From Phyllobacterium sophorae (GTDB taxonomy: Bacteria; Pseudomonadota; Alphaproteobacteria; Rhizobiales; Rhizobiaceae), in assembly GCF_003010965.1 (NCBI RefSeq), contig NZ_PGGM01000003.1:62001-126000 (forward strand): a stretch of 64,000 nt of DNA. Direction: 5' to 3'. Shown piece by piece: positions 1 to 64,000 of this stretch; within the stretch, counting starts at the first letter, position 1, and every line of letters starts with the position of its first letter. The position numbers and the translations under genes are program-made. Under the pieces are notes generated by a model. The model was not told the DNA's origin, made no database searches, and saw only the letters and a list, made by a program, of their open reading frames with translations.

Positions 1-338
1 TCATCATCCAGAAAGACCAGAACATCGGCGTAGCGGGCTGCTACCTGGAGAATCCGGTTGCGCTGGCACGTCAAACCTCTTGGGGCGAGCATGAGTTCGA
101 CGCCAGGACAATCGGCAAGGCCGGCGGCATCCTCGCTGTCTGGCACGCAAACGAATATCCGTTCTGGGCGATTTTCCAAGCTGGTAAGATAGTCGACAGT
201 CTTTCGCAAAACCGCCGGGCGTCTCGCCGAAGCTATGCCAACGGCAGTCCTGATCTGAGGGCCTGCGCGCGTAGCCGCAGCCACGACTGGTTCGATTGTT
301 CCCCCTTGTCCGGTAATATCTGCGATAGCCACGGTCAT
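1..338 (-). CDS. Family 2-type glycosyltransferase, 3' part cut by window edge
   Basis: About 112 N-terminal residues are readable on the minus strand from an ATG at 338; the gene runs off the left edge. The protein opens with a short lead, then a stretch resembling the GT-A nucleotide-sugar fold of family 2 transferases (RTAVGIASARRP, then a conserved spacing to FVCVPDSED) and ends at LVFLDD, where the acidic pair fits the DXD-like metal/nucleotide site. The ATG overlaps the stop of the upstream Wzz-like gene by 4 bp (ATGA), so the two are translationally coupled. It probably adds a sugar to the exopolysaccharide repeat unit at the cytoplasmic membrane. The substrate cannot be told from this fragment. 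Confidence 0.72.
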   Translation of the reverse strand, partial: MTVAIADITGQGGTIEPVVAAATRAGPQIRTAVGIASARRPAVLRKTVDYLTSLENRPERIFVCVPDSEDAAGLADCPGVELMLAPRGLTCQRNRILQVAARYADVLVFLDD

Positions 339-2074
339 GACTCCATTCTCAGGGGTGCCTTGTTGATGACTGCGCCAAGCACGTCGGCGCCAACATTCCG
401 CAGGCTGTCGATAGCTCTGATAGCCTCGTCGATGGACGTGCGCCCGTGCCAGGTTATGACCAAGACCGCATCCAGAAGAGGCGCGATCGCATTGGCGTCG
501 GCCGATTCAGAGAAGGGCGAGATATCGACGAACACGGCGTCATATACTTTTTTCAGGCTTTCGAGATTCAACTGCGTGCGGCAGGAACTCAAGCGCATAG
601 CTGGAGTAACGCCCCGCACAGTGCCGAGCGGGAGAAATCGCAATGTGGGCATGACGGGCAATATCGCCTCGCGGAGAAGTTCGGCATCATCGAGAACGTT
701 GGCAAGGCCTATCGTGCTATCGGGCGCAATCGAACCGCTGAGGGATGGTTTGTCAGCGGCCGCATCGATAAGAAGTGTACGGGATCCCGACTCGGCGCAT
801 AAGACTGCAAGCTCGCAGGCTATCGTCGATGCTCCGCTCCTTCGATTGACACCGACGATTCCAATGACAACGACCTTTCGCTTCCGCCGGAGCCCTACCA
901 TCGTTGCACTTAGTTCCGCCATGCCCGGTATGAACGGATAGGTAATGGCGCTGCCGCTGTCAGCCTCGGCCGCCAAAAACCCACCGGGTCGACCCTTCCG
1001 GGTTTTCCCCGAATTTGCCAGCGATGTGACGAAGGGTACGCCCGCTGCATCTGCGAACCGTCGGACCCGAACGATACGGCGGTCGCCGGCGTGGCGAATC
1101 ATGCCGAGCATCGCACCCGCACTCGCTCCCAACACAGACGCAAAGCCGATAATGAGTGCACTGCGCGGCCGTGCCTTGGAAAGCGGCGAGGTCGCTGGCG
1201 AAACGATCGTGGCATCAGATACGGGGTCGGATATGCGCTGCTTGGCCTCGGAATATTGTGTAAGAGTACTCTCATAGAGCGCGCGGCGGGCCGCAGCGGC
1301 ACTTTGCAGTTCTACGAGCTTGAACTGATCACGCGGGTTACTCTTGAAGCCGGCAAGGTCATTGGCCGCGTCGGTCAGTCCGCGCTGTTGTTCGACCAGG
1401 AACTTTTCCAGCCAATCGCTATACTGCTGAGAGGCCTGGGCCTTCATCAGCACATTTTTCCGGATGTATTCCCGCGCAACGGTATCGGCAATTGCCACAG
1501 CCTTTTTGGCGGTGGATGCGGAGGCCGAAATCTCGAGGATCATCGAATGCCCGATCTGACGCATTGCCACGTTGTTTCGCAATCTGGCAATGGCGCGATC
1601 TGATTTGTTCGTTGCTCCTGCCGCAGGGCCTGTCGTCCCCCGTGACTCCGGATCGTCGGTCAAACTCCGCGCCAGCCAATCCTTTCCGGTGTCAAGCAGC
1701 GAAGGTGCGCTGCGGGCAAAATCGGGGTCGTTGGCGAGGTCGAGCGATTTCGCCGTTGCACCGAACACATCGTTGGACCTGGCAATTTCCAACTGGGCCT
1801 CCAGAAATGCGTCTTCGGCGAATGCCTTCTGCGCTTCAGAACCATTCAGCTTAGGAGAGACGAACAGCTGCGTGGTCGCAATATAAGTGGGCTGGGCAAT
1901 CAGGAGGTAACCCACAGCCATCGCGACGAAGATGCTGGTCGTAATGACGATCCATCGCCACCGCATCCGTAAGAAAAACTGTATGTCCCGGAGGGTCAGT
2001 GGCGAGCTCTCCCTAGGGCTCGCGCTGGGCAAGGATATCGACGAAACACCGCTGAATGTGTGGCTGGAAGTCAT
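335..2074 (-). CDS. Wzz/BY-kinase-like exopolysaccharide chain-length protein (ExoP/GumC type)
   Basis: About 579 aa. A Wzz-type membrane domain begins with a transmembrane segment near residues 41-60, followed by a periplasmic coiled region with Gln/Ala-rich helices and a second membrane segment near 306-328. The C-terminal half resembles a P-loop BY-kinase domain (VVVIGIVG, then GVNRRSGAST, and a Walker B-like AVFVDISP near 512-519). The P-loop lacks the usual Lys before Ser/Thr, and there is no tyrosine cluster at the C-terminus, so kinase activity is doubtful; a co-polymerase role controlling chain length or export is the better guess. I chose the ATG at 2074 over a TTG 15 bp upstream because a purine-rich GGATGAG precedes it. 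It is followed by the GT2 gene with a 4-bp overlap and preceded by the priming transferase, all on one strand. Confidence 0.85.
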   Translation of the reverse strand: MTSSHTFSGVSSISLPSASPRESSPLTLRDIQFFLRMRWRWIVITTSIFVAMAVGYLLIAQPTYIATTQLFVSPKLNGSEAQKAFAEDAFLEAQLEIARSNDVFGATAKSLDLANDPDFARSAPSLLDTGKDWLARSLTDDPESRGTTGPAAGATNKSDRAIARLRNNVAMRQIGHSMILEISASASTAKKAVAIADTVAREYIRKNVLMKAQASQQYSDWLEKFLVEQQRGLTDAANDLAGFKSNPRDQFKLVELQSAAAARRALYESTLTQYSEAKQRISDPVSDATIVSPATSPLSKARPRSALIIGFASVLGASAGAMLGMIRHAGDRRIVRVRRFADAAGVPFVTSLANSGKTRKGRPGGFLAAEADSGSAITYPFIPGMAELSATMVGLRRKRKVVVIGIVGVNRRSGASTIACELAVLCAESGSRTLLIDAAADKPSLSGSIAPDSTIGLANVLDDAELLREAILPVMPTLRFLPLGTVRGVTPAMRLSSCRTQLNLESLKKVYDAVFVDISPFSESADANAIAPLLDAVLVITWHGRTSIDEAIRAIDSLRNVGADVLGAVINKAPLRMES

Positions 2075-2167
2075 TTCATTCTCATCCAAAATCGCTGGTG
2101 GCCATATGCTTCGCTTGGGAAAGCGGAGAGGTCTGGACAGGTAGGGAGCGTTCTCCTTTGAGCAGGG

Positions 2168-2878
2168 CTAGTACGAGCCGCGGTGCGAAAACAGGACCGG
2201 AACTGTCTTCGCCATGATCACAAAGTCCCAGGCGAGCGACCAGTTTTGGAGGTACTGAACATCAAGACTGACGCGTTGCTGGTAGCTGACATCGTTGCGT
2301 CCGCTGATTTGCCAGTGCCCCGTCAGGCCCGGGCGGCCGGCCATATAGGACCAAACATGCTCTCCATAAAGGGGGAGTTCCTCGCAGGTGATTGGCCGTG
2401 GGCCCACGAGGCTCATCTCGCCCCGCACGATGTTGATCAGTTGCGGGAGTTCGTCGATGCTTGATTCACGCAGGATTCCGCCGACGACCGTAACTCTGGG
2501 ATCGTTCTTTAGCTTTCGGGTTGCCTCCCATTCAATTTTCGCTTCTGGATTCGCATTCAGCAATTCCGTGAGATGAGCGCCTGCATCGGTTTTCATCGTG
2601 CGAAACTTGAGACATTTGAACGAAGCGCCGCCCAAGCCAATCCGGGTGTGAGAATAGAACACCGGGCCCCCATCACTGAATTTTACGATAATCGCTACTA
2701 TCAGGAGAAGCGGCGAAAGCAGCAGCAGCGCGGTACTCGCGATAATAACGTCCACAATACGCTTGGAGGATCTGCCGATCGGCTCGGATATGGCCCCCCG
2801 CTGCCTTCTTCCTTGTTCGGTCTTTGCGACGCCTGACCAGGATTTGCCAACTTCAATTCGCTGTGCTTCCCACGTCAT
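2168..2878 (-). CDS. exoY: ExoY-like undecaprenyl-phosphate sugar-1-phosphate transferase
   Basis: 236 aa. This is a bacterial sugar transferase that starts lipid-linked repeat-unit assembly by moving a hexose-1-phosphate onto undecaprenyl phosphate. A single membrane hairpin lies near residues 42-66, followed by the family motifs KFRTM (about 91-95), DELPQLINIVRGEMSLVGPRP (about 142-162) and the C-terminal GRPGLTGHWQISGRN block. Length and ending match S. meliloti ExoY-type proteins, which are short and lack the N-terminal membrane domain of WbaP. The ATG at 2878 has GGGAGA upstream; a TTG directly before it is less likely. It is first in a minus-strand operon with the Wzz-like gene (93-bp gap) and the GT2 gene. 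The sugar specificity is inferred from ExoY and not proven. Confidence 0.88.
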   Translation of the reverse strand: MTWEAQRIEVGKSWSGVAKTEQGRRQRGAISEPIGRSSKRIVDVIIASTALLLLSPLLLIVAIIVKFSDGGPVFYSHTRIGLGGASFKCLKFRTMKTDAGAHLTELLNANPEAKIEWEATRKLKNDPRVTVVGGILRESSIDELPQLINIVRGEMSLVGPRPITCEELPLYGEHVWSYMAGRPGLTGHWQISGRNDVSYQQRVSLDVQYLQNWSLAWDFVIMAKTVPVLFSHRGSY

Positions 2879-3215
2879 CAATCGTCTCCCAGAATGTTCC
2901 GGTTAGATCCAAAGCTTGATGCAGCGCAACCGGGTTGTCTGTGACCGAGGTCATAATCGAGGATAAAAATCGATGCTAATAAAGTAATAGAGCACAGAAA
3001 GTCGCTTCGATAGTTAGTCTAGACTAGATCGAACGGATTAGTTCTAGATAATTCGATCTAGATTTATAGATGTTCTGTCTGTCAATTCGAGGCGAACTTT
3101 GGATTGAGACTTCACGCGTGAAATCATTAATTCAATTGGATCGATGGATCTTGGACACCAACACGAAGACAAGAAGCGAGTTAGTATAGTTGCCGACGAC
3201 TTTTGGAGAGCCCCG
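2879..3215. promoter_or_regulatory. Divergent promoter region of the exopolysaccharide locus with CTAG-centred palindromes
   Basis: This 337-bp AT-rich gap separates the two arms of the polysaccharide locus. A perfect 12-bp palindrome TAGTCTAGACTA lies at 3015-3026, and an inverted repeat CTAGAT-N6-ATCTAG at 3044-3061. Such paired dyads in a divergent promoter are typical regulator sites. No protein can be assigned to them from sequence alone. Confidence 0.5.
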
Positions 3216-4547
3216 ATGAGCGATAGAAGCCAAGTTGGTCGTGATCCAAATCGCTCGGCTCGTTCGGCGATAGGTGTTGAACGCGTGGTCATTATCGATG
3301 ATTACTCCACCGCGCGAGGTGGCGCGACCGCGCTGTCGCTGCTTTCCGCCAAGCTTTTTCGAAGCTCCGATATCCCCGCGACTTACATTTGCGGCGACGA
3401 CGGCGTAAATGCAGAGCTCGCCGCGATCGGGGTCTCTGTTATTCCACTTCACGGCCGCGATCTGATGAACGCCGAACGTACCAAAGCCTTCGTTACCGGC
3501 ATCTACAACATCTGTGCGGCACGGATGATCGCGGCGTGGATTCTTGCAAACGACACTCCACACACGGCCTATCACGTTCATGGTTGGTCCAAGATACTAT
3601 CGCCGGCGGTATTCAGTGCGCTGGGGCCTGTGGCCAGACGATGTGTGGTGCACGCCCACGATTTCTTCATGGCTTGCCCCAACGGCGCGTTCTTTGATTA
3701 CCAGGCGCAAGAGATCTGTCTCCGACGTCCGCTTGGAGTTGGCTGCATGGCGACCACCTGCGATAAGCGAAGCTATCCGCACAAATTATGGAGAGCGGCC
3801 CGGAGCTGGAATGTCGTTCGCCTTTTAAGAAATCATGGCGAATTCGGCAGAATTATCCTGCCGCACGAAAAAATGGCGAGCTTCTTCCTTAAGGCCGGCT
3901 TTCAGCCCGAACGCCTGAAAACAATCCGTAATCCAGTCGCTCGATTTTCTGCCGAACGCGTTGCGGCGGAGAGCAATGACGAGTTCATCTTTATCGGCCG
4001 CCTGGACGAGGAAAAGGGTGTGGAAGACGCAGTGGCCGCAACGCGCAGAGCAGGCGCAAGGCTTTGCGTAATTGGTGACGGGCCACTCATGAAGCGGGTT
4101 GCAACAGCTGGAGAACACGTCAGGACTCTCGGCTGGAAGTCGCATGCGGAGATCGGATCAATCATCCGCCAGGCGAGCGCACTTTTGATGCCCTCGCGCT
4201 ATCCTGAACCCTTTGGCCTCGTCGCCATTGAAGCGGCCGGGTGCGGTATCCCCGTCATCCTGTCTCGAAGTGCGTTCCTTGCCGAGGAGATGCAGGCGGC
4301 AGGCATAGCGCTTTCATGCGATACCAAGGACGAGCGGGCCTTCTCAGATACTTTGACGACATTTCGGCGAATGCCAAAACACGAGGTTCGCCAGATGAGC
4401 GAGCGGGCCTTCCGGCTGTCGCAAAACCTCGCATCGACGCATGAAGAATGGCGAGACGCGCTTCTTGCACAATACAGCAGCTTGACTTCCGAAAGTATGG
4501 CGCTCCGGCCGTCGGACGCGCTGATTGTATCAGGAGCCTCGAGATGA
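3216..4547 (+). CDS. Family 4 glycosyltransferase (GT-B fold)
   Basis: 443 aa from the ATG at 3216, which has GGAGAG five bases upstream; an in-frame ATG at 3144 would add 24 residues without family resemblance. The N-terminal Rossmann half begins with VVIIDDYSTARGGA, a donor or acceptor-binding glycine-rich loop. The C-terminal half has the GT4 signature: FIGRLDEEKGVEDAV, VIGDGPL, LGWKSHAEI, and the E-x7-E catalytic region PSRYPEPFGLVAIEAAGCG. It acts in the cytoplasm on lipid-linked exopolysaccharide intermediates. Its stop overlaps the ATG of the next glycosyltransferase (ATGA), so the two are probably made together. The acceptor and linkage are unknown. Confidence 0.87.
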   Translation: MSDRSQVGRDPNRSARSAIGVERVVIIDDYSTARGGATALSLLSAKLFRSSDIPATYICGDDGVNAELAAIGVSVIPLHGRDLMNAERTKAFVTGIYNICAARMIAAWILANDTPHTAYHVHGWSKILSPAVFSALGPVARRCVVHAHDFFMACPNGAFFDYQAQEICLRRPLGVGCMATTCDKRSYPHKLWRAARSWNVVRLLRNHGEFGRIILPHEKMASFFLKAGFQPERLKTIRNPVARFSAERVAAESNDEFIFIGRLDEEKGVEDAVAATRRAGARLCVIGDGPLMKRVATAGEHVRTLGWKSHAEIGSIIRQASALLMPSRYPEPFGLVAIEAAGCGIPVILSRSAFLAEEMQAAGIALSCDTKDERAFSDTLTTFRRMPKHEVRQMSERAFRLSQNLASTHEEWRDALLAQYSSLTSESMALRPSDALIVSGASR

Positions 4548-5788
4548 CCTTGGAAGCGAGCACACCACTGCCGAAAGCGATGGCGTTTCTGACAGATCCA
4601 CCAACGGTGGCGCCAAGTTCAGCCGGCAAAATCCGCAGCCGAAGCGAAACGGAGCATCTTCGCGTGGCCATTGTGCATTATTGGCTCGTATCGATGCGCG
4701 GTGGCGAGAAGGTGGTTGAGGAGCTTTGCCAAATGTTTCCGCACGCCGATATATTCACCCTCGTCTGCGACCCGGAGCGCCTCAGCGACCGTTTGAAGAG
4801 ACGCAACATTCGCACCTCCTTTCTGCAAAAGATTCCCGGTGCGAAACGCCACTACCCAAAAATGTTGCCGCTGATGCCCTTCGCGCTCGAGCAATTCGAT
4901 CTGCAGGATTATGATCTGGTGTTGTCGAGCGAATCCGGGCCAGCAAAAGGCGTGATCACGCGGGCAGATGCCCTTCATATTTGTTACTGTCATTCGCCGA
5001 TGCGCTACATTTGGGATCAATTCCATGTGTACCAACGTGGGCTTCCGTGGCTGGGTCGGGCGTTGATGTCCGTCACTGCTCCAATATTGCGGGCGTGGGA
5101 CGTGACGACCGCTTCAAGGGTAGATGTCTTCGTGGCGAATTCCAACTACGTGGCGAGCCGGATACGGCGCTATTACGATCGCGAGGCCGCGGTCATCCAT
5201 CCACCGGTTGCAATCGAAGATTTTGCGATTCGCGAGGGCAGGGGTGAGTTCTATCTCTATGCGGGGCAGCTGACGGCCTACAAGCGTCCCGATATTGCCG
5301 TTCAGGCTTGTACCGAGACAGGCAGGAAATTGGTCGTGATAGGCGAGGGTGAGCAAGCAGCTTTCCTGAAGTCGATCGCCGGACCCAACGTTGAATTTCT
5401 GGGCCACCAACCCGTCCACGTCCTGAGCGACCATCTCGCACGGTGCCGCGCCTTGTTGTTCCCCGGAACGGAAGATTTCGGAATTCTGCCTGTGGAAGCA
5501 ATGGCATCGGGGCGGCCAGTTTTGGCTTATGACGCCGGCGGTGCACGGGAGACCGTCTCCACACCCCATGTCGGTTTTCGCTTCGCACCGCAGAGCAAAG
5601 AGGGCCTGATTGAAACGATGGCAGCGTTCGAGGCGGTCGAAGACGATTTCGATCCAAATGCGATCCGCGCCCATGCCGAGAAATTCTCCTCCGCGGTATT
5701 CCGAAATCAACTCACCGCCCTGATCGAAAATGAATTGTCCAGGCAAACCGAACCCTCCGCTCATTCTATGCCAAGATGGTCGAGCTGA
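4544..5788 (+). CDS. Family 4 glycosyltransferase
   Basis: 414 aa from the ATG at 4544, which overlaps the upstream stop by 4 bp. It has the GT-B layout: an N-terminal half starting at VAIVHYWLVSMRGGEKVVEE, typical of rhizobial exopolysaccharide GT4 enzymes, and a C-terminal UDP-sugar-binding half with YLYAGQLTAYKRPDIAVQA, VIGEGEQ, LGHQPV and the E-x7-E region FPGTEDFGILPVEAMASGRPV. It likely adds another sugar to the repeat unit built on the ExoY-primed lipid. It is separated by 126 bp from the flippase gene on the same strand. The specific donor sugar is not predictable here. Confidence 0.87.
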   Translation: MTLEASTPLPKAMAFLTDPPTVAPSSAGKIRSRSETEHLRVAIVHYWLVSMRGGEKVVEELCQMFPHADIFTLVCDPERLSDRLKRRNIRTSFLQKIPGAKRHYPKMLPLMPFALEQFDLQDYDLVLSSESGPAKGVITRADALHICYCHSPMRYIWDQFHVYQRGLPWLGRALMSVTAPILRAWDVTTASRVDVFVANSNYVASRIRRYYDREAAVIHPPVAIEDFAIREGRGEFYLYAGQLTAYKRPDIAVQACTETGRKLVVIGEGEQAAFLKSIAGPNVEFLGHQPVHVLSDHLARCRALLFPGTEDFGILPVEAMASGRPVLAYDAGGARETVSTPHVGFRFAPQSKEGLIETMAAFEAVEDDFDPNAIRAHAEKFSSAVFRNQLTALIENELSRQTEPSAHSMPRWSS

Positions 5789-5914
5789 TGGCCTGCGCAT
5801 TGTGCAGTCAGGGCATTGTGGGTCCTGATCCGTCGCGGGCTGCGCTCGGAATCGTTCGGACCCCCGAGAGATTGATTGGTTTATTGCAATCCAGTGCAAT
5901 CGACGAGGTTAGTC

Positions 5915-7396
5915 GTGTCAAGCGTATCGCATAGGACTGCCACCGCGAGTCTCTGGACCATTGGCGGAAAATTGTTGGCGCGAATGCTGGATTTCGTGAG
6001 CCTGCTGGTGCTGGCGAGGCTTCTGAGGCCAGAAGATTTCGGCCTGGTCGCCATAGCAACGTCGGTTTTGGTAATAGTCGAAGCAATTCTCGACCTTCCG
6101 CTGAATCAGGCTTTAATCCGTCAGCCCGCCCTCACAGCACGGATGCTTGACACCGCCTTTACCCTGGGCGTCCTTCGGGGGGCGGCCATAAGCCTTACAA
6201 TGGTCACCATCTCCTGGCCGATCGCTTTTTTCTACGGCGACCCGCGACTTGTCCCGCTTGTCGCCACTCTCTCCATCGCGCCCACCATGCGCAGCCTCAT
6301 CAGTCCTCGCATGGTTCTTTTCATGCAGCGCTTTGATTTCAAGCGCGAATTCGCGCTTGATATCATTACCAAGGCAGCGACGCTCCTATTCGCGGTGAGT
6401 GTAGTACTGACGACGGGCAGTTACTGGGGATTGGCTATCGGAGCGATCGCGGGACCATTTGCCGCGGCAATTACCTCGTATGTCTTCGCACCGATGCGTC
6501 CGCACCTGACCCTCTCCGAGTGGAGCCGCTTTCAAGACATGATTGGTTGGAACACAGTCTCTCAAATCTTGAGCTCCATTAACTGGCAACTGGATCGGCT
6601 TCTGCTGCCCCGCTTTACGAGTCTGTCGATGTTTGGCGCTTTCAGCGTGGCGGACAATCTTGCCGGAATTCCGCATCAAACTTTTGTGGGGCCGTTGATG
6701 CGCCCCCTGATGGCGGCATTTTCAAGTGTAGAGGAACATCGCAAGCTGGTGGCAGCCTATCTCAAGGCGACAAGCGCCATCACCTTGGTCGCTGCTCCCG
6801 TTCTCTTGATAATCGCCTTTCTTGCCGAGCCGATCGTGCGCATCACTGTCGGCGAGAACTGGTCCCTTGCCGCCCCCATTCTTCGATGGCTCTGTGTAGT
6901 CAGCGTGATGGGCCTTCCATCAACCATGATGCCGGCGCTGGCGATGGTGTTGGATAATACTCGCTACGTTGCGTTCAGGATGTTGGTGGAGTTCGCTGTA
7001 AGAGCACCTTTGACGCTCGTGGGCATAGCCTATTTCGGGCTCGTAGGAGCAATCGTTGCTCGACTCATGGCAATGTTCGTGGCCTATGCCGCGTCAATGG
7101 TCATCGCAAAACGGCTGATCGGAGCGACGTGGGGCGCACAACTCCATGCTTTCGTTAGACCGCTTGCCGCGACCCTGCCAATGATCGGCTTTCTGGCCTG
7201 CGTGGAGCCCATGCTGGCGCCAATGCCTGTGGGCCTCAACCTTATCGCCGGTTTGACGTTGTGCGGCGGAGCTGCGCTGCTGATCTTTTGGGCCGGTGCA
7301 TTGCTGCTTTGGCAACTCGCCGAAAAACCCGATGGCCTTGAAGCCATCGTCGTTCAGAAACTTTCGCCACGAAGGAAGAAAGCGATCACCTCGTGA
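5915..7396 (+). CDS. Polysaccharide flippase, Wzx/PST type
   Basis: 493 aa if translation starts at the GTG at 5915, which has GAGG six bases upstream; an upstream TTG at 5876 has no such site. The protein is strongly hydrophobic with about 12-14 membrane helices spread from FVSLLVLARLL near the N-terminus to the final LLIFWAGALLLWQL. It resembles the MATE-like polysaccharide transporters that flip undecaprenyl-linked repeat units across the inner membrane; the N-terminal SLWTIGGKLLARMLDFVSLL is typical of rhizobial ExoT/lipopolysaccharide exporters. It lies between the glycosyltransferases and the glycanase, as expected for a Wzx/Wzy pathway. No Wzy polymerase is visible inside this window. 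Confidence 0.85.
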   Translation: MSSVSHRTATASLWTIGGKLLARMLDFVSLLVLARLLRPEDFGLVAIATSVLVIVEAILDLPLNQALIRQPALTARMLDTAFTLGVLRGAAISLTMVTISWPIAFFYGDPRLVPLVATLSIAPTMRSLISPRMVLFMQRFDFKREFALDIITKAATLLFAVSVVLTTGSYWGLAIGAIAGPFAAAITSYVFAPMRPHLTLSEWSRFQDMIGWNTVSQILSSINWQLDRLLLPRFTSLSMFGAFSVADNLAGIPHQTFVGPLMRPLMAAFSSVEEHRKLVAAYLKATSAITLVAAPVLLIIAFLAEPIVRITVGENWSLAAPILRWLCVVSVMGLPSTMMPALAMVLDNTRYVAFRMLVEFAVRAPLTLVGIAYFGLVGAIVARLMAMFVAYAASMVIAKRLIGATWGAQLHAFVRPLAATLPMIGFLACVEPMLAPMPVGLNLIAGLTLCGGAALLIFWAGALLLWQLAEKPDGLEAIVVQKLSPRRKKAITS

Positions 7397-7441
7397 TCGA
7401 AATCATTGACGCCTGGATTGGCATCTTCGGAGGAGCAAAAG

Positions 7442-8269
7442 ATGCATCGCTCTTTATCTGCCAAACGCTTTATGACCGCTGCTGCTTTCATGCTCCTGGT
7501 CGCAATCGACCAGCCCGCGCGCGCGCAGGAGCAGATCGACATCGCCAAGTTCGACATGACGTTGGAGGAAAACTTCGACAAGCTGGACGTATCCCCCTGG
7601 GGTGAGAACGGCTCACGCTGGATTGCTCACACACCTTGGAACGGTGATTTCGGCGATGCCCGTTTCACCGACCCTACAGACGGATTTCCCTTCACCGTTG
7701 ATGCCGGAGTTCTGCGTATCGAGGCTCGCAAAGGACCCGATGGAAAATGGCGTTCGGGCCTTCTGGCGTCAACGAATCCCAAAGGACAGGGCTTCTCGCA
7801 GCAGTTCGGTTACTTCGAGGCGCGCATGAAGTTGCCACCGGGAAAGGGAGTCTGGCCGGCTTTCTGGCTGATCGGGATCGATCGCTCGAAGTTGACCGCA
7901 GAAATCGATGTGATGGAATATTACGGCCGGGTTCCGTACGAATTCAGTAGCGGCTATCACATCTGGCGCGCGAGCCACGGTGGTAAGGATTCCACGGACG
8001 GCCATTGGACTACGGTCGAAGATGGAACATTGAGCAACGAGTTTCATACCTATGGGGTAGAAATCAAACCGGAGAAAACAACGGTTTACCTTGATCGCAA
8101 GTCCATATGGAGTTTCGACACGCCGAGGGAGTTCCACATGCCATTCTACCCGTTGGTAAATCTAGCGTTGGGATCGGGATGGCCGATCGATGAGACGCCA
8201 AATCCCTCCTATTTGCTCGTAGACTATATTCACGTTTACAAGCGAAAGGCGCCAGATACCGCCGATTGA
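7442..8269 (+). CDS. Secreted GH16 endo-beta-glycanase (ExoK-like)
   Basis: 275 aa from the ATG at 7442 with a strong GGAGGAGC site. An N-terminal signal peptide (basic MHRSLSAKR, hydrophobic core, cleavage near ARA-QEQ at residues 26-31) directs export. The catalytic motif of family 16, EIDVMEYYG, sits at residues 154-162, with E154 as nucleophile and E159 as acid/base. Flanking FGYFEARMKLPPGKGVWPAF is also typical. Such enzymes (ExoK, ExsH) cleave nascent beta-glucan-containing exopolysaccharide and set its size. It ends the plus-strand arm, 45 bp after the flippase, and so probably acts on the polymer made here. Confidence 0.9.
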   Translation: MHRSLSAKRFMTAAAFMLLVAIDQPARAQEQIDIAKFDMTLEENFDKLDVSPWGENGSRWIAHTPWNGDFGDARFTDPTDGFPFTVDAGVLRIEARKGPDGKWRSGLLASTNPKGQGFSQQFGYFEARMKLPPGKGVWPAFWLIGIDRSKLTAEIDVMEYYGRVPYEFSSGYHIWRASHGGKDSTDGHWTTVEDGTLSNEFHTYGVEIKPEKTTVYLDRKSIWSFDTPREFHMPFYPLVNLALGSGWPIDETPNPSYLLVDYIHVYKRKAPDTAD

Positions 8270-8635
8270 CCTAGCGCTCGAAGAAGAGGCGTTAATGTCG
8301 TTTTTGTGGCGACGACCAATCCAGGGAGCAACGGTGATCTTCGCCGCAGTTGTCGCATCTGGCGCATTCGTCTCGCGCTTGCCGCTGCCGTCATGACGTT
8401 TTCGCGTTCTCGTGTTGCCGACCTTAGGTATAGGACCGATGCCGCATTGCAAACTGGACTAAAGTCCGATTTCGGCACAGCCAATATTTGGTAGGAATGA
8501 CGCCTGCATTTTCTGCCGCGGTCGGCTGCGCATTGGAACTTGCCGGGGCGATCGCACCCAGAGGGGACTCTCGACCACTAGTGGACACTCTGAAGCATCC
8601 GCTAGGGCCACCAGATTGCGTTTGGGAGTTTGTCC
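8270..8635. other. Intergenic region without recognisable gene
   Basis: No convincing reading frame is seen. A perfect 10-bp palindrome CCACTAGTGG lies at 8575-8584, about 50 bp before the Crp/Fnr gene, and could be a regulator site. Otherwise nothing is recognised. Confidence 0.4.
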
Positions 8636-9322
8636 ATGGACGGATTGATTCACACGCTAGATTACGGCACCGCCGACACAGCGATTTCAGAAGTTGATGA
8701 ATTACCTTTCCCCCGTTCGAGCGCTCGCAGCTTCCGTCGCGGAGAAGTCATAGCGAGGGCAGGTTTTCTAGCTGACATGTTTGCTCGCGTGGAGCGCGGC
8801 TTTGTCAGCGCGAGAACGACCTTGGCCGACGGCAGGGAGTTCATTGTCGAAATTGTTCCCAAAGGCGGGTTCATCGGCGAAGTTGAGGTGCTGCACCGTG
8901 AGGCCTCAAATCTCGAATACCAGGCTAGTTCAGATTGCGAACTGCACTTTTTCGAAGGTCGCTTGCTCCGCAAAGCCTGCGCGAGCGATCCGAACTTTCA
9001 GGCCAAGGTTTTTTCCAGGGCACTGACGCGCGTTGCGGAGCTCGAGCTGCGCATCGTCTCGAATGCCGCATCATCGTTACAGTCGCGGCTTGCTAGCGCG
9101 CTGCTGCGCCTCTGCGCTGTCTACGGCAGCGAAGCGCCGAGTGGCCCGGACGAATTGACTATTTCGCAACACGACCTGGCCGCAACGCTACCGGCTTCCC
9201 GCGAAAAGGTGAATCAGTGTCTGCGCCGCCTTCGGGAGAACAGGATAATCGACGGAGCTCAAGGCAAGATTTACATTCTCAACCGGAGTGCGCTGGAAGC
9301 CTATGCCGAAGGCGGATCCTAG
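8636..9322 (+). CDS. Crp/Fnr family transcriptional regulator
   Basis: 228 aa from the ATG at 8636, preceded by GGGAG; a TTG two codons earlier is possible. The N-terminal half is a cyclic-nucleotide-type beta-barrel (GEVIARAGFLADMFARVERGFVSAR, then PKGGFIGEVEVLH). The C-terminal winged helix contains TISQHDLAATLPASREKVNQCLRRLRENRII, the family HTH. It lacks the N-terminal cysteine set of oxygen-sensing FNR, so it is likelier a Crp-like sensor of unknown ligand. It stands alone between the glycanase and the glycine-rich protein. Control of the nearby polysaccharide genes is possible but not shown. Confidence 0.88.
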   Translation: MDGLIHTLDYGTADTAISEVDELPFPRSSARSFRRGEVIARAGFLADMFARVERGFVSARTTLADGREFIVEIVPKGGFIGEVEVLHREASNLEYQASSDCELHFFEGRLLRKACASDPNFQAKVFSRALTRVAELELRIVSNAASSLQSRLASALLRLCAVYGSEAPSGPDELTISQHDLAATLPASREKVNQCLRRLRENRIIDGAQGKIYILNRSALEAYAEGGS

Positions 9323-9666
9323 TGACATAGTGCTCACGAGCCTGTTGTTGCTTGGCGACTGTGGGCAGGAGGTCGGCCAAGCGGATTGAAGCGCAGTTCG
9401 GTAGACCCGACCACCAGGTGACTTCCAATTTCACAGGAAGTCCCTTGCGGGCTTTATCTCGGCCCGTTGCGAACCAATCCTCTTTTAGTCGGACGCTTTT
9501 CGACTTTTCTGGCCGTGCACGACGACGGAAACGCTGTCGAGACTGAACCGCATCTCGCTTGGAGCGTTGAGGCTTGTAGAAGAGGTGATCGTGAAGCCAA
9601 AGACAACACAGCCATGGTTTGGTGCGGAGATGTTTACGACTTTCTGACATACAGAGCGAATTTGCT
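9323..9666. other. Intergenic region without recognisable gene
   Basis: About 340 bp. Open frames here, including a 165-codon minus-strand one reaching to 9776, have an unlikely composition and no family resemblance. No terminator or clear promoter was recognised. Confidence 0.35.
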
Positions 9667-10167
9667 ATGGCCATATCAGTATCCAATATCTCAGCTGGAC
9701 CGTACAGCACCACCCCCACAGGAGGTATACGCAAGGCGGTTTTCGTTCTTTGTACGATCCTTCTGACGGTTCTCACTGTTCTAACGCCTTACGAAATCAC
9801 CTTCGATAATCGAACGCTCCATTTGCATGCCACCCAGCCTGCATTGGCAAAAGATGCCGGTAAGGGCGGCGGCAATGGCAATGCCGGCGGAAACAAAGGC
9901 AACGGCAATGCCAAGGGTCAAGGCGGAGCGAACGGAAGTCTCAGTAACAGCGGCAACGTAACAGGAGGGACAGTCAGCCAATCCCCGGCCGAATCGCGTG
10001 ACAGCGTGCGCATTGGGGCGCCCGCCAGAAAGGTTCGACACGCCAACGGTATGATGGAAGCGATTGTAAACGGCCGTTACGTGATGAAGGACGCAAGAGA
10101 TCGTACGATCATCAACCGCAAGGCAACACCAGCCGATGAGGTGAGGCTGCAATCATTTTCCCACTGA
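9667..10167 (+). CDS. Hypothetical Gly/Asn-rich envelope protein
   Basis: 166 aa from the ATG at 9667; an upstream TTG at 9619 would extend it but has no better ribosome site. A hydrophobic segment near residues 23-40 (AVFVLCTILLTVLTVL) follows a short polar lead and may be a signal anchor. A low-complexity stretch rich in Gly, Asn and Lys (about residues 65-110) follows, and then a more ordered C-terminus with MMEAIVNGRYVMKDARDRTIIN. No family was recognised. The composition suggests a secreted or surface protein. It ends 40 bp before the convergent response regulator. Confidence 0.6.
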   Translation: MAISVSNISAGPYSTTPTGGIRKAVFVLCTILLTVLTVLTPYEITFDNRTLHLHATQPALAKDAGKGGGNGNAGGNKGNGNAKGQGGANGSLSNSGNVTGGTVSQSPAESRDSVRIGAPARKVRHANGMMEAIVNGRYVMKDARDRTIINRKATPADEVRLQSFSH

Positions 10168-10207
10168 ACAACGACCCATTCGGTTGACGCGATCTCTAGC
10201 CCCTCAC

Positions 10208-10861
10208 TCATTGCAGTTCGCGTGCACCAGCGTCGCGCAGTACCATGGCGGCTTCTGTTCGGTTTGTGACGTTCAGCTTTGCCAGAATCCGTCCCACATC
10301 GTGTTTCACCGTCTTTTCATGAAGGCGCAGCTTCAACGCGATCCGTTTGTTGCTCAGCCCCGTCGCAACAAGATTCAAAACCTCACACTCACGGTTGGTG
10401 AGTTCGCCGATCGAGTCAGTTGTGCAAGGCGCACCAGACAACGCCGAAATGTCGGAGAGCAATCGGGCCGATAGTTCCGGAGAAACGTAAGCTTCGCCAG
10501 CTGCCACGGTACGTAATATTTCGGCGAGTGCGCGCGATCCAACGCCTTTCAGGACATAGCCTTTTGCACCGTTCTGCAATGCCTTGATTACATCGTCCCG
10601 CGTCTCTGACACAGTCAACATCACGATCTTCTGCTCAGATGACAGCTGGAGAATTGGCGAGATTGCACTCAGTCCTCCACCCGGCATGGAGATGTCCATC
10701 AATAAGACATCCGGAGATTGCCCACGCGAGATTTGGATTGCGTCCTCTTTTGTGCAGCCTTCGCCTACGATCTGGAAATCGCTCATTTCGCCCAAGCTAC
10801 GCTTGACGCCCTCCCTGAACAACGGATGGTCATCGATCACTGCTATACGCACTGCCATCAT
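10208..10861 (-). CDS. NarL/FixJ-family response regulator
   Basis: 217 aa. The receiver domain (about residues 4-120) has the acidic pair D10-D11, phosphoacceptor D56 in LLMDISMPG, and K106 in YVLKG. A LuxR-type helix-turn-helix covers about 150-210 (LTNRECEVLNLVATGLSNKRIALKLRLHEKTVKHDVGRILAKL). Its ATG overlaps the stop of the sensor kinase gene by 4 bp, so it is the cognate output of that kinase. The DNA targets are unknown; the position beside an exopolysaccharide locus makes surface or biofilm control a plausible but untested role. Confidence 0.93.
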   Translation of the reverse strand: MMAVRIAVIDDHPLFREGVKRSLGEMSDFQIVGEGCTKEDAIQISRGQSPDVLLMDISMPGGGLSAISPILQLSSEQKIVMLTVSETRDDVIKALQNGAKGYVLKGVGSRALAEILRTVAAGEAYVSPELSARLLSDISALSGAPCTTDSIGELTNRECEVLNLVATGLSNKRIALKLRLHEKTVKHDVGRILAKLNVTNRTEAAMVLRDAGARELQ

Positions 10862-12249
10862 ACCTGCTCCATTGAATCCATATTCAGTGACATTCGCACC
10901 CTCGTGCCATACTCCGAAGTATCGAGGCTGAAATGCCCACCCAGGCTTTCGACTCGGTCCTTCAGCCCGGCAAGTCCAATACTGGGATGGCTGATTGACG
11001 CTGGGTCAAATCCCGGTCCGCCGTCAGTGACATCCACTACAACCCGCCTGCCTCGGCAGGTTTGTACTACGCGTTGTTTGATTCCTCCGCCATGGCGGAA
11101 GCCGTTGTTCAGCGCCTCCTGAACGAAGCGGTAGATGCAAATTTTTGCAGAAGGTGCGAGCTGCGTCGGCGTGCCGGACATCGACAGATCAACGTTTGTC
11201 CCGGTTTGATATTGATGGGCCGCTACGGCCCGTTGGAGGATTTCTGACACATCAGCGGCCTCGACGTGCGGTAGCACCAAGCCCTCGCAAATGTTCCGGA
11301 TTTCGCTCATTGCCTTGTCAAGACTCTCCTTGATTGCCATGACTTCACGCTCGCGGATTTCACGTGGTGCGGCAGGGTCGATCAATGTCTCGCTGTCTAG
11401 CCGGAGCGCGGCGAACGCCATCAGCTGTGCGGGCCCATCATGCAGATCCGCACCTATCCGTCGAAGATGGCTCTCGTTCAACGCCGCGGCGCGCTGCGCA
11501 GCTCGCTGGACGCGGGCATGTAGCGTCTTGTTTTGCATAAGCAGATGGGAAAGTTCGCTGATTCGACGTTTTAGGGCTCGGTCCTGGCGGTCGATTGTCC
11601 TGCTCCCGCGGAACACGATGGCTGATAAGACTAGGAAAAAAGTCAGCATAAAGATGGTAACAGCAAGCCAGCTGCGCAGTCGTACCTGGTCCAAACTATG
11701 TTGGAATTCGTCGGCAATTTCATAGAATTCTGTCACGGCGACAACCTTGCCCGACCACGGCTGGAGGACCGGATTGTAGATCTCCAGAAGCGGCTTGCCG
11801 CTCGCGCGTTCAGCATCGCTCTCTACATCGTCGATCTTGTCAAAATTAGCGACCATCTTGCCGGAAAAAGCCGTTTTCAGGTCTTCGTTGACCGGGAAGC
11901 GCTTCCCCAAAAGGCGCTTGTCATTCGAATAAAGCACCACTCCGTCGCTTCGCCAAAGCCTGAACGAAAAAAGCCTGCTACCCAATGCCCCATTCCCCAG
12001 CGTCTCGTCCAAGGCATGGGTAACGGTATCGTCGAGCACTTGATTTGTTTGCATATCGGGAAGGATCGGCGCGATTACGCTGTCGACGTATAACGCTGTG
12101 GCGGCGGCGGAATTCCGGGTAACGGCAGCTTCAACAAGAGCTGTCACAAAAATACCTGTGAATATCAGCGCGCCTGCCGATACCAGCCCCCCAGCCAGCA
12201 AAAATTGCTTTGCAAGAGACTGCGAATTCCAGCGGGTCAGGAGGCTCAT
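10858..12249 (-). CDS. NarX/DegS-type sensor histidine kinase
   Basis: 463 aa. An N-terminal membrane segment (about 16-38) and a second near 194-214 flank a periplasmic sensor domain of about 150 residues. The HisKA_3 dimerisation helix carries the phosphorylated H270 in ADLHDGPAQ, characteristic of kinases that pair with NarL/FixJ regulators. The C-terminal HATPase domain has the N-box FVQEALNNGFRHG and G-box GLAGLKDRVESLGG. The signal sensed by the periplasmic domain is unknown; it has no recognised Cache or CHASE signature. It overlaps the response regulator gene (ATGA). The ribosome site before the ATG is weak. Confidence 0.92.
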   Translation of the reverse strand: MSLLTRWNSQSLAKQFLLAGGLVSAGALIFTGIFVTALVEAAVTRNSAAATALYVDSVIAPILPDMQTNQVLDDTVTHALDETLGNGALGSRLFSFRLWRSDGVVLYSNDKRLLGKRFPVNEDLKTAFSGKMVANFDKIDDVESDAERASGKPLLEIYNPVLQPWSGKVVAVTEFYEIADEFQHSLDQVRLRSWLAVTIFMLTFFLVLSAIVFRGSRTIDRQDRALKRRISELSHLLMQNKTLHARVQRAAQRAAALNESHLRRIGADLHDGPAQLMAFAALRLDSETLIDPAAPREIREREVMAIKESLDKAMSEIRNICEGLVLPHVEAADVSEILQRAVAAHQYQTGTNVDLSMSGTPTQLAPSAKICIYRFVQEALNNGFRHGGGIKQRVVQTCRGRRVVVDVTDGGPGFDPASISHPSIGLAGLKDRVESLGGHFSLDTSEYGTRVRMSLNMDSMEQV

Positions 12250-12534
12250 GGGGACGCACGGAAATCGGGCCTATGTACAGTTTGCAGCTGCACCGCGAGT
12301 TGATTTCGCACTAGACCATTTGATCGAAGCGGCATTCGTACGATCTTTGCTGGTTCATTCATCATTTTCTCCGTCCGGTTTCGCATGTCCTAGTGGGTGT
12401 TGTCTCTCGGAAAGCAGTACATGGCTAACGGCGACAATCGGCGCGATGATCTTGTTTCGGCAGTTGAACAACATCATTGCGGCACAGGTCTGCGGACTCT
12501 GCACGCGGCCCGATTGCTTGAATGCCATGCCACG

Positions 12535-12966
12535 CTACTCGGCAATCGTATCCCATAACCATGCGATGAGATTCCGACGCGTGTTGCTTGATGCTTTGCG
12601 GACGTAGTGGGCAGCGGTCGCAGCGCTCACGGTCCCGCCAAAATGGCAATAGCAAAGGGCTCTATGCAATTGGTAATCGGTCAGTTGGAAAAACCGCTTT
12701 GCTTCGCCGTAGCTGTCGCCTTGCAAGCCGGCCGCTCGCAGGACGGGATCGGCGAAAGCAACCGAGATCGGCGATCTATCAACGCGGATGCGCTCCCTGG
12801 CCTCGGGAGGCAGGTTTTCCGTCTGTTGCAAAGTAGCGAGTCGCTGGTCTGGGATCGATTCAAGAAGTTCTGCCCAGCGTTCAATTCGCTGATTGCGCGA
12901 TAGAGGCAGTGTTTCTCGTTCAATGTCGGCAACGGTCTGCAACTGATCGATTGCAAAGTGCTTCAT
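12535..12966 (-). CDS. Conserved-type hypothetical protein, putative general stress gene
   Basis: 143 aa, mostly helical and soluble, beginning MKHFAIDQLQTVADIERETLP. I do not recognise a named domain. The start is well supported by AAGGAGGAG upstream. A candidate EcfG-type promoter (GGAAC-N16-TGTT) lies at 12995-13019, ending 29 bp from the ATG, which suggests general stress response control. The histidine/cysteine group ALCYCHFGGT near residues 103-112 could bind metal, but this is only a composition note. Nothing is known of its partner genes; the next gene downstream (the sensor kinase) is on the same strand 285 bp away. Confidence 0.65.
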   Translation of the reverse strand: MKHFAIDQLQTVADIERETLPLSRNQRIERWAELLESIPDQRLATLQQTENLPPEARERIRVDRSPISVAFADPVLRAAGLQGDSYGEAKRFFQLTDYQLHRALCYCHFGGTVSAATAAHYVRKASSNTRRNLIAWLWDTIAE

Positions 12967-12994
12967 TTTCTCCTCCTTTTAGATATGCGACATC

Positions 12995-13019
12995 AACAAC
13001 GAGTAGTCAAAAACGTTCC
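12995..13019 (-). promoter_or_regulatory. Candidate EcfG-type promoter
   Basis: Reading on the minus strand, GGAAC (13019-13015), 16 bases, then TGTT (12998-12995), 29 bp before the ATG of the 143-residue protein. It matches the GGAAC-N16/17-CGTT consensus except for the first base of the -10 element. Confidence 0.5.
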
Positions 13020-13400
13020 ATTCCGTAGAGGGCCGATGAAAAAATACCCACCTTCGGCTGTCAGGCCTTGACCTGGCAATGCCCTCGACGGGCGACGCCG
13101 CTACAGAAACGCAATTGCAGGAGGTAGTCATTACCTCTCGCAGAGGCTACATTCGCATCCCGAAATGTCGGCCCTGAAATAAATCCGTTAATAGTTGTAG
13201 GATTTGAACTCCTGCCGCCGGCAACCCCAGGGACCATCATGCCAAAAGTCAGAACAAAGTTGCGAGGCGGCGTCGATGTCAGTCCTGATTGCAATTTGGA
13301 AAATCGACTCAACTGGTAGACTTACTGAGGAAAACTCCCATGATGTCGGGGACGATACCGTTCGCTTCTCTCGCCGCGCTTCACATGGAAGGAGATTGGA

Positions 13401-14354
13401 ATGTCAATCGGGTTCATGCATGTGCCGACCACCGGAATGCAAATACGAGGTGAAGTCACTTCTGTTTTCGATGGCCTATAGAAGGCTTGCGCTTCTGGAG
13501 CAGACGTGTTTCCGGCAGCTCTTGATCGAGGGGCCAGCTGGCAACTTCGCAAATATCGGGACACGTCCTCTCTCGGACTCATCCTGACGCATCGAGCCGG
13601 AATCCTTCAACCCACGGATGCGCCCGCCAGCTTACCGAACTCGATAGACTGAGTGATGGTCGTCTTTCAATCAGGTTTCCTGCCGGGTTGAAAGTGGCTG
13701 CGAATGATCAAGAGCGTCGCGTGCCCCGAAATCCCGTGGAGATGTTTCAGCAGACCGACGAATATCTGGTCTTGCTGAAACGGCTCTGGTCGAATGACCG
13801 CTCGTTCGACCATCAGGGGCCGTTCTACAGCGTCACGGCTGGCTACGTTGATAGGAGGAGCCCGCGGCGAGCCGGAATCCCGATACGGATGGGTGGCACC
13901 TCGGGCACCGCCCTCAAGTTCGCGGGGCGGCATGCTGACATGTTCGAGTTGACCCCTGGTACGCCCGAGGAGGTCGTCAAGCTCATGGAGAGAATGCAAG
14001 TGGCCGCGGCATCTTACGGGCGGGAGGACAAAATGCGCTTCGCCCTGCCAGTTAGCGTTGGTGCCCTGAGGCAACCCTTTCAAATCCTGAGACTGCAAAA
14101 CTCGATGCCGTTGCCAAAAAAATCCACGTTTTTGGTACGCCAGTGCAAATCGGCGAGGAATTGGAGCCTACACGTCCATCGGTGTTGACGAATTCATGGT
14201 CGAGGGCCCGGAGGATGATCTGTCGATCGCCGAGTTTTCATACCAAAGCACTCAGTTTTTCAAGCCGCTCTCGTCTGCGGTAATTCCGCTGAGGGGAGGG
14301 GACACCCCACCCATGCTTCCCGCAAATCGGAATTGCTTAATCGGGAGAAACTGA
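13401..14354 (+). pseudogene. Broken LLM-class flavin-dependent monooxygenase
   Basis: A decayed luciferase-like (SsuD-type) flavin monooxygenase. A strong AAGGAGA precedes the ATG at 13401 (MSIGFMHVPT), but that frame stops soon. The family pattern then resumes in other frames: LILTHRAGILQPT near 13580, LSDGRLSIRFPAGLK near 13650-13690, FQQTDEYLVLLKRLW and IPIRMGGTSGTALKFAGRHADMF at 13750-13940. Two further shifts near 14090-14160 lead to IGVDEFMVEGPEDD and the stop at 14352. At least three frameshifts mean no intact enzyme is made. The intact family oxidises alkanesulfonates or related compounds with FMNH2. It sits before a broken sulfonate-type binding protein, so both probably belonged to one lost operon. 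Confidence 0.75.
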
Positions 14355-14637
14355 GCTGGCAGAAACGGGGACGAGAAACGGTCGGAATAGCAGCTGCAGA
14401 AAACAGCAATCGTGGCTGTTCACAAGGAACGATTTCTGACAGGTTCCAGCCGCAACGCGAGGCTTTGGCAGCATGAGCCAGTCCAATCGCGTGATCGTTG
14501 TCATGACAGATCGAATAATGGCAAACTTGAGCTGGCGTTTGATCTGTAGAGTTCGACGAAGAAGAACGCGCCATGAATGCCCCCAGAAACCTTGCTGAAC
14601 AGCATGCTGGAATACTCGGGAAGCGCCCTCGACATTC

Positions 14638-14979
14638 GCAGCTCAGGACCTGAGCAAGATCACACTTCGAATTGGCGACCAGACAGGCGCTACGCGCGCG
14701 AAGCTGGAAGCTGCGGGGTTGCTGAAAGACGTGCCCTATCAGATTGAGTGGTCGGTCTTTCCTGCAGCCGTCAATCTTCATGAGGCCTTGAAGGCCGATG
14801 CCATCGATATTGGACAGGCCGCCGACTCTCCGACCGTCAGCGCAATTGCCGGAGGATCGAAAATCAAGGTTGCTAAATTCTCGTTCGTGCTCCGCAGCGA
14901 CGATCCGACAGCGGAGCTACTGGGAACGTTGCTGGCGTCGATGCTGAACGTCCATTGGCCTGTGACAGGCCCGCAATAA
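14638..14979 (+). pseudogene. Truncated aliphatic sulfonate-type ABC substrate-binding protein
   Basis: The frame from about 14638 reads AAQDLSKITLRIGDQTG, then GLLKDVPYQIEWSVFPAA and ADAIDIGQAADSPTVSAIAGG, closely resembling the start of SsuA/NMT1-type periplasmic binding proteins. After GGSKIKV at about 14870 the resemblance ends and an unrelated tail leads to the stop at 14977. No signal peptide is in frame. The remainder of the domain is missing, so this is a remnant. Together with the broken monooxygenase it indicates a sulfur-scavenging operon that has decayed. Confidence 0.7.
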
Positions 14980-15095
14980 GCCTGTCACCAGCCCACTGAG
15001 AAAGAGCTCCCATCTCGGATCGCTTACGGAGGACTGCTCCGGCAGGTCGAGTGGGACAGCGCCGACCCCGTATGAGGGCCGGCGCCACCTGATGA

Positions 15096-15869
15096 TCAGG
15101 CGCGGTACCGTGCCGCCGGTTCGGAATTGCTGAAGCCTTGCGCCAGCGCGAAGCGCGCCTGCTCGAAAGCTTCCCATGCGGCAACGTCCGGGACCGGCGG
15201 GATGGTGACGAGTTCCTCGCGGTCGAAGCCGATCAGTGCAGCATCGACGAGATGCGCGACCTCCATGACATTGGGAACCTTACTGATGTCGCCGCCAGCG
15301 CGTTCGTAGATTTCTGTGCGCGTGGCAGCAGGCAGCACGGCCTGCACATAGACGCCCTTTGCGGTGACTTCCGCTGCCAGGCTCTGCGACAGCGTCATCA
15401 GATAGGATTTGGTGGCCGCGTAGATCCCTGGCGAGTATTCGGGCAGAAGCGCCAGCACGGACGCAATGTTGACGATCGAACCGGTACCCCTCTCGACCAT
15501 TCCGCCGACAACAGCGGATGTCAGCAACGTCGGCACAAGGACATTGAGCCGCAACAGCTTGTACATTTCATCCGGATCGGCCGTCGTAAAGTCGCCGATC
15601 AAGCCAGCGCCCGCGTTGTTGACCAGGATGTCGATCGGTGTGCCCGAGCGGAGACGGTCGATCACCTTGTCGAGTTGGGGGCCGTCGATGAGGTCCGCGG
15701 TGATGACCTCGATCGTAACCCCATACGCGCCGCGGAGTTCTTCGGCGAGCGTGTTCAGACGGTCGGTCGCGCGGGCAACGAGGACAAGATCATGGCCCCG
15801 TGCGGCCAGGCGGCGTGCGTAGACAGCGCCGATACCGCTCGAAGCGCCAGTTATGAGTGCGGTTGTCAT
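15096..15869 (-). CDS. SDR family NAD(P)-dependent oxidoreductase
   Basis: 257 aa from the ATG at 15869 (AGGA upstream); longer in-frame starts add a non-homologous lead. The classical short-chain dehydrogenase features are all present: cofactor loop TGASSGIG near residues 7-14, NNAGAG near 84-89, catalytic Ser in NIASVLAL, and the YAATKS catalytic Tyr-Lys near 150-155. The substrate is unknown. It is followed downstream by decayed sequence and preceded by a YciI-like gene 110 bp away on the same strand, divergent from the HxlR regulator. It may be controlled by that regulator, as is common for HxlR neighbours. Confidence 0.92.
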   Translation of the reverse strand: MTTALITGASSGIGAVYARRLAARGHDLVLVARATDRLNTLAEELRGAYGVTIEVITADLIDGPQLDKVIDRLRSGTPIDILVNNAGAGLIGDFTTADPDEMYKLLRLNVLVPTLLTSAVVGGMVERGTGSIVNIASVLALLPEYSPGIYAATKSYLMTLSQSLAAEVTAKGVYVQAVLPAATRTEIYERAGGDISKVPNVMEVAHLVDAALIGFDREELVTIPPVPDVAAWEAFEQARFALAQGFSNSEPAARYRA

Positions 15870-15979
15870 GGGTGTTTTCCTGCTTGGTATCCAGCGGCTC
15901 AATGCGCTGATTGAGGTTGATCGTGAACGTGTTTCTACGAGCGGGCCGATACTCGAGGCCACCCAGCTCTGTTGCAGCG

Positions 15980-16276
15980 TTAGCCGCGCGCCTTCAGATG
16001 AAGCATGGGATGGTGCTCGTAGTGGCCGGCGCCATTCTTGACGATGGGATCTTCCGACGTGATCGCCTGGATGTCTTGGTCATCGGCAATCTGGTAGAGT
16101 GAGACACCGTAACCGCCGGCAGGATCCATCACGGGACCATGGGCGACGACCTTTCCTTCGTTGAGAAGCGCATCGAGGAAGGCCCCATGCTGCTTCATCC
16201 ATTGCTGTTCATCGGCAGACATGGTCGCCAGAAAGTCCGCGCGTGGGGGGATGTACTTGCAGAGATAGTATTTCAT
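15980..16276 (-). CDS. YciI-like (YCII domain) protein
   Basis: 98 aa with AGGAGC upstream of the ATG at 16276. The fold is the ferredoxin-like YCII domain, with the HGPVMDPAGGYGVSLYQIAD segment (about 46-65) and His/Asp positions (H30, D-x-A-G-G) that resemble the proposed active site. The function of the family is mostly unknown; some members are accessory to dehydrogenases or regulators. It lies divergent from the HxlR regulator and ahead of the SDR gene, probably in one small operon. Confidence 0.85.
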   Translation of the reverse strand: MKYYLCKYIPPRADFLATMSADEQQWMKQHGAFLDALLNEGKVVAHGPVMDPAGGYGVSLYQIADDQDIQAITSEDPIVKNGAGHYEHHPMLHLKARG

Positions 16277-16389
16277 AACGTGGCTCCTGGGTTGCCGGGA
16301 CGTGCCTTGGCAGGGCCAGACCCGTGGTCCGACCCTTCACCTCCTCTCAGTAAATGTCCCGTTTTCTGGTGGAACATCGACGCGCAATG

Positions 16390-16422
16390 AGTTACTATCA
16401 TTTTCAAAGCAAGTCACTATCA
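16390..16422. promoter_or_regulatory. Paired direct repeats, probable HxlR operator
   Basis: AGTTACTATCA at 16390-16400 and AGTCACTATCA at 16412-16422 differ at one base and start 22 bp apart, two helical turns. They lie between the divergent YciI-like and HxlR genes, 13 bp from the HxlR start. MarR/HxlR-type regulators commonly bind such sites next to their own gene. The assignment is inferred from position. Confidence 0.55.
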
Positions 16423-16435
16423 AAAAGATACCAAC

Positions 16436-16867
16436 GTGAAGAATCTTTCGAGCCAGCCCTGTCTTATCGCCCGCAGCCTCGCCCTGGTGGGAGACGCATG
16501 GAGTATGCTGATAATGCGCGACGCCCATGCGGGATCCACCCGCTTCGACGAGCTCCGCAAGAACCTGGGGATCGCGCCGACCATGCTGACTAGCCGCTTG
16601 GCGGTGCTGACGGAGGAGGGGCTTTTGCAGAAGCGGCGCTACTCGGAGCGCCCCCCGCGGGACGAATACGTGCTGACACCGGCCGGCCAGGACTTCCTGC
16701 CCGTGCTATTTGCCCTTGGTGCCTGGGGACGCAAGCACCGCAGCGGTGGGGAAGTAACTCGGTTTTTCGATGCAGAAACAGAAACAGAAATCGACCCCGT
16801 CACAATTGACCGTGTAACCGGTGCACCGATCGGTTCTCGTCCCATCCGCATCGTCATGCCGCGGTGA
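16436..16867 (+). CDS. HxlR family transcriptional regulator
   Basis: 143 aa starting at GTG 16436. The winged helix is clear: LVGDAWSMLIMRDAHAGSTRFDELRKNLGIAPTMLTSRLAVLTEEGLL covers the HTH, and the wing carries RPPRDEYVLTPAGQDFLPVL, the family hallmark. The family often responds to aldehydes, quinones or redox stress and represses a divergent oxidoreductase gene. Here the divergent genes are YciI-like and SDR proteins, and the next plus-strand gene is a quinone-reductase-like enzyme, which fits. Paired direct repeats in front of it are the likely operator. Confidence 0.92.
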   Translation: MKNLSSQPCLIARSLALVGDAWSMLIMRDAHAGSTRFDELRKNLGIAPTMLTSRLAVLTEEGLLQKRRYSERPPRDEYVLTPAGQDFLPVLFALGAWGRKHRSGGEVTRFFDAETETEIDPVTIDRVTGAPIGSRPIRIVMPR

Positions 16868-17012
16868 TGCCGAAGACGATTGTGAAGCACGCGACCTTGC
16901 AGCTTGGCTCCCTCTGTGGGGAAAGAGTGCCAACCCAATCCGACGTCCCATTTTACAAGGACGGCGGCTTACAAAAGCAGGACTGGGCAAGCCCGGCTGC
17001 AGGAGAATGGTC

Positions 17013-18041
17013 ATGACAGAAAACATGCGGATACTCCTGGCGTCCCGACCCACAGCAGCGCCGAAACCAGCTGACTTCACCTTGGACAGGGCGGCGATAC
17101 CGGAGCCGTCTGAAGGCCAGGTCCTGCTGAAAATCCTTTACCTATCCCTTGATCCTTACATGCGTGGGCGGATGAGTGCTGCCAAATCCTATGCGGCGCC
17201 GGTCGAAATCGGGGCAGTAATGGAAGGAGGAACAGTGGCCCGTGTCGAACGGTCGCTGCACGCCTCTTTCAAGGAAGGGGATACCGTGCTTTCGCACTCA
17301 GGCTGGCAATCGTATGCGGTTGCAAACGGCAGCGACCTGCGCAAGCTCGATCCCGCAGTTGCCCCCATCAGTACGGCGCTTGGTGTCCTTGGAATGCCAG
17401 GTTTCACAGCTTGGGCCGGCCTGCAGAATATCGGCCGGCCCAAAGCGGAGGAAACGGTGGTCGTTGCGGCGGCAAGCGGCGCGGTAGGATCAGTGGTCGG
17501 CCAAATAGCGCGCCTCAGGGGCGCGCGTGCGGTCGGCATTGCGGGCGGGCGTGAGAAATGCGCATTCCTGCTGGAAGACCTTGGGTTCGATGCCGCCATC
17601 GACCACCGAGGCCCCGATTTTGCAGACCAGTTGGCCCGCGCCTGTCCAAAGGGCATCGACGTCTATTTCGAAAATGTCGGCGGAAGAGTCTGGGATGCGG
17701 TCTTTCCGCTGCTCAATACCTTTGCCCGCATTCCAGTCTGCGGACTGATCGCTCAGTATAATGCGACACCCGGTGACACGGGCGGTGCTGACCGTCTCGA
17801 CGGCACGATGCGTTCTGTGTTGACGAAAAGCCTATCAATTCGCGGCTTCATTCAGCGAGAATTCGCGAGCCAGCGCGACCAGTTCTACGAAGAGGCCAGC
17901 GATTGGATCGCCAAAGGCAAATTGCGGTATCGCGAGGATATCGTCGATGGCCTGGAAAACGCTCCAACTGCGTTCATCGGCCTGCTCGAAGGACGCAATT
18001 TTGGAAAACTCCTCATCCGTGTGGCTAAAGAACATGCGTGA
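17013..18041 (+). CDS. MDR-type NADP-dependent oxidoreductase (CurA/LTB4DH-like)
   Basis: 342 aa from the ATG at 17013, which has AGGAGA nine bases before it. The order of motifs is that of the zinc-free medium-chain reductases acting on alpha,beta-unsaturated ketones: LSLDPYMRGRMS, GVLGMPGFTAWAGLQ, the nucleotide loop AASGAVGSVVGQIARLRG near residues 150-167, and YFENVGGRVWDAV. It likely reduces a reactive enone with NADPH. It is 145 bp after the HxlR gene on the same strand and may belong to that regulon. Confidence 0.9.
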   Translation: MTENMRILLASRPTAAPKPADFTLDRAAIPEPSEGQVLLKILYLSLDPYMRGRMSAAKSYAAPVEIGAVMEGGTVARVERSLHASFKEGDTVLSHSGWQSYAVANGSDLRKLDPAVAPISTALGVLGMPGFTAWAGLQNIGRPKAEETVVVAAASGAVGSVVGQIARLRGARAVGIAGGREKCAFLLEDLGFDAAIDHRGPDFADQLARACPKGIDVYFENVGGRVWDAVFPLLNTFARIPVCGLIAQYNATPGDTGGADRLDGTMRSVLTKSLSIRGFIQREFASQRDQFYEEASDWIAKGKLRYREDIVDGLENAPTAFIGLLEGRNFGKLLIRVAKEHA

Positions 18042-18533
18042 TAGCCGGCCATGGCACATCGCTTCCCTGGATGCTGACCAAGTTGGTGCCTTGGACGCTG
18101 TGCATGACGGCGCGAATAGACCGTTAGATCAAGAGCCTCAGCAGATGCGCGAGGTTCTGCTGGCCCTGGCTGAAGGCAGTCGCCGCTGACCGATAGGAAT
18201 GCACGCGAGCCACGCTCATTTGGCGTCCGCGCGCAATAGCCGAGACAGAAAGCAGTCGGGGCCCGCCCGATAGATGAATACCCGCTTTGGGTTGTCAGCG
18301 ACCTTATGAAGGGTTGCCACAGCATATTCGAGAAAGACCATCAGAATGGCTCGAATGCTTTGACGCGGTTCCTGTCGGTCAATTGCAGTTCGTCGCTAGG
18401 ACCTCTGCGGGATACCCCATCAAAGACATGCTTTGACGGGAATGCTATACGAGAAGGTAGTGAGAGCTTTTTGGACCAAATGCTGCTCAACTGATTTGTT
18501 TGACGACAGGCGGATAGAAAAAAGGACAGTCAC
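18042..18533. other. Intergenic region without recognisable gene
   Basis: About 490 bp, with short frames of no family resemblance. A weak dyad (ATCAAAG and CTTTGAC, 18418-18437) is present. Nothing else was recognised. Confidence 0.35.
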
Positions 18534-18884
18534 ATGAACGATTTCTATTTTGGCCAAAAAGTCGTTTGCATCGACGACAAATTCAAAAACGTGAGCATCG
18601 ACCAACTGATCCGAGAGGGTCAGATTTACACGGTCCGCTGGGTTGGCATGTACAACCACTATATTGACTGCGAGTTTGTCGGGATCAAAGTCGAAGAAAT
18701 ACACCGCGGCAATGATGATGGACCCGAAGGATATGGTGCCGCCGATATGCCGTATCGGGCGACCAGGTTCCGTCCATTGGTGAAAGATAAAATTAGCGCG
18801 TTGCGAGGGCTATTGGCCCCCAAGCCTGATACCCCGCAAGAACCGAAGACGAAAACTCCGGCAAAGAAGAAAGCGAAGGTATGA
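18534..18884 (+). CDS. Hypothetical protein with lysine-rich tail
   Basis: 116 aa, with AAAGGA upstream of the ATG. Residues 1-80 look like a compact beta-rich unit (FYFGQKVVCIDDKF, GQIYTVRWVGMYN, ECEF-like VGIKVEEI); the last 30 residues are a disordered Pro/Lys tail ending PAKKKAKV. I do not recognise the family; the small beta fold and basic tail resemble phage-borne or nucleic-acid-associated proteins. Its stop overlaps the ATG of a short frame (18881), suggesting a coupled downstream gene that has been interrupted. Confidence 0.6.
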   Translation: MNDFYFGQKVVCIDDKFKNVSIDQLIREGQIYTVRWVGMYNHYIDCEFVGIKVEEIHRGNDDGPEGYGAADMPYRATRFRPLVKDKISALRGLLAPKPDTPQEPKTKTPAKKKAKV

Positions 18885-19018
18885 ACGGTTACGAGATTGC
18901 AGAACTGTTTATTAAGGCAGCGATTGTTGACGGAATCAGCGCCAAAAAGTGGCGGAACAGGAGCGGGCAGGCTGGTGGGGGACCGTCGCGCCGTCGTCGC
19001 TGTTCCGCCAAAGGCTGA
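18881..19018 (+). pseudogene. Short coupled frame, probably the truncated start of a gene
   Basis: 45 codons starting with ATG inside the preceding stop (ATGA). The first 25 residues (MNGYEIAELFIKAAIVDG) look like ordinary helical protein; the rest is Arg/Gly-rich and coincides with the first arm of a long inverted repeat at 18950. The likely reading is that a repeat-rich element entered this gene near codon 23. It could also be a real small protein. Confidence 0.35.
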
Positions 19019-19240
19019 CTGCGTGCTTGGCGGCAATGCGCAGTCAGGCGTCCAGAATACACCCGGAGGCGAACGACGACTAAGCAATGCTTTGAAGCTA
19101 TCCACCGGAAAATAATTTACGGAATTGATGGGGAAGAAAGAGGAAGCCACGCAGGGCTGCTAGGGAGATGTAGTTGCGGGCTTCCTCTGGAAGTTTGCCC
19201 TTAAAATTTGGGGTTCACAGGGCAAAATGAGAATACACCC
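18950..19240. repeat. Chain of four long inverted repeats flanked internally by a direct repeat
   Basis: Four perfect stems follow one another: TGGCGGAACAG (18950-18960) with 19000-19010; CTGACTGCG (19015-19023) with 19039-19047; GAGGAAGCC (19140-19148) with 19179-19187; TTTGCCCT (19194-19201) with 19219-19226. The motif AGAATACACCC-N-GAGGCG occurs at 19054-19071 and again at 19230-19247. No protein frame fits. This could be a structured RNA or a palindromic mobile repeat. From 19248 to 19618 no gene is seen. Confidence 0.55.
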
Positions 19241-19618
19241 TGAGGCGCGCGGCCACCAACAAAATATGGGTTCGCAAAATCTTCGCTCTTCGGCAGGGCA
19301 AAAGCTTAACGCGGCCAAGTACTTGGAGCCGCACGCTGACAAAAAAGCGCATGAGACCATAAGGTCAGCGCCGACTAAGCCAACAGACTCGTGCTCAACC
19401 GTAGTAGCGGGGAGAGGAGTTCGTTGCCCCGATCTGGGCGACGAAACCAGCCTATGTCCGAAACACCGTTGGCAAAATTCCTTACAGTTTGTCAGCTTCG
19501 GCGCGCTCGCATTGGTCCAGTATGTATTCGCTGCATCGTAAGCGCTTTTGGCCGCATTCCATTTGATCTATGCTGACCTTGAAACATCTGTCCCAATGAT
19601 ATGCGACGGAGCAGCATT

Positions 19619-20374
19619 ATGAGTATCTTCGGTGAGAAGCTGATGGGATCGCGTGGAGCGCAGAAATTGTCGGCTGCCGCCTTTGTGGCCGTCTCGTTAT
19701 CCTCGGCTATCGCCAGTATATGTGTTCCATACCCTGCTGCAGCGGCAGATTGCAGTGCATTGGCGGCACCTGAATTGGACTGGAGCGACTGCAGCAAGAG
19801 CAAAATCATGATCCCAAGTAGCGAGCTTGAGGGCGCTAACCTTCATAGTACCAATTTTTCTGGGACCGATCTCAGCAAGTCAGATCTGAAGACGGCGAAC
19901 CTGGTACAGGCAAACCTCGTGCGCGCCTCGCTTGCCGGTGCAGACGCAGAAAAGGCCAATTTCTCCGAGGTCGAAGCCTACCGCTGTAATTTTGCCGACA
20001 TATCGGCTGTCGGCGCATCTTTCACAAACGCCGAGCTGCAGCGCGCCAACTTCCGTGGAGCGAAGCTGACTGGAGCGAGTTTCGAGAAGGCAGAGCTTGG
20101 ACGCGCAGATTTCGACCAAGCGGTCTTGACGGGCGTCCGCTTCTCGCTCGCCGATCTTTCACGCGCAGATCTCAGTCAGGCCACCTTCGAGGGTCCGCTC
20201 GTCTTTGACCGCGCATTCATGTTCCTGACAAGGATCGAGGGGCTGGACCTCTCGGCTGCACAGGGGCTGGAGCAGCGGCAGATCGACCTAGCCTGCGGCG
20301 ACGCTAAGACAAAACTGCCGGCGGGACTTAAGACTCCTTCCAGCTGGCCTTGCCCGGCAGATGTTCCAGATTAG
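19619..20374 (+). CDS. Secreted pentapeptide-repeat protein
   Basis: 251 aa from the ATG at 19619 (GGAGC upstream); another ATG lies six codons earlier. A signal peptide with cleavage near AAA-ADC (about residue 42) leads into a repeat domain. From about residue 65 to 185 the sequence has five-residue repeats of A(D/N)LXX type (GANLHSTNFSGTDLSKSDLKT and similar runs), which form a right-handed quadrilateral beta helix. The C-terminus has CGDAKTKLPAGLKTPSSWPC, a pattern common at the end of these proteins. Location is probably periplasmic; the function is unknown. It lies just before the insertion-sequence remnants. Confidence 0.85.
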   Translation: MSIFGEKLMGSRGAQKLSAAAFVAVSLSSAIASICVPYPAAAADCSALAAPELDWSDCSKSKIMIPSSELEGANLHSTNFSGTDLSKSDLKTANLVQANLVRASLAGADAEKANFSEVEAYRCNFADISAVGASFTNAELQRANFRGAKLTGASFEKAELGRADFDQAVLTGVRFSLADLSRADLSQATFEGPLVFDRAFMFLTRIEGLDLSAAQGLEQRQIDLACGDAKTKLPAGLKTPSSWPCPADVPD

Positions 20375-20490
20375 CCGATTATTCAACAATGAAGAAAGCG
20401 GTTTCGACGCAAAATGCAACAGCTACAAGACTGTTCCATAATGTTGATTATGCGATTTTTGTATGTAGGGGGGCACATTCTATTTAGTAA

Positions 20491-21506
20491 TGCGACAGTT
20501 GGGCCAGTTAGAGATGCGACAGTCTCGCCTCTCGACGCGCTGGTCAATGCCAACGTTGGGAGCAAGGATGACGACCTTCAGCCTGGTCGAGACCATGAGC
20601 GGTCGGAGTCGTCATGTCCTGTTTGATCACCATGTCGCAGAAAGAATTGCGTCGCCTCGAAGTTATTCAGAAGATCCGTGATCAGCGCCTGAGCGTCGTC
20701 CAGGCCGCTGAGCTGCTTGGGCTCAGCCGAAGTCAGGTGCACAGGCTGCTGCAGGCCTATGACCGTTCCGGTGCAGCCGGGCTGGTTTCGAAGAAGCGAT
20801 CACGGCCAAGCAATCGGCGCCACAGCGAGGAGTTTCGCAATGCGGCGCTAGACCTGATCCGCGAACGCTATCTCGATTTTGGCCCGACGCTGGCGCGCGA
20901 GAAGTTGATCGAACTGCATCACATCTCGCTCGCCAAGGAGACGTTACGCCAATGGATGACAGAGGCCGGCATATGGGTCTCGCGACGCGAGCGTAAGAAG
21001 CGGGTTTTCCAGCCGCGTGGCCGGCGTGATTGCTTTGGTGAGCTCGTGCAGATCGATGGCTCGCATCACTGGTGGTTCGAGAACCGCGGCCCCAAATGCG
21101 CCCTACTCGTCTATATCGATGACGCCACCGGCAAGCTGCTGCATCTACGGTTTGCCGGATCGGAGAATACATTCGACTATCTGCACGCGACCAAGGCCTA
21201 TCTGCAGCAATGGGGCAAGCCGCTGGCGTTCTACAGCGACAAGCATGGCGTTTTCCGCAGTACGCATGCTTCTGAGAAAGACCGGACGAGCGCCTGACAC
21301 AGTTCGGTCGGGCGCTTTATGAGCTGAACATCGACATTATCTGCGCCAACACCCCGCAGGCCAAAGGCCGCGTAGAACGCGCCAACCAGACGCTGCAGGA
21401 TCGGCTGGTGAAGGAACTGCGGCTGAGCAATATCAATACGATCGAAGCGGCAGACCTCTATGCACCGGCGTTTATCGAGGATTTCAATTCCCGCTGGCAC
21501 TCATAG
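20491..21506 (+). mobile_element. ISNCY-like insertion sequence, 3' end lost
   Basis: The left end carries TGCGACAGT at 20491-20499 and again at 20515-20523, the kind of repeated transposase site seen at ISNCY ends. The transposase frame follows and is broken. The right end was not found; the sequence stops resembling a transposase at the TAG at 21504. The element is therefore truncated and inactive. Confidence 0.7.
20614..21506 (+). pseudogene. ISNCY-family transposase, frameshifted and truncated
   Basis: The first frame (20614-21297) has an N-terminal HTH (RLEVIQKIRDQRLSVVQAAE, SRSQVHRLL) and an rve-type integrase core with QIDGSHHWWFE and LLVYIDDATGKLL, where the aspartates fit the DDE triad. 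Near 21275 the frame shifts: RLTQFGRALYELNIDIICAN, QAKGRVERANQTLQDRLVKEL continues in another frame, including the expected final catalytic Glu region, and ends FNSRWHS at 21506. The C-terminal domain is absent. No functional transposase can be made. Confidence 0.82.
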
Positions 21507-21663
21507 TCTCAAAGCTAAAGCCGAAGGGTGTCCCTCACCCGCCCCCGCTCCTTCCTTGCAACCCGGACCAGCCGGGCGGATCGGGGGCTGACCGTCGGCG
21601 CCGGCAGAGGTGCTGAGTGTCGCGATTCTAACTGGCTGGCGACGTCGCGCCTCTAATCAGCTT

Positions 21664-22160
21664 TGACATTTATGTAGCCGCAAAGTTCACATGTCCTGTT
21701 TCTGCAAAGTAGAAATGTCCGCGTGTCACCTTCTCGTTCAACGCAACGAGATATGGGATTCAGATTTTGGGATGGGTTTTAATGAGCGAACGCGAACTGC
21801 ATCGCATCGAGGTTTTATCGGAGGTTGTTGAAGGTCGCCGCACGCTCGCCTCGGCGGCAATTGTGCTGTCGCTGAGTGTTCGCCAGGTGCAAAGGATCGT
21901 GCGGGACATTCTGTCTCGAAGGCGCGCCGGCGCGGCGTCATCAGAGCCGCGGCCGGCGGTCGAACAACCGCATTAAGGATGCCATGCGCGACTTGGCGCT
22001 GCAGCTGGTCCAATGCGGGAACTAGCCGCTGCTGCCCAGTCGAATGTCGCCGGTCCGGGTTGCGAGATTGAGGTCTCCGCCCTGCCCGGCGACGCGCCTC
22101 GGCGGCTGTCAGGATGACATTTCTACTTTGCACAACCGGCGACATTTCAACCTTGCCGCC
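21664..22160 (+). mobile_element. Internally deleted ISNCY-like element with preserved terminal repeats
   Basis: TGCAAAGTAGAAATGTC at 21703-21719 is repeated exactly in inverted orientation at 22116-22132. Outside each copy a second, imperfect site of the same type follows (GACATnnnAAcTTTG-like, 21686-21697 and 22138-22152), so both ends keep a double transposase site. The roughly 400 bp between hold only the first part of a transposase. The result is a MITE-like remnant. Confidence 0.7.
21782..22024 (+). pseudogene. ISNCY transposase N-terminal fragment
   Basis: MSERELHRIEVLSEVVEGRR, then LSLSVRQVQRIVRDI is the HTH start of an ISNCY transposase. After about 21930 the pattern continues in another frame (SNNRIKDAMRDLALQLVQC) and ends at a stop near 22024. 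The catalytic domain is missing. Confidence 0.7.
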
Positions 22161-22244
22161 ACATTGTATGTAGCCGGGTGGGTTCAAGGATGAAGTGCGA
22201 CTTTGTAGCGATACCAGTGGCTCATCGCAGCAAAGGGATTGCCC

Positions 22245-22406
22245 ATGAACCGACCGTTTCGCCCCTATTCTCAGATCACCCTCGACGAACGTCGCAAGAT
22301 CGAGCGCTGGCATGCTGCGAAGCTCAGCGTCGATAGTATGGCCGAGAAACCCGGACGGAATCGTTCAACGATCTTTCGCGAACTGAAGCGCAATCGCTAC
22401 GAATAG
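22245..22406 (+). pseudogene. IS30-family transposase N-terminal fragment
   Basis: 53 codons: MNRPFRPYSQITLDERRKIE, then SVDSMAEKPGRNRSTIFREL, the HTH that opens IS30 transposases, followed by a stop. The catalytic domain is absent. It marks a third mobile element in the same 2-kb stretch. Confidence 0.78.
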
Positions 22407-22425
22407 ATCCAGTTTGAATATGCCG

Positions 22426-22914
22426 TTACGGATTTGACGCTAAGGCGACCGTTACGGCTATGAGGCTCAGCATTGCGAGCACTGACCTAGCCATATGTGA
22501 GTATTCCCAGATATCACGCAGTTCTTTCCAGTCTCGAACCTCCTTGGTGCCGCCCAAGGAGAAAAAGCGCCCGCCCGCTGCATGCAGGTCCAAATCCTTT
22601 ATCCAGAACTTGTTGACCGGCTGCGTGACCAGCCAGAAAATTGCCTGTACGCTCAGCATGAGCGCCAACGCGACGGCTATCAGCCAAAATCGCAGCGTGC
22701 CAAGCGGAGTCAGGAACAAGAGCGCGACCAGTGCAACAATGCCCCCCACCTCACAGATACCGCCGAAAGTGAATCCGGGATAGTAGATCGTTTGAGTTGC
22801 AAGGTAAGACTCCTTCGAGAGCCGCAACTTGCCTGGGTATTCCAGAGCGTGCGCAAGCGCCATTGCCATGGTGATGGCGACCAATAGCAATGCGATGACG
22901 TGAAGGACTTGCAT
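22426..22914 (-). CDS. Four-helix membrane protein, DUF1772-like
   Basis: 162 aa from the ATG at 22914. Four hydrophobic segments (about 2-24, 48-68, 74-96 and 140-158) and a short soluble loop with KEVRDWKELRDIWEYSH fit the small integral membrane proteins grouped with DUF1772; the match is from general pattern, so it is tentative. A perfect GGAAC-N17-CGTT sits immediately upstream (22948-22923), so close that, if used, the mRNA would be nearly leaderless or translation would begin at a later Met such as residue 11. A GTG at 22929 would lie inside that promoter. Confidence 0.7.
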   Translation of the reverse strand: MQVLHVIALLLVAITMAMALAHALEYPGKLRLSKESYLATQTIYYPGFTFGGICEVGGIVALVALLFLTPLGTLRFWLIAVALALMLSVQAIFWLVTQPVNKFWIKDLDLHAAGGRFFSLGGTKEVRDWKELRDIWEYSHMARSVLAMLSLIAVTVALASNP

Positions 22915-22922
22915 CGCCGGTA

Positions 22923-22948
22923 AACGCACTTGCCACAGGCACGGTTCC
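22923..22948 (-). promoter_or_regulatory. Candidate EcfG-type promoter, perfect consensus
   Basis: On the minus strand GGAAC (22948-22944), 17 bases, CGTT (22926-22923). It matches the general stress promoter consensus at every specified base. The -10 ends only 9 bp before the assigned ATG, which is unusually close. Confidence 0.5.
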
Positions 22949-23414
22949 CGCCGGTGAGATGATTCCTGATTGAACGATGCCGGGTAAAGCCGGTCGCGGA
23001 CTTGCCCAATTCAACACGCTCCGCACTGTAGGACGGTCTTTCCGGATTGACCTTGCATTCAAGACCGGCGTGGCGCGGTACATCCATAGGGTACGGGTAC
23101 GACTTTATCCGAATTCATACGTACGCGGAGTGCGCCCCAGCGTGCCGTGCGTGGATCCGTCTACCCTCACCTTCAGTTTCCGCGTGAACTCGGGACGCAC
23201 CCATCATTTGGTTTGACAATTTCGAACGCTGATCGAAATGGTTTTAGTTTTACTTTAGATCTAGCGTTGAACAGTTTGGTTTTATTGGTGAAATCTTGTA
23301 ATCGATAGCTAGTGTCAGGCGGCATAGACTGGCCGTCGCAGACCCGTTCTTCCAGCATTCCCGTCAAAATCCTGCGTGGCCTCAACGATCAGCAGCCGTT
23401 CTTTTTTACCCATC

Positions 23415-24062
23415 CTATGCACCGGTTTCGTCGTGGCCAGCGCTGAGCGGCTTCGATTCAGGCGAATCTTTGAACCGTAGAAAGATCGACAACACGACCA
23501 GCGTTGCAGTGGAAACAAACTCCGATTGCCAGTTTTGAAAGGATTCGAACCAGAACCGCGCGCCGCCAATATATTGGAGAAGCGACTGTTTGTCATTGCC
23601 ATGGAGCACAGCCTCGGCATTTTCTGCCAAATGGCTGGCGATAAGGTGCCCCACAAAGGAAAAAATGAACAGGAACACCAGCACGAGACCAAGCGAGTAT
23701 CGGTAAAGCCAACGTAACAGAGGTGAGCGCCTCGACCAGGTCGGATAGCGCGGCTTCTCACTCTCGTGCCCTTCTTCGGATGCTTCATCAGGATCCCGGG
23801 ACTCGGCTGATCCCTTCTGAAACAGGTATGCAGTGAGAACGACATAGGTCGCCATCTGTAGCCACTCACTTTCCCAATTTTCGAAGAGAGCAGACAAAAA
23901 ATTCTCGTTCGTGAGGTATTGTCCGACCGATATCTGTTGCAGGCCATGCTGCGCCAGCTGCTCGTTTTCATGGTAATACCCAGCGATTATCATGCCCGCC
24001 ATGCTTGCCAGGAATGCAATCAAAAGAGCAATTGTGAGGCCATTGTTGCGTAAGAAACGCAT
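23415..24062 (-). CDS. DUF6766-family membrane protein
   Basis: 215 aa. It appears to be built from two similar halves: each has a hydrophobic helix (about 8-28 and 122-142), then a segment with FENWESEWLQMATYVVLTAYLF in the first half and FQNWQSEFVSTATLVVLSIFL in the second, the repeated NWxSEx motif that marks this family. The loop between is charged. The function is unknown. It follows the HD-domain gene by 27 bp and is probably cotranscribed with it from the candidate stress promoter at 24540-24564. Confidence 0.78.
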   Translation of the reverse strand: MRFLRNNGLTIALLIAFLASMAGMIIAGYYHENEQLAQHGLQQISVGQYLTNENFLSALFENWESEWLQMATYVVLTAYLFQKGSAESRDPDEASEEGHESEKPRYPTWSRRSPLLRWLYRYSLGLVLVFLFIFSFVGHLIASHLAENAEAVLHGNDKQSLLQYIGGARFWFESFQNWQSEFVSTATLVVLSIFLRFKDSPESKPLSAGHDETGA

Positions 24063-24089
24063 ATTGTTCTCCGTCGTTGATCGAGCAAT

Positions 24090-24506
24090 TCATGAAAGAC
24101 GCGTCAGGGCCTCTTCATATTTGACCAGCTTCTCACGCGCTGTCGGATCTTCCGGCTGTGATCTGACCTTTGCGATGTTATCTTTCAGATCGGCAATCTT
24201 TACGCGCCGCCCAAGGCTATTCTCGCGCGTGCGATGCACGAAGTCGAAATAATCTTCGCCTTCGCGACGGGTCACAGAATCTATGGCTTCAAGGATACGA
24301 GGGGCAAATCCTTCTGAACGGAGTTTATCGAGAGACCACGTGGTCTTTTCGACAACATCGTGCAAAACCCCGACGATCATTTCATCCTCTTCGTCCAGGG
24401 CCATCATTACCCGCAACGGGTGGAGGATATAGGGCTCTTCGTCGTCTGCGCGATTGCCAGCGTGGGCGTTGGCAGCAATTGAGATGGCATGCTCGAGGAG
24501 TGACAT
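24090..24506 (-). CDS. Small HD-domain phosphohydrolase (SpoT/MESH1-like)
   Basis: 138 aa. The His-Asp metal site of RelA/SpoT-type hydrolases is visible: H15 in NAHAGNR, ILHPLRVM near 27-34, and the HD pair in VGVLHDVVEKT near 45-55. The remaining helices (EDYFDFVHRTRENSLGRRVKIADLKDNIAK) carry the basic pocket typical of the family. The protein is hydrolase-only and would be expected to remove pyrophosphate from (p)ppGpp or a similar nucleotide in the cytoplasm; this is inferred from the fold. A GGAAC-N16-GGTT promoter lies 34 bp before the ATG. Confidence 0.83.
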   Translation of the reverse strand: MSLLEHAISIAANAHAGNRADDEEPYILHPLRVMMALDEEDEMIVGVLHDVVEKTTWSLDKLRSEGFAPRILEAIDSVTRREGEDYFDFVHRTRENSLGRRVKIADLKDNIAKVRSQPEDPTAREKLVKYEEALTRLS

Positions 24507-24539
24507 TTGAAAGTCTCCTGCCGGATTTGATAACGTTCA

Positions 24540-24564
24540 AACCCCTGCGAGCCAAACGCGTTCC
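24540..24564 (-). promoter_or_regulatory. Candidate EcfG-type promoter
   Basis: On the minus strand GGAAC (24564-24560), 16 bases, GGTT (24543-24540), 34 bp before the HD-domain gene. Confidence 0.5.
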
Positions 24565-24921
24565 GTGGAGCGCCGAATTTTTCTTCCATGCGCTGAGCGA
24601 TTGGACATCAACCCGAGAAAGGATCACCCGAAGGTCCCCGCAAGATATTGTCGAGGATTCGAGTATGGTGTACGCCGTATACTAGTGGTCGAGCGTTGTG
24701 GGACCCACCACTGAATGAAGCGCAGCCCCGTAGCAAAGGCCACAAATAGCGTCGCAATGGTTTGATTGTGCTAACTGATGTTCACTTTGCGTATGCAGCG
24801 CTGTCGCGCAATAGGGTCATTGGATAGCTCCGTATAACACCTTGAGTATGCCGATGGAGAGAGACTTTAAAGAAATCCTGCACCCTTATTTCATCGCACA
24901 GATGCTAATTTCCCGTCCACC

Positions 24922-25341
24922 TTAACTGGTGCCATGACTCTTAGTTTCGAAAAGCGGATCAGCGTGTCTGTGGATCAAGCGCCACTCACCTTCCTCCTTG
25001 CGAAAAATTTCGGTCACCCTCAATCGCATCGGGATTGTACCCGCTCGGCCCTTCATCCGCAGCCTGGCGTTCTGAAAACCTGCCCAATAGCCTATTTCGC
25101 CGTTGGCACACATATGCACAATCTCCAGGTCGCTCTCACTCCCTGCATCGAACGAAAGCGCATCAAGCTCATATCGTCCCAAAACTTCGCGTGCGCCCTC
25201 GACGACGGCGCCCATGGGGCCGAAAAAGGTCGCAGCAAAATTCTTGACGGCAATTTTAGCTAAGGGTCCGGCATCTCCGTTGACATAAGCCTGCGCAACG
25301 ACCTTGCGCTTTTCGATAAACGTCTTGAAATCATCGGTCAT
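24922..25341 (-). CDS. SnoaL-like / DUF4440 NTF2-fold protein
   Basis: 139 aa from the ATG at 25341, with AGAGGTG upstream; the frame is open further upstream, but that part overlaps a promoter. The cone-shaped NTF2 fold is indicated by the N-terminal helix KRKVVAQAYVNGDAGPLAKI, the strand GPMGAVVEGAREVL, and the closing RLRVTEIFRKEEGEWRLIHRHADPL, typical of SnoaL and ketosteroid-isomerase-like proteins. The catalytic role is unknown. A GGAAC-N16-GGTT element lies 51 bp upstream. Confidence 0.82.
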   Translation of the reverse strand: MTDDFKTFIEKRKVVAQAYVNGDAGPLAKIAVKNFAATFFGPMGAVVEGAREVLGRYELDALSFDAGSESDLEIVHMCANGEIGYWAGFQNARLRMKGRAGTIPMRLRVTEIFRKEEGEWRLIHRHADPLFETKSHGTS

Positions 25342-25391
25342 GCTGCACCTCTTCTTATGCACGGTTGTCCTTGCCTGCAGATCGATGATGA

Positions 25392-25416
25392 AACCCCAAG
25401 AGCCTTCAATGGTTCC
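25392..25416 (-). promoter_or_regulatory. Candidate EcfG-type promoter
   Basis: On the minus strand GGAAC (25416-25412), 16 bases, GGTT (25395-25392), 51 bp before the SnoaL-like start. It argues for the short start of that gene. Confidence 0.5.
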
Positions 25417-25638
25417 AGCAGCGATGGCCACCCATGAATTGGACAAGTGCGGAACGGGCTGCCGGAAAAATGTAGCCATCGAGACGCTCCTGCTTTTGCC
25501 TAGTATCATCCCGCATGTACGCCGGCAATCGTCCGCCGTTTGTGTTGGGTTGGCCGCATAAAACGGTTGCCATCGGGATCGCGTTAAATTCACTGGACTA
25601 GTCCTTAGAATCCGGCACGGATATATGTCTGACCGTTT

Positions 25639-25770
25639 TTAGAACCTCATCTTGTTTTCAAGCCCACCTTCCAGGACCAACAAAAGGCCATGGACAACCA
25701 GTTCAAGGGCTGACCGGAAGGTTTCGACTACTCCCGACACTAGGCTGTCCGAGAAAAAACTGGTTGACAT
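25639..25770 (-). CDS. Possible small hydrophobic protein
   Basis: 43 codons from the ATG at 25770: MSTSFFSDSLVSGVVETFRS, then ALELVVHGLLLVLEGG, one likely membrane helix. A purine-rich GAGACGAG lies upstream. No family was recognised and the frame could be open by chance. The rest of 25417-26131 holds no convincing gene. Confidence 0.25.
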   Translation of the reverse strand: MSTSFFSDSLVSGVVETFRSALELVVHGLLLVLEGGLENKMRF

Positions 25771-26131
25771 TGTTAACTCGTCTCTCACTGCAGGCGATAG
25801 GAGCTTCCTCATGAACCCCAAGAAATTTGGAACCCGACTGGGCTAAGACTCGGCTTTCCCATCGGTGAGATGGAAGTTGTTCAACCTCGAGAAACTTGAA
25901 AAGGCCAATCCCAACAATGAGAGTTTCGCGTTGGCATTGCGCGCCAAGCTGTGGCCCAGGTGATTTAGTGATTCCGCAGCGTGAGTGTTGGTAGTTTCGC
26001 GTAACCTGGTTTTTGAACGTGGCCCTCTGAGCAAGATTCGAAACCTCCGCAGGTAGTGCGTGTCTTTAAACTCGCGGCTGGGCTATTGAAAGCTTATATC
26101 TAAACCGTGACACGTGGTGTGGAGTTCGACC

Positions 26132-27379
26132 TTGGCACAAAGATCCGGAAGCGCTGACCTTCCCTTGCACGGCGGCAAGGTTCCAAGGTGGCTTGGGGAC
26201 CGCATGACGAGGCTCGGCGCAGTAATGTGCGAGGCAATCGTCCATCATTATGGGCGCGACGAACTCCTGCGCCGCCTTGCGCATCCGTTCTGGTTTCAGT
26301 CCTTCGGCACTGTTATGGGGATGGATTGGCATTCCTCCGGCATCACCACCAGCGTGATCGGCGCACTGAAACGTGGACTTACCCCGCTATCGCGCGAACT
26401 CGGCGTTCATGTGTGCGGTGGCCGCGGGGCCTATTCGCGCAAGACTCCCGACGAACTCACTGCGATTGGCAACCGGGTCGGGATTGACGGTGCCGGACTT
26501 GCCAAGGTGAGCCGGCTGGTGGCAAAGGTCGACAGCGCGGCGGTTCAGGACGGTTTTGACCTCTATCTGCACGGCTTTATTGTCACGGACGATGGTCATT
26601 GGACCGTTGTTCAGCAGGGGATGAACGGCGATGACCGACAGGCGCGCCGTTATCACTGGCTGTCGGAAGGCCTGACGAGTTTCGTTGATTCACCCCATGC
26701 GGCCATTGAGGGAAAAGGGCACGGGAAGATTGTAAATCTTGCCGATCGCCGTGCCGTTGCTTCGCGCAAGGGTCAACTTGACGTCTTGCGCACCTTAGGT
26801 CCGGATCGGATTGTGCGTGAGGTAGCAGCGCTCAAAGCTGATCCTCTCGCACTGCCGGGTGCCAAAGATCTGGCGCAACCGATGCTGCCACATCTGATCA
26901 TGCCAGCTCATCATGATGTGAGGGAATCCGATATCGTCATGCGGCGTTTGCACGGAAATCTTGCGGCTGCTGCCGACAGAGGCCCCGCAGATTTCGAGGA
27001 CTTGCTTCTCGTTCCGGGCGTTGGCGCACGCACGGTCAAAGCGTTGGCCATGGTTGCCGAAGTGATTCATGGAGCACCATGCCGCTTTTCAGATCCGGCA
27101 CGCTTTTCCCTTGCCCACGGCGGCAAAGATCGGCACCCCTTTCCAGTACCTTTGAAGGTATATGACGAGACAATTAAAGTACTGAAGTCAGCGATACAGA
27201 AGGGAAAATTGGGGCGGGCAGAGGAGCTTCACGCAATTAGGAAGCTGGACGAGCAGTCGCGGGAGATCGAACGCTATGTGACCGGACCTGACCTGAAGAA
27301 AATTGTCACCAGCGAGTATGAGCGGTCGGCCCAATTTGATGGCCGCAGTGTGTTTGGTTGGGAACCGGGATCAAGGTAA
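26132..27379 (+). CDS. DUF763 domain protein
   Basis: 415 aa, started at TTG 26132 (GGAG eight bases upstream) because the family begins AQRSGSADLPLHGGKVPRWL; the GTG six codons earlier is an alternative. Conserved blocks are visible: GTVMGMDWHSSGITTSVIGAL near 70-90, GGRGAYSRKTPDEL, and MNGDDRQARRYHWL. Residues 292-305 (LLLVPGVGARTVKALA) form a helix-hairpin-helix-like element suited to DNA contact. Its biochemical role is not known; it sits next to a broken ATP-dependent DNA ligase, which makes a DNA-repair association plausible but unproven. Confidence 0.85.
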   Translation: MAQRSGSADLPLHGGKVPRWLGDRMTRLGAVMCEAIVHHYGRDELLRRLAHPFWFQSFGTVMGMDWHSSGITTSVIGALKRGLTPLSRELGVHVCGGRGAYSRKTPDELTAIGNRVGIDGAGLAKVSRLVAKVDSAAVQDGFDLYLHGFIVTDDGHWTVVQQGMNGDDRQARRYHWLSEGLTSFVDSPHAAIEGKGHGKIVNLADRRAVASRKGQLDVLRTLGPDRIVREVAALKADPLALPGAKDLAQPMLPHLIMPAHHDVRESDIVMRRLHGNLAAAADRGPADFEDLLLVPGVGARTVKALAMVAEVIHGAPCRFSDPARFSLAHGGKDRHPFPVPLKVYDETIKVLKSAIQKGKLGRAEELHAIRKLDEQSREIERYVTGPDLKKIVTSEYERSAQFDGRSVFGWEPGSR

Positions 27380-27630
27380 AGCGAGGTTGTAACGGAGACG
27401 TTGGACATGACGACCAGACTTGAAACCTGTGCTTGTTTTCGTGGCGCGATCACAGCAACCTTTCTGTGAATCGTCATGTTACGACACCCTTGAATTTGCA
27501 ATGACCCGATGTAACACAAAGCCGCAACGCCGGTCATTCACTTAAAGTGATCATCACCCTGAATTGCCCGGCAGGCCACACGCGCTCTGGTGCAGAACAT
27601 ACTTAGTCGACGGCGTATCTCCTAAGAATA

Positions 27631-27909
27631 TTGAAGGTGCAAGGCTCAATCGCCAGCCTGCTGTTGGCGGCGAAAAAGGTGAACAAGCTGGTCTATGTGG
27701 GCAACGTTGGGACAGGTTTTTCGGCAAAGCTGGCGCGAGATTTGCGCAGACTGCTTGATACGATGCGGGTCGATAAACCATCTATGCCGATCAAGGGCAA
27801 GGGGCTGGTGTTCGTTCGACCCACGCTTATCGCCGAAGTCAATTTCAGTGCCTGGACGCATGACGGAAATTTGAGGCATCCGCATAGGGAGGTCTACCGA
27901 CTGGCGTGA
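27631..27909 (+). pseudogene. C-terminal remnant of an ATP-dependent DNA ligase (LigD type)
   Basis: The frame reads SLLLAAKKVNKLVYVGNVGTGFSAKLARDLRRLLD, then KGLVFVRPTLIAEVNFSAWTHDG, which is the OB-fold end of the ligase domain in LigD-type enzymes of the bacterial end-joining system. The nucleotidyltransferase core with its catalytic Lys is missing and the upstream 250 bp carry no intact frame. Hence a remnant. It follows DUF763. Confidence 0.78.
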
Positions 27910-28074
27910 GTGGGTCACGAACATATCGTTTGCCCCCTCGGCGGCCTGGCACAGCGTCCCCGTCGCGGGCCATAGATTCCCACGTGCTGTTCGATGACGG
28001 CATGCGGAGGTCCCCTCGCCCCAACCGAGCTGCTATCCGGTAATGCTGCCACATATTTGTAACATTCGATCAGT

Positions 28075-28553
28075 TCAAGGGCACGTCCGCTCGTTCGTCT
28101 TGTAGTCGTGTTTTGGATCGACGCTCAGAAGCATTTTAATGCCCGCCAAGATGCTGGAGCCATCTAACCATATTTCAGCCCGCTCCGCATTCAAGCGCAG
28201 TAGCACAAGCTTGGGATCCTCTTTGCCGTGCTCGTACCAGGCCGCGACAAAATGGTTCCATAGCGCGTCAATGGTGGCGCGATCGTTGTCAATGACAACT
28301 GATCCGTGAACGGATGCGAAGATATCGTGGCCCTTAGATGCAAAAGTTGCGACAGCGCGGGCCCCATCTCCGAAATTTTTGACAAGAGAGCTTCGGTCGA
28401 TGTGAAGAACCAAATAGGACCGTGTTGTCCGTCGAGCTGCGCTGTCATGGGTCGGGTGTGGCTCTCTTCGACCCCGACTAGACCCAACATCATTGTCATG
28501 TCAGACTTAAGCGCTTCCCAAAATTTTTCCTGGATTTCGTGCGGATTTGTCAT
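28075..28553 (-). pseudogene. General stress flavin-binding-type protein, frameshifted
   Basis: A pyridoxamine-5'-phosphate-oxidase-fold protein of the general stress protein 26 type. The first frame from the ATG at 28553 (AGGAGGG upstream) reads IQEKFWEALKSDMTMMLGLV, then TRPMTAQLDGQHGPIWFFTS. Near 28390 the continuation moves to another frame: ARAVATFASKGHDIFASVHG, then WNHFVAAWYEHGKEDPKLVLL and AEIWLDGSSILAGIKMLL to the stop at 28075. One single-base event explains this, either a real mutation or a sequence error. The promoter upstream looks intact. Confidence 0.75.
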
Positions 28554-28583
28554 GTGAAGTCCCTCCTGAAAATGGCATTGCTC

Positions 28584-28608
28584 AACTTTCAATGAGACCA
28601 AAAGTTCC
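28584..28608 (-). promoter_or_regulatory. Candidate EcfG-type promoter
   Basis: On the minus strand GGAAC (28608-28604), 16 bases, AGTT (28587-28584), 31 bp before the start of the general stress protein gene. Confidence 0.5.
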
Positions 28609-28830
28609 GGGCTTTTTAAAAACCTCATTCAACGCGACGCAACTACTGCGAGAGCGAGACCTGAAGTGGAGTGCCAACGGCCATCTTCTAAAAACACTTA
28701 ATGAAAATTTAGTAATATTTTGAATTTATTGATTAATTAACCGACAATTATTCTTCCAAGCGGTCATTTTGCCACCAGCCCTGCTGCGTGAGCATCTTCG
28801 CTGGCGGTTGTGACCGGAGCGGCCCCAGCC

Positions 28831-29400
28831 TCACTCAAGAGGCGTTGCTGCCAAGCCAAGCTTTGCACTTAGAAAGGGAGAGCCGAGAAGCCCAAAACGC
28901 CAGGGTTTGTCGATAGCCCGGCTAATGCCGACACGCGGTCCGCAGCAGACGTCGAAAATGTCATGAGACGGCTCTAACAAAAAAGGAGGCACAAGCAGAG
29001 ACATGCCGTCATGTGACTTATCTATGCCAAGAGCCTGGGTGAGTTTTCCCGGTCCTGAACATAGGTTTGGAATATTGCCGCGTGATCGCCGGCGCTTCAT
29101 GGTCTCAATACCCTGGGCAGGCTCCAACGCTCTAATGAGCACAGCTGATCCGGGCAGACATACAAAATTCAAACACCAGTGAATGCCATAAGAACGATAG
29201 ACATACGCATGGCCCGCAGGTCCAAACATCGATCGGTTGGACTTGCTTGGCCCGCGAAAGCTATGTGAGGCGGGATCATCAGGAGCATAGGCTTCAGTCT
29301 CGACAATTAGCCCGCCCACGCCGTCAACCAATAGGCTCATTCCGATGAGATCCCGGGCAACGGCATGGGCACAACGATGAAAAAAGATCGAATTCAGCAT
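28831..29400 (-). CDS. DNA-3-methyladenine glycosylase (AAG/MPG family)
   Basis: 189 aa from the ATG at 29400; the frame is open to a TTG at 29466 and the ribosome site is weak, so the start is uncertain. The family core is plain: [10 protein letters not shown], the catalytic Glu in [17 protein letters not shown] (E34), [25 protein letters not shown], and [13 protein letters not shown]. It excises alkylated purines by flipping the base, giving an abasic site for base-excision repair. It is encoded inside the apparent stress island between the general stress protein and a small membrane protein. Confidence 0.92.
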
Positions 29401-29590
29401 CGCATCACTTTTGCTCAAGAGTGGAACCAATTTGTCTGATTTGGCCTTTAAGGTCCGGAGACGCAAAGTGCGAATTCCACACAGACGTTATTCACCCGTC
29501 GGGAGGTTTCCATGGGCCGCGGCATCTAATCCTAAACGGGTGGACAGCGCTTTTCCTGAACCGTTATCATTAAGAATGGAGAGTGATCAA

Positions 29591-29950
29591 ATGAAAGACA
29601 AAATCCCACTCGATCGCCCTGGATCTCTGGATTCCGAGCCGGGTAGCGACACTTATTTGGTCGATCAGGTTTTGGAGGCCAGGGATAAGTCAGACCATGA
29701 TGCAAATAGGCCAGTTGACGTCGCGGAGGAATTGAACACCATGCGCGCCGAAATTGATAAAATCACCGAATCCATCGGATTGTTGGCAGGCAGCGCGAAG
29801 ACGCTGGTTTCGGAAACTCCAACTATACTCGAACAGGAATTGCGCAGCCTTGTACAGCGCAAGCCTTTAACAGCGCTTATTGGAACAGTCGCGTTAAGTT
29901 TCGGTCTAGCCCTGCGGTTGATCGGTCCCAGCAATCGCCGCTCGTATTAA
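29591..29950 (+). CDS. Hypothetical tail-anchored protein
   Basis: 119 aa from the ATG at 29591, with GGAGAG eight bases upstream. An acidic N-terminus is followed by a helical region (ELNTMRAEIDKITESIGLLAGSAK) and a C-terminal hydrophobic segment near 95-112 (PLTALIGTVALSFGLALRLIG). The layout resembles ribosome- or membrane-associated ElaB/YqjD-type proteins of stationary phase, but the match is only in shape. The role is unknown. No stress promoter was recognised before it. Confidence 0.6.
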   Translation: MKDKIPLDRPGSLDSEPGSDTYLVDQVLEARDKSDHDANRPVDVAEELNTMRAEIDKITESIGLLAGSAKTLVSETPTILEQELRSLVQRKPLTALIGTVALSFGLALRLIGPSNRRSY

Positions 29951-29991
29951 ATCAACCGAATATAGCAACGGGAACTCAAGCCTATTCGCAG

Positions 29992-30014
29992 ATTGGGGAT
30001 GGCTGATCCCCAAT
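29992..30014. terminator. Hairpin between convergent genes
   Basis: ATTGGGGAT (29992-30000), loop GGCTG, ATCCCCAAT (30006-30014): a perfect 9-bp stem. It lies between the plus gene ending 29950 and the minus sigma gene ending 30176. No clear U-run follows on either strand, so termination is only probable. Confidence 0.45.
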
Positions 30015-30175
30015 ACCGTCTTCCTTACACTAAGCTTATGTTTCAACGATGCCTCTATGCGCCATTTCGGCAACGTCGTGTATTTCGATAGCCATCAATG
30101 TGTTGCTCAGCGTCGAGGCAACGGTGGCGTGGCTACGCGGTCGCGGTGGCGTCCAGATGCCAGCCCCGAGTTGAT

Positions 30176-30742
30176 TTACTGCGGTAGGGACTGCTGGGGA
30201 GCTTCCAGCATGTCGTCACGGGACTTTTCACCCAACATTTCCAAAAGGTGGGCCTTGGCCCTATTCAATCTGCTCTTGACGGTACCAATGGGGCAGTCAC
30301 AGATTTCTGCAGCTTCGTCGTAACCAACACCCATTACACAAACGAGCATAATAGCTTGCCGGAAATCTGGATCGAGCTGATGCAAAGCAGTTTCAAGTTC
30401 ATGACCCCGGATAGTCCACTCCTGCGATGCAGGCCTTGAAGGTCCTACTTCAGCAATATCTTGTTGACTGCCTGTGACCTCCCTGAGCCGGCGCTTTATC
30501 GCCGTATTGAAAGTATTTCTCATGATGGTGAACAACCATGACTTCATACTCGTCCCCGGTGTAAATTGGTTCAATGATCCAAGTGCTTTTTTGAGCGTTT
30601 CTTGGACCAGATCGTCGGCTTCATCTGGATTTCTATAGAATGACCTTGCGAATGCCCTTAACGCCGGCACAAGAGCAACAAGTTCCGCCCTGGAGTTGAT
30701 CTCCAACTTGAAATCTCGATAAATGGGATCGATTGCAACCAT
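30176..30742 (-). CDS. ECF sigma factor, EcfG-like
   Basis: 188 aa with AGGAGGTGAC just before the ATG. Region 2 (ALVPALRAFARSFYRNPDEADDLVQETLKKAL, then FTPGTSMKSWLFTIMRNTFNT) and region 4 (LETALHQLDPDFRQAIMLV, YDEAAEICDCPIGTVKSRLNRAKAHLLEML) match the EcfG (ECF15) group, which drives the alphaproteobacterial general stress response. The usual anti-sigma NepR and anti-anti-sigma PhyR genes are not adjacent, so this is likely a paralogue. Its own upstream sequence carries GGAAC-N16-CATT. It probably recognises the GGAAC promoters around it, although a master EcfG elsewhere could do so. Confidence 0.9.
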   Translation of the reverse strand: MVAIDPIYRDFKLEINSRAELVALVPALRAFARSFYRNPDEADDLVQETLKKALGSLNQFTPGTSMKSWLFTIMRNTFNTAIKRRLREVTGSQQDIAEVGPSRPASQEWTIRGHELETALHQLDPDFRQAIMLVCVMGVGYDEAAEICDCPIGTVKSRLNRAKAHLLEMLGEKSRDDMLEAPQQSLPQ

Positions 30743-30767
30743 GTCACCTCCTCTTTAATGAGATGAC

Positions 30768-30792
30768 AATGCATCGAAATTGTAACCGTTCC
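30768..30792 (-). promoter_or_regulatory. Near match to the EcfG-type promoter before the sigma gene
   Basis: On the minus strand GGAAC (30792-30788), 16 bases, CATT (30771-30768), 26 bp before the ATG. It fits GGAAC-N18-TT but deviates at the G of the -10. Autoregulation is inferred. From 30793 to 31187 no gene is recognised. Confidence 0.4.
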
Positions 30793-31187
30793 TCAGTCGG
30801 CCCGAACTGTACGCTATCGAACACTCCAGTATTCTCTGGTCAAGGGTGAACAAAATTACCCCGTTGTAGGTTCGTTCCCAAAAAGGGCGAACAGTTGATC
30901 CCACCACAGCAATCGCGTTGACCTTACGATGGCCGAACTGCTTCGGGCCGCCAACGGTGGGATGGGGCTTTGTTCATAAGCGCCTTGTCCAGTGAGCGAA
31001 CAGTCGGTGATTTCCTCGCCTGTGCAGCCGCGATCAGGGATCCACGGTTCAACCGACACCCGCGCCTCCGCCAACCTCAACCGAATGAAAATTCGCGTTG
31101 GTCCCTTTCCTCCTAATTCTCCAACCCAGTCGCAGAGCATTTTCGATCGCTATACGGCTCAAAAAGGGAACCGGGCCGCGAAGGCCT

Positions 31188-31212
31188 GGAACAACTACTG
31201 AACTGCGTAGTT
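31188..31212 (+). promoter_or_regulatory. Candidate EcfG-type promoter
   Basis: GGAAC (31188-31192), 16 bases, AGTT (31209-31212), 34 bp before the first DUF892 gene. The sequence GGAACAA-N10-GCGTAGTT is shared with the promoter of the second DUF892 gene at 39525-39549. Confidence 0.55.
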
Positions 31213-31245
31213 AGACCGAAGTCCGATGCGAGAGAGGAACCCACC

Positions 31246-31746
31246 ATGGCAAGCAAGAACCTAGACGACTTACTCACCGATGGTTTGAAAGACGTTTATT
31301 ACGCGGAACGCAAAATCCTAACGGCACTTCCGAAGATGGCGGCAAGCGCCCAGACGCCAAAGCTCAAAGAAGCCTTCGAAAAACACTATGAGGAAACGCA
31401 GAGCCACGTCGAGCGCCTTGACCAAATATTCGAACTTTTGGGCAAGCCGGTGAAAGCCAAAACCTGCCCGGCCGTTGATGCCATTATCGAAGAAGGCGAG
31501 GAAATCCTCGATAAATTTAAGGAAAGCCCCGCGCTGGATCTTGGTCTGATTGCGGGCGCGCAGGCCGTCGAGCATTACGAAATCGCTCGATACAGCGCGC
31601 TCAAAAAGTGGAGCCTGGCTTTGGGGTATTCGGAAGCGGCCGATCTTATCGACGCCACCCTTCAGGAAGAACTGAAAACCGACGCCGATCTCGGTTCGCT
31701 TTCAGATTCATTGGGGAATTCCAAAACTTTCAAAACGTCGCGCTGA
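31246..31746 (+). CDS. DUF892 (YciE/YciF-like) ferritin-like protein
   Basis: 166 aa, with AGAGAGGA upstream. This is a four-helix ferritin-like fold. The N-terminal DGLKDVYYAERKILTALPKMA and the H/E pairs in HYEETQSHVERLDQIFELLGK and QAVEHYEIARYSALKKWSLALG hold the likely di-metal ligands. The family is induced by general stress in many bacteria; a role in metal or peroxide protection is inferred. It is followed after 66 bp by the catalase gene on the same strand, so the two are probably one operon. A paralogue lies at 38974-39474. Confidence 0.9.
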   Translation: MASKNLDDLLTDGLKDVYYAERKILTALPKMAASAQTPKLKEAFEKHYEETQSHVERLDQIFELLGKPVKAKTCPAVDAIIEEGEEILDKFKESPALDLGLIAGAQAVEHYEIARYSALKKWSLALGYSEAADLIDATLQEELKTDADLGSLSDSLGNSKTFKTSR

Positions 31747-31812
31747 ATGCGTCCACGACAAGTCGGACCAACTTCCAAGGAATCTCGTGACGATCAAAAT
31801 CAAGGAACCAGA

Positions 31813-33927
31813 ATGCCTAAGACATCTAAATCAAGTCGCTCCAACACCGCCACCGTCCACGATCAATCGCTGCAGCGTGGCGCGGGCGGAGAATTACACC
31901 AGATTGCTGAGTATGGCACTCCGGTGCTCACGACTGCTCAAGGTAGTCCAGTTACAGATGATCACAATACCCTGAAGATCGGGCCCAGGGGACCCGCGCT
32001 CCTCGAAGACTTTCACTTTCGCGAGAAGATCTTTCATTTCGACCATGAGCGCATTCCTGAACGGGTGGTGCATGCTCGCGGTTATGGAGCGCATGGCTTT
32101 TTCGAAACCTACGAATCGCTTGCCGAATACACCCGGGCTGACCTCTTTCAGCGGGCAGGCGAGAAGACTCCGGCTTTCGTCAGGTTTTCAACTGTCGCCG
32201 GCAATAAGGGCTCGTTCGATTTGGCGCGGGACGTGAGAGGATTTGCCGTCAAGCTCTACACTCAGGAAGGCAACTGGGATTTGGTCGGTAATAATATCCC
32301 GGTTTTCTTTATCCAGGATGCGATCAAATTTCCCGACATAATACATGCGGTCAAACAGGAGCCCGACCGAGCTTTTCCGCAGGCACAATCGGCACACGAC
32401 AATTTCTGGGACTTTATAAGTCTCACGCCCGAAAGCATGCACATGATCATGTGGATCATGTCCGATCGGGCTATCCCCCGGTCCTTTCGGTTCATGGAGG
32501 GATTCGGAGTTCACACGTTCCGCTTTGTGAACGCCAAGAATGAGTCCACTTTCGTAAAATTCCATTGGAAACCCAAGCTAGGCCTTCAATCTGTTGCCTG
32601 GAATGAAGCTGTCAAGATCAATGGATCCGATCCCGATTTCCACCGCCGCGATCTATGGGAGTCCATTAAGTCGGGTGCATTCCCGGAATGGGAGCTGCAG
32701 ATCCAGCTTTTCGATCAGAACTTCGCCGACAATTTCGATTTTGACATACTCGACGCAACAAAGCTCATTCCCGAAGAAATCCTGCCCCCCATTCCTGTGG
32801 GCCGCCTAGTGCTAGATCGGATGCCTGATAACTTCTTTGCGGAGACTGAACAGGTGGCGTTCATGACGCAGAATGTTCCACCTGGCATCGATTTCTCCAA
32901 CGATCCTTTATTGCAGGGGCGAAATTTCTCCTACCTCGACACACAGTTAAAACGACTTGGTGGCCCCAACTTCACGCACATTCCAATCAATGCTCCTAAA
33001 TGCCCCTTTAATCACTTTCAACAGGATGGCCACATGGCGATGCGTAATCCTGTGGGGCGGGTCAATTATCAACCTAATTCCTGGGGAGAAGGTCCGCGGG
33101 CATCAACCGAGCGGGGATTCCGGTCATTTGCAGACGCGGAGTCTGGACAGAAGGTCCGTCTCCGGGCCGAATCCTTCGCTGATCACTATAGCCAGGCGCG
33201 TCAATTTTATATCAGTCAAACTCTGCCTGAACAGAAACATATCGCGGCTGCCCTTACATTCGAACTCAGCAAAGTAAAGACCCCAGTAATCCGCGAACGA
33301 TTGGTCTCGCATCTTCTCAACATTGACGAAACGCTAGCCGCAAAGGTTGCGCGCGGCCTTGGTCTGAAATTCATGCCCATTGCGGCGGAGGCTGCTGTGC
33401 CGACGCGGCAGGACCTTGAGCCGTCACCTGCGCTCAGCATTGCGAAAAACGGCCCGGAGCGTTTTGAGGGTCGAAAACTGGGAATTTTGCTAACGGATGG
33501 TTTTGATGGGACCCTGTTGAAAGCATTGCAAAAAGGCCTGCTGGCAGAAAAGGCTGCGTTTGAAATCATCAGCCCAGTGGTAGGGGGTGCCGAAGCCGCA
33601 GATGGCACCATGGTCGAAGGCGACCAGATGATCGATGGCGGTCCCTCGGTCCTCTACGACGCCGTCGTGTTGTTAACCTCGGATAGCGGAATGCTGGACT
33701 TGCTGAAAGAATCGACGGCCCGCGACTTTGTCGCGGACGCATTCGCCCACTGCAAGTTTATCGGATACTCCGCATCGGCTTTGCCTTTACTTGAAAAGGC
33801 AGGCATCGCCGATAGCATCGATAACGGGGTGATACTCCTGACCGAAGCGAAAGATGTCGCCCCCTTTATTGCAGAGCTTGGAAGGTTGCGAGTATGGGCC
33901 CGGGAAGCGAACGTAAAGATGAAATAG
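31813..33927 (+). CDS. katE: Large-subunit catalase, HPII/KatE type
   Basis: 704 aa from the ATG at 31813 (AAGGAA upstream); the frame is open to an ATG at 31747. The haem pocket is complete by eye: the essential His in [14 protein letters not shown] (about H87), Asn in [14 protein letters not shown] (about N161), and the proximal Tyr in [16 protein letters not shown]. The long C-terminal part (about 560-700) is the flavodoxin/DJ-1-like domain of large catalases ([21 protein letters not shown]). It converts H2O2 to water and oxygen in the cytoplasm and is typically a stationary-phase or stress enzyme. It probably shares the DUF892 promoter. Confidence 0.95.
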
Positions 33928-33961
33928 CACATCGCCGGCGGAAAGCGGCCCCGTACTAATT

Positions 33962-35188
33962 TTAATGCCTCTTGTATTGGCCGAACAAATGCTTCTGTAA
34001 TTTCAATTCTTCCGCGAGGGGCACATGTTCCTCACGGCGGCCTGCGTCGGGAAGCGATGACAAGAGACCATTCCGACACAGGCGACTATCATCCCAGCCA
34101 AGATGTTCAAGGATTGGATAGAGGCAGATTCCTTCCAAAGGCACCCCAATTGAGATAGCTTTGCGGGCTTCCGCGCAGACATACCGCAGCCATGCCGGCC
34201 GCGCATCATCTTCGATCCCCGTTTCGGCGACGAATATCGGCTTTTTGTATCGGATGAATGTTTCCAGTAACAGTGAACTCAGCGGTCTGTACCGAGAGTC
34301 GTCCACGGCGAGAGTATCGCCTTCCAAAATCCACTGATTGTGTGAATAGTAATTCACCCCAATGATATCGAGGAGATTTTGCTGGCCTCCAAGCTGGGGC
34401 CAGGATGAGCCACAAATCATATCCCAGGATTCGAATTGGGCTCGACGGTGGCCTTCTGCTGCCTCATGCTCCCATGGTCGAGCAGAATCCGCCACGACAT
34501 TAATAATAGGATCACAATGGACAAAACGGGCTCGGGGATCAATGTCCAGTATGGCATGCATAGCTGCAATCGACGCTCGCACCAATTGGACCTTCAATTC
34601 AAACCCCCGCGCGCGGGCGAAGGGATTGAGATAACCCACCTGGCCGCCGCCCCAGGCCATGAACGAAATTTCGTTTATTGGAGCGTAAAACGGAATGCTG
34701 TCACTATGTTCTTTTATTATTCCGGCAGCCGCGGCGGCGAAGGAAGCAAAGCGCGCCACAAATTCCGGTTTCCAGATATCGATCCCGCAAGGCCAGCCGT
34801 AATGCAATAAGTCCCAAATTACCTGAGTGCCCGTCTCGCGGGCAGCTTGCAGCATGGGAAGAAAACTATCCCAATGGTAGATTCCCGCAGTACCTTCGAT
34901 CAAATGCCAGCGAATTCCATCGCGAACCGTTGATATGGAATGTTCGCTCAATTGGGAGTAGTCGGCTGCTGCGGAAATATCGTGTTTTGTTGAAGCGATT
35001 ATGTCGAGGCGACGCCCAGAAGCCAATTGATGGGTGGAGCATTCAAACCCGCCTTGAAAGAAGGACTGGAACAGGTTGGGGGCCGGAATCCCATCCAATA
35101 CTGCATGGGGGTCAGGTTTTTGACCGACAAAATCCCTTCTGCGTGGCAGCATCATCAGCTTCTCAATGTGGAGAGCAGTTGACGACAC
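33962..35188 (-). CDS. Glycoside hydrolase family 1-like protein
   Basis: 408 aa. A TIM-barrel glycosidase pattern is seen: WDLLHYGWPCGIDIW (about 125-139), the acid/base Glu in YAPINEISFMAWGG (about 167-180), YYSHNQW, and the nucleophile Glu in KKPIFVAETGIEDD. Length and motifs fit a GH1-like or GH-A clan enzyme, though some spacing differs from classical beta-glucosidases. No signal peptide is visible, so it is probably cytoplasmic. It begins 4 bp after the glycosyltransferase/UGM fusion gene and is presumably cotranscribed. The start (GTG 35188 or ATG 35155) is uncertain. The substrate is unknown; a galactofuranose- or glucan-related role is only suggested by its partner. Confidence 0.75.
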   Translation of the reverse strand: MSSTALHIEKLMMLPRRRDFVGQKPDPHAVLDGIPAPNLFQSFFQGGFECSTHQLASGRRLDIIASTKHDISAAADYSQLSEHSISTVRDGIRWHLIEGTAGIYHWDSFLPMLQAARETGTQVIWDLLHYGWPCGIDIWKPEFVARFASFAAAAAGIIKEHSDSIPFYAPINEISFMAWGGGQVGYLNPFARARGFELKVQLVRASIAAMHAILDIDPRARFVHCDPIINVVADSARPWEHEAAEGHRRAQFESWDMICGSSWPQLGGQQNLLDIIGVNYYSHNQWILEGDTLAVDDSRYRPLSSLLLETFIRYKKPIFVAETGIEDDARPAWLRYVCAEARKAISIGVPLEGICLYPILEHLGWDDSRLCRNGLLSSLPDAGRREEHVPLAEELKLQKHLFGQYKRH

Positions 35189-35192
35189 TCTC

Positions 35193-37541
35193 TCATGATC
35201 GCAATACCACCCTTCCCTCGCCGATCGAGAACGTCTTCAAGCGGCGATAGGTAGCCAAGGCTTGGCCCACGACCTGATCCATATTGTAGTATTTATAAGT
35301 GCCTAGTCGACCGACGAAGGTGACGTTGGGACTTGCTTTGGCAAGTTGTTCATATCTCTTAAAAAGAGCCTGATTTTCCGGACGCGGGATCGGATAGTAT
35401 GGGTCACCCTCTGAGCAAGCAAATTCATAGCTCACGCTGGTTTTCGGGTGAACTTGTCCAGTCAGGTGCTTGTACTCGGTAATGCGAGTATAGGGTATTT
35501 GTTCTGATGGATAGTTTACCACACCCACGGGCTGGATCCGCCGCCTATCGTACGTTTCATGTTTAAACTGCAGACTTCGATAGGGAAGTGCTCCGAAAAT
35601 GTGCTGGTAATATTCATCGATTGGTCCGGTAAAGATCGTATGAGCCGACACATGCTCTTTGCGAACCTCGGAAAAGTCTGCATCCAGCAGTATGTCGATG
35701 TTGTCGTGATCAAGCATATTCTCAAACATGTGAGTATAGCCATGAAGTGGCATTGCTTGGATACTGTCCTGAAAGTAACGATCGTCTGTGCTCGTGCGCG
35801 TGGGTATGCGCGCAGCGACAGACTTATCGAGCTCGGAAGGGTCGAGTCCCCATTGCTTGCGCGTGTATCCCTCAAAGAATGTATGGTAAAGATCCCGACC
35901 AACAGCGGCGATAACCACATCCTTTGAAGAAATGATCGCCTCTACGTTTTCTGCGCAGCTAGTGAGAAAGTCCGCCGCTTGTACGTCATTTCGAAGGTCG
36001 AGCCCATAAAGTCCATTGAGGGTAGTGCGATTGATCGGGATCGGGAGCAAGGTTCCCGCCACATCAGCAAGGACGCGATGCTCATAAGCCCGCCAGGCAG
36101 TGAATCTCGAAAGATAAGAAAAAATTGCATCGTTGTTGGTATGAAAGATGTGAGGGCCGTATTTGTGGACAAGGATACCGCTGCGATCGTAAAAATCGTA
36201 AGCGTTGCCGCCCACGTGAGGGCGACGATCGCACAGCAGGACGCGTTTGCCACCATCTGCGGCCAAGCGCTCCGCCAGCACTGAGCCGGCAAATCCCGCG
36301 CCGACAATGAGACAGTCATACCCCCCGCCGGAACCTTTGCGCCGACACAGCGGAGGATGGGAAACATCCTGAACAGATTGCGTTTTGCGAGCCATTGCGG
36401 CGTTAATGTGCCCGTTCATCTGATTGAACGTTTCATCCCAAGTGCAGGTCGCAAGGATTTCATCCGCGTCCACTAACCATGAATCATCCGAATTCTTTAA
36501 TGAAAGCGCCTCATCACAAAGCTTGATGAACTCCTCGGTGTCGCCAGCGATAAACACCCCTTTGACACCACCATAATGACGAACGACATCCCTGATTGGA
36601 GTCGATACTACGGGTCGACCAGCTGCGAGGTACTCAGGTGTCTTAGTTGGGCTTATGAAGCGCGTAGCGTCGTTCAATGCAAAAGGCATGATCGCCACGT
36701 CCCACGCAGCCAGATAGTCCGGAAGCTCTGCATAGGGGACCTTACCCGTGTAGTGGATATTGGGCGCGCGGGGCAGATCACTTTGGGAAATCTTTGCGAC
36801 AGGTCCAATCAACTCAATCGACCATTGTGGTCGAGCCGCCGCCGTCGCGGCGACTAACGCCAGATCCAGCCGTTCGTCGATAACGCCACAATAACCCAGC
36901 TTCGGACGGTTTATGGTTTTACGATTAAGAGTGGTTGAAGGTCGGTTGCGGGCGATGCGAAAGTGTTCGATGTCAACCCCGGATGGAAAGGGATGAATGT
37001 TGTCGTGAAGCAGCCGCTTTGCTTCAAACAGACTGTATCCACCTGTGAATACGACATCTGCTCTGCGTATTAACTCGACTTCCAATTCATGCAAACGCGC
37101 CGGGGCGCCAAGAAAGTTCGCCAATTCGTCCATGCAGTCGTAAACCACAAGTTCGGTATCGATTGCACTTGCGAATTCATACATCATCGGGGTGTAAAAC
37201 CAGAAGTTTGGTTTTCGCCCCCCGCTCAAATGAATGAGTTGGACGACAAGTTCTTCCAGCGCATCCCGGGTTTCGCTCTGCGAGAATGCATGGGGAACGC
37301 GAGGACGCACGCACTTGACCGCGGATCCCTTAAATGCATGAAATTCCAGGTAAGGCGCGTAGTGATCAGTTCCGATCGATTCCTCGAAGAAGAATACTTG
37401 TCGCTGGATGGCAAAACGTTCCATGAGATGCTGTGGTCTCTGATAGACAAAATCCCATCTAAGGTGAGAAAAACATATAAGAGGGCCAAGGACTTCTGCA
37501 TTGTTGGGATGAAACGCAGTATAATTATCTTGGATGTTCAT
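35193..37541 (-). CDS. glf: Glycosyltransferase / UDP-galactopyranose mutase fusion
   Basis: 782 aa from the ATG at 37541 (AGGAG upstream); an upstream ATG at 37616 would lie before the candidate promoter. Residues about 1-380 form a GT-B transferase (FSHLRWDFVYQRPQHLMERFA, KLGYCGVIDERLD, PTKTPEYLAAGRPVVST). Residues about 395-780 are UDP-galactopyranose mutase: FAD loop DCLIVGAGFAGSVLAERLA, VGGNAYDFYD, GPHIFHTNN, RKQWGLDP, and YPSEQIPYTRITEYKHLTG. Glf converts UDP-galactopyranose to UDP-galactofuranose, and the fused transferase may use that product. A GGAAC-N16-GGTT promoter lies 35 bp upstream and a glycosidase-like gene directly downstream. It could also have arisen by fusion of separate neighbours. 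Confidence 0.9.
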   Translation of the reverse strand: MNIQDNYTAFHPNNAEVLGPLICFSHLRWDFVYQRPQHLMERFAIQRQVFFFEESIGTDHYAPYLEFHAFKGSAVKCVRPRVPHAFSQSETRDALEELVVQLIHLSGGRKPNFWFYTPMMYEFASAIDTELVVYDCMDELANFLGAPARLHELEVELIRRADVVFTGGYSLFEAKRLLHDNIHPFPSGVDIEHFRIARNRPSTTLNRKTINRPKLGYCGVIDERLDLALVAATAAARPQWSIELIGPVAKISQSDLPRAPNIHYTGKVPYAELPDYLAAWDVAIMPFALNDATRFISPTKTPEYLAAGRPVVSTPIRDVVRHYGGVKGVFIAGDTEEFIKLCDEALSLKNSDDSWLVDADEILATCTWDETFNQMNGHINAAMARKTQSVQDVSHPPLCRRKGSGGGYDCLIVGAGFAGSVLAERLAADGGKRVLLCDRRPHVGGNAYDFYDRSGILVHKYGPHIFHTNNDAIFSYLSRFTAWRAYEHRVLADVAGTLLPIPINRTTLNGLYGLDLRNDVQAADFLTSCAENVEAIISSKDVVIAAVGRDLYHTFFEGYTRKQWGLDPSELDKSVAARIPTRTSTDDRYFQDSIQAMPLHGYTHMFENMLDHDNIDILLDADFSEVRKEHVSAHTIFTGPIDEYYQHIFGALPYRSLQFKHETYDRRRIQPVGVVNYPSEQIPYTRITEYKHLTGQVHPKTSVSYEFACSEGDPYYPIPRPENQALFKRYEQLAKASPNVTFVGRLGTYKYYNMDQVVGQALATYRRLKTFSIGEGRVVLRS

Positions 37542-37575
37542 CAGGACTCCTATATTGGCAGGTTTGTCCTTAGCG

Positions 37576-37600
37576 AACCTCCGGGAATGAATTAGGTTCC
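37576..37600 (-). promoter_or_regulatory. Candidate EcfG-type promoter
   Basis: On the minus strand GGAAC (37600-37596), 16 bases, GGTT (37579-37576), 35 bp before the ATG of the glf fusion. It supports the shorter start of that gene. Confidence 0.5.
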
Positions 37601-37857
37601 TTAATATGGGGAACATGTACTATATCGCACATAATTTTAAGCTTTAAGTGAGCGGCATTTGAACCTGGGTTCGGGAACTGAACGCGCATTTTCAGCCGGT
37701 TAAGCCCGAACCGGGCCAGCCCTTCTGGCGCGTCAAATCTTTATCTCCGCGGAACTGGCCTCGCTAAGGTCGCATGGGCTCACAAGAGTGCGTTCGGCAA
37801 CTTGGTTCCCAAGAAGCTCGTCAGGCGATTATCACTGATCTGGATATTTGGAACGTT

Positions 37858-37886
37858 CGGTGGCCCAATGTTGGGGCCACCGTTTT
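37858..37886 (+). terminator. Strong hairpin with T-run
   Basis: CGGTGGCCC (37858-37866) pairs with GGGCCACCG (37874-37882), followed by TTTT on the plus strand. It lies between the glf promoter region and the end of the small Ser-rich gene, and may isolate them in both directions. Confidence 0.5.
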
Positions 37887-37901
37887 ACGCATTACGTGGC
37901 G

Positions 37902-38033
37902 TTAGCGGCTCTTGCTGCTCTCGCCGCCTTTGGATTGCTTGTCAGACCCTGAACCGCTTTTGGATTGCTTGTCATCCGAGCTTTTCGAGCCGCCCTTGCT
38001 GCTGCTTGATTTATTGCCTTGATTATTTGGCAC
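37902..38033 (-). CDS. Tiny Ser/Lys/Gly-rich disordered protein
   Basis: 43 aa beginning at GTG 38033, with GGAGGAAACAC upstream. The composition is almost wholly Ser, Lys, Gly, Asp and Gln (NKSSSSKGGSKSS, then two copies of DKQSK and a final SSKSR), so it is intrinsically disordered and very hydrophilic. It carries its own GGAAC-N16-TGTT promoter 46 bp upstream. Such hydrophilin-like proteins are often induced by osmotic or desiccation stress; here this is an inference from composition and promoter. Confidence 0.6.
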   Translation of the reverse strand: MPNNQGNKSSSSKGGSKSSDDKQSKSGSGSDKQSKGGESSKSR

Positions 38034-38078
38034 GTGTTTCCTCCAATGTTTGACTGAATGAATATCCAGCACATACTC

Positions 38079-38103
38079 AACATCGTGAGAAGAGAAGTGT
38101 TCC
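38079..38103 (-). promoter_or_regulatory. Candidate EcfG-type promoter
   Basis: On the minus strand GGAAC (38103-38099), 16 bases, TGTT (38082-38079), 46 bp before the GTG of the small disordered protein. Confidence 0.5.
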
Positions 38104-38507
38104 CCATAACCGGGGCTTGGTGCGCTATCGTACACATCTTGCAGGCATAGGTGCGTACACGTGCCGACCCGGCGATTTCTTGGGCGTTCATCCACGCAGC
38201 TAAAAGCGAATGAAGGTTCATCCAACCGCTGCAGCCAGCGGAATCTGCTTTCAAAAGATCGGCAAACAATATGGTTCCGACCAACTCGCCCGGCTGATTA
38301 TATACGCGAACCACCCGAGGGGTGGGTCGAGGCCGTCAAGAATCCCGTCGACAAGAATTCCTTGGCTGCTTGCTTGGCTTCTGCCAGGCGCGTTCGCAAT
38401 GCGCAGGTTAAATTCCTTCCACGTCTTCAAGAACAACATCGTCATGAACACAAAGCAAAATATCGGCATCGGAGGCACTTCGCCGAGAAAGCCCACTTGT
38501 TAAGGTA

Positions 38508-38627
38508 TTACGAAGCCGTTTTAAGCTGCCCGGCAATTGCAATGCTCACTACGGAATCCGGATCTCTGCCATGCAAGCGATCTTCCATGCCTTCCTGAAA
38601 TTGTTCGTCCAGCGTCTCTTTATCCAC
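38508..38627 (-). CDS. Possible small acidic protein
   Basis: 39 codons from GTG 38627 with GAGGATCGAG upstream: DKETLDEQFQEGMEDRLHGR, then DPDSVVSIAIAGQLKTAS. The composition looks like real protein. A second minus-strand frame just upstream (about 38650-38850, ending QMKYTLWP) also looks protein-like, so the two could be one frameshifted gene. The rest of 38104-38973 holds nothing recognised. Confidence 0.3.
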   Translation of the reverse strand: MDKETLDEQFQEGMEDRLHGRDPDSVVSIAIAGQLKTAS

Positions 38628-38973
38628 TGCTCGATCCTCGGTGGGTCGCTCACGGCCAGAGAGTGTATTTCATTTGGAAGCAAGCTATGTTCTTGCGATT
38701 ATTGGCGTTGCTCTGTGCGTCATATTCGGAGATCGGCTCGTCCCAGTGAGAGATTGTAGCGATCTGGGTCATTATTGCTTTGGCCTTGGTGATAAGACTA
38801 ACTCGGTCCTCAAGCGTTACCGAAAAGGATTCCCCACCTTCGCCCACGAATTTTATGAAAAAGCTACCGATTCCGGGGTCTCGGGCGGCGTTACAAGTGT
38901 ATCAATCAATCGCAAAGTAACCTCCTCACTGTTGAAAACCGTGCCCACTCCACTGGAATGAGCACGGGTGCTG

Positions 38974-39474
38974 CTACGCAGCTACTTTTTGGGCTTTGGC
39001 GTTGACGCCGCCTTCGGCGAGTTTGGTGAGGGCCGCATCGGTTGCTATCTCTTCTTCCAGGGTTTGGACCAGAAGTGCCAGAGCATCCTTCATGCCTAGT
39101 TCATCGGCCCAACGGGCCAACGTGCCATAACGAGCTATCTCATAGTGCTCTACGGCCTGAGCCGAGGAAACCAGGCCTGCGTCAAGAGCTGGCTCGCCCC
39201 TAAAGTCGTCGAGCATTTCTTCACCTTCAGCAATGATACCTTCGATCGCCTCGCAGGTTTTGCCTTGTGCGCGCTTGCCGAAAATCTCGAAAACCTGCTG
39301 GAGACGCTCTACATGGACTTCTGTTTCGTTCCGGTGTTTCTCGAATGCAGCCTTTAATTCCATGGAGTCTGCGCCTTTCGCCATTTTCGGCAAAGCCTTC
39401 AGAATCTTCCGCTCAGCGTAGTAGATATCCTTCAATGTCTCATGAAATAACGTGTCTAATGTTTTGGTGACCAT
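38974..39474 (-). CDS. DUF892 (YciE/YciF-like) ferritin-like protein, second copy
   Basis: 166 aa, with GGAGGGA upstream of the ATG. It is a close paralogue of the protein encoded at 31246-31746: ETLKDIYYAERKILKALPKMA, FEKHRNETEVHVERLQQVFEIFGK, and QAVEHYEIARYGTLARWADELG match segment by segment. The fold is a ferritin-like four-helix bundle with a probable di-metal site. It has its own GGAAC-N16-AGTT promoter, whose sequence is also close to that of the first copy, implying that gene and promoter were duplicated together or kept under the same selection. Confidence 0.9.
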   Translation of the reverse strand: MVTKTLDTLFHETLKDIYYAERKILKALPKMAKGADSMELKAAFEKHRNETEVHVERLQQVFEIFGKRAQGKTCEAIEGIIAEGEEMLDDFRGEPALDAGLVSSAQAVEHYEIARYGTLARWADELGMKDALALLVQTLEEEIATDAALTKLAEGGVNAKAQKVAA

Positions 39475-39524
39475 GGATCATCCCTCCAGTTTTAATCCGC
39501 CACCGAATGTGGCGAGTCGGAAAG

Positions 39525-39549
39525 AACTACGCCAAACGATTATTGTTCC
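39525..39549 (-). promoter_or_regulatory. Candidate EcfG-type promoter
   Basis: On the minus strand GGAAC (39549-39545), 16 bases, AGTT (39528-39525), 51 bp before the second DUF892 gene. GGAACAA-N10-GCGTAGTT is identical in layout to the promoter at 31188. Confidence 0.55.
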
Positions 39550-39603
39550 TCTGATGACTTCGTGGAATCCTGTCGGCCAGTTCCACTGAATGACCTTAAC
39601 ATC

Positions 39604-40344
39604 TCACATCAACGCCCTGTGCGTCTGCCTTAACGACCAGCCAGTCAAACGCACCGATTCTTCTTCGGCCAGACCATAGGCACCGTCCGCAAGTTCCATC
39701 AGTCCCTCGCGGTCTAAGACGACGATCTCTGACCGCTTGGATCGTATAAGGCCTTTTCCTTCCAAGACATGGAGAGCAACGGTTACGCCCGCCCTCCTGA
39801 CGCCCAACATGCGAGCCAAATGTTCATGGGTGAAAAACATGCTATCGCCGTCCACCCGGTCATGAGCAAGCAACACCCAGCGGGCCAATCGATCTTCTAA
39901 TTTTGAATGTCCGTTGGCGATGGCCGTTGAACCCACCTGAATTGAAAGCGCGCGCGCAAAACGTGTGAACAACATTTTCATGGGTTCACTAACCGAAAGA
40001 GCTTCAACAAGGTCGGACGCATCGATCCGAAAAGCGCTTCCACTCATTTGAACCACTGTGCGATAGGCGCTTCGATCGTCGTATTGTAGAAGTGCCGATC
40101 CAGACATCCCATCTCTCCCAAAAAGACCAACTTCCAGATCGCGAGCACGCGGCAAGCTCGCCATCATCGATGCGATTCCACTTTCAAGAAAATAGACATG
40201 TTCGAGCGTTTCTCCTGGCGTCTCAATTTCCTGTCGCAATTTCAATGGTACGACCTGCATTTTGGGCAATAGCAAAGCCAGGTCCTTTTCGGACAAACGC
40301 GACAGCAAGTGGTTGCGTATCGGGCTCATTTGATCAATTGGCAC
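39604..40344 (-). CDS. Crp/Fnr family transcriptional regulator
   Basis: 246 aa from GTG 40344 with AAGGA eight to ten bases upstream; ATG 40329 is an alternative. The N-terminal effector domain (LPKMQVVPLKLRQEIETPGE, VYFLESGIASMM, VGLFGRDGMSGSALL) belongs to the group of Crp-like proteins common in rhizobia that lack FNR cysteines. The winged helix is FTHEHLARMLGVRRAGVTVALHVLEGKGLIRSKRSEIVV. The ligand is unknown. A GGAAC-N16-TGTT element lies about 106 bp upstream, so it may be a second-tier regulator of the stress island. Confidence 0.9.
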   Translation of the reverse strand: MPIDQMSPIRNHLLSRLSEKDLALLLPKMQVVPLKLRQEIETPGETLEHVYFLESGIASMMASLPRARDLEVGLFGRDGMSGSALLQYDDRSAYRTVVQMSGSAFRIDASDLVEALSVSEPMKMLFTRFARALSIQVGSTAIANGHSKLEDRLARWVLLAHDRVDGDSMFFTHEHLARMLGVRRAGVTVALHVLEGKGLIRSKRSEIVVLDREGLMELADGAYGLAEEESVRLTGWSLRQTHRALM

Positions 40345-40449
40345 CAGCCATTCCTTCCAATAAATTCAGGGACTTTCATCAGCGGAGATCAAATGCTTGC
40401 AGATTTCACATGCTCTTCTCCGAATTGAGCCAGCCATGAATCTAACGAA

Positions 40450-40474
40450 AACAAGTCAGAAAACGTAAAGTTCC
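40450..40474 (-). promoter_or_regulatory. Candidate EcfG-type promoter
   Basis: On the minus strand GGAAC (40474-40470), 16 bases, TGTT (40453-40450), 106 bp before the Crp-type gene. The distance is longer than for the other sites. Confidence 0.4.
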
Positions 40475-40518
40475 AAATAGGACTTTGCTGAACAGCGCGT
40501 GCGACGTAAGAATCTGCT

Positions 40519-41415
40519 ATGACCATTTTTTCGGTGCGACATTCAACCGTTTATCGGTACCTCAGGCCCGTGGCATTTGGTGAGCATCGGCTGATGTTTC
40601 GTCCGCGGGACAGTTTCGATCAGCGCCTTCTTGAGGCGGCGCTTGTTGTCGATCCCACACCGCGACAAATCCGCTGGATCCATGATGTCTTTGGCAATTG
40701 CGTTGCGATCGTACAAATCGCCGAACCAGCAACGGAGTTGCGCTTTCAAAGTCATATTCGACTGGAACATACACCGCAGGTCCCCCTTGATCTTCAGATC
40801 GATGAAGAGGCGCTCACTTATCCCTTTAGTTATGACGGCGACGAGATCATCGATCTGGAGCGGACGATCACGTGTCACCATTCCGATCCTGATGGTGTTC
40901 TCGATCGTTGGGCCCGGCAATTTGTCCGTGTTGGACATCCGACCGAAACCGGGCATCTCTTGATGACCATGTGTTACGCAATTCACGAGAGCTTCGTATA
41001 CGAACGCCGTTTGGCAAGGGGCACGCAGACGCCACTCGACACGTTGCAATTCCGTCGCGGCACATGTCGGGATTTTGCCGTCCTGATGATGGAAGCGGCC
41101 CGCTCGCTCGGTTTAGCGGCGAGATTTGTGACAGGGTACATTTATGTTCCTAGTCGAGACGGTTCGATAACACGTGGGGGCGGTTCCACACATGCCTGGT
41201 GCCAGATTTATCTCCCTGGAGCAGGATGGGTGGAATTTGATCCGACCAACGGCATCGTCGGTAATCGCGATCTAATCCGCGTTGCCGTCGCGCGCGACCC
41301 CCGCCAGGCAATCCCCCTGACAGGCAGTTATGACGGACGACCCTCGGACTACGAGGGGATGTCGGTGCAAGTGAACGTAACCACGGAAACACCAGGAACT
41401 TTTCCAAACCGCTGA
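40519..41415 (+). CDS. Transglutaminase-like cysteine peptidase-fold protein
   Basis: 298 aa. The N-terminal bacterial transglutaminase-like domain (HSTVYRYLRPVAFGEHRLMFRPRD) precedes the catalytic domain, where the Cys-His-Asp triad is visible as C183 (RRGTCRDFA), H225 (STHAWCQIYL) and D241 (WVEFDPTNG). No signal peptide is seen, so it is probably cytoplasmic. The substrate is unknown; family members may be peptidases, amidases or cross-linking enzymes. A second family member follows 87 bp downstream on the same strand with its own promoter. Confidence 0.9.
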   Translation: MTIFSVRHSTVYRYLRPVAFGEHRLMFRPRDSFDQRLLEAALVVDPTPRQIRWIHDVFGNCVAIVQIAEPATELRFQSHIRLEHTPQVPLDLQIDEEALTYPFSYDGDEIIDLERTITCHHSDPDGVLDRWARQFVRVGHPTETGHLLMTMCYAIHESFVYERRLARGTQTPLDTLQFRRGTCRDFAVLMMEAARSLGLAARFVTGYIYVPSRDGSITRGGGSTHAWCQIYLPGAGWVEFDPTNGIVGNRDLIRVAVARDPRQAIPLTGSYDGRPSDYEGMSVQVNVTTETPGTFPNR

Positions 41416-41424
41416 CGAATGAAG

Positions 41425-41450
41425 GGAACCCCTCGCCGCTATCCTGCGTT
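41425..41450 (+). promoter_or_regulatory. Candidate EcfG-type promoter, perfect consensus
   Basis: GGAAC (41425-41429), 17 bases, CGTT (41447-41450), 53 bp before the ATG at 41503. Every specified base matches the GGAAC-N16/17-CGTT consensus. Confidence 0.6.
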
Positions 41451-41502
41451 GCGCCATATTCACTGCTGATGCGGTGGTTATCGCTTCAACCAAGGAGAGA
41501 CC

Positions 41503-42315
41503 ATGAAGATACGCGCCGGGTTCACATTAGGCTACGAATGCCCCCAACCGACATCGATGCTACTGGTTTTGAATATTCATCCCTCGCGCCGCATCGACCT
41601 TCTCACCGACCAAATACTCACCTTCGACCGCCCGATTGAGGCCTGGGGATACACTGACAGCTTTGGCAATGCCTGCACACGTATCGTTGCGCCGCCCGGG
41701 CTGACAACAATATCGTCCGAGTTCGAAATCTATGACAGCGGCCAACCTGACCTCGTTCCCGTGAATGCTATTCAACACGATATCAAGGATTTGCCCGATG
41801 ATGTCCTGGTCTTCCTGCTTGGCAGCCGTTATTGCGATACGGACCGCCTCAGCGATTTTGCCTGGGCTCAGTTCTCGGCAACGCCACCGGGATGGCCACG
41901 CATTGCAGCGATCCTGGACTTCGTACACAACCATATAACCTTCGACTACCAGAAGGCGGACGTCCTGAGGACCGCCCACGGGGGCTTTACCGACAAGACA
42001 GGCGTCTGTCGCGATTTCGCTCACCTCGCGATCACGTTGTGCCGCTGTATGAACATTCCTGCGCGTTATTGCACGGGCTATCTTGGTGACATCGGTGTTC
42101 CATTCAATCCCGACCCCATGGATTTTAATGCGTGGTTCGAGGTTTATCTCGGCGGACATTGGCACACCGTCGATGCGCGCCATAACACGCCAAGAATTGG
42201 CCGCATCCTGATGGCCACCGGGCGCGATGCAACAGACGTGGCGATATCGACCAGCTTTGGCCCATCGGTCTTGTCTCGCTTTGAAGTTCACACCGAGGAA
42301 GTGCGCGCAGGATAG
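41503..42315 (+). CDS. Transglutaminase-like protein with altered catalytic His position
   Basis: 270 aa with AAGGAGAG upstream. The N-terminal domain starts AGFTLGYECPQPTSMLLVLN, a type found in rhizobial transglutaminase-like pairs. The catalytic Cys is C169 in DKTGVCRDFAHLA and the Asp lies in HTVDARHN near 222-229. Where the other copy has STHAWCQ, this one reads DFNAWFEVYL, so Asn (N209) is at the expected His. It may be inactive or use a different residue; I cannot say whether the whole subfamily shares this. A perfect EcfG-type promoter precedes it. Confidence 0.88.
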   Translation: MKIRAGFTLGYECPQPTSMLLVLNIHPSRRIDLLTDQILTFDRPIEAWGYTDSFGNACTRIVAPPGLTTISSEFEIYDSGQPDLVPVNAIQHDIKDLPDDVLVFLLGSRYCDTDRLSDFAWAQFSATPPGWPRIAAILDFVHNHITFDYQKADVLRTAHGGFTDKTGVCRDFAHLAITLCRCMNIPARYCTGYLGDIGVPFNPDPMDFNAWFEVYLGGHWHTVDARHNTPRIGRILMATGRDATDVAISTSFGPSVLSRFEVHTEEVRAG

Positions 42316-42503
42316 GACAATCAAATTCCTCGACAGGGCTCGGCACGTCGTCGCCCATCGATGAGAAACGAGGCGGCGGTTTTCACAGCCACGGTCAGGG
42401 CGAGTGTCGAAAAACAACCTCAAGATGAAAGGGGAAGACACAAGGCTCGTCGCGAGAACTGTAACAGCGTTGGTCGATCCGGTGAGATCGCTCCGGCACG
42501 CGC

Positions 42504-43481
42504 TTACAAATCGGCTTGGAAGCCTTTTAGCTGCGCTAGCACCGTGCACCTCAGTCCATCTGGTGCATAGACCAAATCGACATGATTTGGTGCGCCCGCA
42601 ACCCCGCTTCTTATCAGTCGGGTGCCCAATCCCTCGGCCGTAGGTTCAACAACCGGAGGACCGTTCTTCTCCAGCCAGTCAAGCCTGAAGGCAGGCTCGC
42701 CATCCAGATCTGCAATCCCCCATTTGACGCTTACCTGGCCTCCTGCCGTCGACAATGCGCCATACTTAAATGCGTTGGTTGTAAGTTCATGGAGTAGCAT
42801 TGCCAAAGATAGGGCAGACTGAGGTCCCACCTCCAGGGCTGGACCTTCAAGACTGAACTGGCTGCCACGCCCGTCCTGATGGAGATTTACCGATCTCTCG
42901 ATCAGGGTTTGAACTGCTATGCGTTCCCCATAACCCGTCAAGAGCAAGTCGTGTGCTCGTCCTAGAACGCCAAGGCGCTGGCTGATTGACACACCCGCGG
43001 CCTCAATATTGTCCGCACGCCGTAGCGACTGGTTGACAATGCCCTGTACCATCGCAAGCTGGTTCTTTAACCGATGGCTCAATTCCTGACTTAACATCGA
43101 CTGTAGTTCATCGGCCCGCTTTTGCTGCGTTCGGTCTCGAACGATCTTGAGGAAACCTTCGGCAGTCCCACCATCTTGAAGCGGCAACATCAAGCCGCTG
43201 GCCCAAAACTTTGAGCCATCCTTACGCAGATGCCAGCGCTCGTCTGTCGCACGGCCGTTTTTTAGAGCATTTGCCATTTCTTTGCGCGGCACGTCCTGCG
43301 CACGGTCGTCGCTTGTGAAGATGATATCGGCAGCCAGCCCTAATACCTCTGCCTCGCTCCAGCCAAATAACTCCTGAGCTCCAACGCTCCATGAGGTGAC
43401 GTTGCCGGACAGGTCAGCTGTGATGATGGCGTAGTCGATCGCGCTTTCTAGTACAAGTTCTGCGATTCTTTTGTTGGTCAT
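42504..43481 (-). CDS. PAS-HWE sensor histidine kinase
   Basis: 325 aa. A single PAS domain (about 10-118; AIITADLSGNVTSWSVGAQELFGW) precedes an HWE-type kinase: H136 in LSHRLKNQLAMVQG, HELTTNAFKYGALS at 231-244, and the Trp-x-Glu in DWLEKNGPP near 268-276 that names the group. There is no transmembrane segment, so it is cytosolic. The PAS domain lacks the Cys-containing GRNCRFLQ block of LOV photosensors. HWE kinases are frequent inputs to the PhyR-NepR-EcfG stress pathway; that link here is inferred from family and from a shared GGAAC promoter region upstream. Confidence 0.93.
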   Translation of the reverse strand: MTNKRIAELVLESAIDYAIITADLSGNVTSWSVGAQELFGWSEAEVLGLAADIIFTSDDRAQDVPRKEMANALKNGRATDERWHLRKDGSKFWASGLMLPLQDGGTAEGFLKIVRDRTQQKRADELQSMLSQELSHRLKNQLAMVQGIVNQSLRRADNIEAAGVSISQRLGVLGRAHDLLLTGYGERIAVQTLIERSVNLHQDGRGSQFSLEGPALEVGPQSALSLAMLLHELTTNAFKYGALSTAGGQVSVKWGIADLDGEPAFRLDWLEKNGPPVVEPTAEGLGTRLIRSGVAGAPNHVDLVYAPDGLRCTVLAQLKGFQADL

Positions 43482-43594
43482 TGGCCTCCCTCGTACAATC
43501 TCCGCTCAGGTTGTGATGCCGGCGTAGTAGGAAAGTTCTGGCAAACTTCAGTCCTCACGATCCTGTCGTCAATAGGGTTCGGCGCAATCAAGCA

Positions 43595-43621
43595 GGAACA
43601 TCGATGGCCGTCCTTCGTTCC
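43595..43621. promoter_or_regulatory. Overlapping back-to-back EcfG-type promoters
   Basis: On plus, GGAAC (43595-43599), 16 bases, CGTT (43616-43619) points to the DUF72 gene 103 bp away. On minus, GGAAC (43621-43617), 16 bases, TGTT (43600-43597) points to the HWE kinase about 115 bp away. Each -35 covers the other's -10, so one near-palindromic 27-bp site could serve both genes. Confidence 0.5.
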
Positions 43622-43721
43622 AATAAGCAGAGTACGCATTTCATGTCTCAGATTGCAAATATCGACCCTGGGCAGAGTGGTAACGCAACATGCCGGTTGC
43701 CATCGGATTAAGGCCACAGCG

Positions 43722-44615
43722 ATGGACTGTTCCCCCGAAGAGATCCAACGACGACGCGAGCGGCGCGCCGAGCGCCGGCAAAAGCAAAGGCTGGCAAATT
43801 TGCAGCGCGCGGCAACGATGCACGAGGTTCGTATTTCGGAAAGGCAGGTGCCAAAAACTGCGGCTTCAGCCGGCCGTTTGGGGGACGGCATCCATGTCGG
43901 ATGCTCCGGCTGGTATTATTGGCATTGGAAAGGCAGATTTTATCCAGAGGAAGTCCCCTCCAAACAATGGTTTGCGATTTACCAGCAAAATTTCAAAACT
44001 GTGGAGCTCAATGCACCGTTCTATGCGTGGCCCTCGATTGCGACAGTCAAGTCCTGGCTGCGCCAGGCGGATGGCGACTTCATTTACACAATCAAAGTAT
44101 GCGAATTAATCACTCATATTAAGCGTTTTGAGGATACCAGGACCTTGATCGGGGATTTCGGGTATATCGCCGATCTGCTTGGGCCACGCATGGGCTGTTT
44201 TCTCTTTCAGCTGCCACCAAGCATTCGCTACGACCAAGCTCTTCTCAAGACCATCTTGCAGCAGCTGGATCCGCGTCATCGCAACGTGATCGAATTTCGT
44301 CACAAAAGCTGGTGGAATGCGGACGTTTATGCGGCGTTTCGTGCAGCGGGAGCGATCTTCTGTTCCTGTAGCGGCCCGCGACTTCCCGATGAGCTGGTGA
44401 AAACCGCTGAGGACATCTACATCCGCTTTCACGGAACCAAACAGTGGTACGGCCACGACTATAGTGAAGTAGAATTGGCAGTTTGGGCTAAGCGCATTCA
44501 GAAAAGCCGGGCCAGAAATGTTTGGGTATATTTTAACAACGATCGCGACGGTTACGCGATTAAGAACGCAAAGGTGCTGTTGGAATTGCTGAGCAGAAAA
44601 AAACACGAGACTTGA
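43722..44615 (+). CDS. DUF72 domain protein
   Basis: 297 aa from the ATG at 43722 (AAGG upstream); a TTG at 43653 would extend it. A basic N-terminal stretch (EEIQRRRERRAERRQKQRL) precedes the DUF72 TIM-barrel-like domain: HVGCSGWYYWHWKGRFYPE, FKTVELNAPFYAWPS, FLFQLPPSIRYD, EFRHKSWWN, and IYIRFHGTKQWYGHDYS. The family is widespread and its reaction unknown. A candidate stress promoter lies about 100 bp before it, shared with the divergent kinase gene. Confidence 0.88.
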   Translation: MDCSPEEIQRRRERRAERRQKQRLANLQRAATMHEVRISERQVPKTAASAGRLGDGIHVGCSGWYYWHWKGRFYPEEVPSKQWFAIYQQNFKTVELNAPFYAWPSIATVKSWLRQADGDFIYTIKVCELITHIKRFEDTRTLIGDFGYIADLLGPRMGCFLFQLPPSIRYDQALLKTILQQLDPRHRNVIEFRHKSWWNADVYAAFRAAGAIFCSCSGPRLPDELVKTAEDIYIRFHGTKQWYGHDYSEVELAVWAKRIQKSRARNVWVYFNNDRDGYAIKNAKVLLELLSRKKHET

Positions 44616-44851
44616 AACTCTCGATGGTAATGCCGTCCTTCATTTCGCTCATTGCGTGTGGGGCATTATCCGCTGTGGGATATATATCCTTGGCGATGCC
44701 CGCAGCTTCCGGCCGCAGATCAGTAAGATCGGGAGCGAGCAGAGGCGGTTCGCCGAAGAAAAATTGCGCAACGATCGGTATCTTATATCTGCGTCTTTCC
44801 GAAGCCTCCCTTTTTCCTGCATAATGATTGCAAACGCTGGAGATGCACGCA

Positions 44852-45346
44852 ATGGATGACGGCACCGATACAAGTCGAATTGAAATGGTCGTCCTGATGA
44901 CGCCAGACATGGCCAACTTTAGTGGCAAGGTGCATGGCGGTGCCTTGCTCAATGTCCTGGACCGCGTCGCTTTCTCCTGTGCATCGCGCTTCTCGAAGCA
45001 ATACGCCGTCACGCTGTCAGTAGATCAAGTCGTGTTCCGTCAACCTATCATGGTCGGCGAATTGGTGACCTTTCGAGCCTCGATCAATTACGCCGGTCGA
45101 ACGTCAATGGAAGTCGGCATTCGGGTTGAGGCGGAAGACATCCGCACCGGCACGCGTCGGCACACGAATTCTTGCTACTTCACCATGGTGGCCGTGGATG
45201 TCGATGGCCGGCCGACTGAAGTGCCAGCATATCATCCCAAATCAGAGGTTGCGCAGCAGCGTCTGCGTGCTGCCGAAGTTAGACGCAGCCTGCGACGCGA
45301 GTTCGAAACACGATTTCGAGCCGCCGGTTCTGGCACGTCCGGTTGA
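44852..45346 (+). CDS. Acyl-CoA thioesterase, hotdog fold
   Basis: 164 aa from the ATG at 44852 (GGAG nine bases upstream). The single hotdog domain is of the YciA/BFIT type: MVVLMTPDMANFSGKVHGGALLNVLDRVAF, where Asn and the HGG turn form the active site, and VVFRQPIMVGELVTFRASINYAGRTSMEVGIRVEAED. The C-terminus is basic and helical (AEVRRSLRREFETRF). It would hydrolyse acyl-CoA to free acid and CoA in the cytoplasm. It is not clearly linked to neighbours. Confidence 0.92.
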   Translation: MDDGTDTSRIEMVVLMTPDMANFSGKVHGGALLNVLDRVAFSCASRFSKQYAVTLSVDQVVFRQPIMVGELVTFRASINYAGRTSMEVGIRVEAEDIRTGTRRHTNSCYFTMVAVDVDGRPTEVPAYHPKSEVAQQRLRAAEVRRSLRREFETRFRAAGSGTSG

Positions 45347-45727
45347 TCCTGGCCGCACAGAAACATACAAAAATGGAGCGGAATTTCTCCAAACCGTCCT
45401 AACCAGGCAACCGATCAGGCCCGCCAACACGGAAAGCAGACCTGGAAGAGGGCTTTGGCCGCGTCATCTTTTACCAGCTCTGAGACCGTGGCATCGCAGG
45501 GCGCGTTTGTTCTGGTTTTGAGTCACGCAACCGAGAGTTGTCTCCTTCTGCAGCTAGAACGAACGTGCGCTCGACAGGCATGGGACGCGACCTTGGACAG
45601 CCAGTGAGAGCAGACTATCTTCTCCGTGTTGACTACCTAAAGGGCATTGAGGAAAGGGCGGAACAAGGGCACGAGATGACCACTTCTCCACGCGGCCGAA
45701 CTGAATTTTGACAGATCAGAGCACGGC
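45347..45727. other. Intergenic region without recognisable gene
   Basis: About 380 bp between the thioesterase and the promoter of the next small gene. Open frames here have no family resemblance and no ribosome sites. Confidence 0.35.
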
Positions 45728-45752
45728 GGAACGAAATGAGAACTCAACCGTT
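45728..45752 (+). promoter_or_regulatory. Candidate EcfG-type promoter, perfect consensus
   Basis: GGAAC (45728-45732), 16 bases, CGTT (45749-45752), 34 bp before the ATG at 45786. Every specified base matches the consensus. Confidence 0.6.
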
Positions 45753-45785
45753 GAGCTGGCGGCATTGAAACACGGAGGAAATGCA

Positions 45786-45974
45786 ATGGGTATCGAGCAA
45801 GCCCCTACAGAAAAAGGTAGGAAATCCGCGCGGGGCTTGAGGAAGAGCGCCGCAAACGAGGAAAAGAAAGTGGAAGCCCAGAAAGGTTCAGACCTAGCAA
45901 AAGGCTCGCAGCGTTTTGAGGAACGTTCGAAAAGCTCCGACGGCAAGAGCGCAGGTACAAAGCAGCGACTTTAA
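45786..45974 (+). CDS. Small Lys/Ser/Glu-rich disordered protein
   Basis: 62 aa from the ATG at 45786, with GGAGGAAATGCA upstream; the frame is open further back but crosses the promoter. The sequence is highly charged and low in hydrophobic residues (EKGRKSARGLRKSAANEEKK, then SQRFEERSKSSDGKSAG), so it is disordered. The perfect stress promoter and strong ribosome site indicate a truly expressed gene. Like the 43-residue protein at 37902-38033 it is probably a hydrophilin-like stress protein; no family is recognised. Confidence 0.65.
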   Translation: MGIEQAPTEKGRKSARGLRKSAANEEKKVEAQKGSDLAKGSQRFEERSKSSDGKSAGTKQRL

Positions 45975-46219
45975 AATCGGGCGGTTTTGTTGCGGGATCT
46001 GTCCATCAACGCAATAACCCTTTCCCGTCCTGATCACGTCGTTGACGAAGACGCTGGACCAGTGAAACCAGTTCGGAAGGCGGGGAAAGTTATTCCGGTG
46101 TCGGCGAGACATGTCGTGTCTTCGCGATTCGTGTAGGCGCTATTGGCAACCAAGTGAGCAAATGAGATATTGAACTACCTCGGGCCCCTCCTCGGTTGGC
46201 CGATAATAAAGGGGGCCTT

Positions 46220-47044
46220 ATGGAAGACAAGGGTAAAGCATTTCGACGACTGCATGAAGAGCCTGGCGCGTTTATCATCCCCAATCCTTGGGACGTTGGA
46301 ACGGCGCGAATTCTCGCAGCAATTGGCTTTCCGGCGCTCGCGACCACCAGCGCCGGAATGGCTTTTTCTCTCGGCGTCCCTGAGGGCAGTGTGTCGAGAG
46401 AAGATACCATGAACCATTGCCGGACTATCGTGGCAGCTACACCTCTGCCGGTTTCTGCCGACCTTGAAAAAGGTTTCGGAGACAGCCCCGAAAGTGCCGC
46501 CGAGACAATTCAGGCCGCCGCCAATATAGGGCTTGCAGGATGTTCTCTCGAAGACCACACCGGCCGACGGGATCATCCGATCTACGATTTCACCTTGGCC
46601 GTAGAGCGTATCGCAGCGGCGGCCGAAGCCCGCCGCGCCTTGCCGCATGATTTTGTGCTGACGGCGCGATGCGAGAATTTCCTGTGGGGTCGCCCCGATC
46701 TCGATGAGACCATTGAGCGGTTACAAGCTTTCCAGGACGCCGGTGCCGACGTTCTCTATGCACCAGGTCTCCACGACCTCGGCACGATCCGTGCGGTTTG
46801 CGAGGCAGTGACCAAACCCGTCAATGTCGTCATGGGCATGCCGGGGACAACATTTGGCATTGCAGAACTGGCACATGCCGGCGTCAAACGCATCAGTGTC
46901 GGATCGGCGTTGGCGCGGCTGGCATTCGGCGCATTCGCAAACGCAGCGCGGGAGATGAGAACAACAGGAACTTTTCGGTTTTCAGAACAAGCCATGGGCT
47001 TTACGGAGCTTGAGGGTTTTTTCACGGGCGCAACGAAAGCTTAG
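46220..47044 (+). CDS. Isocitrate lyase / PEP mutase family protein
   Basis: 274 aa from the ATG at 46220; a TTG at 46196 is possible. This is the PEP-mutase-type TIM barrel: IIPNPWDVGTARILAAIGF, STSAGMAF-like TTSAGMAFSLG, PVSADLEKGFGD with the metal-binding Asp, GLAGCSLEDHTG, and TARCENFLWG. The exact reaction (C-C or C-P bond lyase such as 2-methylisocitrate or oxaloacetate type) cannot be told. Length and the SLEDHTG block fit the subgroup often called isocitrate lyase/phosphoenolpyruvate mutase. It is followed at 2 bp by an ICMT-like gene. Confidence 0.9.
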   Translation: MEDKGKAFRRLHEEPGAFIIPNPWDVGTARILAAIGFPALATTSAGMAFSLGVPEGSVSREDTMNHCRTIVAATPLPVSADLEKGFGDSPESAAETIQAAANIGLAGCSLEDHTGRRDHPIYDFTLAVERIAAAAEARRALPHDFVLTARCENFLWGRPDLDETIERLQAFQDAGADVLYAPGLHDLGTIRAVCEAVTKPVNVVMGMPGTTFGIAELAHAGVKRISVGSALARLAFGAFANAAREMRTTGTFRFSEQAMGFTELEGFFTGATKA

Positions 47045-47046
47045 CC

Positions 47047-47517
47047 ATGAGTGATCGCGCAGACACCGCCAATGTCGTCATTCGGCCGCCGATCGCGTGG
47101 GCGCTCGCGGTGCTCGCCGGATTCGCCCTGCAATGGGCCGTGCCCTTGCCGTTCCTGCCAGCCTCGCTGCCCGCGGGCTGGGTCGGCGGGATTGTGTTCG
47201 TCCTCGCGCTGGCGTTCGTCGCCTGGGCGATCGCCACCATCACCAAGGCCGGCTCGAACGTGCCCACCAACATGCCGACCACTACCATCGTCCAGGGCGG
47301 ACCCTACCGCTTCACGCGCAATCCCATCTACCTCGGCATGTTTTTCGGGCTCGTCGGTCTCGCCATTGCCTTCGACAGCCTTTGGCTGATCGGGACGCTC
47401 GTGCCCTTCGCCCTTGTAATTCGCCACGGTGTGGTGGCCCGTGAGGAAACTTATCTTGAGCGCACGTTCGGCGACGCCTATCGCCACTACTGCGCGCGCG
47501 TGCGGCGCTGGTTGTAG
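47047..47517 (+). CDS. ICMT/PEMT-like membrane methyltransferase
   Basis: 156 aa. Three to four membrane helices (about 16-34, 44-64, 97-130) and the C-terminal SAM-binding motif of the isoprenylcysteine carboxyl methyltransferase family: GGPYRFTRNPIYLGMFFGLVG and REETYLERTFGDAYRHYCARVRRWL. Bacterial members methylate unknown small hydrophobic substrates. It starts 2 bp after the PEP-mutase-family gene and is almost surely cotranscribed. Its GC content is higher than that of its neighbours, which may hint at a different origin. Confidence 0.9.
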   Translation: MSDRADTANVVIRPPIAWALAVLAGFALQWAVPLPFLPASLPAGWVGGIVFVLALAFVAWAIATITKAGSNVPTNMPTTTIVQGGPYRFTRNPIYLGMFFGLVGLAIAFDSLWLIGTLVPFALVIRHGVVAREETYLERTFGDAYRHYCARVRRWL

Positions 47518-47846
47518 CGCCGACAGCAGATCGATTCTCGAGGCAGGCGCCGCGACAAGGGCTCGCAGTCTCCTTCGGGGCTTTCCATCACCCAGGGCGG
47601 CCTCGTTCGGGTCGGCGAAGAATAACGTTTCCGCGCCAGAAACCGACGCCCTAGCGGGCTCTCGTACTGCACAAGCACTGTTTTCCAATAACAGGGAGTA
47701 CCGGTAGGGCTTGCCCGACGATTATCGAACCTATCTAATCAACAAAATCCAACGAGCTACGGAATTTCGGTCGCGTCAACGTCAACTCAGTTCAGGACGT
47801 GCAATGGGGCCGAGACGAAAGTGATCGATGCACGAGAGGGACAACC
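47518..47846. other. Intergenic region without recognisable gene
   Basis: About 330 bp. A short minus-strand frame (47487-47678) is basic and Arg-rich with no family match, and it overlaps the end of the ICMT-like gene. Nothing else was seen. Confidence 0.35.
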
Positions 47847-48224
47847 ATGTTCTACGCCATCTTGGCCTATCACGAGGAGGAAGTGGTCGAATCATGGACC
47901 AAAGAGGAGGACGCGGCGCTGATGGCCGAACTGCTCGAGGTCAATGATCGCCTCGTCCGTGAAAAGTGTCTGGGACCAGCTGCACGCCTTGGCCCGACAC
48001 GAAGCGCCGTGACCTTGCGTGGGAAGGATGCCGGCATGATCACCGACGGCCCCTTTGCTGAGACCAAGGAGCAGTTGCTCGGCTTTTATGTGGTGGATTG
48101 CCCAACCCTCGAGGCCGCCGTTGCGACCGCGCGCGACCTGCGTCGTGCCAATCCAACCGCAGTCTATGAAATCCGACCAATTTTACTCTATCGCGCTGGT
48201 GCGCCGCTTCACGCCGAAGATTAG
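47847..48224 (+). CDS. YCII-related (DGPF) protein
   Basis: 125 aa from the ATG at 47847 with GAGAGGG upstream. It has the DGPF-type YCII fold: MFYAILAYHEEEVVESWTKE, TLRGKDAGMITDGPFAETKEQLLGFYVVD, and a closing YEIRPI. The family often accompanies ECF sigma factors or is involved in small-molecule turnover; here no sigma gene is adjacent. The function is unknown. Confidence 0.9.
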   Translation: MFYAILAYHEEEVVESWTKEEDAALMAELLEVNDRLVREKCLGPAARLGPTRSAVTLRGKDAGMITDGPFAETKEQLLGFYVVDCPTLEAAVATARDLRRANPTAVYEIRPILLYRAGAPLHAED

Positions 48225-48657
48225 TCAGGCTGACGACCCAAGCCAGTCCAAGGCCCTTTGCGCGAGCAGATATATCACCGGCGTGTGCCCGCTAGACGGC
48301 AATACGCTCGCCTTTTGCGTACAAAGGAAACAGTTGGCTGCTTGATTTGAAGCGCCGGGGTGAGAGCAGATCGACACAAGTGAGGGTGTCGAGAATGGCG
48401 TGAGATGGGGCGCTCGCCGCCTCCACCTCTGTCCTCCTCATGCTGAACTTTCGGCTCGAAAAGGCATAGCCAGCGAGTTGACCGCTTTCTGCGACATTCA
48501 ACTTGGGCTGGGTTGGTCTTGTTTGCGCCCTCAGCGCAGTATGGAGCGCGTTGCTTTGCCGTTATTAAGCTGAAGGCATGGTGGCATTGACGATGTGCAA
48601 ATTTCTGTCTAGCTGTAACGTCATGAAGATCGCAATGGTTCTTGTCGTGGTAACAAA
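48225..48657. other. Intergenic region leading into a structured element
   Basis: About 430 bp without a convincing gene; long minus-strand frames cross it but lack any family match. TTGACG at 48587-48592 could be a -35 for the structured transcript that follows, though no good -10 is seen. Confidence 0.35.
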
Positions 48658-48734
48658 GCGCATGGGCAGGATGGGATAGCCATCCGGCGAAAGCACCCAT
48701 GCGCGGTAAGCAGGCTCCTGACGGGGCCTTTTTT
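48658..48734 (+). ncRNA. Compact structured RNA ending in an intrinsic terminator
   Basis: GCGCATGGG (48658-48666) pairs perfectly with CCCATGCGC (48696-48704) and encloses two hairpins: GGATGG-GATAG-CCATCC (48669-48685) and GC-GAAA-GC (48687-48694), giving a three-way junction. A terminator follows: GGCTCC (48713-48718), loop TGAC, GGGGCC (48723-48728), then TTTTTT (48729-48734). It lies 68 bp before the MFS exporter gene. It may be a riboswitch or attenuator for that gene, or a small RNA. It does not match the consensus of the riboswitch classes I compared by memory. Confidence 0.55.
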
Positions 48735-48802
48735 ATGCCCGGAATTTGGGCCCGCGCCTCGTCAGATTTTCGCAGTAACCCCCTGACAAGACGGACATAA
48801 CC

Positions 48803-50053
48803 ATGAAGGACGACGATCCCATTCAGATTTCCTGCGCACAAATGGCCGAGGAACCGGTCATGACGCGAATTATTACTCCACCCCGACTAACCACCCTCAT
48901 CTTCCTTTCAGCGCTCGCAGCGCTGCCGGTGAATATGATTTTACCGTCCCTGCCGAACATCGCTTCCACGTTCCAGGCTGATTTCGCGCTCGTCAACCTT
49001 TCGGTTGCCGGCTACGCGATCGTTACAGCCCTGACAGCACTCATCGCAGGTGCCTTGTCAGATCGATATGGGCGCAGGCCAGTCGTATTGCTGTCTGTCT
49101 GCATCTTCATTGCAGCGTCCATTGGCTGTGCTCTTGCGACCAACATTGGTGCCTTCCTTGTTTTCCGAGCGATGCAAGGCTCCATTTCTGCCTGCTATTC
49201 CGTGGCTCTCGTCATTATCAAGGAGACATCGGGTGAACGCAAAGCTGCAAGCAAAATGGGTTACCTCGCCATGGGATGGGCGATTGCACCGATGCTCGGT
49301 CCTCTCTTGGGTGGGCTGTTGGACGAGTTGTTCGGGTGGCGAGCGGGCTTTGCTGTTTTTGCGATCCTTGGTGCCGCTGTCCTCGCATTGTCTATGCGCG
49401 AGCTAGGAGAAACGGTCGCGCACGCGCCCGGATCAAATCGGGACTACCTTGCTTCGTACGGGCAGCTCCTCAGCTCGGCACGGTTGTGGGCTTATACTCT
49501 GTGTATGGCTTGCTCGATGGGTACGCTCTATGTCTTTTTCGGCGGGGCTCCGTTGACGGTTAATCAAGCGCTCGGCGGATCAAGTGCGAAACTTGGCTTC
49601 TATATGGGCATGGTGCCGGCAGGCTTTATCCTGGGTAGCTATTTAGCTGGCCGTTACGCCTCCCGGTACTCGCTGAGCACATCCCTTATTTTCGGGCGTG
49701 TTTTGACCTGCATCGGGCTGTCGATTGGCCTGGTCCTGTCGACATTGGGCAGTACCGATGTTCTTGCATTCTTTGGACCTTGCATGTTCATCGGCATCGG
49801 CAATGGGTTGACCATGCCCGCGGCCAATACCGGCGTGTTGTCCGTGCGGGCTGATCTTGCTGGCACCGCTGTGGGGCTGGCCTCGGCAATGACAATTGCT
49901 GGCGGAGCACTCATCGCCTCTGCTGCGGGTCTCTTTGTGACGGAAACAGTCCATACACTGCTCGCCATATTGCTGATATCGGCATCGCTCGCCTTGTTGG
50001 CGGCACTTTTCGCGGCTTTTGTCGACTGGCGGACTTTTAGGTCAGTTTCATAG
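48803..50053 (+). CDS. MFS drug-resistance-type exporter (Bcr/CflA family)
   Basis: 416 aa, or 397 aa if started at the ATG at 48860, which has GAGGAA upstream. Twelve membrane helices are expected; the DHA1 loop motif SDRYGRRPVVLLS lies between helices 2 and 3, and helix 1 has LSALAALPVNMILPSLP, typical of Bcr/CflA transporters. It would export a drug or metabolite using the proton gradient. The gene follows a folded RNA with a terminator, so its expression may be set by transcription attenuation. No regulator gene is adjacent. Confidence 0.92.
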   Translation: MKDDDPIQISCAQMAEEPVMTRIITPPRLTTLIFLSALAALPVNMILPSLPNIASTFQADFALVNLSVAGYAIVTALTALIAGALSDRYGRRPVVLLSVCIFIAASIGCALATNIGAFLVFRAMQGSISACYSVALVIIKETSGERKAASKMGYLAMGWAIAPMLGPLLGGLLDELFGWRAGFAVFAILGAAVLALSMRELGETVAHAPGSNRDYLASYGQLLSSARLWAYTLCMACSMGTLYVFFGGAPLTVNQALGGSSAKLGFYMGMVPAGFILGSYLAGRYASRYSLSTSLIFGRVLTCIGLSIGLVLSTLGSTDVLAFFGPCMFIGIGNGLTMPAANTGVLSVRADLAGTAVGLASAMTIAGGALIASAAGLFVTETVHTLLAILLISASLALLAALFAAFVDWRTFRSVS

Positions 50054-50233
50054 TGAACGTCTGCTTGCGCCTCCGTTCTGGCCGGTGGCGGAAAACGCAC
50101 GGGCATGGGCGAACCGTCCAAGCTTTACGCTATCGCCTCATGAAAGACGCTGGCGCACGACATTTCCACCAGCGCTTTGCAAAGCAGCTTTGAATGGATG
50201 CTCGAACATGCCTGGATATCAGGATCGCCCGGA

Positions 50234-51676
50234 TTATCGGCCCCACAAACCCTGAACTTTACGGCGCAGGATGGATGCATGCTCCGCTTGAACAGGCCGA
50301 TTGTCCGTTGCTGCCACATTCCTCGCAAGGCTGGAAAGGTGGCGGGTAAGGTTCTCTTGGATTTCAGGATGATTTCCCAACAACGACACCAAGGCCGCTC
50401 CGTCAATCTCATAGGCTTCGAGCACCGTCAAAGCCTCGTATTTGGTGTCCTGGCGGACGATCCCATCGATCTGACCGAAAATGGCGCCCGGTGCGAGTCG
50501 TAGAACTTCCATGCCATCACAAAGTGCCGATACAGCTCCCGAGCGGACGATCATCAGGCCCGGCGTATGATCCGCCCCATGGAAAAAGAGCTGTCCGGGG
50601 GCATACCGCTCTAGTGTCGCCGACGCTTCGAGCTTCTGCAGTTCTTCCTGTTTAAGACCGGCGAAGATTGGGATCGACTGCAACACTTCCTGCAACGACT
50701 CTGGAAGGGCACGACCAGCGTCAAGATTGTCGATAAGGATGGCAGACGACGGCGGTAGGGCAAGAAATATCCCGGTCGCCATACATTGACGGTAGGCGAG
50801 ATCCAGAAGCTCGTTTTTGGCAGGAATTCTATCTGCGGGATGTCTGACGCGGAATTGCAGATCAATCTCGATGGCAAAGGCATCGACGCCCTTGAGCGCG
50901 ACGACGGGAGCAGGATCATGAACGATGTAGTTTGCTCCAATCATGGCTTGCTGCATTGTTTCGACGACAAAGGTCGGGGTGCGCGTCGGCTTCACACGGA
51001 GCGTCAGAACCACCTGATGCGTCTCGTCAGGACGGCTGATATTCGTCAGCCCGATCTTAGCCAGGAAACTGTTGGGCAAAACGACGATGTTGTTGGCCGG
51101 CGTCAGGATATGGGTTGAACGCCAAGTGGTCTCCACGATCCGTCCTTCAGTGCCGTCGCTTAGTATGATCCAGTCACCGATTCCATACGGACGTCCCAAT
51201 GTGAGCGCCAGGCCGGAAAAGACATCGTTGAGCGTGCTTTGCAAGGCAAGCCCGAGGATGATGGCGATGACACCGGAGGTCGCAAGGAGCGTTCCTATCG
51301 CAAAGCCAAATACGAAGGCGAGAACCGAAAGCATGACCCCGAGGTAGACTACGGCGATGATCAGGTCCTGTAACAACCGTGCTTCCCGCGGCCTGCCGTC
51401 GAGAACAATGTAAATGCGGATAAAACCGATCACGGCCCAGGCCAGATGCACCCACCACAGCATCTTGGCGGCAAGGAGCATACCGCCGCCTTCTGGCTCG
51501 AACTGGTCGGGGGAGATACCGTTTCCAAACAGTATTGCCGTCATGGTGGAGAAGAATGCGATCTGGACGATGAGGCGCGCGTTGGGACGACCACGCCCTT
51601 GCAAATGCCACGTGATGATGCCTGCAACACCCAGAGCAACAATCTGAAAAGGAGGTGAGACAAGCAGATCATACAT
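50234..51676 (-). CDS. MscS-type mechanosensitive channel with cyclic nucleotide-binding domain
   Basis: 480 aa with AGGAG upstream. Four or five membrane helices fill residues 1-165; the pore-lining helix fits GTLLATSGVIAIILGLALQSTLNDVFSGLAL (about 127-157) and is followed by the MscS beta domain (GRPYGIGDWIILSDGTEGRIVETTWRSTHI). Residues about 335-450 form a cyclic nucleotide-binding barrel (PIFAGLKQEELQKLEASATLERYAPGQLFF, then LRLAPGAIFGQIDG). This fusion is known from a subgroup of MscS-like channels where ligand binding modulates gating. The ligand is not predictable. It stands alone. Confidence 0.93.
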   Translation of the reverse strand: MYDLLVSPPFQIVALGVAGIITWHLQGRGRPNARLIVQIAFFSTMTAILFGNGISPDQFEPEGGGMLLAAKMLWWVHLAWAVIGFIRIYIVLDGRPREARLLQDLIIAVVYLGVMLSVLAFVFGFAIGTLLATSGVIAIILGLALQSTLNDVFSGLALTLGRPYGIGDWIILSDGTEGRIVETTWRSTHILTPANNIVVLPNSFLAKIGLTNISRPDETHQVVLTLRVKPTRTPTFVVETMQQAMIGANYIVHDPAPVVALKGVDAFAIEIDLQFRVRHPADRIPAKNELLDLAYRQCMATGIFLALPPSSAILIDNLDAGRALPESLQEVLQSIPIFAGLKQEELQKLEASATLERYAPGQLFFHGADHTPGLMIVRSGAVSALCDGMEVLRLAPGAIFGQIDGIVRQDTKYEALTVLEAYEIDGAALVSLLGNHPEIQENLTRHLSSLARNVAATDNRPVQAEHASILRRKVQGLWGR

Positions 51677-52136
51677 GGTGGGTTTCTCCTAAGGGTGGCT
51701 CATGAGGCCCGGACATGATTTGTGGCCGGCCGACTTTGTTAACTCTACTTCAGCGGCAAGACGAGCTCCTTTTCATCACTATTGACGATGAAGACCGCAA
51801 GTAGTTTTTGCCGGACCGGTTTTACTATCGTTCGCACTTACGCCATGCCTGTCGCCTGGCGACTCCGAAAATCTTCCTCCGGCTGGAGAGATTTTAAACG
51901 GGCCATCGTTGACTTGGCTGCGGATTTCGCACCCTCCAGTCGGTCGCATAGATGATACCGAAGTGAGTTGAGCATATCCTGCAGAGAAGCCGCCGGGGCC
52001 ACAGTCACGAACACGCCTTTGATATTCTTGCTCGGCACGCAACTCGTGGTCATAACCCAGCGTGACCTTGGAGGTGTCTCCAGCAGTGGAAATTTTTGGC
52101 TCGCAAGCTAGGAATGTGGCAGCCAAAACACGCCAA
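51677..52136. other. Intergenic region with a doubtful small minus-strand frame
   Basis: About 460 bp. One minus-strand frame (51838-52053, 71 codons) has protein-like helices (LQDMLNSLRYHLCDRLEGAK, STMARLKSLQPEED), but another overlapping frame is longer and neither has a clear ribosome site. It may be a decayed gene. No terminator is evident. Confidence 0.3.
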
Positions 52137-53171
52137 TCACGTTCCACGCCAAAGTCGATCGCTTTCGCCGGGTACCAATTCCATCGGCCAAACTAGCTCA
52201 ATCCTGCCCTGCGGATAATTGCTCATGAATGCCGGCATGGTTGAAAGCAATGCTTCAGCCAGCTTTATGCCAAGATCACGCAGGGAAATTCGAAAACAGG
52301 TCAATGTCGGTGACAGAAAGCGGCTTTGCGTGCTTTCGCGGAAACCAACAACAGCAACATCGCGACCCGGATGAATCCCTGCTTCATAAAAACGCCTGTA
52401 AAGACCGATGGCCATATTCTCGTTCACGAGAATGACTGCCGTGGGCATTTGCTTTTGCGCCAGCATCCCACTGGCGACCTGGTAACCGCCTTCTTCATTG
52501 CTGTGTGCACGCAGAACAAGTTCAGGATCAAAATGGATGCCACTCATCTTGAGGGCGCGCTTGTAGCCATCCTGGAAAACATAGCCAAGATTGATATCAC
52601 TGGCAGGAACACCGATGGCGATCCGGCGATGACCAAAGTGCACAAGGCGCGCGACAGCCGTTGCCGCGACCCCTTCAAAATCAAGATCGATCCAAGGATA
52701 GCTCCCTCGGGTCGCACTGCGCCCAAGAGCCACAAAAGGAATTTTACGCTCCAATAGGAAGCTTATGCGCGGATCGTTGCGGGTCGTTGCCGAAATGATC
52801 AGTCCGTCTACAAACCGGCGCCCAACGACGCGGTTGAGGTAGGTGGCGGGATCCTCATCGGTTCCACACAACAGTGCCACAAGATCGAGATGATGGCGCC
52901 TGAACACAGATTGCACGCCCTCGAACACCGGCATAAAGAAGTTACCGCCACTGTCAGCGCTTTCAATGGTCGATTCGATCATGAAGCCAATCGTGTTGGT
53001 GGTGCCCTGCCGCAAGCTGCGGCCTGACTGATTGGGCACATAGCCGAGTTTCTTGGCCGCAACCAGTACACGTTCGCGTGTTTCTGGATTAACGTCCGAC
53101 TTGCCGTTCAGGGCCCGCGACACGGTACCAATCGAAATATCGAGATGGCGGGCAAGGTCCCGAATACTCAC
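52137..53171 (-). CDS. LacI family transcriptional repressor
   Basis: 344 aa from GTG 53171 with GGGAGAAA upstream; the longer open frame before it would cover the intergenic promoter. The N-terminal HTH (SIRDLARHLDISIGTVSRAL, then NPETRERVLVAAKKLGYVPN) is canonical, followed by a periplasmic-binding-type sugar domain (DGLIISATTRNDPRI, PFVALGR, DFEGVAATAVARLVHFGHRRIAI, AVILVNENMAIGLYR, DVAVVGF). It is divergent from the sugar operon and very likely represses it through the operator at 53264-53277, releasing on binding the transported sugar or a derivative. Confidence 0.94.
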   Translation of the reverse strand: MSIRDLARHLDISIGTVSRALNGKSDVNPETRERVLVAAKKLGYVPNQSGRSLRQGTTNTIGFMIESTIESADSGGNFFMPVFEGVQSVFRRHHLDLVALLCGTDEDPATYLNRVVGRRFVDGLIISATTRNDPRISFLLERKIPFVALGRSATRGSYPWIDLDFEGVAATAVARLVHFGHRRIAIGVPASDINLGYVFQDGYKRALKMSGIHFDPELVLRAHSNEEGGYQVASGMLAQKQMPTAVILVNENMAIGLYRRFYEAGIHPGRDVAVVGFRESTQSRFLSPTLTCFRISLRDLGIKLAEALLSTMPAFMSNYPQGRIELVWPMELVPGESDRLWRGT

Positions 53172-53234
53172 GCTTTTTCTCCCTTTACCGATTCGTTCTA
53201 AGCGCCTTCCCTCATAAAACACCCAAATGAGGGA

Positions 53235-53277
53235 TTGACAAAAACAAAACGCCGATATGAAATCGTAAACGTTTACG
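53235..53277 (+). promoter_or_regulatory. Sigma-70-type promoter with LacI operator
   Basis: TTGACA (53235-53240) is a perfect -35 box; TGAAAT (53258-53263) follows at 17 bp as a weak -10. Directly after it lies the perfect 14-bp palindrome CGTAAACGTTTACG (53264-53277), the classic LacI-family operator shape with a central CG. It reads into the dehydrogenase gene 60 bp downstream, so bound repressor would cover the transcription start. Confidence 0.75.
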
Positions 53278-53336
53278 GAGTCCAATTGCAATCGATTTAA
53301 TCGGTTTAACCATGGATTTCGTCGGGAGGAGATTAG

Positions 53337-54359
53337 ATGCAACGTGCCGTTTTAGTCGGCTGCGGAGCCATGAGCAAAGCCTGGTTCGAGGCAGTTGGCG
53401 CCCTTGGGGACATCGATATCGTCGGTGTTGTCGATTTAGACACAGACCGTGCTGAAGCGCGGGCCACGGAGTTTGGCCTCACCTCCGCCCTCATCGGCAA
53501 CAACCTTGTGAAAGTTTTGGCCAAAACCAGCCCCAACCTGCTTTTCGATATCGTGGTACCCGCCGCACGGCACGCAACTGTTGCAGCCGGACTGGAAGCC
53601 GGTTGCCATGTTCTTTCCGAAAAGCCCATGGCCGAAACCCTGGCAGAGGCCCGCGATCTCGTTTGGCGTGCACGTGAGGCAGGCCGGATTCACGCCGTTG
53701 TGCAAAACCGGCGCTACCTTGCCCAAATCCGCCGTATCCGCAGACTGATCGAATCAGGCGCTATCGGCGAAGTGACCAGCATCCATTGCGACTTCTTTCT
53801 CGCTCCGCATTTTGGCGGCTTTCGCGAGGAAATGCCTCACGTTCTGTTTCTTGACATGGCGATCCACACCTTCGACGCCGCGCGCTTTATGGCCGGTGAA
53901 GCCGCCACGGCCGTTTACGCCCGTGAATGGGAGCCGGCCAATTCGTGGTACAGCCAAGGATCATCGGCAGCCGCCATATTCGAGTTTTCCAACGGCGCGG
54001 TTTTTACCTACCGCGGCAGCTGGTGCGCAGATGGTTTGCGCACAAGCTGGGAAAGCGCATGGCGTATCGTGGGTTGCAACGGGACTGTTGTCTGGGACGG
54101 GCATGATGACATTAAGGCCGAAGCCGTCACCTCCGGCAAAAACGGCCTTTTTTCCGGGGTGGCCGCCGTCGGGGTCCCTCCCCTCGATGCGTCTGATCGC
54201 GTCGGCGGCCACCTCGGAGTCATGCAGGATTTTATTGTCGCCACAAAGGGCGGGCCCGTACCGGAAACGGTCGGCACGGAGAATATCAAGAGCCTGGCCA
54301 TGGTGTTCGGTGCAATTGACAGCGCCGAGTCCGGCCGGCGTATCGAAATTACGATCTGA
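53337..54359 (+). CDS. Gfo/Idh/MocA family oxidoreductase
   Basis: 340 aa with GGAGGAG upstream. The N-terminal Rossmann fold begins RAVLVGCGAMSKAWFEAV; the family EKP motif is in VLSEKPMAETLAEAR near residues 97-111, with the Lys that takes part in catalysis. The C-terminal alpha/beta domain (SIHCDFFLAPHFGG, LDMAIHTFDAARFM with the active-site Asp/His) follows. It likely oxidises a sugar or cyclitol with NAD(P). It is first in an operon with a TIM-barrel isomerase and a CUT1 ABC importer and so probably begins catabolism of the imported sugar. Confidence 0.93.
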   Translation: MQRAVLVGCGAMSKAWFEAVGALGDIDIVGVVDLDTDRAEARATEFGLTSALIGNNLVKVLAKTSPNLLFDIVVPAARHATVAAGLEAGCHVLSEKPMAETLAEARDLVWRAREAGRIHAVVQNRRYLAQIRRIRRLIESGAIGEVTSIHCDFFLAPHFGGFREEMPHVLFLDMAIHTFDAARFMAGEAATAVYAREWEPANSWYSQGSSAAAIFEFSNGAVFTYRGSWCADGLRTSWESAWRIVGCNGTVVWDGHDDIKAEAVTSGKNGLFSGVAAVGVPPLDASDRVGGHLGVMQDFIVATKGGPVPETVGTENIKSLAMVFGAIDSAESGRRIEITI

Positions 54360-54371
54360 AGGAGCATTCGA

Positions 54372-55268
54372 GTGAGCGACCCGGCAAAAGCCATCCGTAT
54401 CGGCACCATGATCAAGGGTAATACACCCGATCCCGCCGCTTATGTCAAAAGCATCCTGCCGCATGGTTTCGAAAGTATCGAACCCTTCTTCTGGCAGGTG
54501 ATGAACAAGGATCTGTCGCGGCTGGCGGCAGAGCTGAAAGAGGCAATTGGCGATGCGGATGTGACAATATCAACGCTCGGCATGTTCGGCAATCCGCTCG
54601 AGGATACTGAAATTGACCGCGAAACCCTCAAAGGCTGGGAAGCGCTGATCGACAATGCCCACCTTTTCGGCGCAACCACGATTGCAGGCTTTACGGGGCG
54701 AATTCGCGGCAAACCGATTGAGGAGAGCTTGCCACAATTCCGGCGGGTCTGGACCGAACTCGCCATGCGTGCCGCCGACAAGGGCGTGAAGCTGGCCTTT
54801 GAAAACTGCGCCATGGATGGCAATTGGGCAAGCGGTGACTGGAACATTGCCCACACTCCCGATGCCTGGGAGATGATCTTCAACGAAGTTCCCGCTGACA
54901 ATCTTGGTCTCGAATGGGAACCATGTCATCAGATGATCTATCTCATCGACCCGCTGCCGCAGATCCGCAAATGGGCGCCGAAGATTTTCCATGTTCACGG
55001 CAAGGACGCAACGATCCGCTGGGAAGTCATTCGCGAGCACGGCATCTTCGGCAAGGAAAAGTTCGTGTTCATGCGTTCGCCGGGTTTTGGCGACACCAAC
55101 TGGGTGGATGTAATTTCTGAACTGCGCCTCGCAGGCTGGTCGGGATCGATCGACATCGAAGGCTGGCATGATCCGGTCTACCGCAACGAACTGGAAATGA
55201 CCGGACAGGTCCATTCGCTCAATCATCTGAAACAAAGTCGTGGCGGCGCATTCGTCGCCAATCCTTGA
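54372..55268 (+). CDS. Sugar phosphate isomerase/epimerase (xylose isomerase-like TIM barrel)
   Basis: 298 aa from GTG 54372 (GGAGC upstream), 12 bp after the dehydrogenase. AP endonuclease 2/xylose isomerase-like barrel: residues KLAFENCAMDG (metal-binding Glu near 143), LGLEWEPCHQM (Glu and His), KIFHVHGKDA (His), and GSIDIEGWHD (Glu) supply the expected metal ligands. It probably isomerises or epimerises the keto-sugar formed by the dehydrogenase. Such pairs occur in pathways for inositol, levoglucosan and many disaccharide derivatives, so the substrate stays open. Confidence 0.92.
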   Translation: MSDPAKAIRIGTMIKGNTPDPAAYVKSILPHGFESIEPFFWQVMNKDLSRLAAELKEAIGDADVTISTLGMFGNPLEDTEIDRETLKGWEALIDNAHLFGATTIAGFTGRIRGKPIEESLPQFRRVWTELAMRAADKGVKLAFENCAMDGNWASGDWNIAHTPDAWEMIFNEVPADNLGLEWEPCHQMIYLIDPLPQIRKWAPKIFHVHGKDATIRWEVIREHGIFGKEKFVFMRSPGFGDTNWVDVISELRLAGWSGSIDIEGWHDPVYRNELEMTGQVHSLNHLKQSRGGAFVANP

Positions 55269-55385
55269 TTTCCCCAAGCGGGCCCGCTGCCGGACGGGAG
55301 TTCCGGAGACAACACAACGCCAATACCGGGAAAACGTGCCAACAAGAAGCATCCAAATCCGGTCCAGCCACACGAGGAGGAAGCG

Positions 55386-56594
55386 ATGAAACGCATATCA
55401 CATTGGATCGCAGCTGCTGCGCTGCTCATTTCCGGTGCTGCTCAAGCCGAGCCGGTGACATTGGACATTTGGACGATCGATCGGCCAGATCAGTATATGT
55501 ATCTTTTGAAGGATGAATTCGAGCAGGCCCATCCCGACATCAAGCTAAACATCAAAACCGTTCAGTTTCGCGACATGGTCAATGATCTGGCACGCGCCAC
55601 CGCGACCGGGGAATCGCCCGATGTGACCTACATTGACAATCCGGAAGTTGCGCTGTTTGCCTCCCGCGGTCTGTTGCTCGATCTTAGCGCGATGCTGGCG
55701 GAATCAAAAGTCATCAAGAAGGACGATATCTTCCCCGGTCCCCTCTCATCGGTGACCTGGGATGACAAGATTTACGGTGTTCCCCGCGGCGCCAATACAA
55801 TCGCGCTTTACTACAATGCCGACATGTTCAAGGCGAAAGGGCTCGATCCCGACAAACCGCCCAGGACATGGGATGAACTTTACGCAGCCGCCAAGAAACT
55901 CAATGATCCAGCCAAGAATGTCTATGGTCTGGCATTTTCCGCGGTCGCTACAGAAGAAGGCACGTTCCAGTTCCTGCCCTGGCTGCAGATGGCAGGCGGC
56001 GACTACAACAAGGTCGACACGGAAGGCGGCGAGAAGGTTCTGAACTTCTGGGGCAAGCTCATCGACGAAAAGCTCGCTTCTCCAGATACCTTGATCCGCA
56101 GCCAATATGATTCAACTGGAACATTCAACGCTGGCAATGCGGCGATGGCGATCTCGGGCCCGTGGGAATTGCCGCGCATGGGACGGGAAGCAAAATTTGA
56201 CTACCGCGCTGCCCTTCTGCCGGTACCCCGGGACGGTGCCACCCGTGCATCTGCCCTGGGCGAAGGCGACAATGTTATTCTTGCCAAGAGCGAACATCCC
56301 AAAGAGGCCTTCATCCTCCTCGAATTCCTTTACAGCAAAATGCCTGATGTCTGGAACCGCTTCGGTTTTGTCCCGGCGGCGAACGTACAGTCGAACAATC
56401 CTAATAATCCCGCGATCTATGCAGTGTTCGAAGAGAGCATGAAATATGCCCGCAATCGCGGTCCGCATCCCGAGTGGCCAAAAATATCGAAGGCGATCTA
56501 CACCGCCATTCAGTCATCTTTGACGCATCAGAGCGATGCGAAGACGGCGCTTGCTGCCGCGCAAAAGCAGATCGACGGCGTTTTGAACGACTAG
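55386..56594 (+). CDS. Sugar ABC transporter substrate-binding protein (CUT1)
   Basis: 402 aa with GGAGGAAGC upstream. A signal peptide (MKRISHWIAAAALLISGAAQA, cleavage near residue 21) exports it to the periplasm. The fold is the type I/MalE-like binding protein: VTLDIWTIDRPDQY, DVTYIDNPEVALFAS, YGVPRGANTIALYYN, AMAISGPWELPRMG. It would bring an oligosaccharide or derivative to the two permeases encoded next. It is third in the LacI-controlled operon. Confidence 0.94.
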   Translation: MKRISHWIAAAALLISGAAQAEPVTLDIWTIDRPDQYMYLLKDEFEQAHPDIKLNIKTVQFRDMVNDLARATATGESPDVTYIDNPEVALFASRGLLLDLSAMLAESKVIKKDDIFPGPLSSVTWDDKIYGVPRGANTIALYYNADMFKAKGLDPDKPPRTWDELYAAAKKLNDPAKNVYGLAFSAVATEEGTFQFLPWLQMAGGDYNKVDTEGGEKVLNFWGKLIDEKLASPDTLIRSQYDSTGTFNAGNAAMAISGPWELPRMGREAKFDYRAALLPVPRDGATRASALGEGDNVILAKSEHPKEAFILLEFLYSKMPDVWNRFGFVPAANVQSNNPNNPAIYAVFEESMKYARNRGPHPEWPKISKAIYTAIQSSLTHQSDAKTALAAAQKQIDGVLND

Positions 56595-56665
56595 GGCTGT
56601 TGTCTGTCGCTTTCCCGCCAATGCGGGGAGCGACATCTCAATTGAAGCGGCGAGCGGAGGACGCG

Positions 56666-57568
56666 ATGCAGGGCATTATCAGAACCATCCGGGATGGCAG
56701 TGGATTTGACATCCTGCTGCTTGGACTTGCCCTTGTTTATTTGGTTGCGTTTTCCGCCTTTCCGATCATCTACAATATCATCATGTCACTGCAGACCGTC
56801 GACATGTTTACGATCACCTCCTTCAAGCGTCCCTTTGTTGGCCTGGAGAACTACTCCACTATTTTCGCGCAGCCGATTGCCGCGACCGTTTTGTGGAACA
56901 CCGTGCAATTCGTCGTGTTGTCGATCGTGTTCCAGCTTTCGATTGGCTTTGGCCTTGCGCTCTTCTTCCAGCAGGATTTTCCGGGCGCGACCTATTTGCG
57001 CGGCCTGTTCCTTGCCGGATGGATTATGCCGGCGCTCGTCGTGGGCGCCATCTGGAAATGGCTCTTTGCCGGTGATTTCGGCGTTATCAACTATGTGCTG
57101 ACGGCACTTGGTCTCACCGATGATCGCATCTTCTGGCTATCGGATCCGAATGTCGCCCTCTACGCCGTCATCATTGCCAATATCTGGCTCGGTATTCCCT
57201 TCAATATGATTTTGCTTTCGGTAGGCCTTGCCAGCATTCCGCGTGATGTCTACGAGGCGGCGGAACTGGACGGTGCCGGTCCCCTTGAACGCTTCCGATC
57301 AATTACCCTGCCTTTGATGCGAGCGCAGCTTGGCGCAGTCATTTCGCTCGGCGTCATTTTCACGCTGCAACAATTCGATCTGATTGCTGCGCTGACGCAA
57401 GGCGGCCCGGCCGACAGCTCCAATGTCGCCCAGTACTGGTCGTGGCAACTGTCTTTCCAGACTTATGAGATATCCCTCGGCAGCGCCGTTTCCGTGCTCA
57501 TGATTCTCTTCGTTATCATCGTTGCCGCAGCCTATGTCCGATCCACTCGTCACGAACACAGCTACTGA
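56666..57568 (+). CDS. Sugar ABC transporter permease (MalF-like)
   Basis: 300 aa from the ATG at 56666 with GGAGG upstream; the frame is open earlier but overlaps the binding-protein gene. Six membrane helices are expected, and the EAA loop of binding-protein-dependent permeases is VYEAAELDGAGPLERFRSITLPLM near residues 195-218, which docks to the ATPase. It pairs with the permease that follows to form the translocation channel in the inner membrane. Confidence 0.94.
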   Translation: MQGIIRTIRDGSGFDILLLGLALVYLVAFSAFPIIYNIIMSLQTVDMFTITSFKRPFVGLENYSTIFAQPIAATVLWNTVQFVVLSIVFQLSIGFGLALFFQQDFPGATYLRGLFLAGWIMPALVVGAIWKWLFAGDFGVINYVLTALGLTDDRIFWLSDPNVALYAVIIANIWLGIPFNMILLSVGLASIPRDVYEAAELDGAGPLERFRSITLPLMRAQLGAVISLGVIFTLQQFDLIAALTQGGPADSSNVAQYWSWQLSFQTYEISLGSAVSVLMILFVIIVAAAYVRSTRHEHSY

Positions 57569-57580
57569 AGAGAGGCACCC

Positions 57581-58393
57581 GTGAAACGCTACGTCCTCCT
57601 CGTCATCGGTCTGATGATGACGGCAACCTATCTGTTTCCGCTCTATTGGATGTACCTGACGGCCCTGAAGGGCAGCAGTGAGATCTTTCAATATCCGCCA
57701 ACGTTCTGGCCTAGCGATCCACAGTGGAATTTTCTGGAGATCTGGAAGAACCGCGACATGGGTCGTTACATCTGGAATTCATTGCTCATCGCCATCGGCG
57801 TTACAATTCTGGTGACAATGCTTGGGACCGGATGCGCCTACGTCTTATCGCGTGTTCGCAACGTGTGGATGGAGATCGCTCTGTTCGCGATCCTGATGAT
57901 GCAGGTTTTGCCATCTTCGTTGATGGTGACGCCGATATTCGTCATGTTCAATCAGATCGGTCTTTTGGCCAGCCCGCGCATTGCGGTCATCCTGGCGCAA
58001 ACCGCCAAGGTGCTGCCCCTCTATATCGTGCTTTGCCGTGCCACTTTCGTGCAGGTACCGCGTGAACTTGAAGAGGCTGCGCTCGTCGACGGGTCATCGC
58101 GCATTGGCGCGTTCTTCCGGATTATGCTGCCCTTGGCGCGCAACGGCATTCTGGTCACATCCGTGCTGATCTTTCTGCAATCCTTCGGCGAATATGTTTA
58201 TGCCCGTTCGCTGATCGCCAAGAACGAACTGCAGACAGCAACGGTGGGTCTGCAGACGTTCATGGGCCCCAATGCCAATGACTGGAACGGCATCATGACC
58301 TACGCGGCTATCTATGTAACGCCCATCCTGATCGTATTCATGCTGTTGCAACGGCGTATCGTCAGCGGCCTCACCGCCGGCGCGCTTAAATGA
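57581..58393 (+). CDS. Sugar ABC transporter permease (MalG-like)
   Basis: 270 aa from GTG 57581 (AGAGAGG upstream), 12 bp after the first permease. Six membrane helices; the EAA loop is ELEEAALVDGSSRIGAFFRIMLPLA near 162-184. The N-terminal YLFPLYWMYLTALK and C-terminal LQRRIVSGLTAGALK are typical of MalG-type CUT1 subunits. It is the second channel subunit of this importer. Confidence 0.94.
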   Translation: MKRYVLLVIGLMMTATYLFPLYWMYLTALKGSSEIFQYPPTFWPSDPQWNFLEIWKNRDMGRYIWNSLLIAIGVTILVTMLGTGCAYVLSRVRNVWMEIALFAILMMQVLPSSLMVTPIFVMFNQIGLLASPRIAVILAQTAKVLPLYIVLCRATFVQVPRELEEAALVDGSSRIGAFFRIMLPLARNGILVTSVLIFLQSFGEYVYARSLIAKNELQTATVGLQTFMGPNANDWNGIMTYAAIYVTPILIVFMLLQRRIVSGLTAGALK

Positions 58394-58401
58394 GGTGAAT
58401 C

Positions 58402-59466
58402 ATGTTCCAGATCGAGATCGACAATCTGAACAAGCATTATGGCGGGTTCCACGCGCTTCGGGACGTCAACATTTCCATCAAACAGGGCTCGTTCGTCGCC
58501 CTTGTCGGACCGTCCGGCTGCGGTAAGTCGACGTTGCTGCGCACCCTCGCCGGGTTGGAGAAAACCAGCTCCGGCGATGTCCGTATTGCCGGTCAAAGCG
58601 TCATCGGCAAACCTCCGCGTGAGCGCGACGTCGCCATGGTGTTTCAGTCCTACGCGCTCTACCCGCATATGGATGTCGAGCACAATATGAACTATTCGAT
58701 GCGCCTGAAGCGCCGTCCCAAGGACGAAATTGCCGAGCGTACACGAACCGCCGCAGAGACCCTCGGTCTTTCCCGTCTGTTGGATCGTTTGCCTAAAGCC
58801 TTGTCGGGCGGTCAGCGGCAACGCGTTGCCATGGGCCGGGCCATTGTGCGCAATCCGAAAGTGTTCCTGTTCGATGAACCGCTCTCCAATCTCGATGCCG
58901 CGCTGCGCGTCCACATGCGCAGCGAGATCCGCAAGCTGCATGAGCGCCTGAACGCCACATCGGTCTACGTCACGCACGATCAGGTCGAGGCGATGACCAT
59001 GGCCGACCATGTCGTCGTTATGCGCGCCGGAATTATCGAGCAACAGGGAAGTCCGCTTGAACTCTATGACCGTCCGGCGAACAAGTTTGTCGCCGGTTTC
59101 ATTGGCTCACCGGCAATGAACTTCCTGCCTGCGACCGCAGCCGACAATGGGGCGTTGGTGCTGGACAGCGACAGCGTCCGTATCGGTTTCAATCGCGATA
59201 TCGCTGCTGGCCGGCAAGTCTGGATCGGCATGCGGCCCGAACATCTATCCCTGAAGCCGGGCGTCAACGACATGACCATTGGGGCCACCGTTACCGGCAT
59301 TGAGTCAACGGGAAGTATGACCTTCGTGGTTCTTGCGGTCGCATCGCAACCAGTCGTTTTGGCCCACGCCGGCAGGCCCGAGGCTTGCAAAGGTGACCAG
59401 GTCCGCTTGCATATCGCCTTGGACAATCTGCATTTCTTCGATCGAGAGACAGAGCTGGCAGCATAG
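58402..59466 (+). CDS. Sugar ABC transporter ATPase (MsmK/UgpC type)
   Basis: 354 aa, 8 bp after the second permease, with GAGGTGA upstream. Walker A GPSGCGKST near residue 37, Q-loop VFQSYALYPHMDV, signature LSGGQRQRVAMGRA near 134, Walker B VFLFDEPLSNLD, and the H-loop YVTHD. The C-terminal regulatory/TOBE region (about 240-350) is characteristic of CUT1 ATPases, which are sometimes shared between transporters. It closes the operon; a short GTTCGC/GCGAAC hairpin follows at 59491-59507 without a T-run. Confidence 0.95.
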   Translation: MFQIEIDNLNKHYGGFHALRDVNISIKQGSFVALVGPSGCGKSTLLRTLAGLEKTSSGDVRIAGQSVIGKPPRERDVAMVFQSYALYPHMDVEHNMNYSMRLKRRPKDEIAERTRTAAETLGLSRLLDRLPKALSGGQRQRVAMGRAIVRNPKVFLFDEPLSNLDAALRVHMRSEIRKLHERLNATSVYVTHDQVEAMTMADHVVVMRAGIIEQQGSPLELYDRPANKFVAGFIGSPAMNFLPATAADNGALVLDSDSVRIGFNRDIAAGRQVWIGMRPEHLSLKPGVNDMTIGATVTGIESTGSMTFVVLAVASQPVVLAHAGRPEACKGDQVRLHIALDNLHFFDRETELAA

Positions 59467-59733
59467 CGGTTCAGCAATTTTATGTTGATAGTTCGCTGAA
59501 AGCGAACGCTGCCTAGACGACTTTGAGCAATAGCGATTACAATTATTCCAGCGCGTCGGCTTTGACAAAGTCTATACTGTCGGAACTGCCCGCAATGCGA
59601 CCATCAGCTCGCCTCCATCTCTCAAAGGGCCTGTCCTCCTTGTCGCTCTAAAATGTCCCTTTCTGTTCTGGCCAGCCTCGCCGTCCTGCCCTCCGACAAT
59701 GCCAAGGATGAGTGTTGGTGGGTCAAGCGTCGC

Positions 59734-60315
59734 TCAACTTTGACTTGCCTGAAGCAGAGCGTTGGCCGCCTGCTGTAGCAGCGGCTTCGCCTCCCCGGCG
59801 TCGAACATCTGTGAACTGACAAACGCGCCATTGATAAGTAATGCGAACTGCCCAGCAAGTTCTGCGGGCCTGTTCGCCCCCAGTTGCTCAGCCAGTTCAT
59901 GAAGTCGCCGCCTCAACTCGGCTTTATGCGCGGCAGCTACCTTGCGGGCAGGATGCTCTATTTCAGCAAATTCAGCTGCAACATTGATTTGCGGACAGCC
60001 ACGATAAGCTGGGCGATTGACACGCTCGCCGATCCAATTGAGGTGAGACTCCAACTCTCCTTTTGGATCGCCAACATGCATTTGAGCGACCTTGTCCCAA
60101 GTGTCCCAGAAGTCTTTGTCCTCGCGCTCGAGGAATGCCGCGACGAGATCGTCTTTTGTGCGGAAGTGTCGATATAGGCTCGTCTTCGCAACTTCGGCCT
60201 TTTCGACTATGAGGTCCACGCCAACCGCGCGGACGCCTTGCTTGTAAAAAAGCTCGGACGCCGTCTCCAGAATGCGCTGGCGAACCTCTTGCAAGTTTAA
60301 CTCCGAATTCTTCAC
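59734..60315 (-). CDS. TetR family transcriptional regulator
   Basis: 193 aa from GTG 60315 with GGAGG upstream. The N-terminal HTH is NLQEVRQRILETASELFYKQ, then DLIVEKAEVAKTSLYRHFRTKDDLVAAFLERE; the C-terminal helices form the ligand-binding and dimer domain. It is divergent from the saccharopine-dehydrogenase-like gene. The perfect 13-bp inverted repeat in the gap is the natural operator, so it should repress that gene and perhaps itself. The inducer is unknown. Confidence 0.93.
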   Translation of the reverse strand: MKNSELNLQEVRQRILETASELFYKQGVRAVGVDLIVEKAEVAKTSLYRHFRTKDDLVAAFLEREDKDFWDTWDKVAQMHVGDPKGELESHLNWIGERVNRPAYRGCPQINVAAEFAEIEHPARKVAAAHKAELRRRLHELAEQLGANRPAELAGQFALLINGAFVSSQMFDAGEAKPLLQQAANALLQASQS

Positions 60316-60375
60316 GCGTCCTCCGTTTGTTTCATGGCGCCGGTCATCAAGAATCTTTCTGTATCAAAAAAACCC

Positions 60376-60422
60376 TTGACGCGCTACAGACCTGTACGTA
60401 TAGCAACAGACAGGTCTGTAGC
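60376..60422 (+). promoter_or_regulatory. Promoter with perfect TetR-type operator
   Basis: TTGACG (60376-60381), 17 bases, TATAGC (60399-60404) form a promoter toward the plus-strand enzyme gene. GCTACAGACCTGT (60383-60395) and its exact inverted copy ACAGGTCTGTAGC (60410-60422) flank the -10 with a 14-bp spacer. Binding by the divergent TetR would block the polymerase. Confidence 0.78.
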
Positions 60423-60437
60423 ATCAAGGGGATGAAG

Positions 60438-61466
60438 ATGGCTAACCAGAAAAATGAAAATGCAGCGATCGCAGTGTATGGCGCCAACGGGCACACCGGA
60501 AAGTTCGTGCTATCCGAACTGGCGCGCAGAGGCTTGAAGGCGCTGGCCGTCGGTCGGAGCGCCGCGAAGTTGGCTCACGCCGGCACCCAAGCCGTCGAAA
60601 TTCGCGAGGCGTCAATCGAAGACGCCAATTCGCTCGACAGGGCATTTTTGGGAGTAACAGCCGTTATCAATTGCGCCGGCCCGTTTTTGGACACGGCCGA
60701 TGCGGTGGCCACAGCAACTTTGCGGGCGGGTGCCCATTACTTTGATGTGACGGCGGAACAGGCCAGCGCATTATCGACGTATGACACCTTCGATAATGAC
60801 GCAAGGCAAGCCGGGCTGGTTTTTATACCTGCCATGGGGTTCTACGGCGGTTTTGCGGATTTGCTTGTGTCAGCACTACGCGGTGATTGGGACTCGGTCG
60901 ACGATATTCGGATCGGCATCGCGCTGGATAGCTGGCATCCGACAATCGGCTCCCGCAATACCGGAGCGCGCAACACTGCTCGGCGATTGGTGGTCGCCAA
61001 TGGGCGGTTGGCACCAGTGTCTCTGCCGGCTGCAGTGCAGGAATGGAAGTTTCTCCAACCATTCGGCCCTCAACAAGTCATCGAACAGCCATTCTCGGAG
61101 ATTTCCGTCATCAACCGGCATCTGCGCAGCACGGAGATTCATACATATCTTAATGAGACTGGTTATCGAGACGTCCATGATCCGAGCACGCCGCCACCTG
61201 CGCCGGCTGATGGATCAGGTCTTTCGGCGCAGCGCTTCATGGTCGAGGTCATGGTTCGGAAGGTGAACGAAGAGCGCCACATTTCCGCTTTTGGTCGCGA
61301 CATCTACGCCTTTACCGCCCCGCTCGTATGCGAGGCAGTTCAGCAAGTTCTTGCGGGTAAAGCGCGCGTACGCGGGGCGCAGGCGCCTGGCGCTGTCTTC
61401 GACGCGCTCGAATTCCTCAACGCCCTGGCGCCTGACCAGCTGTCTTTCCAGACTTCGGGTATCTAG
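60438..61466 (+). CDS. Saccharopine dehydrogenase-like NAD(P)-binding protein
   Basis: 342 aa from the ATG at 60438, spaced six bases from AAGGGG; an ATG two codons earlier is too close. A Rossmann domain opens the protein (AIAVYGANGHTGKFVLSELARRG), then VINCAGPFLDTADAV and GAHYFDVTAEQ, the pattern of saccharopine-dehydrogenase-like and trans-acting enoyl reductase proteins. The C-terminal half is less conserved. The substrate is unknown. It is under the TetR-type operator, which suggests induction by a small molecule. Confidence 0.88.
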   Translation: MANQKNENAAIAVYGANGHTGKFVLSELARRGLKALAVGRSAAKLAHAGTQAVEIREASIEDANSLDRAFLGVTAVINCAGPFLDTADAVATATLRAGAHYFDVTAEQASALSTYDTFDNDARQAGLVFIPAMGFYGGFADLLVSALRGDWDSVDDIRIGIALDSWHPTIGSRNTGARNTARRLVVANGRLAPVSLPAAVQEWKFLQPFGPQQVIEQPFSEISVINRHLRSTEIHTYLNETGYRDVHDPSTPPPAPADGSGLSAQRFMVEVMVRKVNEERHISAFGRDIYAFTAPLVCEAVQQVLAGKARVRGAQAPGAVFDALEFLNALAPDQLSFQTSGI

Positions 61467-61516
61467 CGGTCAGGCGCCTCCCTGCCCCGCACCTTGCGGG
61501 CCCGTTGGCAAATTGC

Positions 61517-61544
61517 AAAAACGCCTGCCGCTTAAGCGTCAGGC
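61517..61544 (-). terminator. Intrinsic terminator of the minus-strand ABC operon
   Basis: On the minus strand GCCTG-A-CGCTT and AAGCG-G-CAGGC (61544-61523) form a stem interrupted by one mismatch, followed by TTTTT (61521-61517). It lies 16 bp after the ATPase stop. Confidence 0.65.
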
Positions 61545-61559
61545 AGCCAACGCGACGGT

Positions 61560-62396
61560 TTAGTGGTCGTCCAAAGACCCTTGCGCATAGAAATGGGCGC
61601 GGATCATTCGCGTATAGGAGGCAAATTCCGGGGTAGCCATTACATTCAACGAACGCGAGCGCGGCAAATCAATGTCATAAGTTGCCGCAATTGACCCTGG
61701 ACGTTCACTCATCACGATGACGCGGTCGGAAAGAAAGACTGCCTCCGGGATACTATGGGTAATGAGCAGGACTGTCTTTCGAGATTCAAGCCAGATGCGT
61801 TGAAGTTCGATGTTCATCTTCTCCCGGGTCATTGCATCCAATGCGCCGAACGGTTCGTCCATTAACATGACCGCCGGATCGTGCAGCAAGGCTCTGCAGA
61901 TCGACGCACGTTGCTGCATGCCGCCGGAAAGCTGCCATGGATATTTTTTCTCAAAGCCTTTCAGACCGGCCATCTCGATAAGCTGCTGCGCGCGCTTTCG
62001 CGCCGCAGCCATATCCATTCCCCGCATTTCGGCCTGAAGCAGAATATTGTTGCTCACATTCCGCCACGCCATGAGCACAGCATTTTGGAAAACAATGCCG
62101 ACATTCGTCTGTGGCCCAACGATGCGGCGGCCACCGATTCTTATTTCACCTCCTGAGGCGGGCGCGAGGCCGGCGACCAGTTTGAGCAACGTGCTCTTGC
62201 CGCAGCCCGAGGGACCGACCACGGAAACGAACTCACCTTCGTTGATGGAAAGGTCTATCGGGCGCAATGATTCCGTGGGGCCATCGCGCCCTGGATAGGT
62301 CTTCGTTACTCCCCGTACTTCGATTAACGGCACGTGGATTTTTGGAGGTTGGGCGGTTGGGCGCGCAGCGTCTTTCTTCATCGAAACAGCTAACAT
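61560..62396 (-). CDS. ABC transporter ATPase, nitrate/sulfonate/taurine type
   Basis: 278 aa. Walker A GPSGCGKST near residue 61, Q-loop IVFQNAVLMAWRNV, signature LSGGMQQRASICRALLHDP, Walker B VMLMDEPFGALDAMTREK and H-loop LLITHSIPEAVFL are typical of SsuB/TauB ATPases. It is last in a minus-strand operon (permease, binding protein, ATPase) and energises that importer. The substrate may be a sulfonate, pyrimidine precursor or similar; the family alone does not decide. Confidence 0.93.
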   Translation of the reverse strand: MLAVSMKKDAARPTAQPPKIHVPLIEVRGVTKTYPGRDGPTESLRPIDLSINEGEFVSVVGPSGCGKSTLLKLVAGLAPASGGEIRIGGRRIVGPQTNVGIVFQNAVLMAWRNVSNNILLQAEMRGMDMAAARKRAQQLIEMAGLKGFEKKYPWQLSGGMQQRASICRALLHDPAVMLMDEPFGALDAMTREKMNIELQRIWLESRKTVLLITHSIPEAVFLSDRVIVMSERPGSIAATYDIDLPRSRSLNVMATPEFASYTRMIRAHFYAQGSLDDH

Positions 62397-62406
62397 CCTC
62401 GACCTT

Positions 62407-63402
62407 TCACGGTAGAAACTCGTTCGTAAAGAACTTCGAAGCGTTCATCTCCGATTTGTCGATGCCACCGGTATCGACCATGGTTTGGATTGTCTTTTCC
62501 ATCGCCTGCGAGCTTACCCGAAGTGGCTTTTGGCCGACTGTATCCTGTGTATGGAACAGCGGGATGGCTGTTTTCAGCCCCGACATCAGGCTTTCCTTGG
62601 CACCCGCTTTGGGAAAGGCGACCAGCAACGCATCCACCGCCGCTTCGGGTTCCTTGACCGCATCCTCGAACGCCAGCGTCGCTGCCCGCAGGAACCGCCG
62701 GATCATTTCGGGGTGTTCTTTCAATGTAGCAGTATTGACGATAAACGACGATCCGACGCTGTCGACCCCGTGATCGGCAAAAAGCATCAAGCTGACCGGC
62801 TTCTTGGTGACGAATTCGATCTGGTTCCCCTGATCCGTCGCAAAACCAAGCAGGGCATCTGCTTGACCGTTGATGACTGCATTGATCTTCGTCTTCGCGT
62901 CGCCAGTCACCGTTTTGTAATCGGTGTCCTTTAGTCCATTCTTCTCCAAAAACAGCGGCCAGGCTTGCGATGGGGAGTCGCCCGCCGTCATCGCGATGGT
63001 TTTACCCCTGATGTCTGACGGTTGAAGTATCTTTTTTTCACTGAGGCTAATAACTGCGAAGGGGCTGCGCTCCAGGGCCGAACCGACCGATATGACTGGC
63101 GCGCCCTTTGAAACGAGCTTCATCATCGTGGTGATGTCGGCAAAGCCAATGGTTACGTTTTCCGCCGCGACGGCCTGGACGGTCGGTCCGGAACCCTTCC
63201 CCTCCTGTACTTCCAGGTCCAGCCCCTCTTTTTCAAAGTAACCCTTTTGCTTTCCCAGTAAAATGGGAGCATGCAAACCCGTCGCATACCAGTTCAGCAT
63301 GAGCGTTACCTTGTCGAGGGATTGTGCCCTCGCCGAGGCGACGACGATCGCCGTTACCATGGCGGCAGCGATGCAGGCCTTGAGCGAATTGCCGACTTTC
63401 AT
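62407..63402 (-). CDS. ABC transporter substrate-binding protein, NMT1/THI5-like
   Basis: 331 aa from the second of two tandem ATGs (63402), best spaced from AGGAGG. A signal peptide (KVGNSLKACIAAAMVTAIVV, cleavage near SARA-QS) precedes an NMT1/SsuA-type binding domain: VTLMLNWYATGLHAPILLGK, GYFEKEGLDLEVQEGKGSG, VTIGFADITTMM, and QADALLGFATDQG. LNWxxxxxHAP is a hallmark of THI5/NMT1-like proteins, which bind thiamine precursors, riboflavin precursors or pyrimidines. The exact ligand is open. It lies between the permease and the ATPase. Confidence 0.92.
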   Translation of the reverse strand: MKVGNSLKACIAAAMVTAIVVASARAQSLDKVTLMLNWYATGLHAPILLGKQKGYFEKEGLDLEVQEGKGSGPTVQAVAAENVTIGFADITTMMKLVSKGAPVISVGSALERSPFAVISLSEKKILQPSDIRGKTIAMTAGDSPSQAWPLFLEKNGLKDTDYKTVTGDAKTKINAVINGQADALLGFATDQGNQIEFVTKKPVSLMLFADHGVDSVGSSFIVNTATLKEHPEMIRRFLRAATLAFEDAVKEPEAAVDALLVAFPKAGAKESLMSGLKTAIPLFHTQDTVGQKPLRVSSQAMEKTIQTMVDTGGIDKSEMNASKFFTNEFLP

Positions 63403-63436
63403 CATTCTCCTCCTATGATGATTCACACCGAATTTG

Positions 63437-64000
63437 TTAATGCACTTGCGTGGAATCCAACCTGTTGGAGACATGCCACGGCAAAAGGTATTTCTCCAAC
63501 GCGTCGATAGTCATGAAGAGAATCACCCCCATGAGGGACAGGACGATCAATGCGGCAAACATCAGCGGCAGATCGAAGTTGCCGTTGGCACGCTGCAAGA
63601 CGTAACCGATACCCGCGTTTGATCCCACGAATTCGCCGACCACTGCGCCAACGACTGCCAAGGTAACGGATACCTTCATGCTGGAAAAAATAGCCGGCAT
63701 GGCATTCGGCAGGCTAACTTTGTAGAACATCTTCCAGCGTGAGCCGCCCATCGATCTGACAAGATCGACCATGTCGGCCTCCAGTGACTTGAACCCCATG
63801 ACTGTCGAAACCACCACGGGAAAGAAACCCAGCAGAAAGGCAACGATAATCTTTGGCAAAATGCCGAAGCCGAACCAGACGACAAACAACGGCGCTATCG
63901 CGACCTTGGGAACGCTTTGGGAGAAAACAAGCAAAGGGTAGAGGTAGCTTTCGACAGTTCGCGAATATGCAATCAGCATAGCAAGCGGAACGCCGATAAG
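63437..64000 (-). CDS. ABC transporter permease, SsuC/TauC type, 5' part beyond window
   Basis: About 187 C-terminal residues are in the window; the start lies past 64000. Hydrophobic helices and the EAA loop region (VDLVRSMGGSRWKMFYKVSLPNAMP) match permeases of the nitrate/sulfonate/taurine class, as does GAVVGEFVGSNAGIGYVL. It forms the channel for the adjacent NMT1-like binding protein and SsuB-type ATPase. Its stop is 34 bp before the binding-protein start. Confidence 0.93.
   Translation of the reverse strand, partial: LIGVPLAMLIAYSRTVESYLYPLLVFSQSVPKVAIAPLFVVWFGFGILPKIIVAFLLGFFPVVVSTVMGFKSLEADMVDLVRSMGGSRWKMFYKVSLPNAMPAIFSSMKVSVTLAVVGAVVGEFVGSNAGIGYVLQRANGNFDLPLMFAALIVLSLMGVILFMTIDALEKYLLPWHVSNRLDSTQVH

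Follow-up and report, generated by a model that had tools for sequence, protein, structure and literature searches.

A fused glycosyltransferase and UDP-galactopyranose mutase beside a GH1-like gene in Phyllobacterium sophorae: a putative general-stress-response module for a galactofuranose product

In the alphaproteobacterial general stress response many effector genes are unassigned, and galactofuranose (Galf) is known mainly from the surfaces of pathogens. The 64,000-nucleotide stretch of Phyllobacterium sophorae DNA analyzed here (the window) encodes a polypeptide joining a glycosyltransferase (GT) to a UDP-galactopyranose mutase (Glf), followed by a gene for a glycosidase-like protein (GH), behind a putative stress promoter. 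This raises the question of whether the two genes belong together and what they might produce. The reading that we favor, at a probability of about 0.6, is that they are a reduced version of a widely distributed module, which in Alphaproteobacteria belongs to the general stress response and makes a Galf-containing glycoside or glycolipid. If this is true, the stress response would include a defined Galf-based envelope or glycoside product.

The fusion gene and its upstream region contain the following features:
35193..37541, minus strand: GT-Glf fusion gene, probable true extent (homology limits, Shine-Dalgarno sequence, promoter position)
36384..37484, minus strand: GT-B (GT4-like) glycosyltransferase domain, residues 45-411 (PF13692; predicted model, pLDDT 86.1)
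35244..36320, minus strand: UDP-galactopyranose mutase (Glf) domain, residues 433-791 (TIGR00031; 3hdq)
37547..37551, minus strand: Shine-Dalgarno sequence AGGAG, 5 nt before the ATG at 37541
37576..37600, minus strand: EcfG-type promoter GGAAC-N17-GTT upstream of the fusion (motif match)

Both open reading frames of the earlier note were found where it had placed them. The listed frame of the fusion spans 35193-37616 (minus strand, 807 codons, stop codon at 35193-35195), but its start at 37616 is probably wrong and was not upheld, because the limits of homology, the AGGAG sequence and the promoter position all favor the ATG at 37541. This codon corresponds to residue 26 of the listed frame and lies 59 nt downstream of the first base of the promoter, and alignments with homologues begin at about residue 21 or later, the exception being a near-identical record (A18/5-2) that aligns from residue 1.

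That a single polypeptide carries a GT-B transferase and a complete Glf domain, as had been proposed, was borne out by profiles above cut-off for both parts. PF13692 (GT group 1) matched residues 238-370 (8.3e-13; 49.2 bits against a cut-off of 27), which together with the predicted GT-B fold identifies a GT4-type GT-B domain; in structure comparison, the model of this domain matched the folds of SPS, MshA, BshA and PimB'. TIGR00031 covered the whole Glf domain with 356.7 bits (cut-off 303.75), placing it in the family, and PF03275 matched it at 7.8e-79. The best solved match was 3hdq (532 bits, residues 429-794), which we take to be the UDP-galactopyranose mutase (UGM) of Deinococcus radiodurans. 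The Glf motifs GAGFAGS, QWG, ARIPTR and YTRITE align with 3hdq, so that the FAD motif and the Arg and Trp positions are present; R198, R305 and W184 of the D. radiodurans enzyme are presumably substrate-binding positions. The domain is thus predicted from sequence to interconvert UDP-Galp and UDP-Galf.

A frameshift or assembly artefact, which would have undermined the fusion, was ruled out because the GT-Glf reading frame is intact in other species. Of 47 loci chosen for a tree, 18 have an uninterrupted frame running from GT into Glf. At the remaining 29 the domains are apart: in 28 the frame shifts and stops intervene, and in L078 the only barrier is one in-frame stop codon. The tree requires at least three changes of state, indicating that the fusion was gained and/or lost more than once.

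The second gene begins after a gap of 4 bp (35189-35192), the spacing noted earlier, and has these features:
33962..35188, minus strand: GH1-like glycosidase/transglycosidase gene, start codon uncertain (profile, predicted model, Glu pair)
34670..34672, minus strand: codon of E173, NE motif, GH1 acid/base position
34223..34225, minus strand: codon of E322, ETG/ETS motif, GH1 nucleophile position

Translation may start at GTG 35188, at an ATG at residues 12/13 or later; the uncertainty arises because the four nearest relatives share nothing before about residue 26. The predicted model is a TIM barrel that matches GH1 beta-glucosidases over about residues 36-405 (Z 35.9; 3zjk_C with an rmsd of 2.8 over 347 residues), and E173 and E322, invariant in 12 homologues, align with the NEP and TENG motifs of GH1 enzymes on strands 4 and 7, which agrees with the proposed GH1-like barrel with two well-placed Glu residues. 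Family scores remained under the curated cut-offs (Pfam 18.4 against 22.6; TIGR03356 29 against 478.5), and the protein is therefore called GH1-like and not filed as a GH1 member. As described before, a signal peptide was not apparent by eye; together with the fusion of GH to cytosolic partners elsewhere, this disfavors a secreted catabolic glycosidase. Matches of the C-terminus to PPR proteins look repeat-driven, no stretch reaching 6 bits among the three matches listed. A phage origin was set aside, as GH had zero matches among 50,697 phage records, and so was a defence system, since the fusion had a single PADLOC match, at 14.8 bits (E 0.0032), and GH had none.

The upstream GGAAC-type promoter had already been recognized and was found to recur in relatives. 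According to PMC6599016 and PMC3892343, EcfG promoters take the form GGAAC-N17-20-GTT or GGAAC-N16-CGTT, which the motif at 37576-37600 matches; 'galactopyranose' does not occur in the main text of the former, nor do 'mutase' and 'glycosyl' in that of the latter. GGAAC-N17/18-GTT precedes 32 of 40 alphaproteobacterial GT orthologues (shuffle mean 0.65), loci which are related and hence not independent tests, and the motif is kept while its spacer diverges; at 8 of the 40 the exact motif is missing. As controls, GT orthologues from other groups (0/8) and ordinary glf genes (0/11) lacked it. Where GH does not lie downstream of GT-Glf, the motif was found on the strand of GH in only 6 of 22 loci. 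An EcfG-type sigma factor may thus switch the operon on under stress, as the conserved promoter suggests. Membership in the exopolysaccharide locus at the left end of the window (about 335-8270, from open reading frames judged by eye) was rejected, in line with the earlier view, on the basis of distance and of relatives in which such genes lie away from the module.

The pairing of the two genes was followed through 37 genomes with GH from three samples, the window's own genome included, with adjacency defined as lying within 5 kb. GT was adjacent in 33 of the 37, so that the pair is not the rare combination that would have spoken against the proposal. In the order-level sample GH occurred in 22 of 297 genomes, 19 of which had both genes within 5 kb, and in the phylum sample in 13 of 398, with GT adjacent in 12. 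The four GH genomes without GT within 5 kb become three if G284, where the contig ends inside the GT match, is counted as adjacent; D. radiodurans has no GT near its GH. The high-scoring Glf type was present in 20 of the 22 order-sample genomes with GH against 7 of 275 without it (Fisher p 3e-23, relatedness of genomes not corrected for), so that of the 27 genomes of this sample that have it, 7 lack the GH orthologue. A survey of five of these seven (all but G104 and G140) for alternative glycosidases revealed a different GH1-clade gene near the mutase in G129/L146 and G311/L149 and a GH2 in G189/L150 and in one of the former two; in G102 and G264 no other glycosidase among the probes lay near the mutase. 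In the phylum sample, a GH-GT fusion adjoins an ordinary Glf of 38-39% identity in G510 and G527, and no mutase was found beside that of G432.

These partners are joined in several ways, as GT-Glf, GH-GT, GT4-GH and, in Pantoea, as one GH-GT-mutase polypeptide with a mutase similar to those of eukaryotes. The same GT is therefore fused to mutases from two lineages, strong genomic evidence that the module would require UDP-Galf; a product that depends on UDP-Galf could be sought directly by mass spectrometry. The GT might instead use an ordinary pyranose donor while the mutase serves another transferase, in an envelope oligosaccharide cluster with Galf as one of several sugars. The folds nearest to the GT (SPS, MshA and PimB') are consistent with this, as are the type B clusters, whose three further GT4 domains and sugar oxidoreductase domains (Gfo/Idh and ADH) suggest that several sugars may be involved. 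We consider it clearly improbable, given the two mutase lineages and the smallest versions of the module (the window, Pantoea and Comamonas), near which the probes found no second GT4.

In the favored Galf module, the Glf domain would turn UDP-Galp into UDP-Galf, judging from strong homology and known active-site positions, and the joined GT-B domain would pass a sugar, most likely Galf from its own partner domain as the fusion suggests, to a small or lipid acceptor. GH may trim, recycle or transglycosylate the product in the cytosol, since its Glu pair is intact, a signal peptide is not evident and other bacteria have it fused to cytosolic proteins. Judging from gene order, the product is probably flipped or exported in other bacteria by an ABC transporter of the MsbA kind that is dedicated to the module; an orthologous exporter of at least 50% identity occurred in 18 of 51 stretches with GH. 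Tentatively, and with somewhat less than even confidence, the GT, a mutase of either type and a cytosolic GH1-like transglycosidase may act as a single apparatus that synthesizes a small glycoside or a Galf glycolipid, joined in fuller versions by a dedicated ABC flippase; together they would form a patchy, probably horizontally spread general-stress glycan system of Alphaproteobacteria, Enterobacterales and Deinococcus, among others. A GT-fused cytosolic GH1-like enzyme would be unusual, as a glycosidase fold recruited to synthesis. Alternatively, GH could degrade or recycle the Galf glycoside of the fusion, giving a reversible stress store comparable to trehalose synthesis and trehalase. The intact retaining-type Glu pair would allow this, and galT and galK, located between GT-mutase and GH in Methylomagnum, fit galactose re-entering UDP-Gal. 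This appears rather unlikely, however, as the Pantoea polypeptide would put synthesis and breakdown together, and bacterial Galf-hydrolases known to us (GH43, GH51 and others) are not GH1 enzymes.

The window carries only GT-Glf and GH of the module. A member of the same genus (L147) has a complete type B cluster, next to DUF892 and to a KatE that is 84% identical to that of the window. In the window's genome, the 1076-aa GT4-Gfo-ADH protein had no match at 1e-20 (a search without positive control), and no module-type exporter above 38% identity was found. The pair could accordingly be the decaying rest of a rhizobial type B cluster whose ancestral product was lost in this lineage. We regard this as highly doubtful, because neither reading frame is interrupted, the individual protein domains are about 77-89% identical to those of four further genomes of the genus, and promoter and catalytic residues are intact; a reduced copy of the stress module remains our preferred reading.

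Full-text searches, assessed partly among the matches listed and covering few subscription journals, found no description of the module or the GT-Glf fusion, and a phrase search found no GT-mutase fusion. Among known systems, the GT domain shares the GT-B fold and C-terminal group 1 domain with TuaH, MshA, BshA, PimB' and sucrose-phosphate synthase, but the fusion scores only 100.9 against the TuaH cut-off of 550, and the GT domain is only 10-17% identical to the solved GT-B structures in the fold list. Its closest folds presumably use donors of the UDP-Glc, UDP-GlcNAc or GDP-Man type and not UDP-Galf. GH resembles GH1 beta-glucosidases in fold and in the positions of both catalytic Glu residues, but has NEI and ETG where these have NEP and ENG, and has a GT and a mutase as partners. 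The Glf domain corresponds over its whole length to bacterial UGM, with TIGR00031 above cut-off, but shares its polypeptide with a GT. Eukaryotic-type UGM (3ute, which we take to be the Aspergillus enzyme) occupies the same slot in the Pantoea fusion (1.6e-44), and Methylomagnum has a 61% identical domain, whereas the mutase of the window is of the bacterial type.

The ORF listing of the window gave a GT-B glycosyltransferase joined to a UDP-galactopyranose mutase (the GT-Glf fusion), followed 4 bp away by a gene for a GH1-like protein (the GH), with the coordinates and order reported in the earlier note.

Features of the module in the window
35193-37616, minus strand: GT-Glf fusion as listed ORF, with GT-B glycosyltransferase and UDP-galactopyranose mutase domains (ORF listing)
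33962-35188, minus strand: GH (ORF listing)
37541, minus strand: ATG of residue 26 of the listed fusion, AGGAG 5 nt upstream (sequence)
37576-37600, minus strand: GGAAC promoter, falling within the listed fusion ORF

Because alignments with fusion homologues begin at residue 20-22 or later (except for the near-identical record of Phyllobacterium sp. A18/5-2), an AGGAG precedes the internal ATG and the promoter is located inside the listed ORF, the coding region most likely starts at 37541. The mutase domain of the fusion had its top solved match in 3hdq (532 bits), the D. radiodurans enzyme, and would accordingly act as a mutase. A whole-genome search identified the fusion as single-copy in the 6.35 Mb genome, three other matches being short stretches at the FAD-binding end. 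That the fusion is real and not a frameshift artefact is indicated by the open GT-Glf frame in all eight genus-sample genomes with both domains of this type (the window's own, G002, G005, G006, G008, G009, G013 and G018) and likewise in Pararhizobium, Sinorhizobium, Azospirillum and Nitratireductor. GT and Glf are two adjacent genes in Skermanella, Mesorhizobium and Deinococcus QL22, and a tree of 47 selected loci, 18 with the fusion and 29 split, required at least three changes between the two states. In the nearest record, the nearly unannotated one of Phyllobacterium sp. A18/5-2 (NZ_CP104967.1, 1216399-1220055; L173), the fusion is 95% identical to that of the window at the protein level; the matches to the fusion and to the GH are each broken into two pieces, so that both genes may carry frameshifts or sequence errors there. 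In P. bourgognense about 1.2 kb separates the fusion from the GH (L033, between 6767 and 8004).

The distance of the GH to a GT gene, alone or Glf-fused, was determined in three genome samples covering genus, order and phylum. Among the 19 other genomes of the genus sample, six harbored a GH orthologue, all with the fusion within 5 kb, and one further genome had the fusion without the GH. The order sample yielded the GH in 22/297 genomes, the window's own included; 20 of the 22 possessed the high-scoring Glf type (at least 450 bits), 19 within 5 kb, the exceptions being G169 (different contigs), G244 (none) and G284 (contig ending within the GT match). This Glf type occurred in 27 of the 297 genomes, seven of which lacked the GH, and the GH was absent from all nine with only a lower-scoring Glf (38-47% identity); a Fisher test, which ignores kinship between genomes, gave 3e-23. 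Within the phylum sample the GH was present in 13/398 genomes, four of them shared with the order sample; a GT was adjacent in eight of the nine new ones (not in G486), and G668 carried a second GH standing alone. All samples together comprised 37 distinct GH genomes, 33 with a GT within 5 kb, and the neighbourhood search proposed as a check thus bore out the pairing. When seven genomes with GT-Glf and no GH orthologue were considered (regions seen in five), three had another GH1-clade or GH2 gene nearby, as if, judging by gene position, the glycosidase slot had been refilled.

GH1-clade or GH2 genes near GT-Glf in genomes without a GH orthologue
L146:12053-13216
L149:7300-8409
L149:4218-6011
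L150:12657-14450

The same domains were found joined in other arrangements (GH called by tblastn, other domains by Pfam). A GT4-GH fusion occurs in Pararhizobium and, judged from the extent of the annotation, Sinorhizobium; Comamonas has a GH-GT fusion and a separate glf; and Pantoea encodes GH-GT-mutase as a single 1236-aa chain, with a fusion of this kind also present in G668. Enterobacter ludwigii has the same domain order, with an open frame established for the GH-GT portion. GH-GT fusions adjoin an ordinary Glf (38-39%) in G510 and G527, and no mutase was found beside that of G432 in the probed neighbourhood. The Pantoea FAD domain matches 3ute (1.6e-44), the Aspergillus UGM, and therefore a mutase of a different lineage occupies the same slot. 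The GT of Methylomagnum is fused with a FAD domain that shares 61% identity with the Pantoea one; on its plasmid (L054:3434-11185) this eukaryotic-type GT-mutase, GH2, galT, galK and GH follow consecutively, a row which by its gene content looks like a galactose-to-galactofuranose (Galf) route. In D. radiodurans (L050:11944-14983) one protein combines the GH1-like domain with an acyl-CoA dehydrogenase domain, and the next gene encodes a PIG-L deacetylase; neither a GT nor a glf was found in the 25 kb covered. The best case for a single shared product comes from this repeated joining of the same three activities, in which the mutase can belong to either of two lineages.

Fuller versions were identified among 58 probed neighbourhoods of up to 30 kb, 51 with a GH match above 150 bits. 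In type A, the GT, Glf and GH are accompanied by an ABC exporter (membrane and ATPase domains), at least 50% identical to that of Azospirillum in 18/51 including the query itself (the remaining 17 at 55-70%), suggesting that the product is exported in these taxa. Type B consists of GT4, GT-Glf, GT4-Gfo/Idh-ADH and GT4-GH (Gfo probe at least 50% in 7/51), mainly in rhizobia and, incomplete at a contig end, in one possibly misbinned Chloroflexi-labelled MAG. Within the window's genus, G005 (L147) carries type B adjoining DUF892 and a KatE 84% identical to that of the window, and G006 (L163) an exporter; the window has GT-Glf and GH only, and no comparable exporter was found in its genome (best match 38%). 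In Sinorhizobium sp. C101 (L045:15450-17587) the Gfo/Idh and ADH part of type B matches in several pieces, perhaps reflecting a decayed gene or sequencing errors.

The GGAAC-type promoter noted before the fusion recurs: in the 300 bp ahead of the GT, whose position was set by homology, GGAAC-N16-19-GTT was present at 32/40 alphaproteobacterial loci, which are related and not 40 independent tests, although spacers vary even within the genus. Dinucleotide shuffles of the same stretches gave a mean of 0.65 and a maximum of 4 (200 trials), and the antisense strand 5/40. The motif was found at 0/8 loci outside Alphaproteobacteria, upstream of 0/11 ordinary glf genes and not once in 44,487 bases inside GT genes. 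Spacing was 17 (23 cases) or 18 (10 cases); L012, L036, L038, L075, L076, L091, L093 and L096 lacked the motif. Where the GH is not downstream of GT-Glf, the motif preceded it on its own strand in 6/22 and on the opposite strand in 15/22, because many GH genes are transcribed divergently from the GT. In type B, another GT4 gene comes first, and 3/5 such genes had the motif. It agrees with the EcfG motifs given in parts of PMC6599016 and PMC3892343, the latter text reporting EcfG as exclusive to Alphaproteobacteria. The conserved motif points to probable EcfG control of the module. A table of PMC6599016 lists adjacent EcfG-dependent genes of Sphingomonas melonis, #1750 'Glycosyltransferase' and #1751 'Glycosidases', which may or may not be related to the module. 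The window holds 15 EcfG-type sites versus 4.97 expected for its whole length; 13 of the 15, with the form GGAAC-N16-18-GTT, cluster at 22900-45800 amid genes for DUF892 and transglutaminase-like proteins, a Crp-like regulator, an HWE kinase and the factor listed below, likely a general-stress gene island by its content.

Further feature within the EcfG-site cluster
30176-30742: ECF-like sigma factor

A literature search found no published description of the module, its stress promoter or its permutations. Its constituents belong to known families, and its putative overall kind is Galf glycoconjugate synthesis. The closest solved folds to the GT model (AlphaFold, pLDDT 86.1) were sucrose-phosphate synthase, MshA, GumK, PimB' and BshA at 10-17% identity, among them enzymes making small glycosides and phosphatidylinositol mannosides; this fold alone does not fix donor or acceptor, and Galf transfer would follow from the attached mutase. 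The GH, 79-83% identical to three Phyllobacterium records at the protein level and with an uncertain exact start codon, showed no evident signal peptide by eye, as had been claimed, which is consistent with a cytosolic glycosidase or transglycosidase role. Its model (pLDDT 84.8) was closest to GH1 beta-glucosidases (Z 35.9, 19% identity), a profile built from 12 GH sequences likewise retrieved GH1, and E173 and E322 coincide in the alignment with the catalytic pair of GH1, in agreement with the two well-placed Glu residues proposed earlier. The GH therefore shares its predicted fold and the positions of both catalytic Glu with GH1 beta-glucosidases but scores below the Pfam and NCBIfam cut-offs, and for this reason is termed GH1-like.
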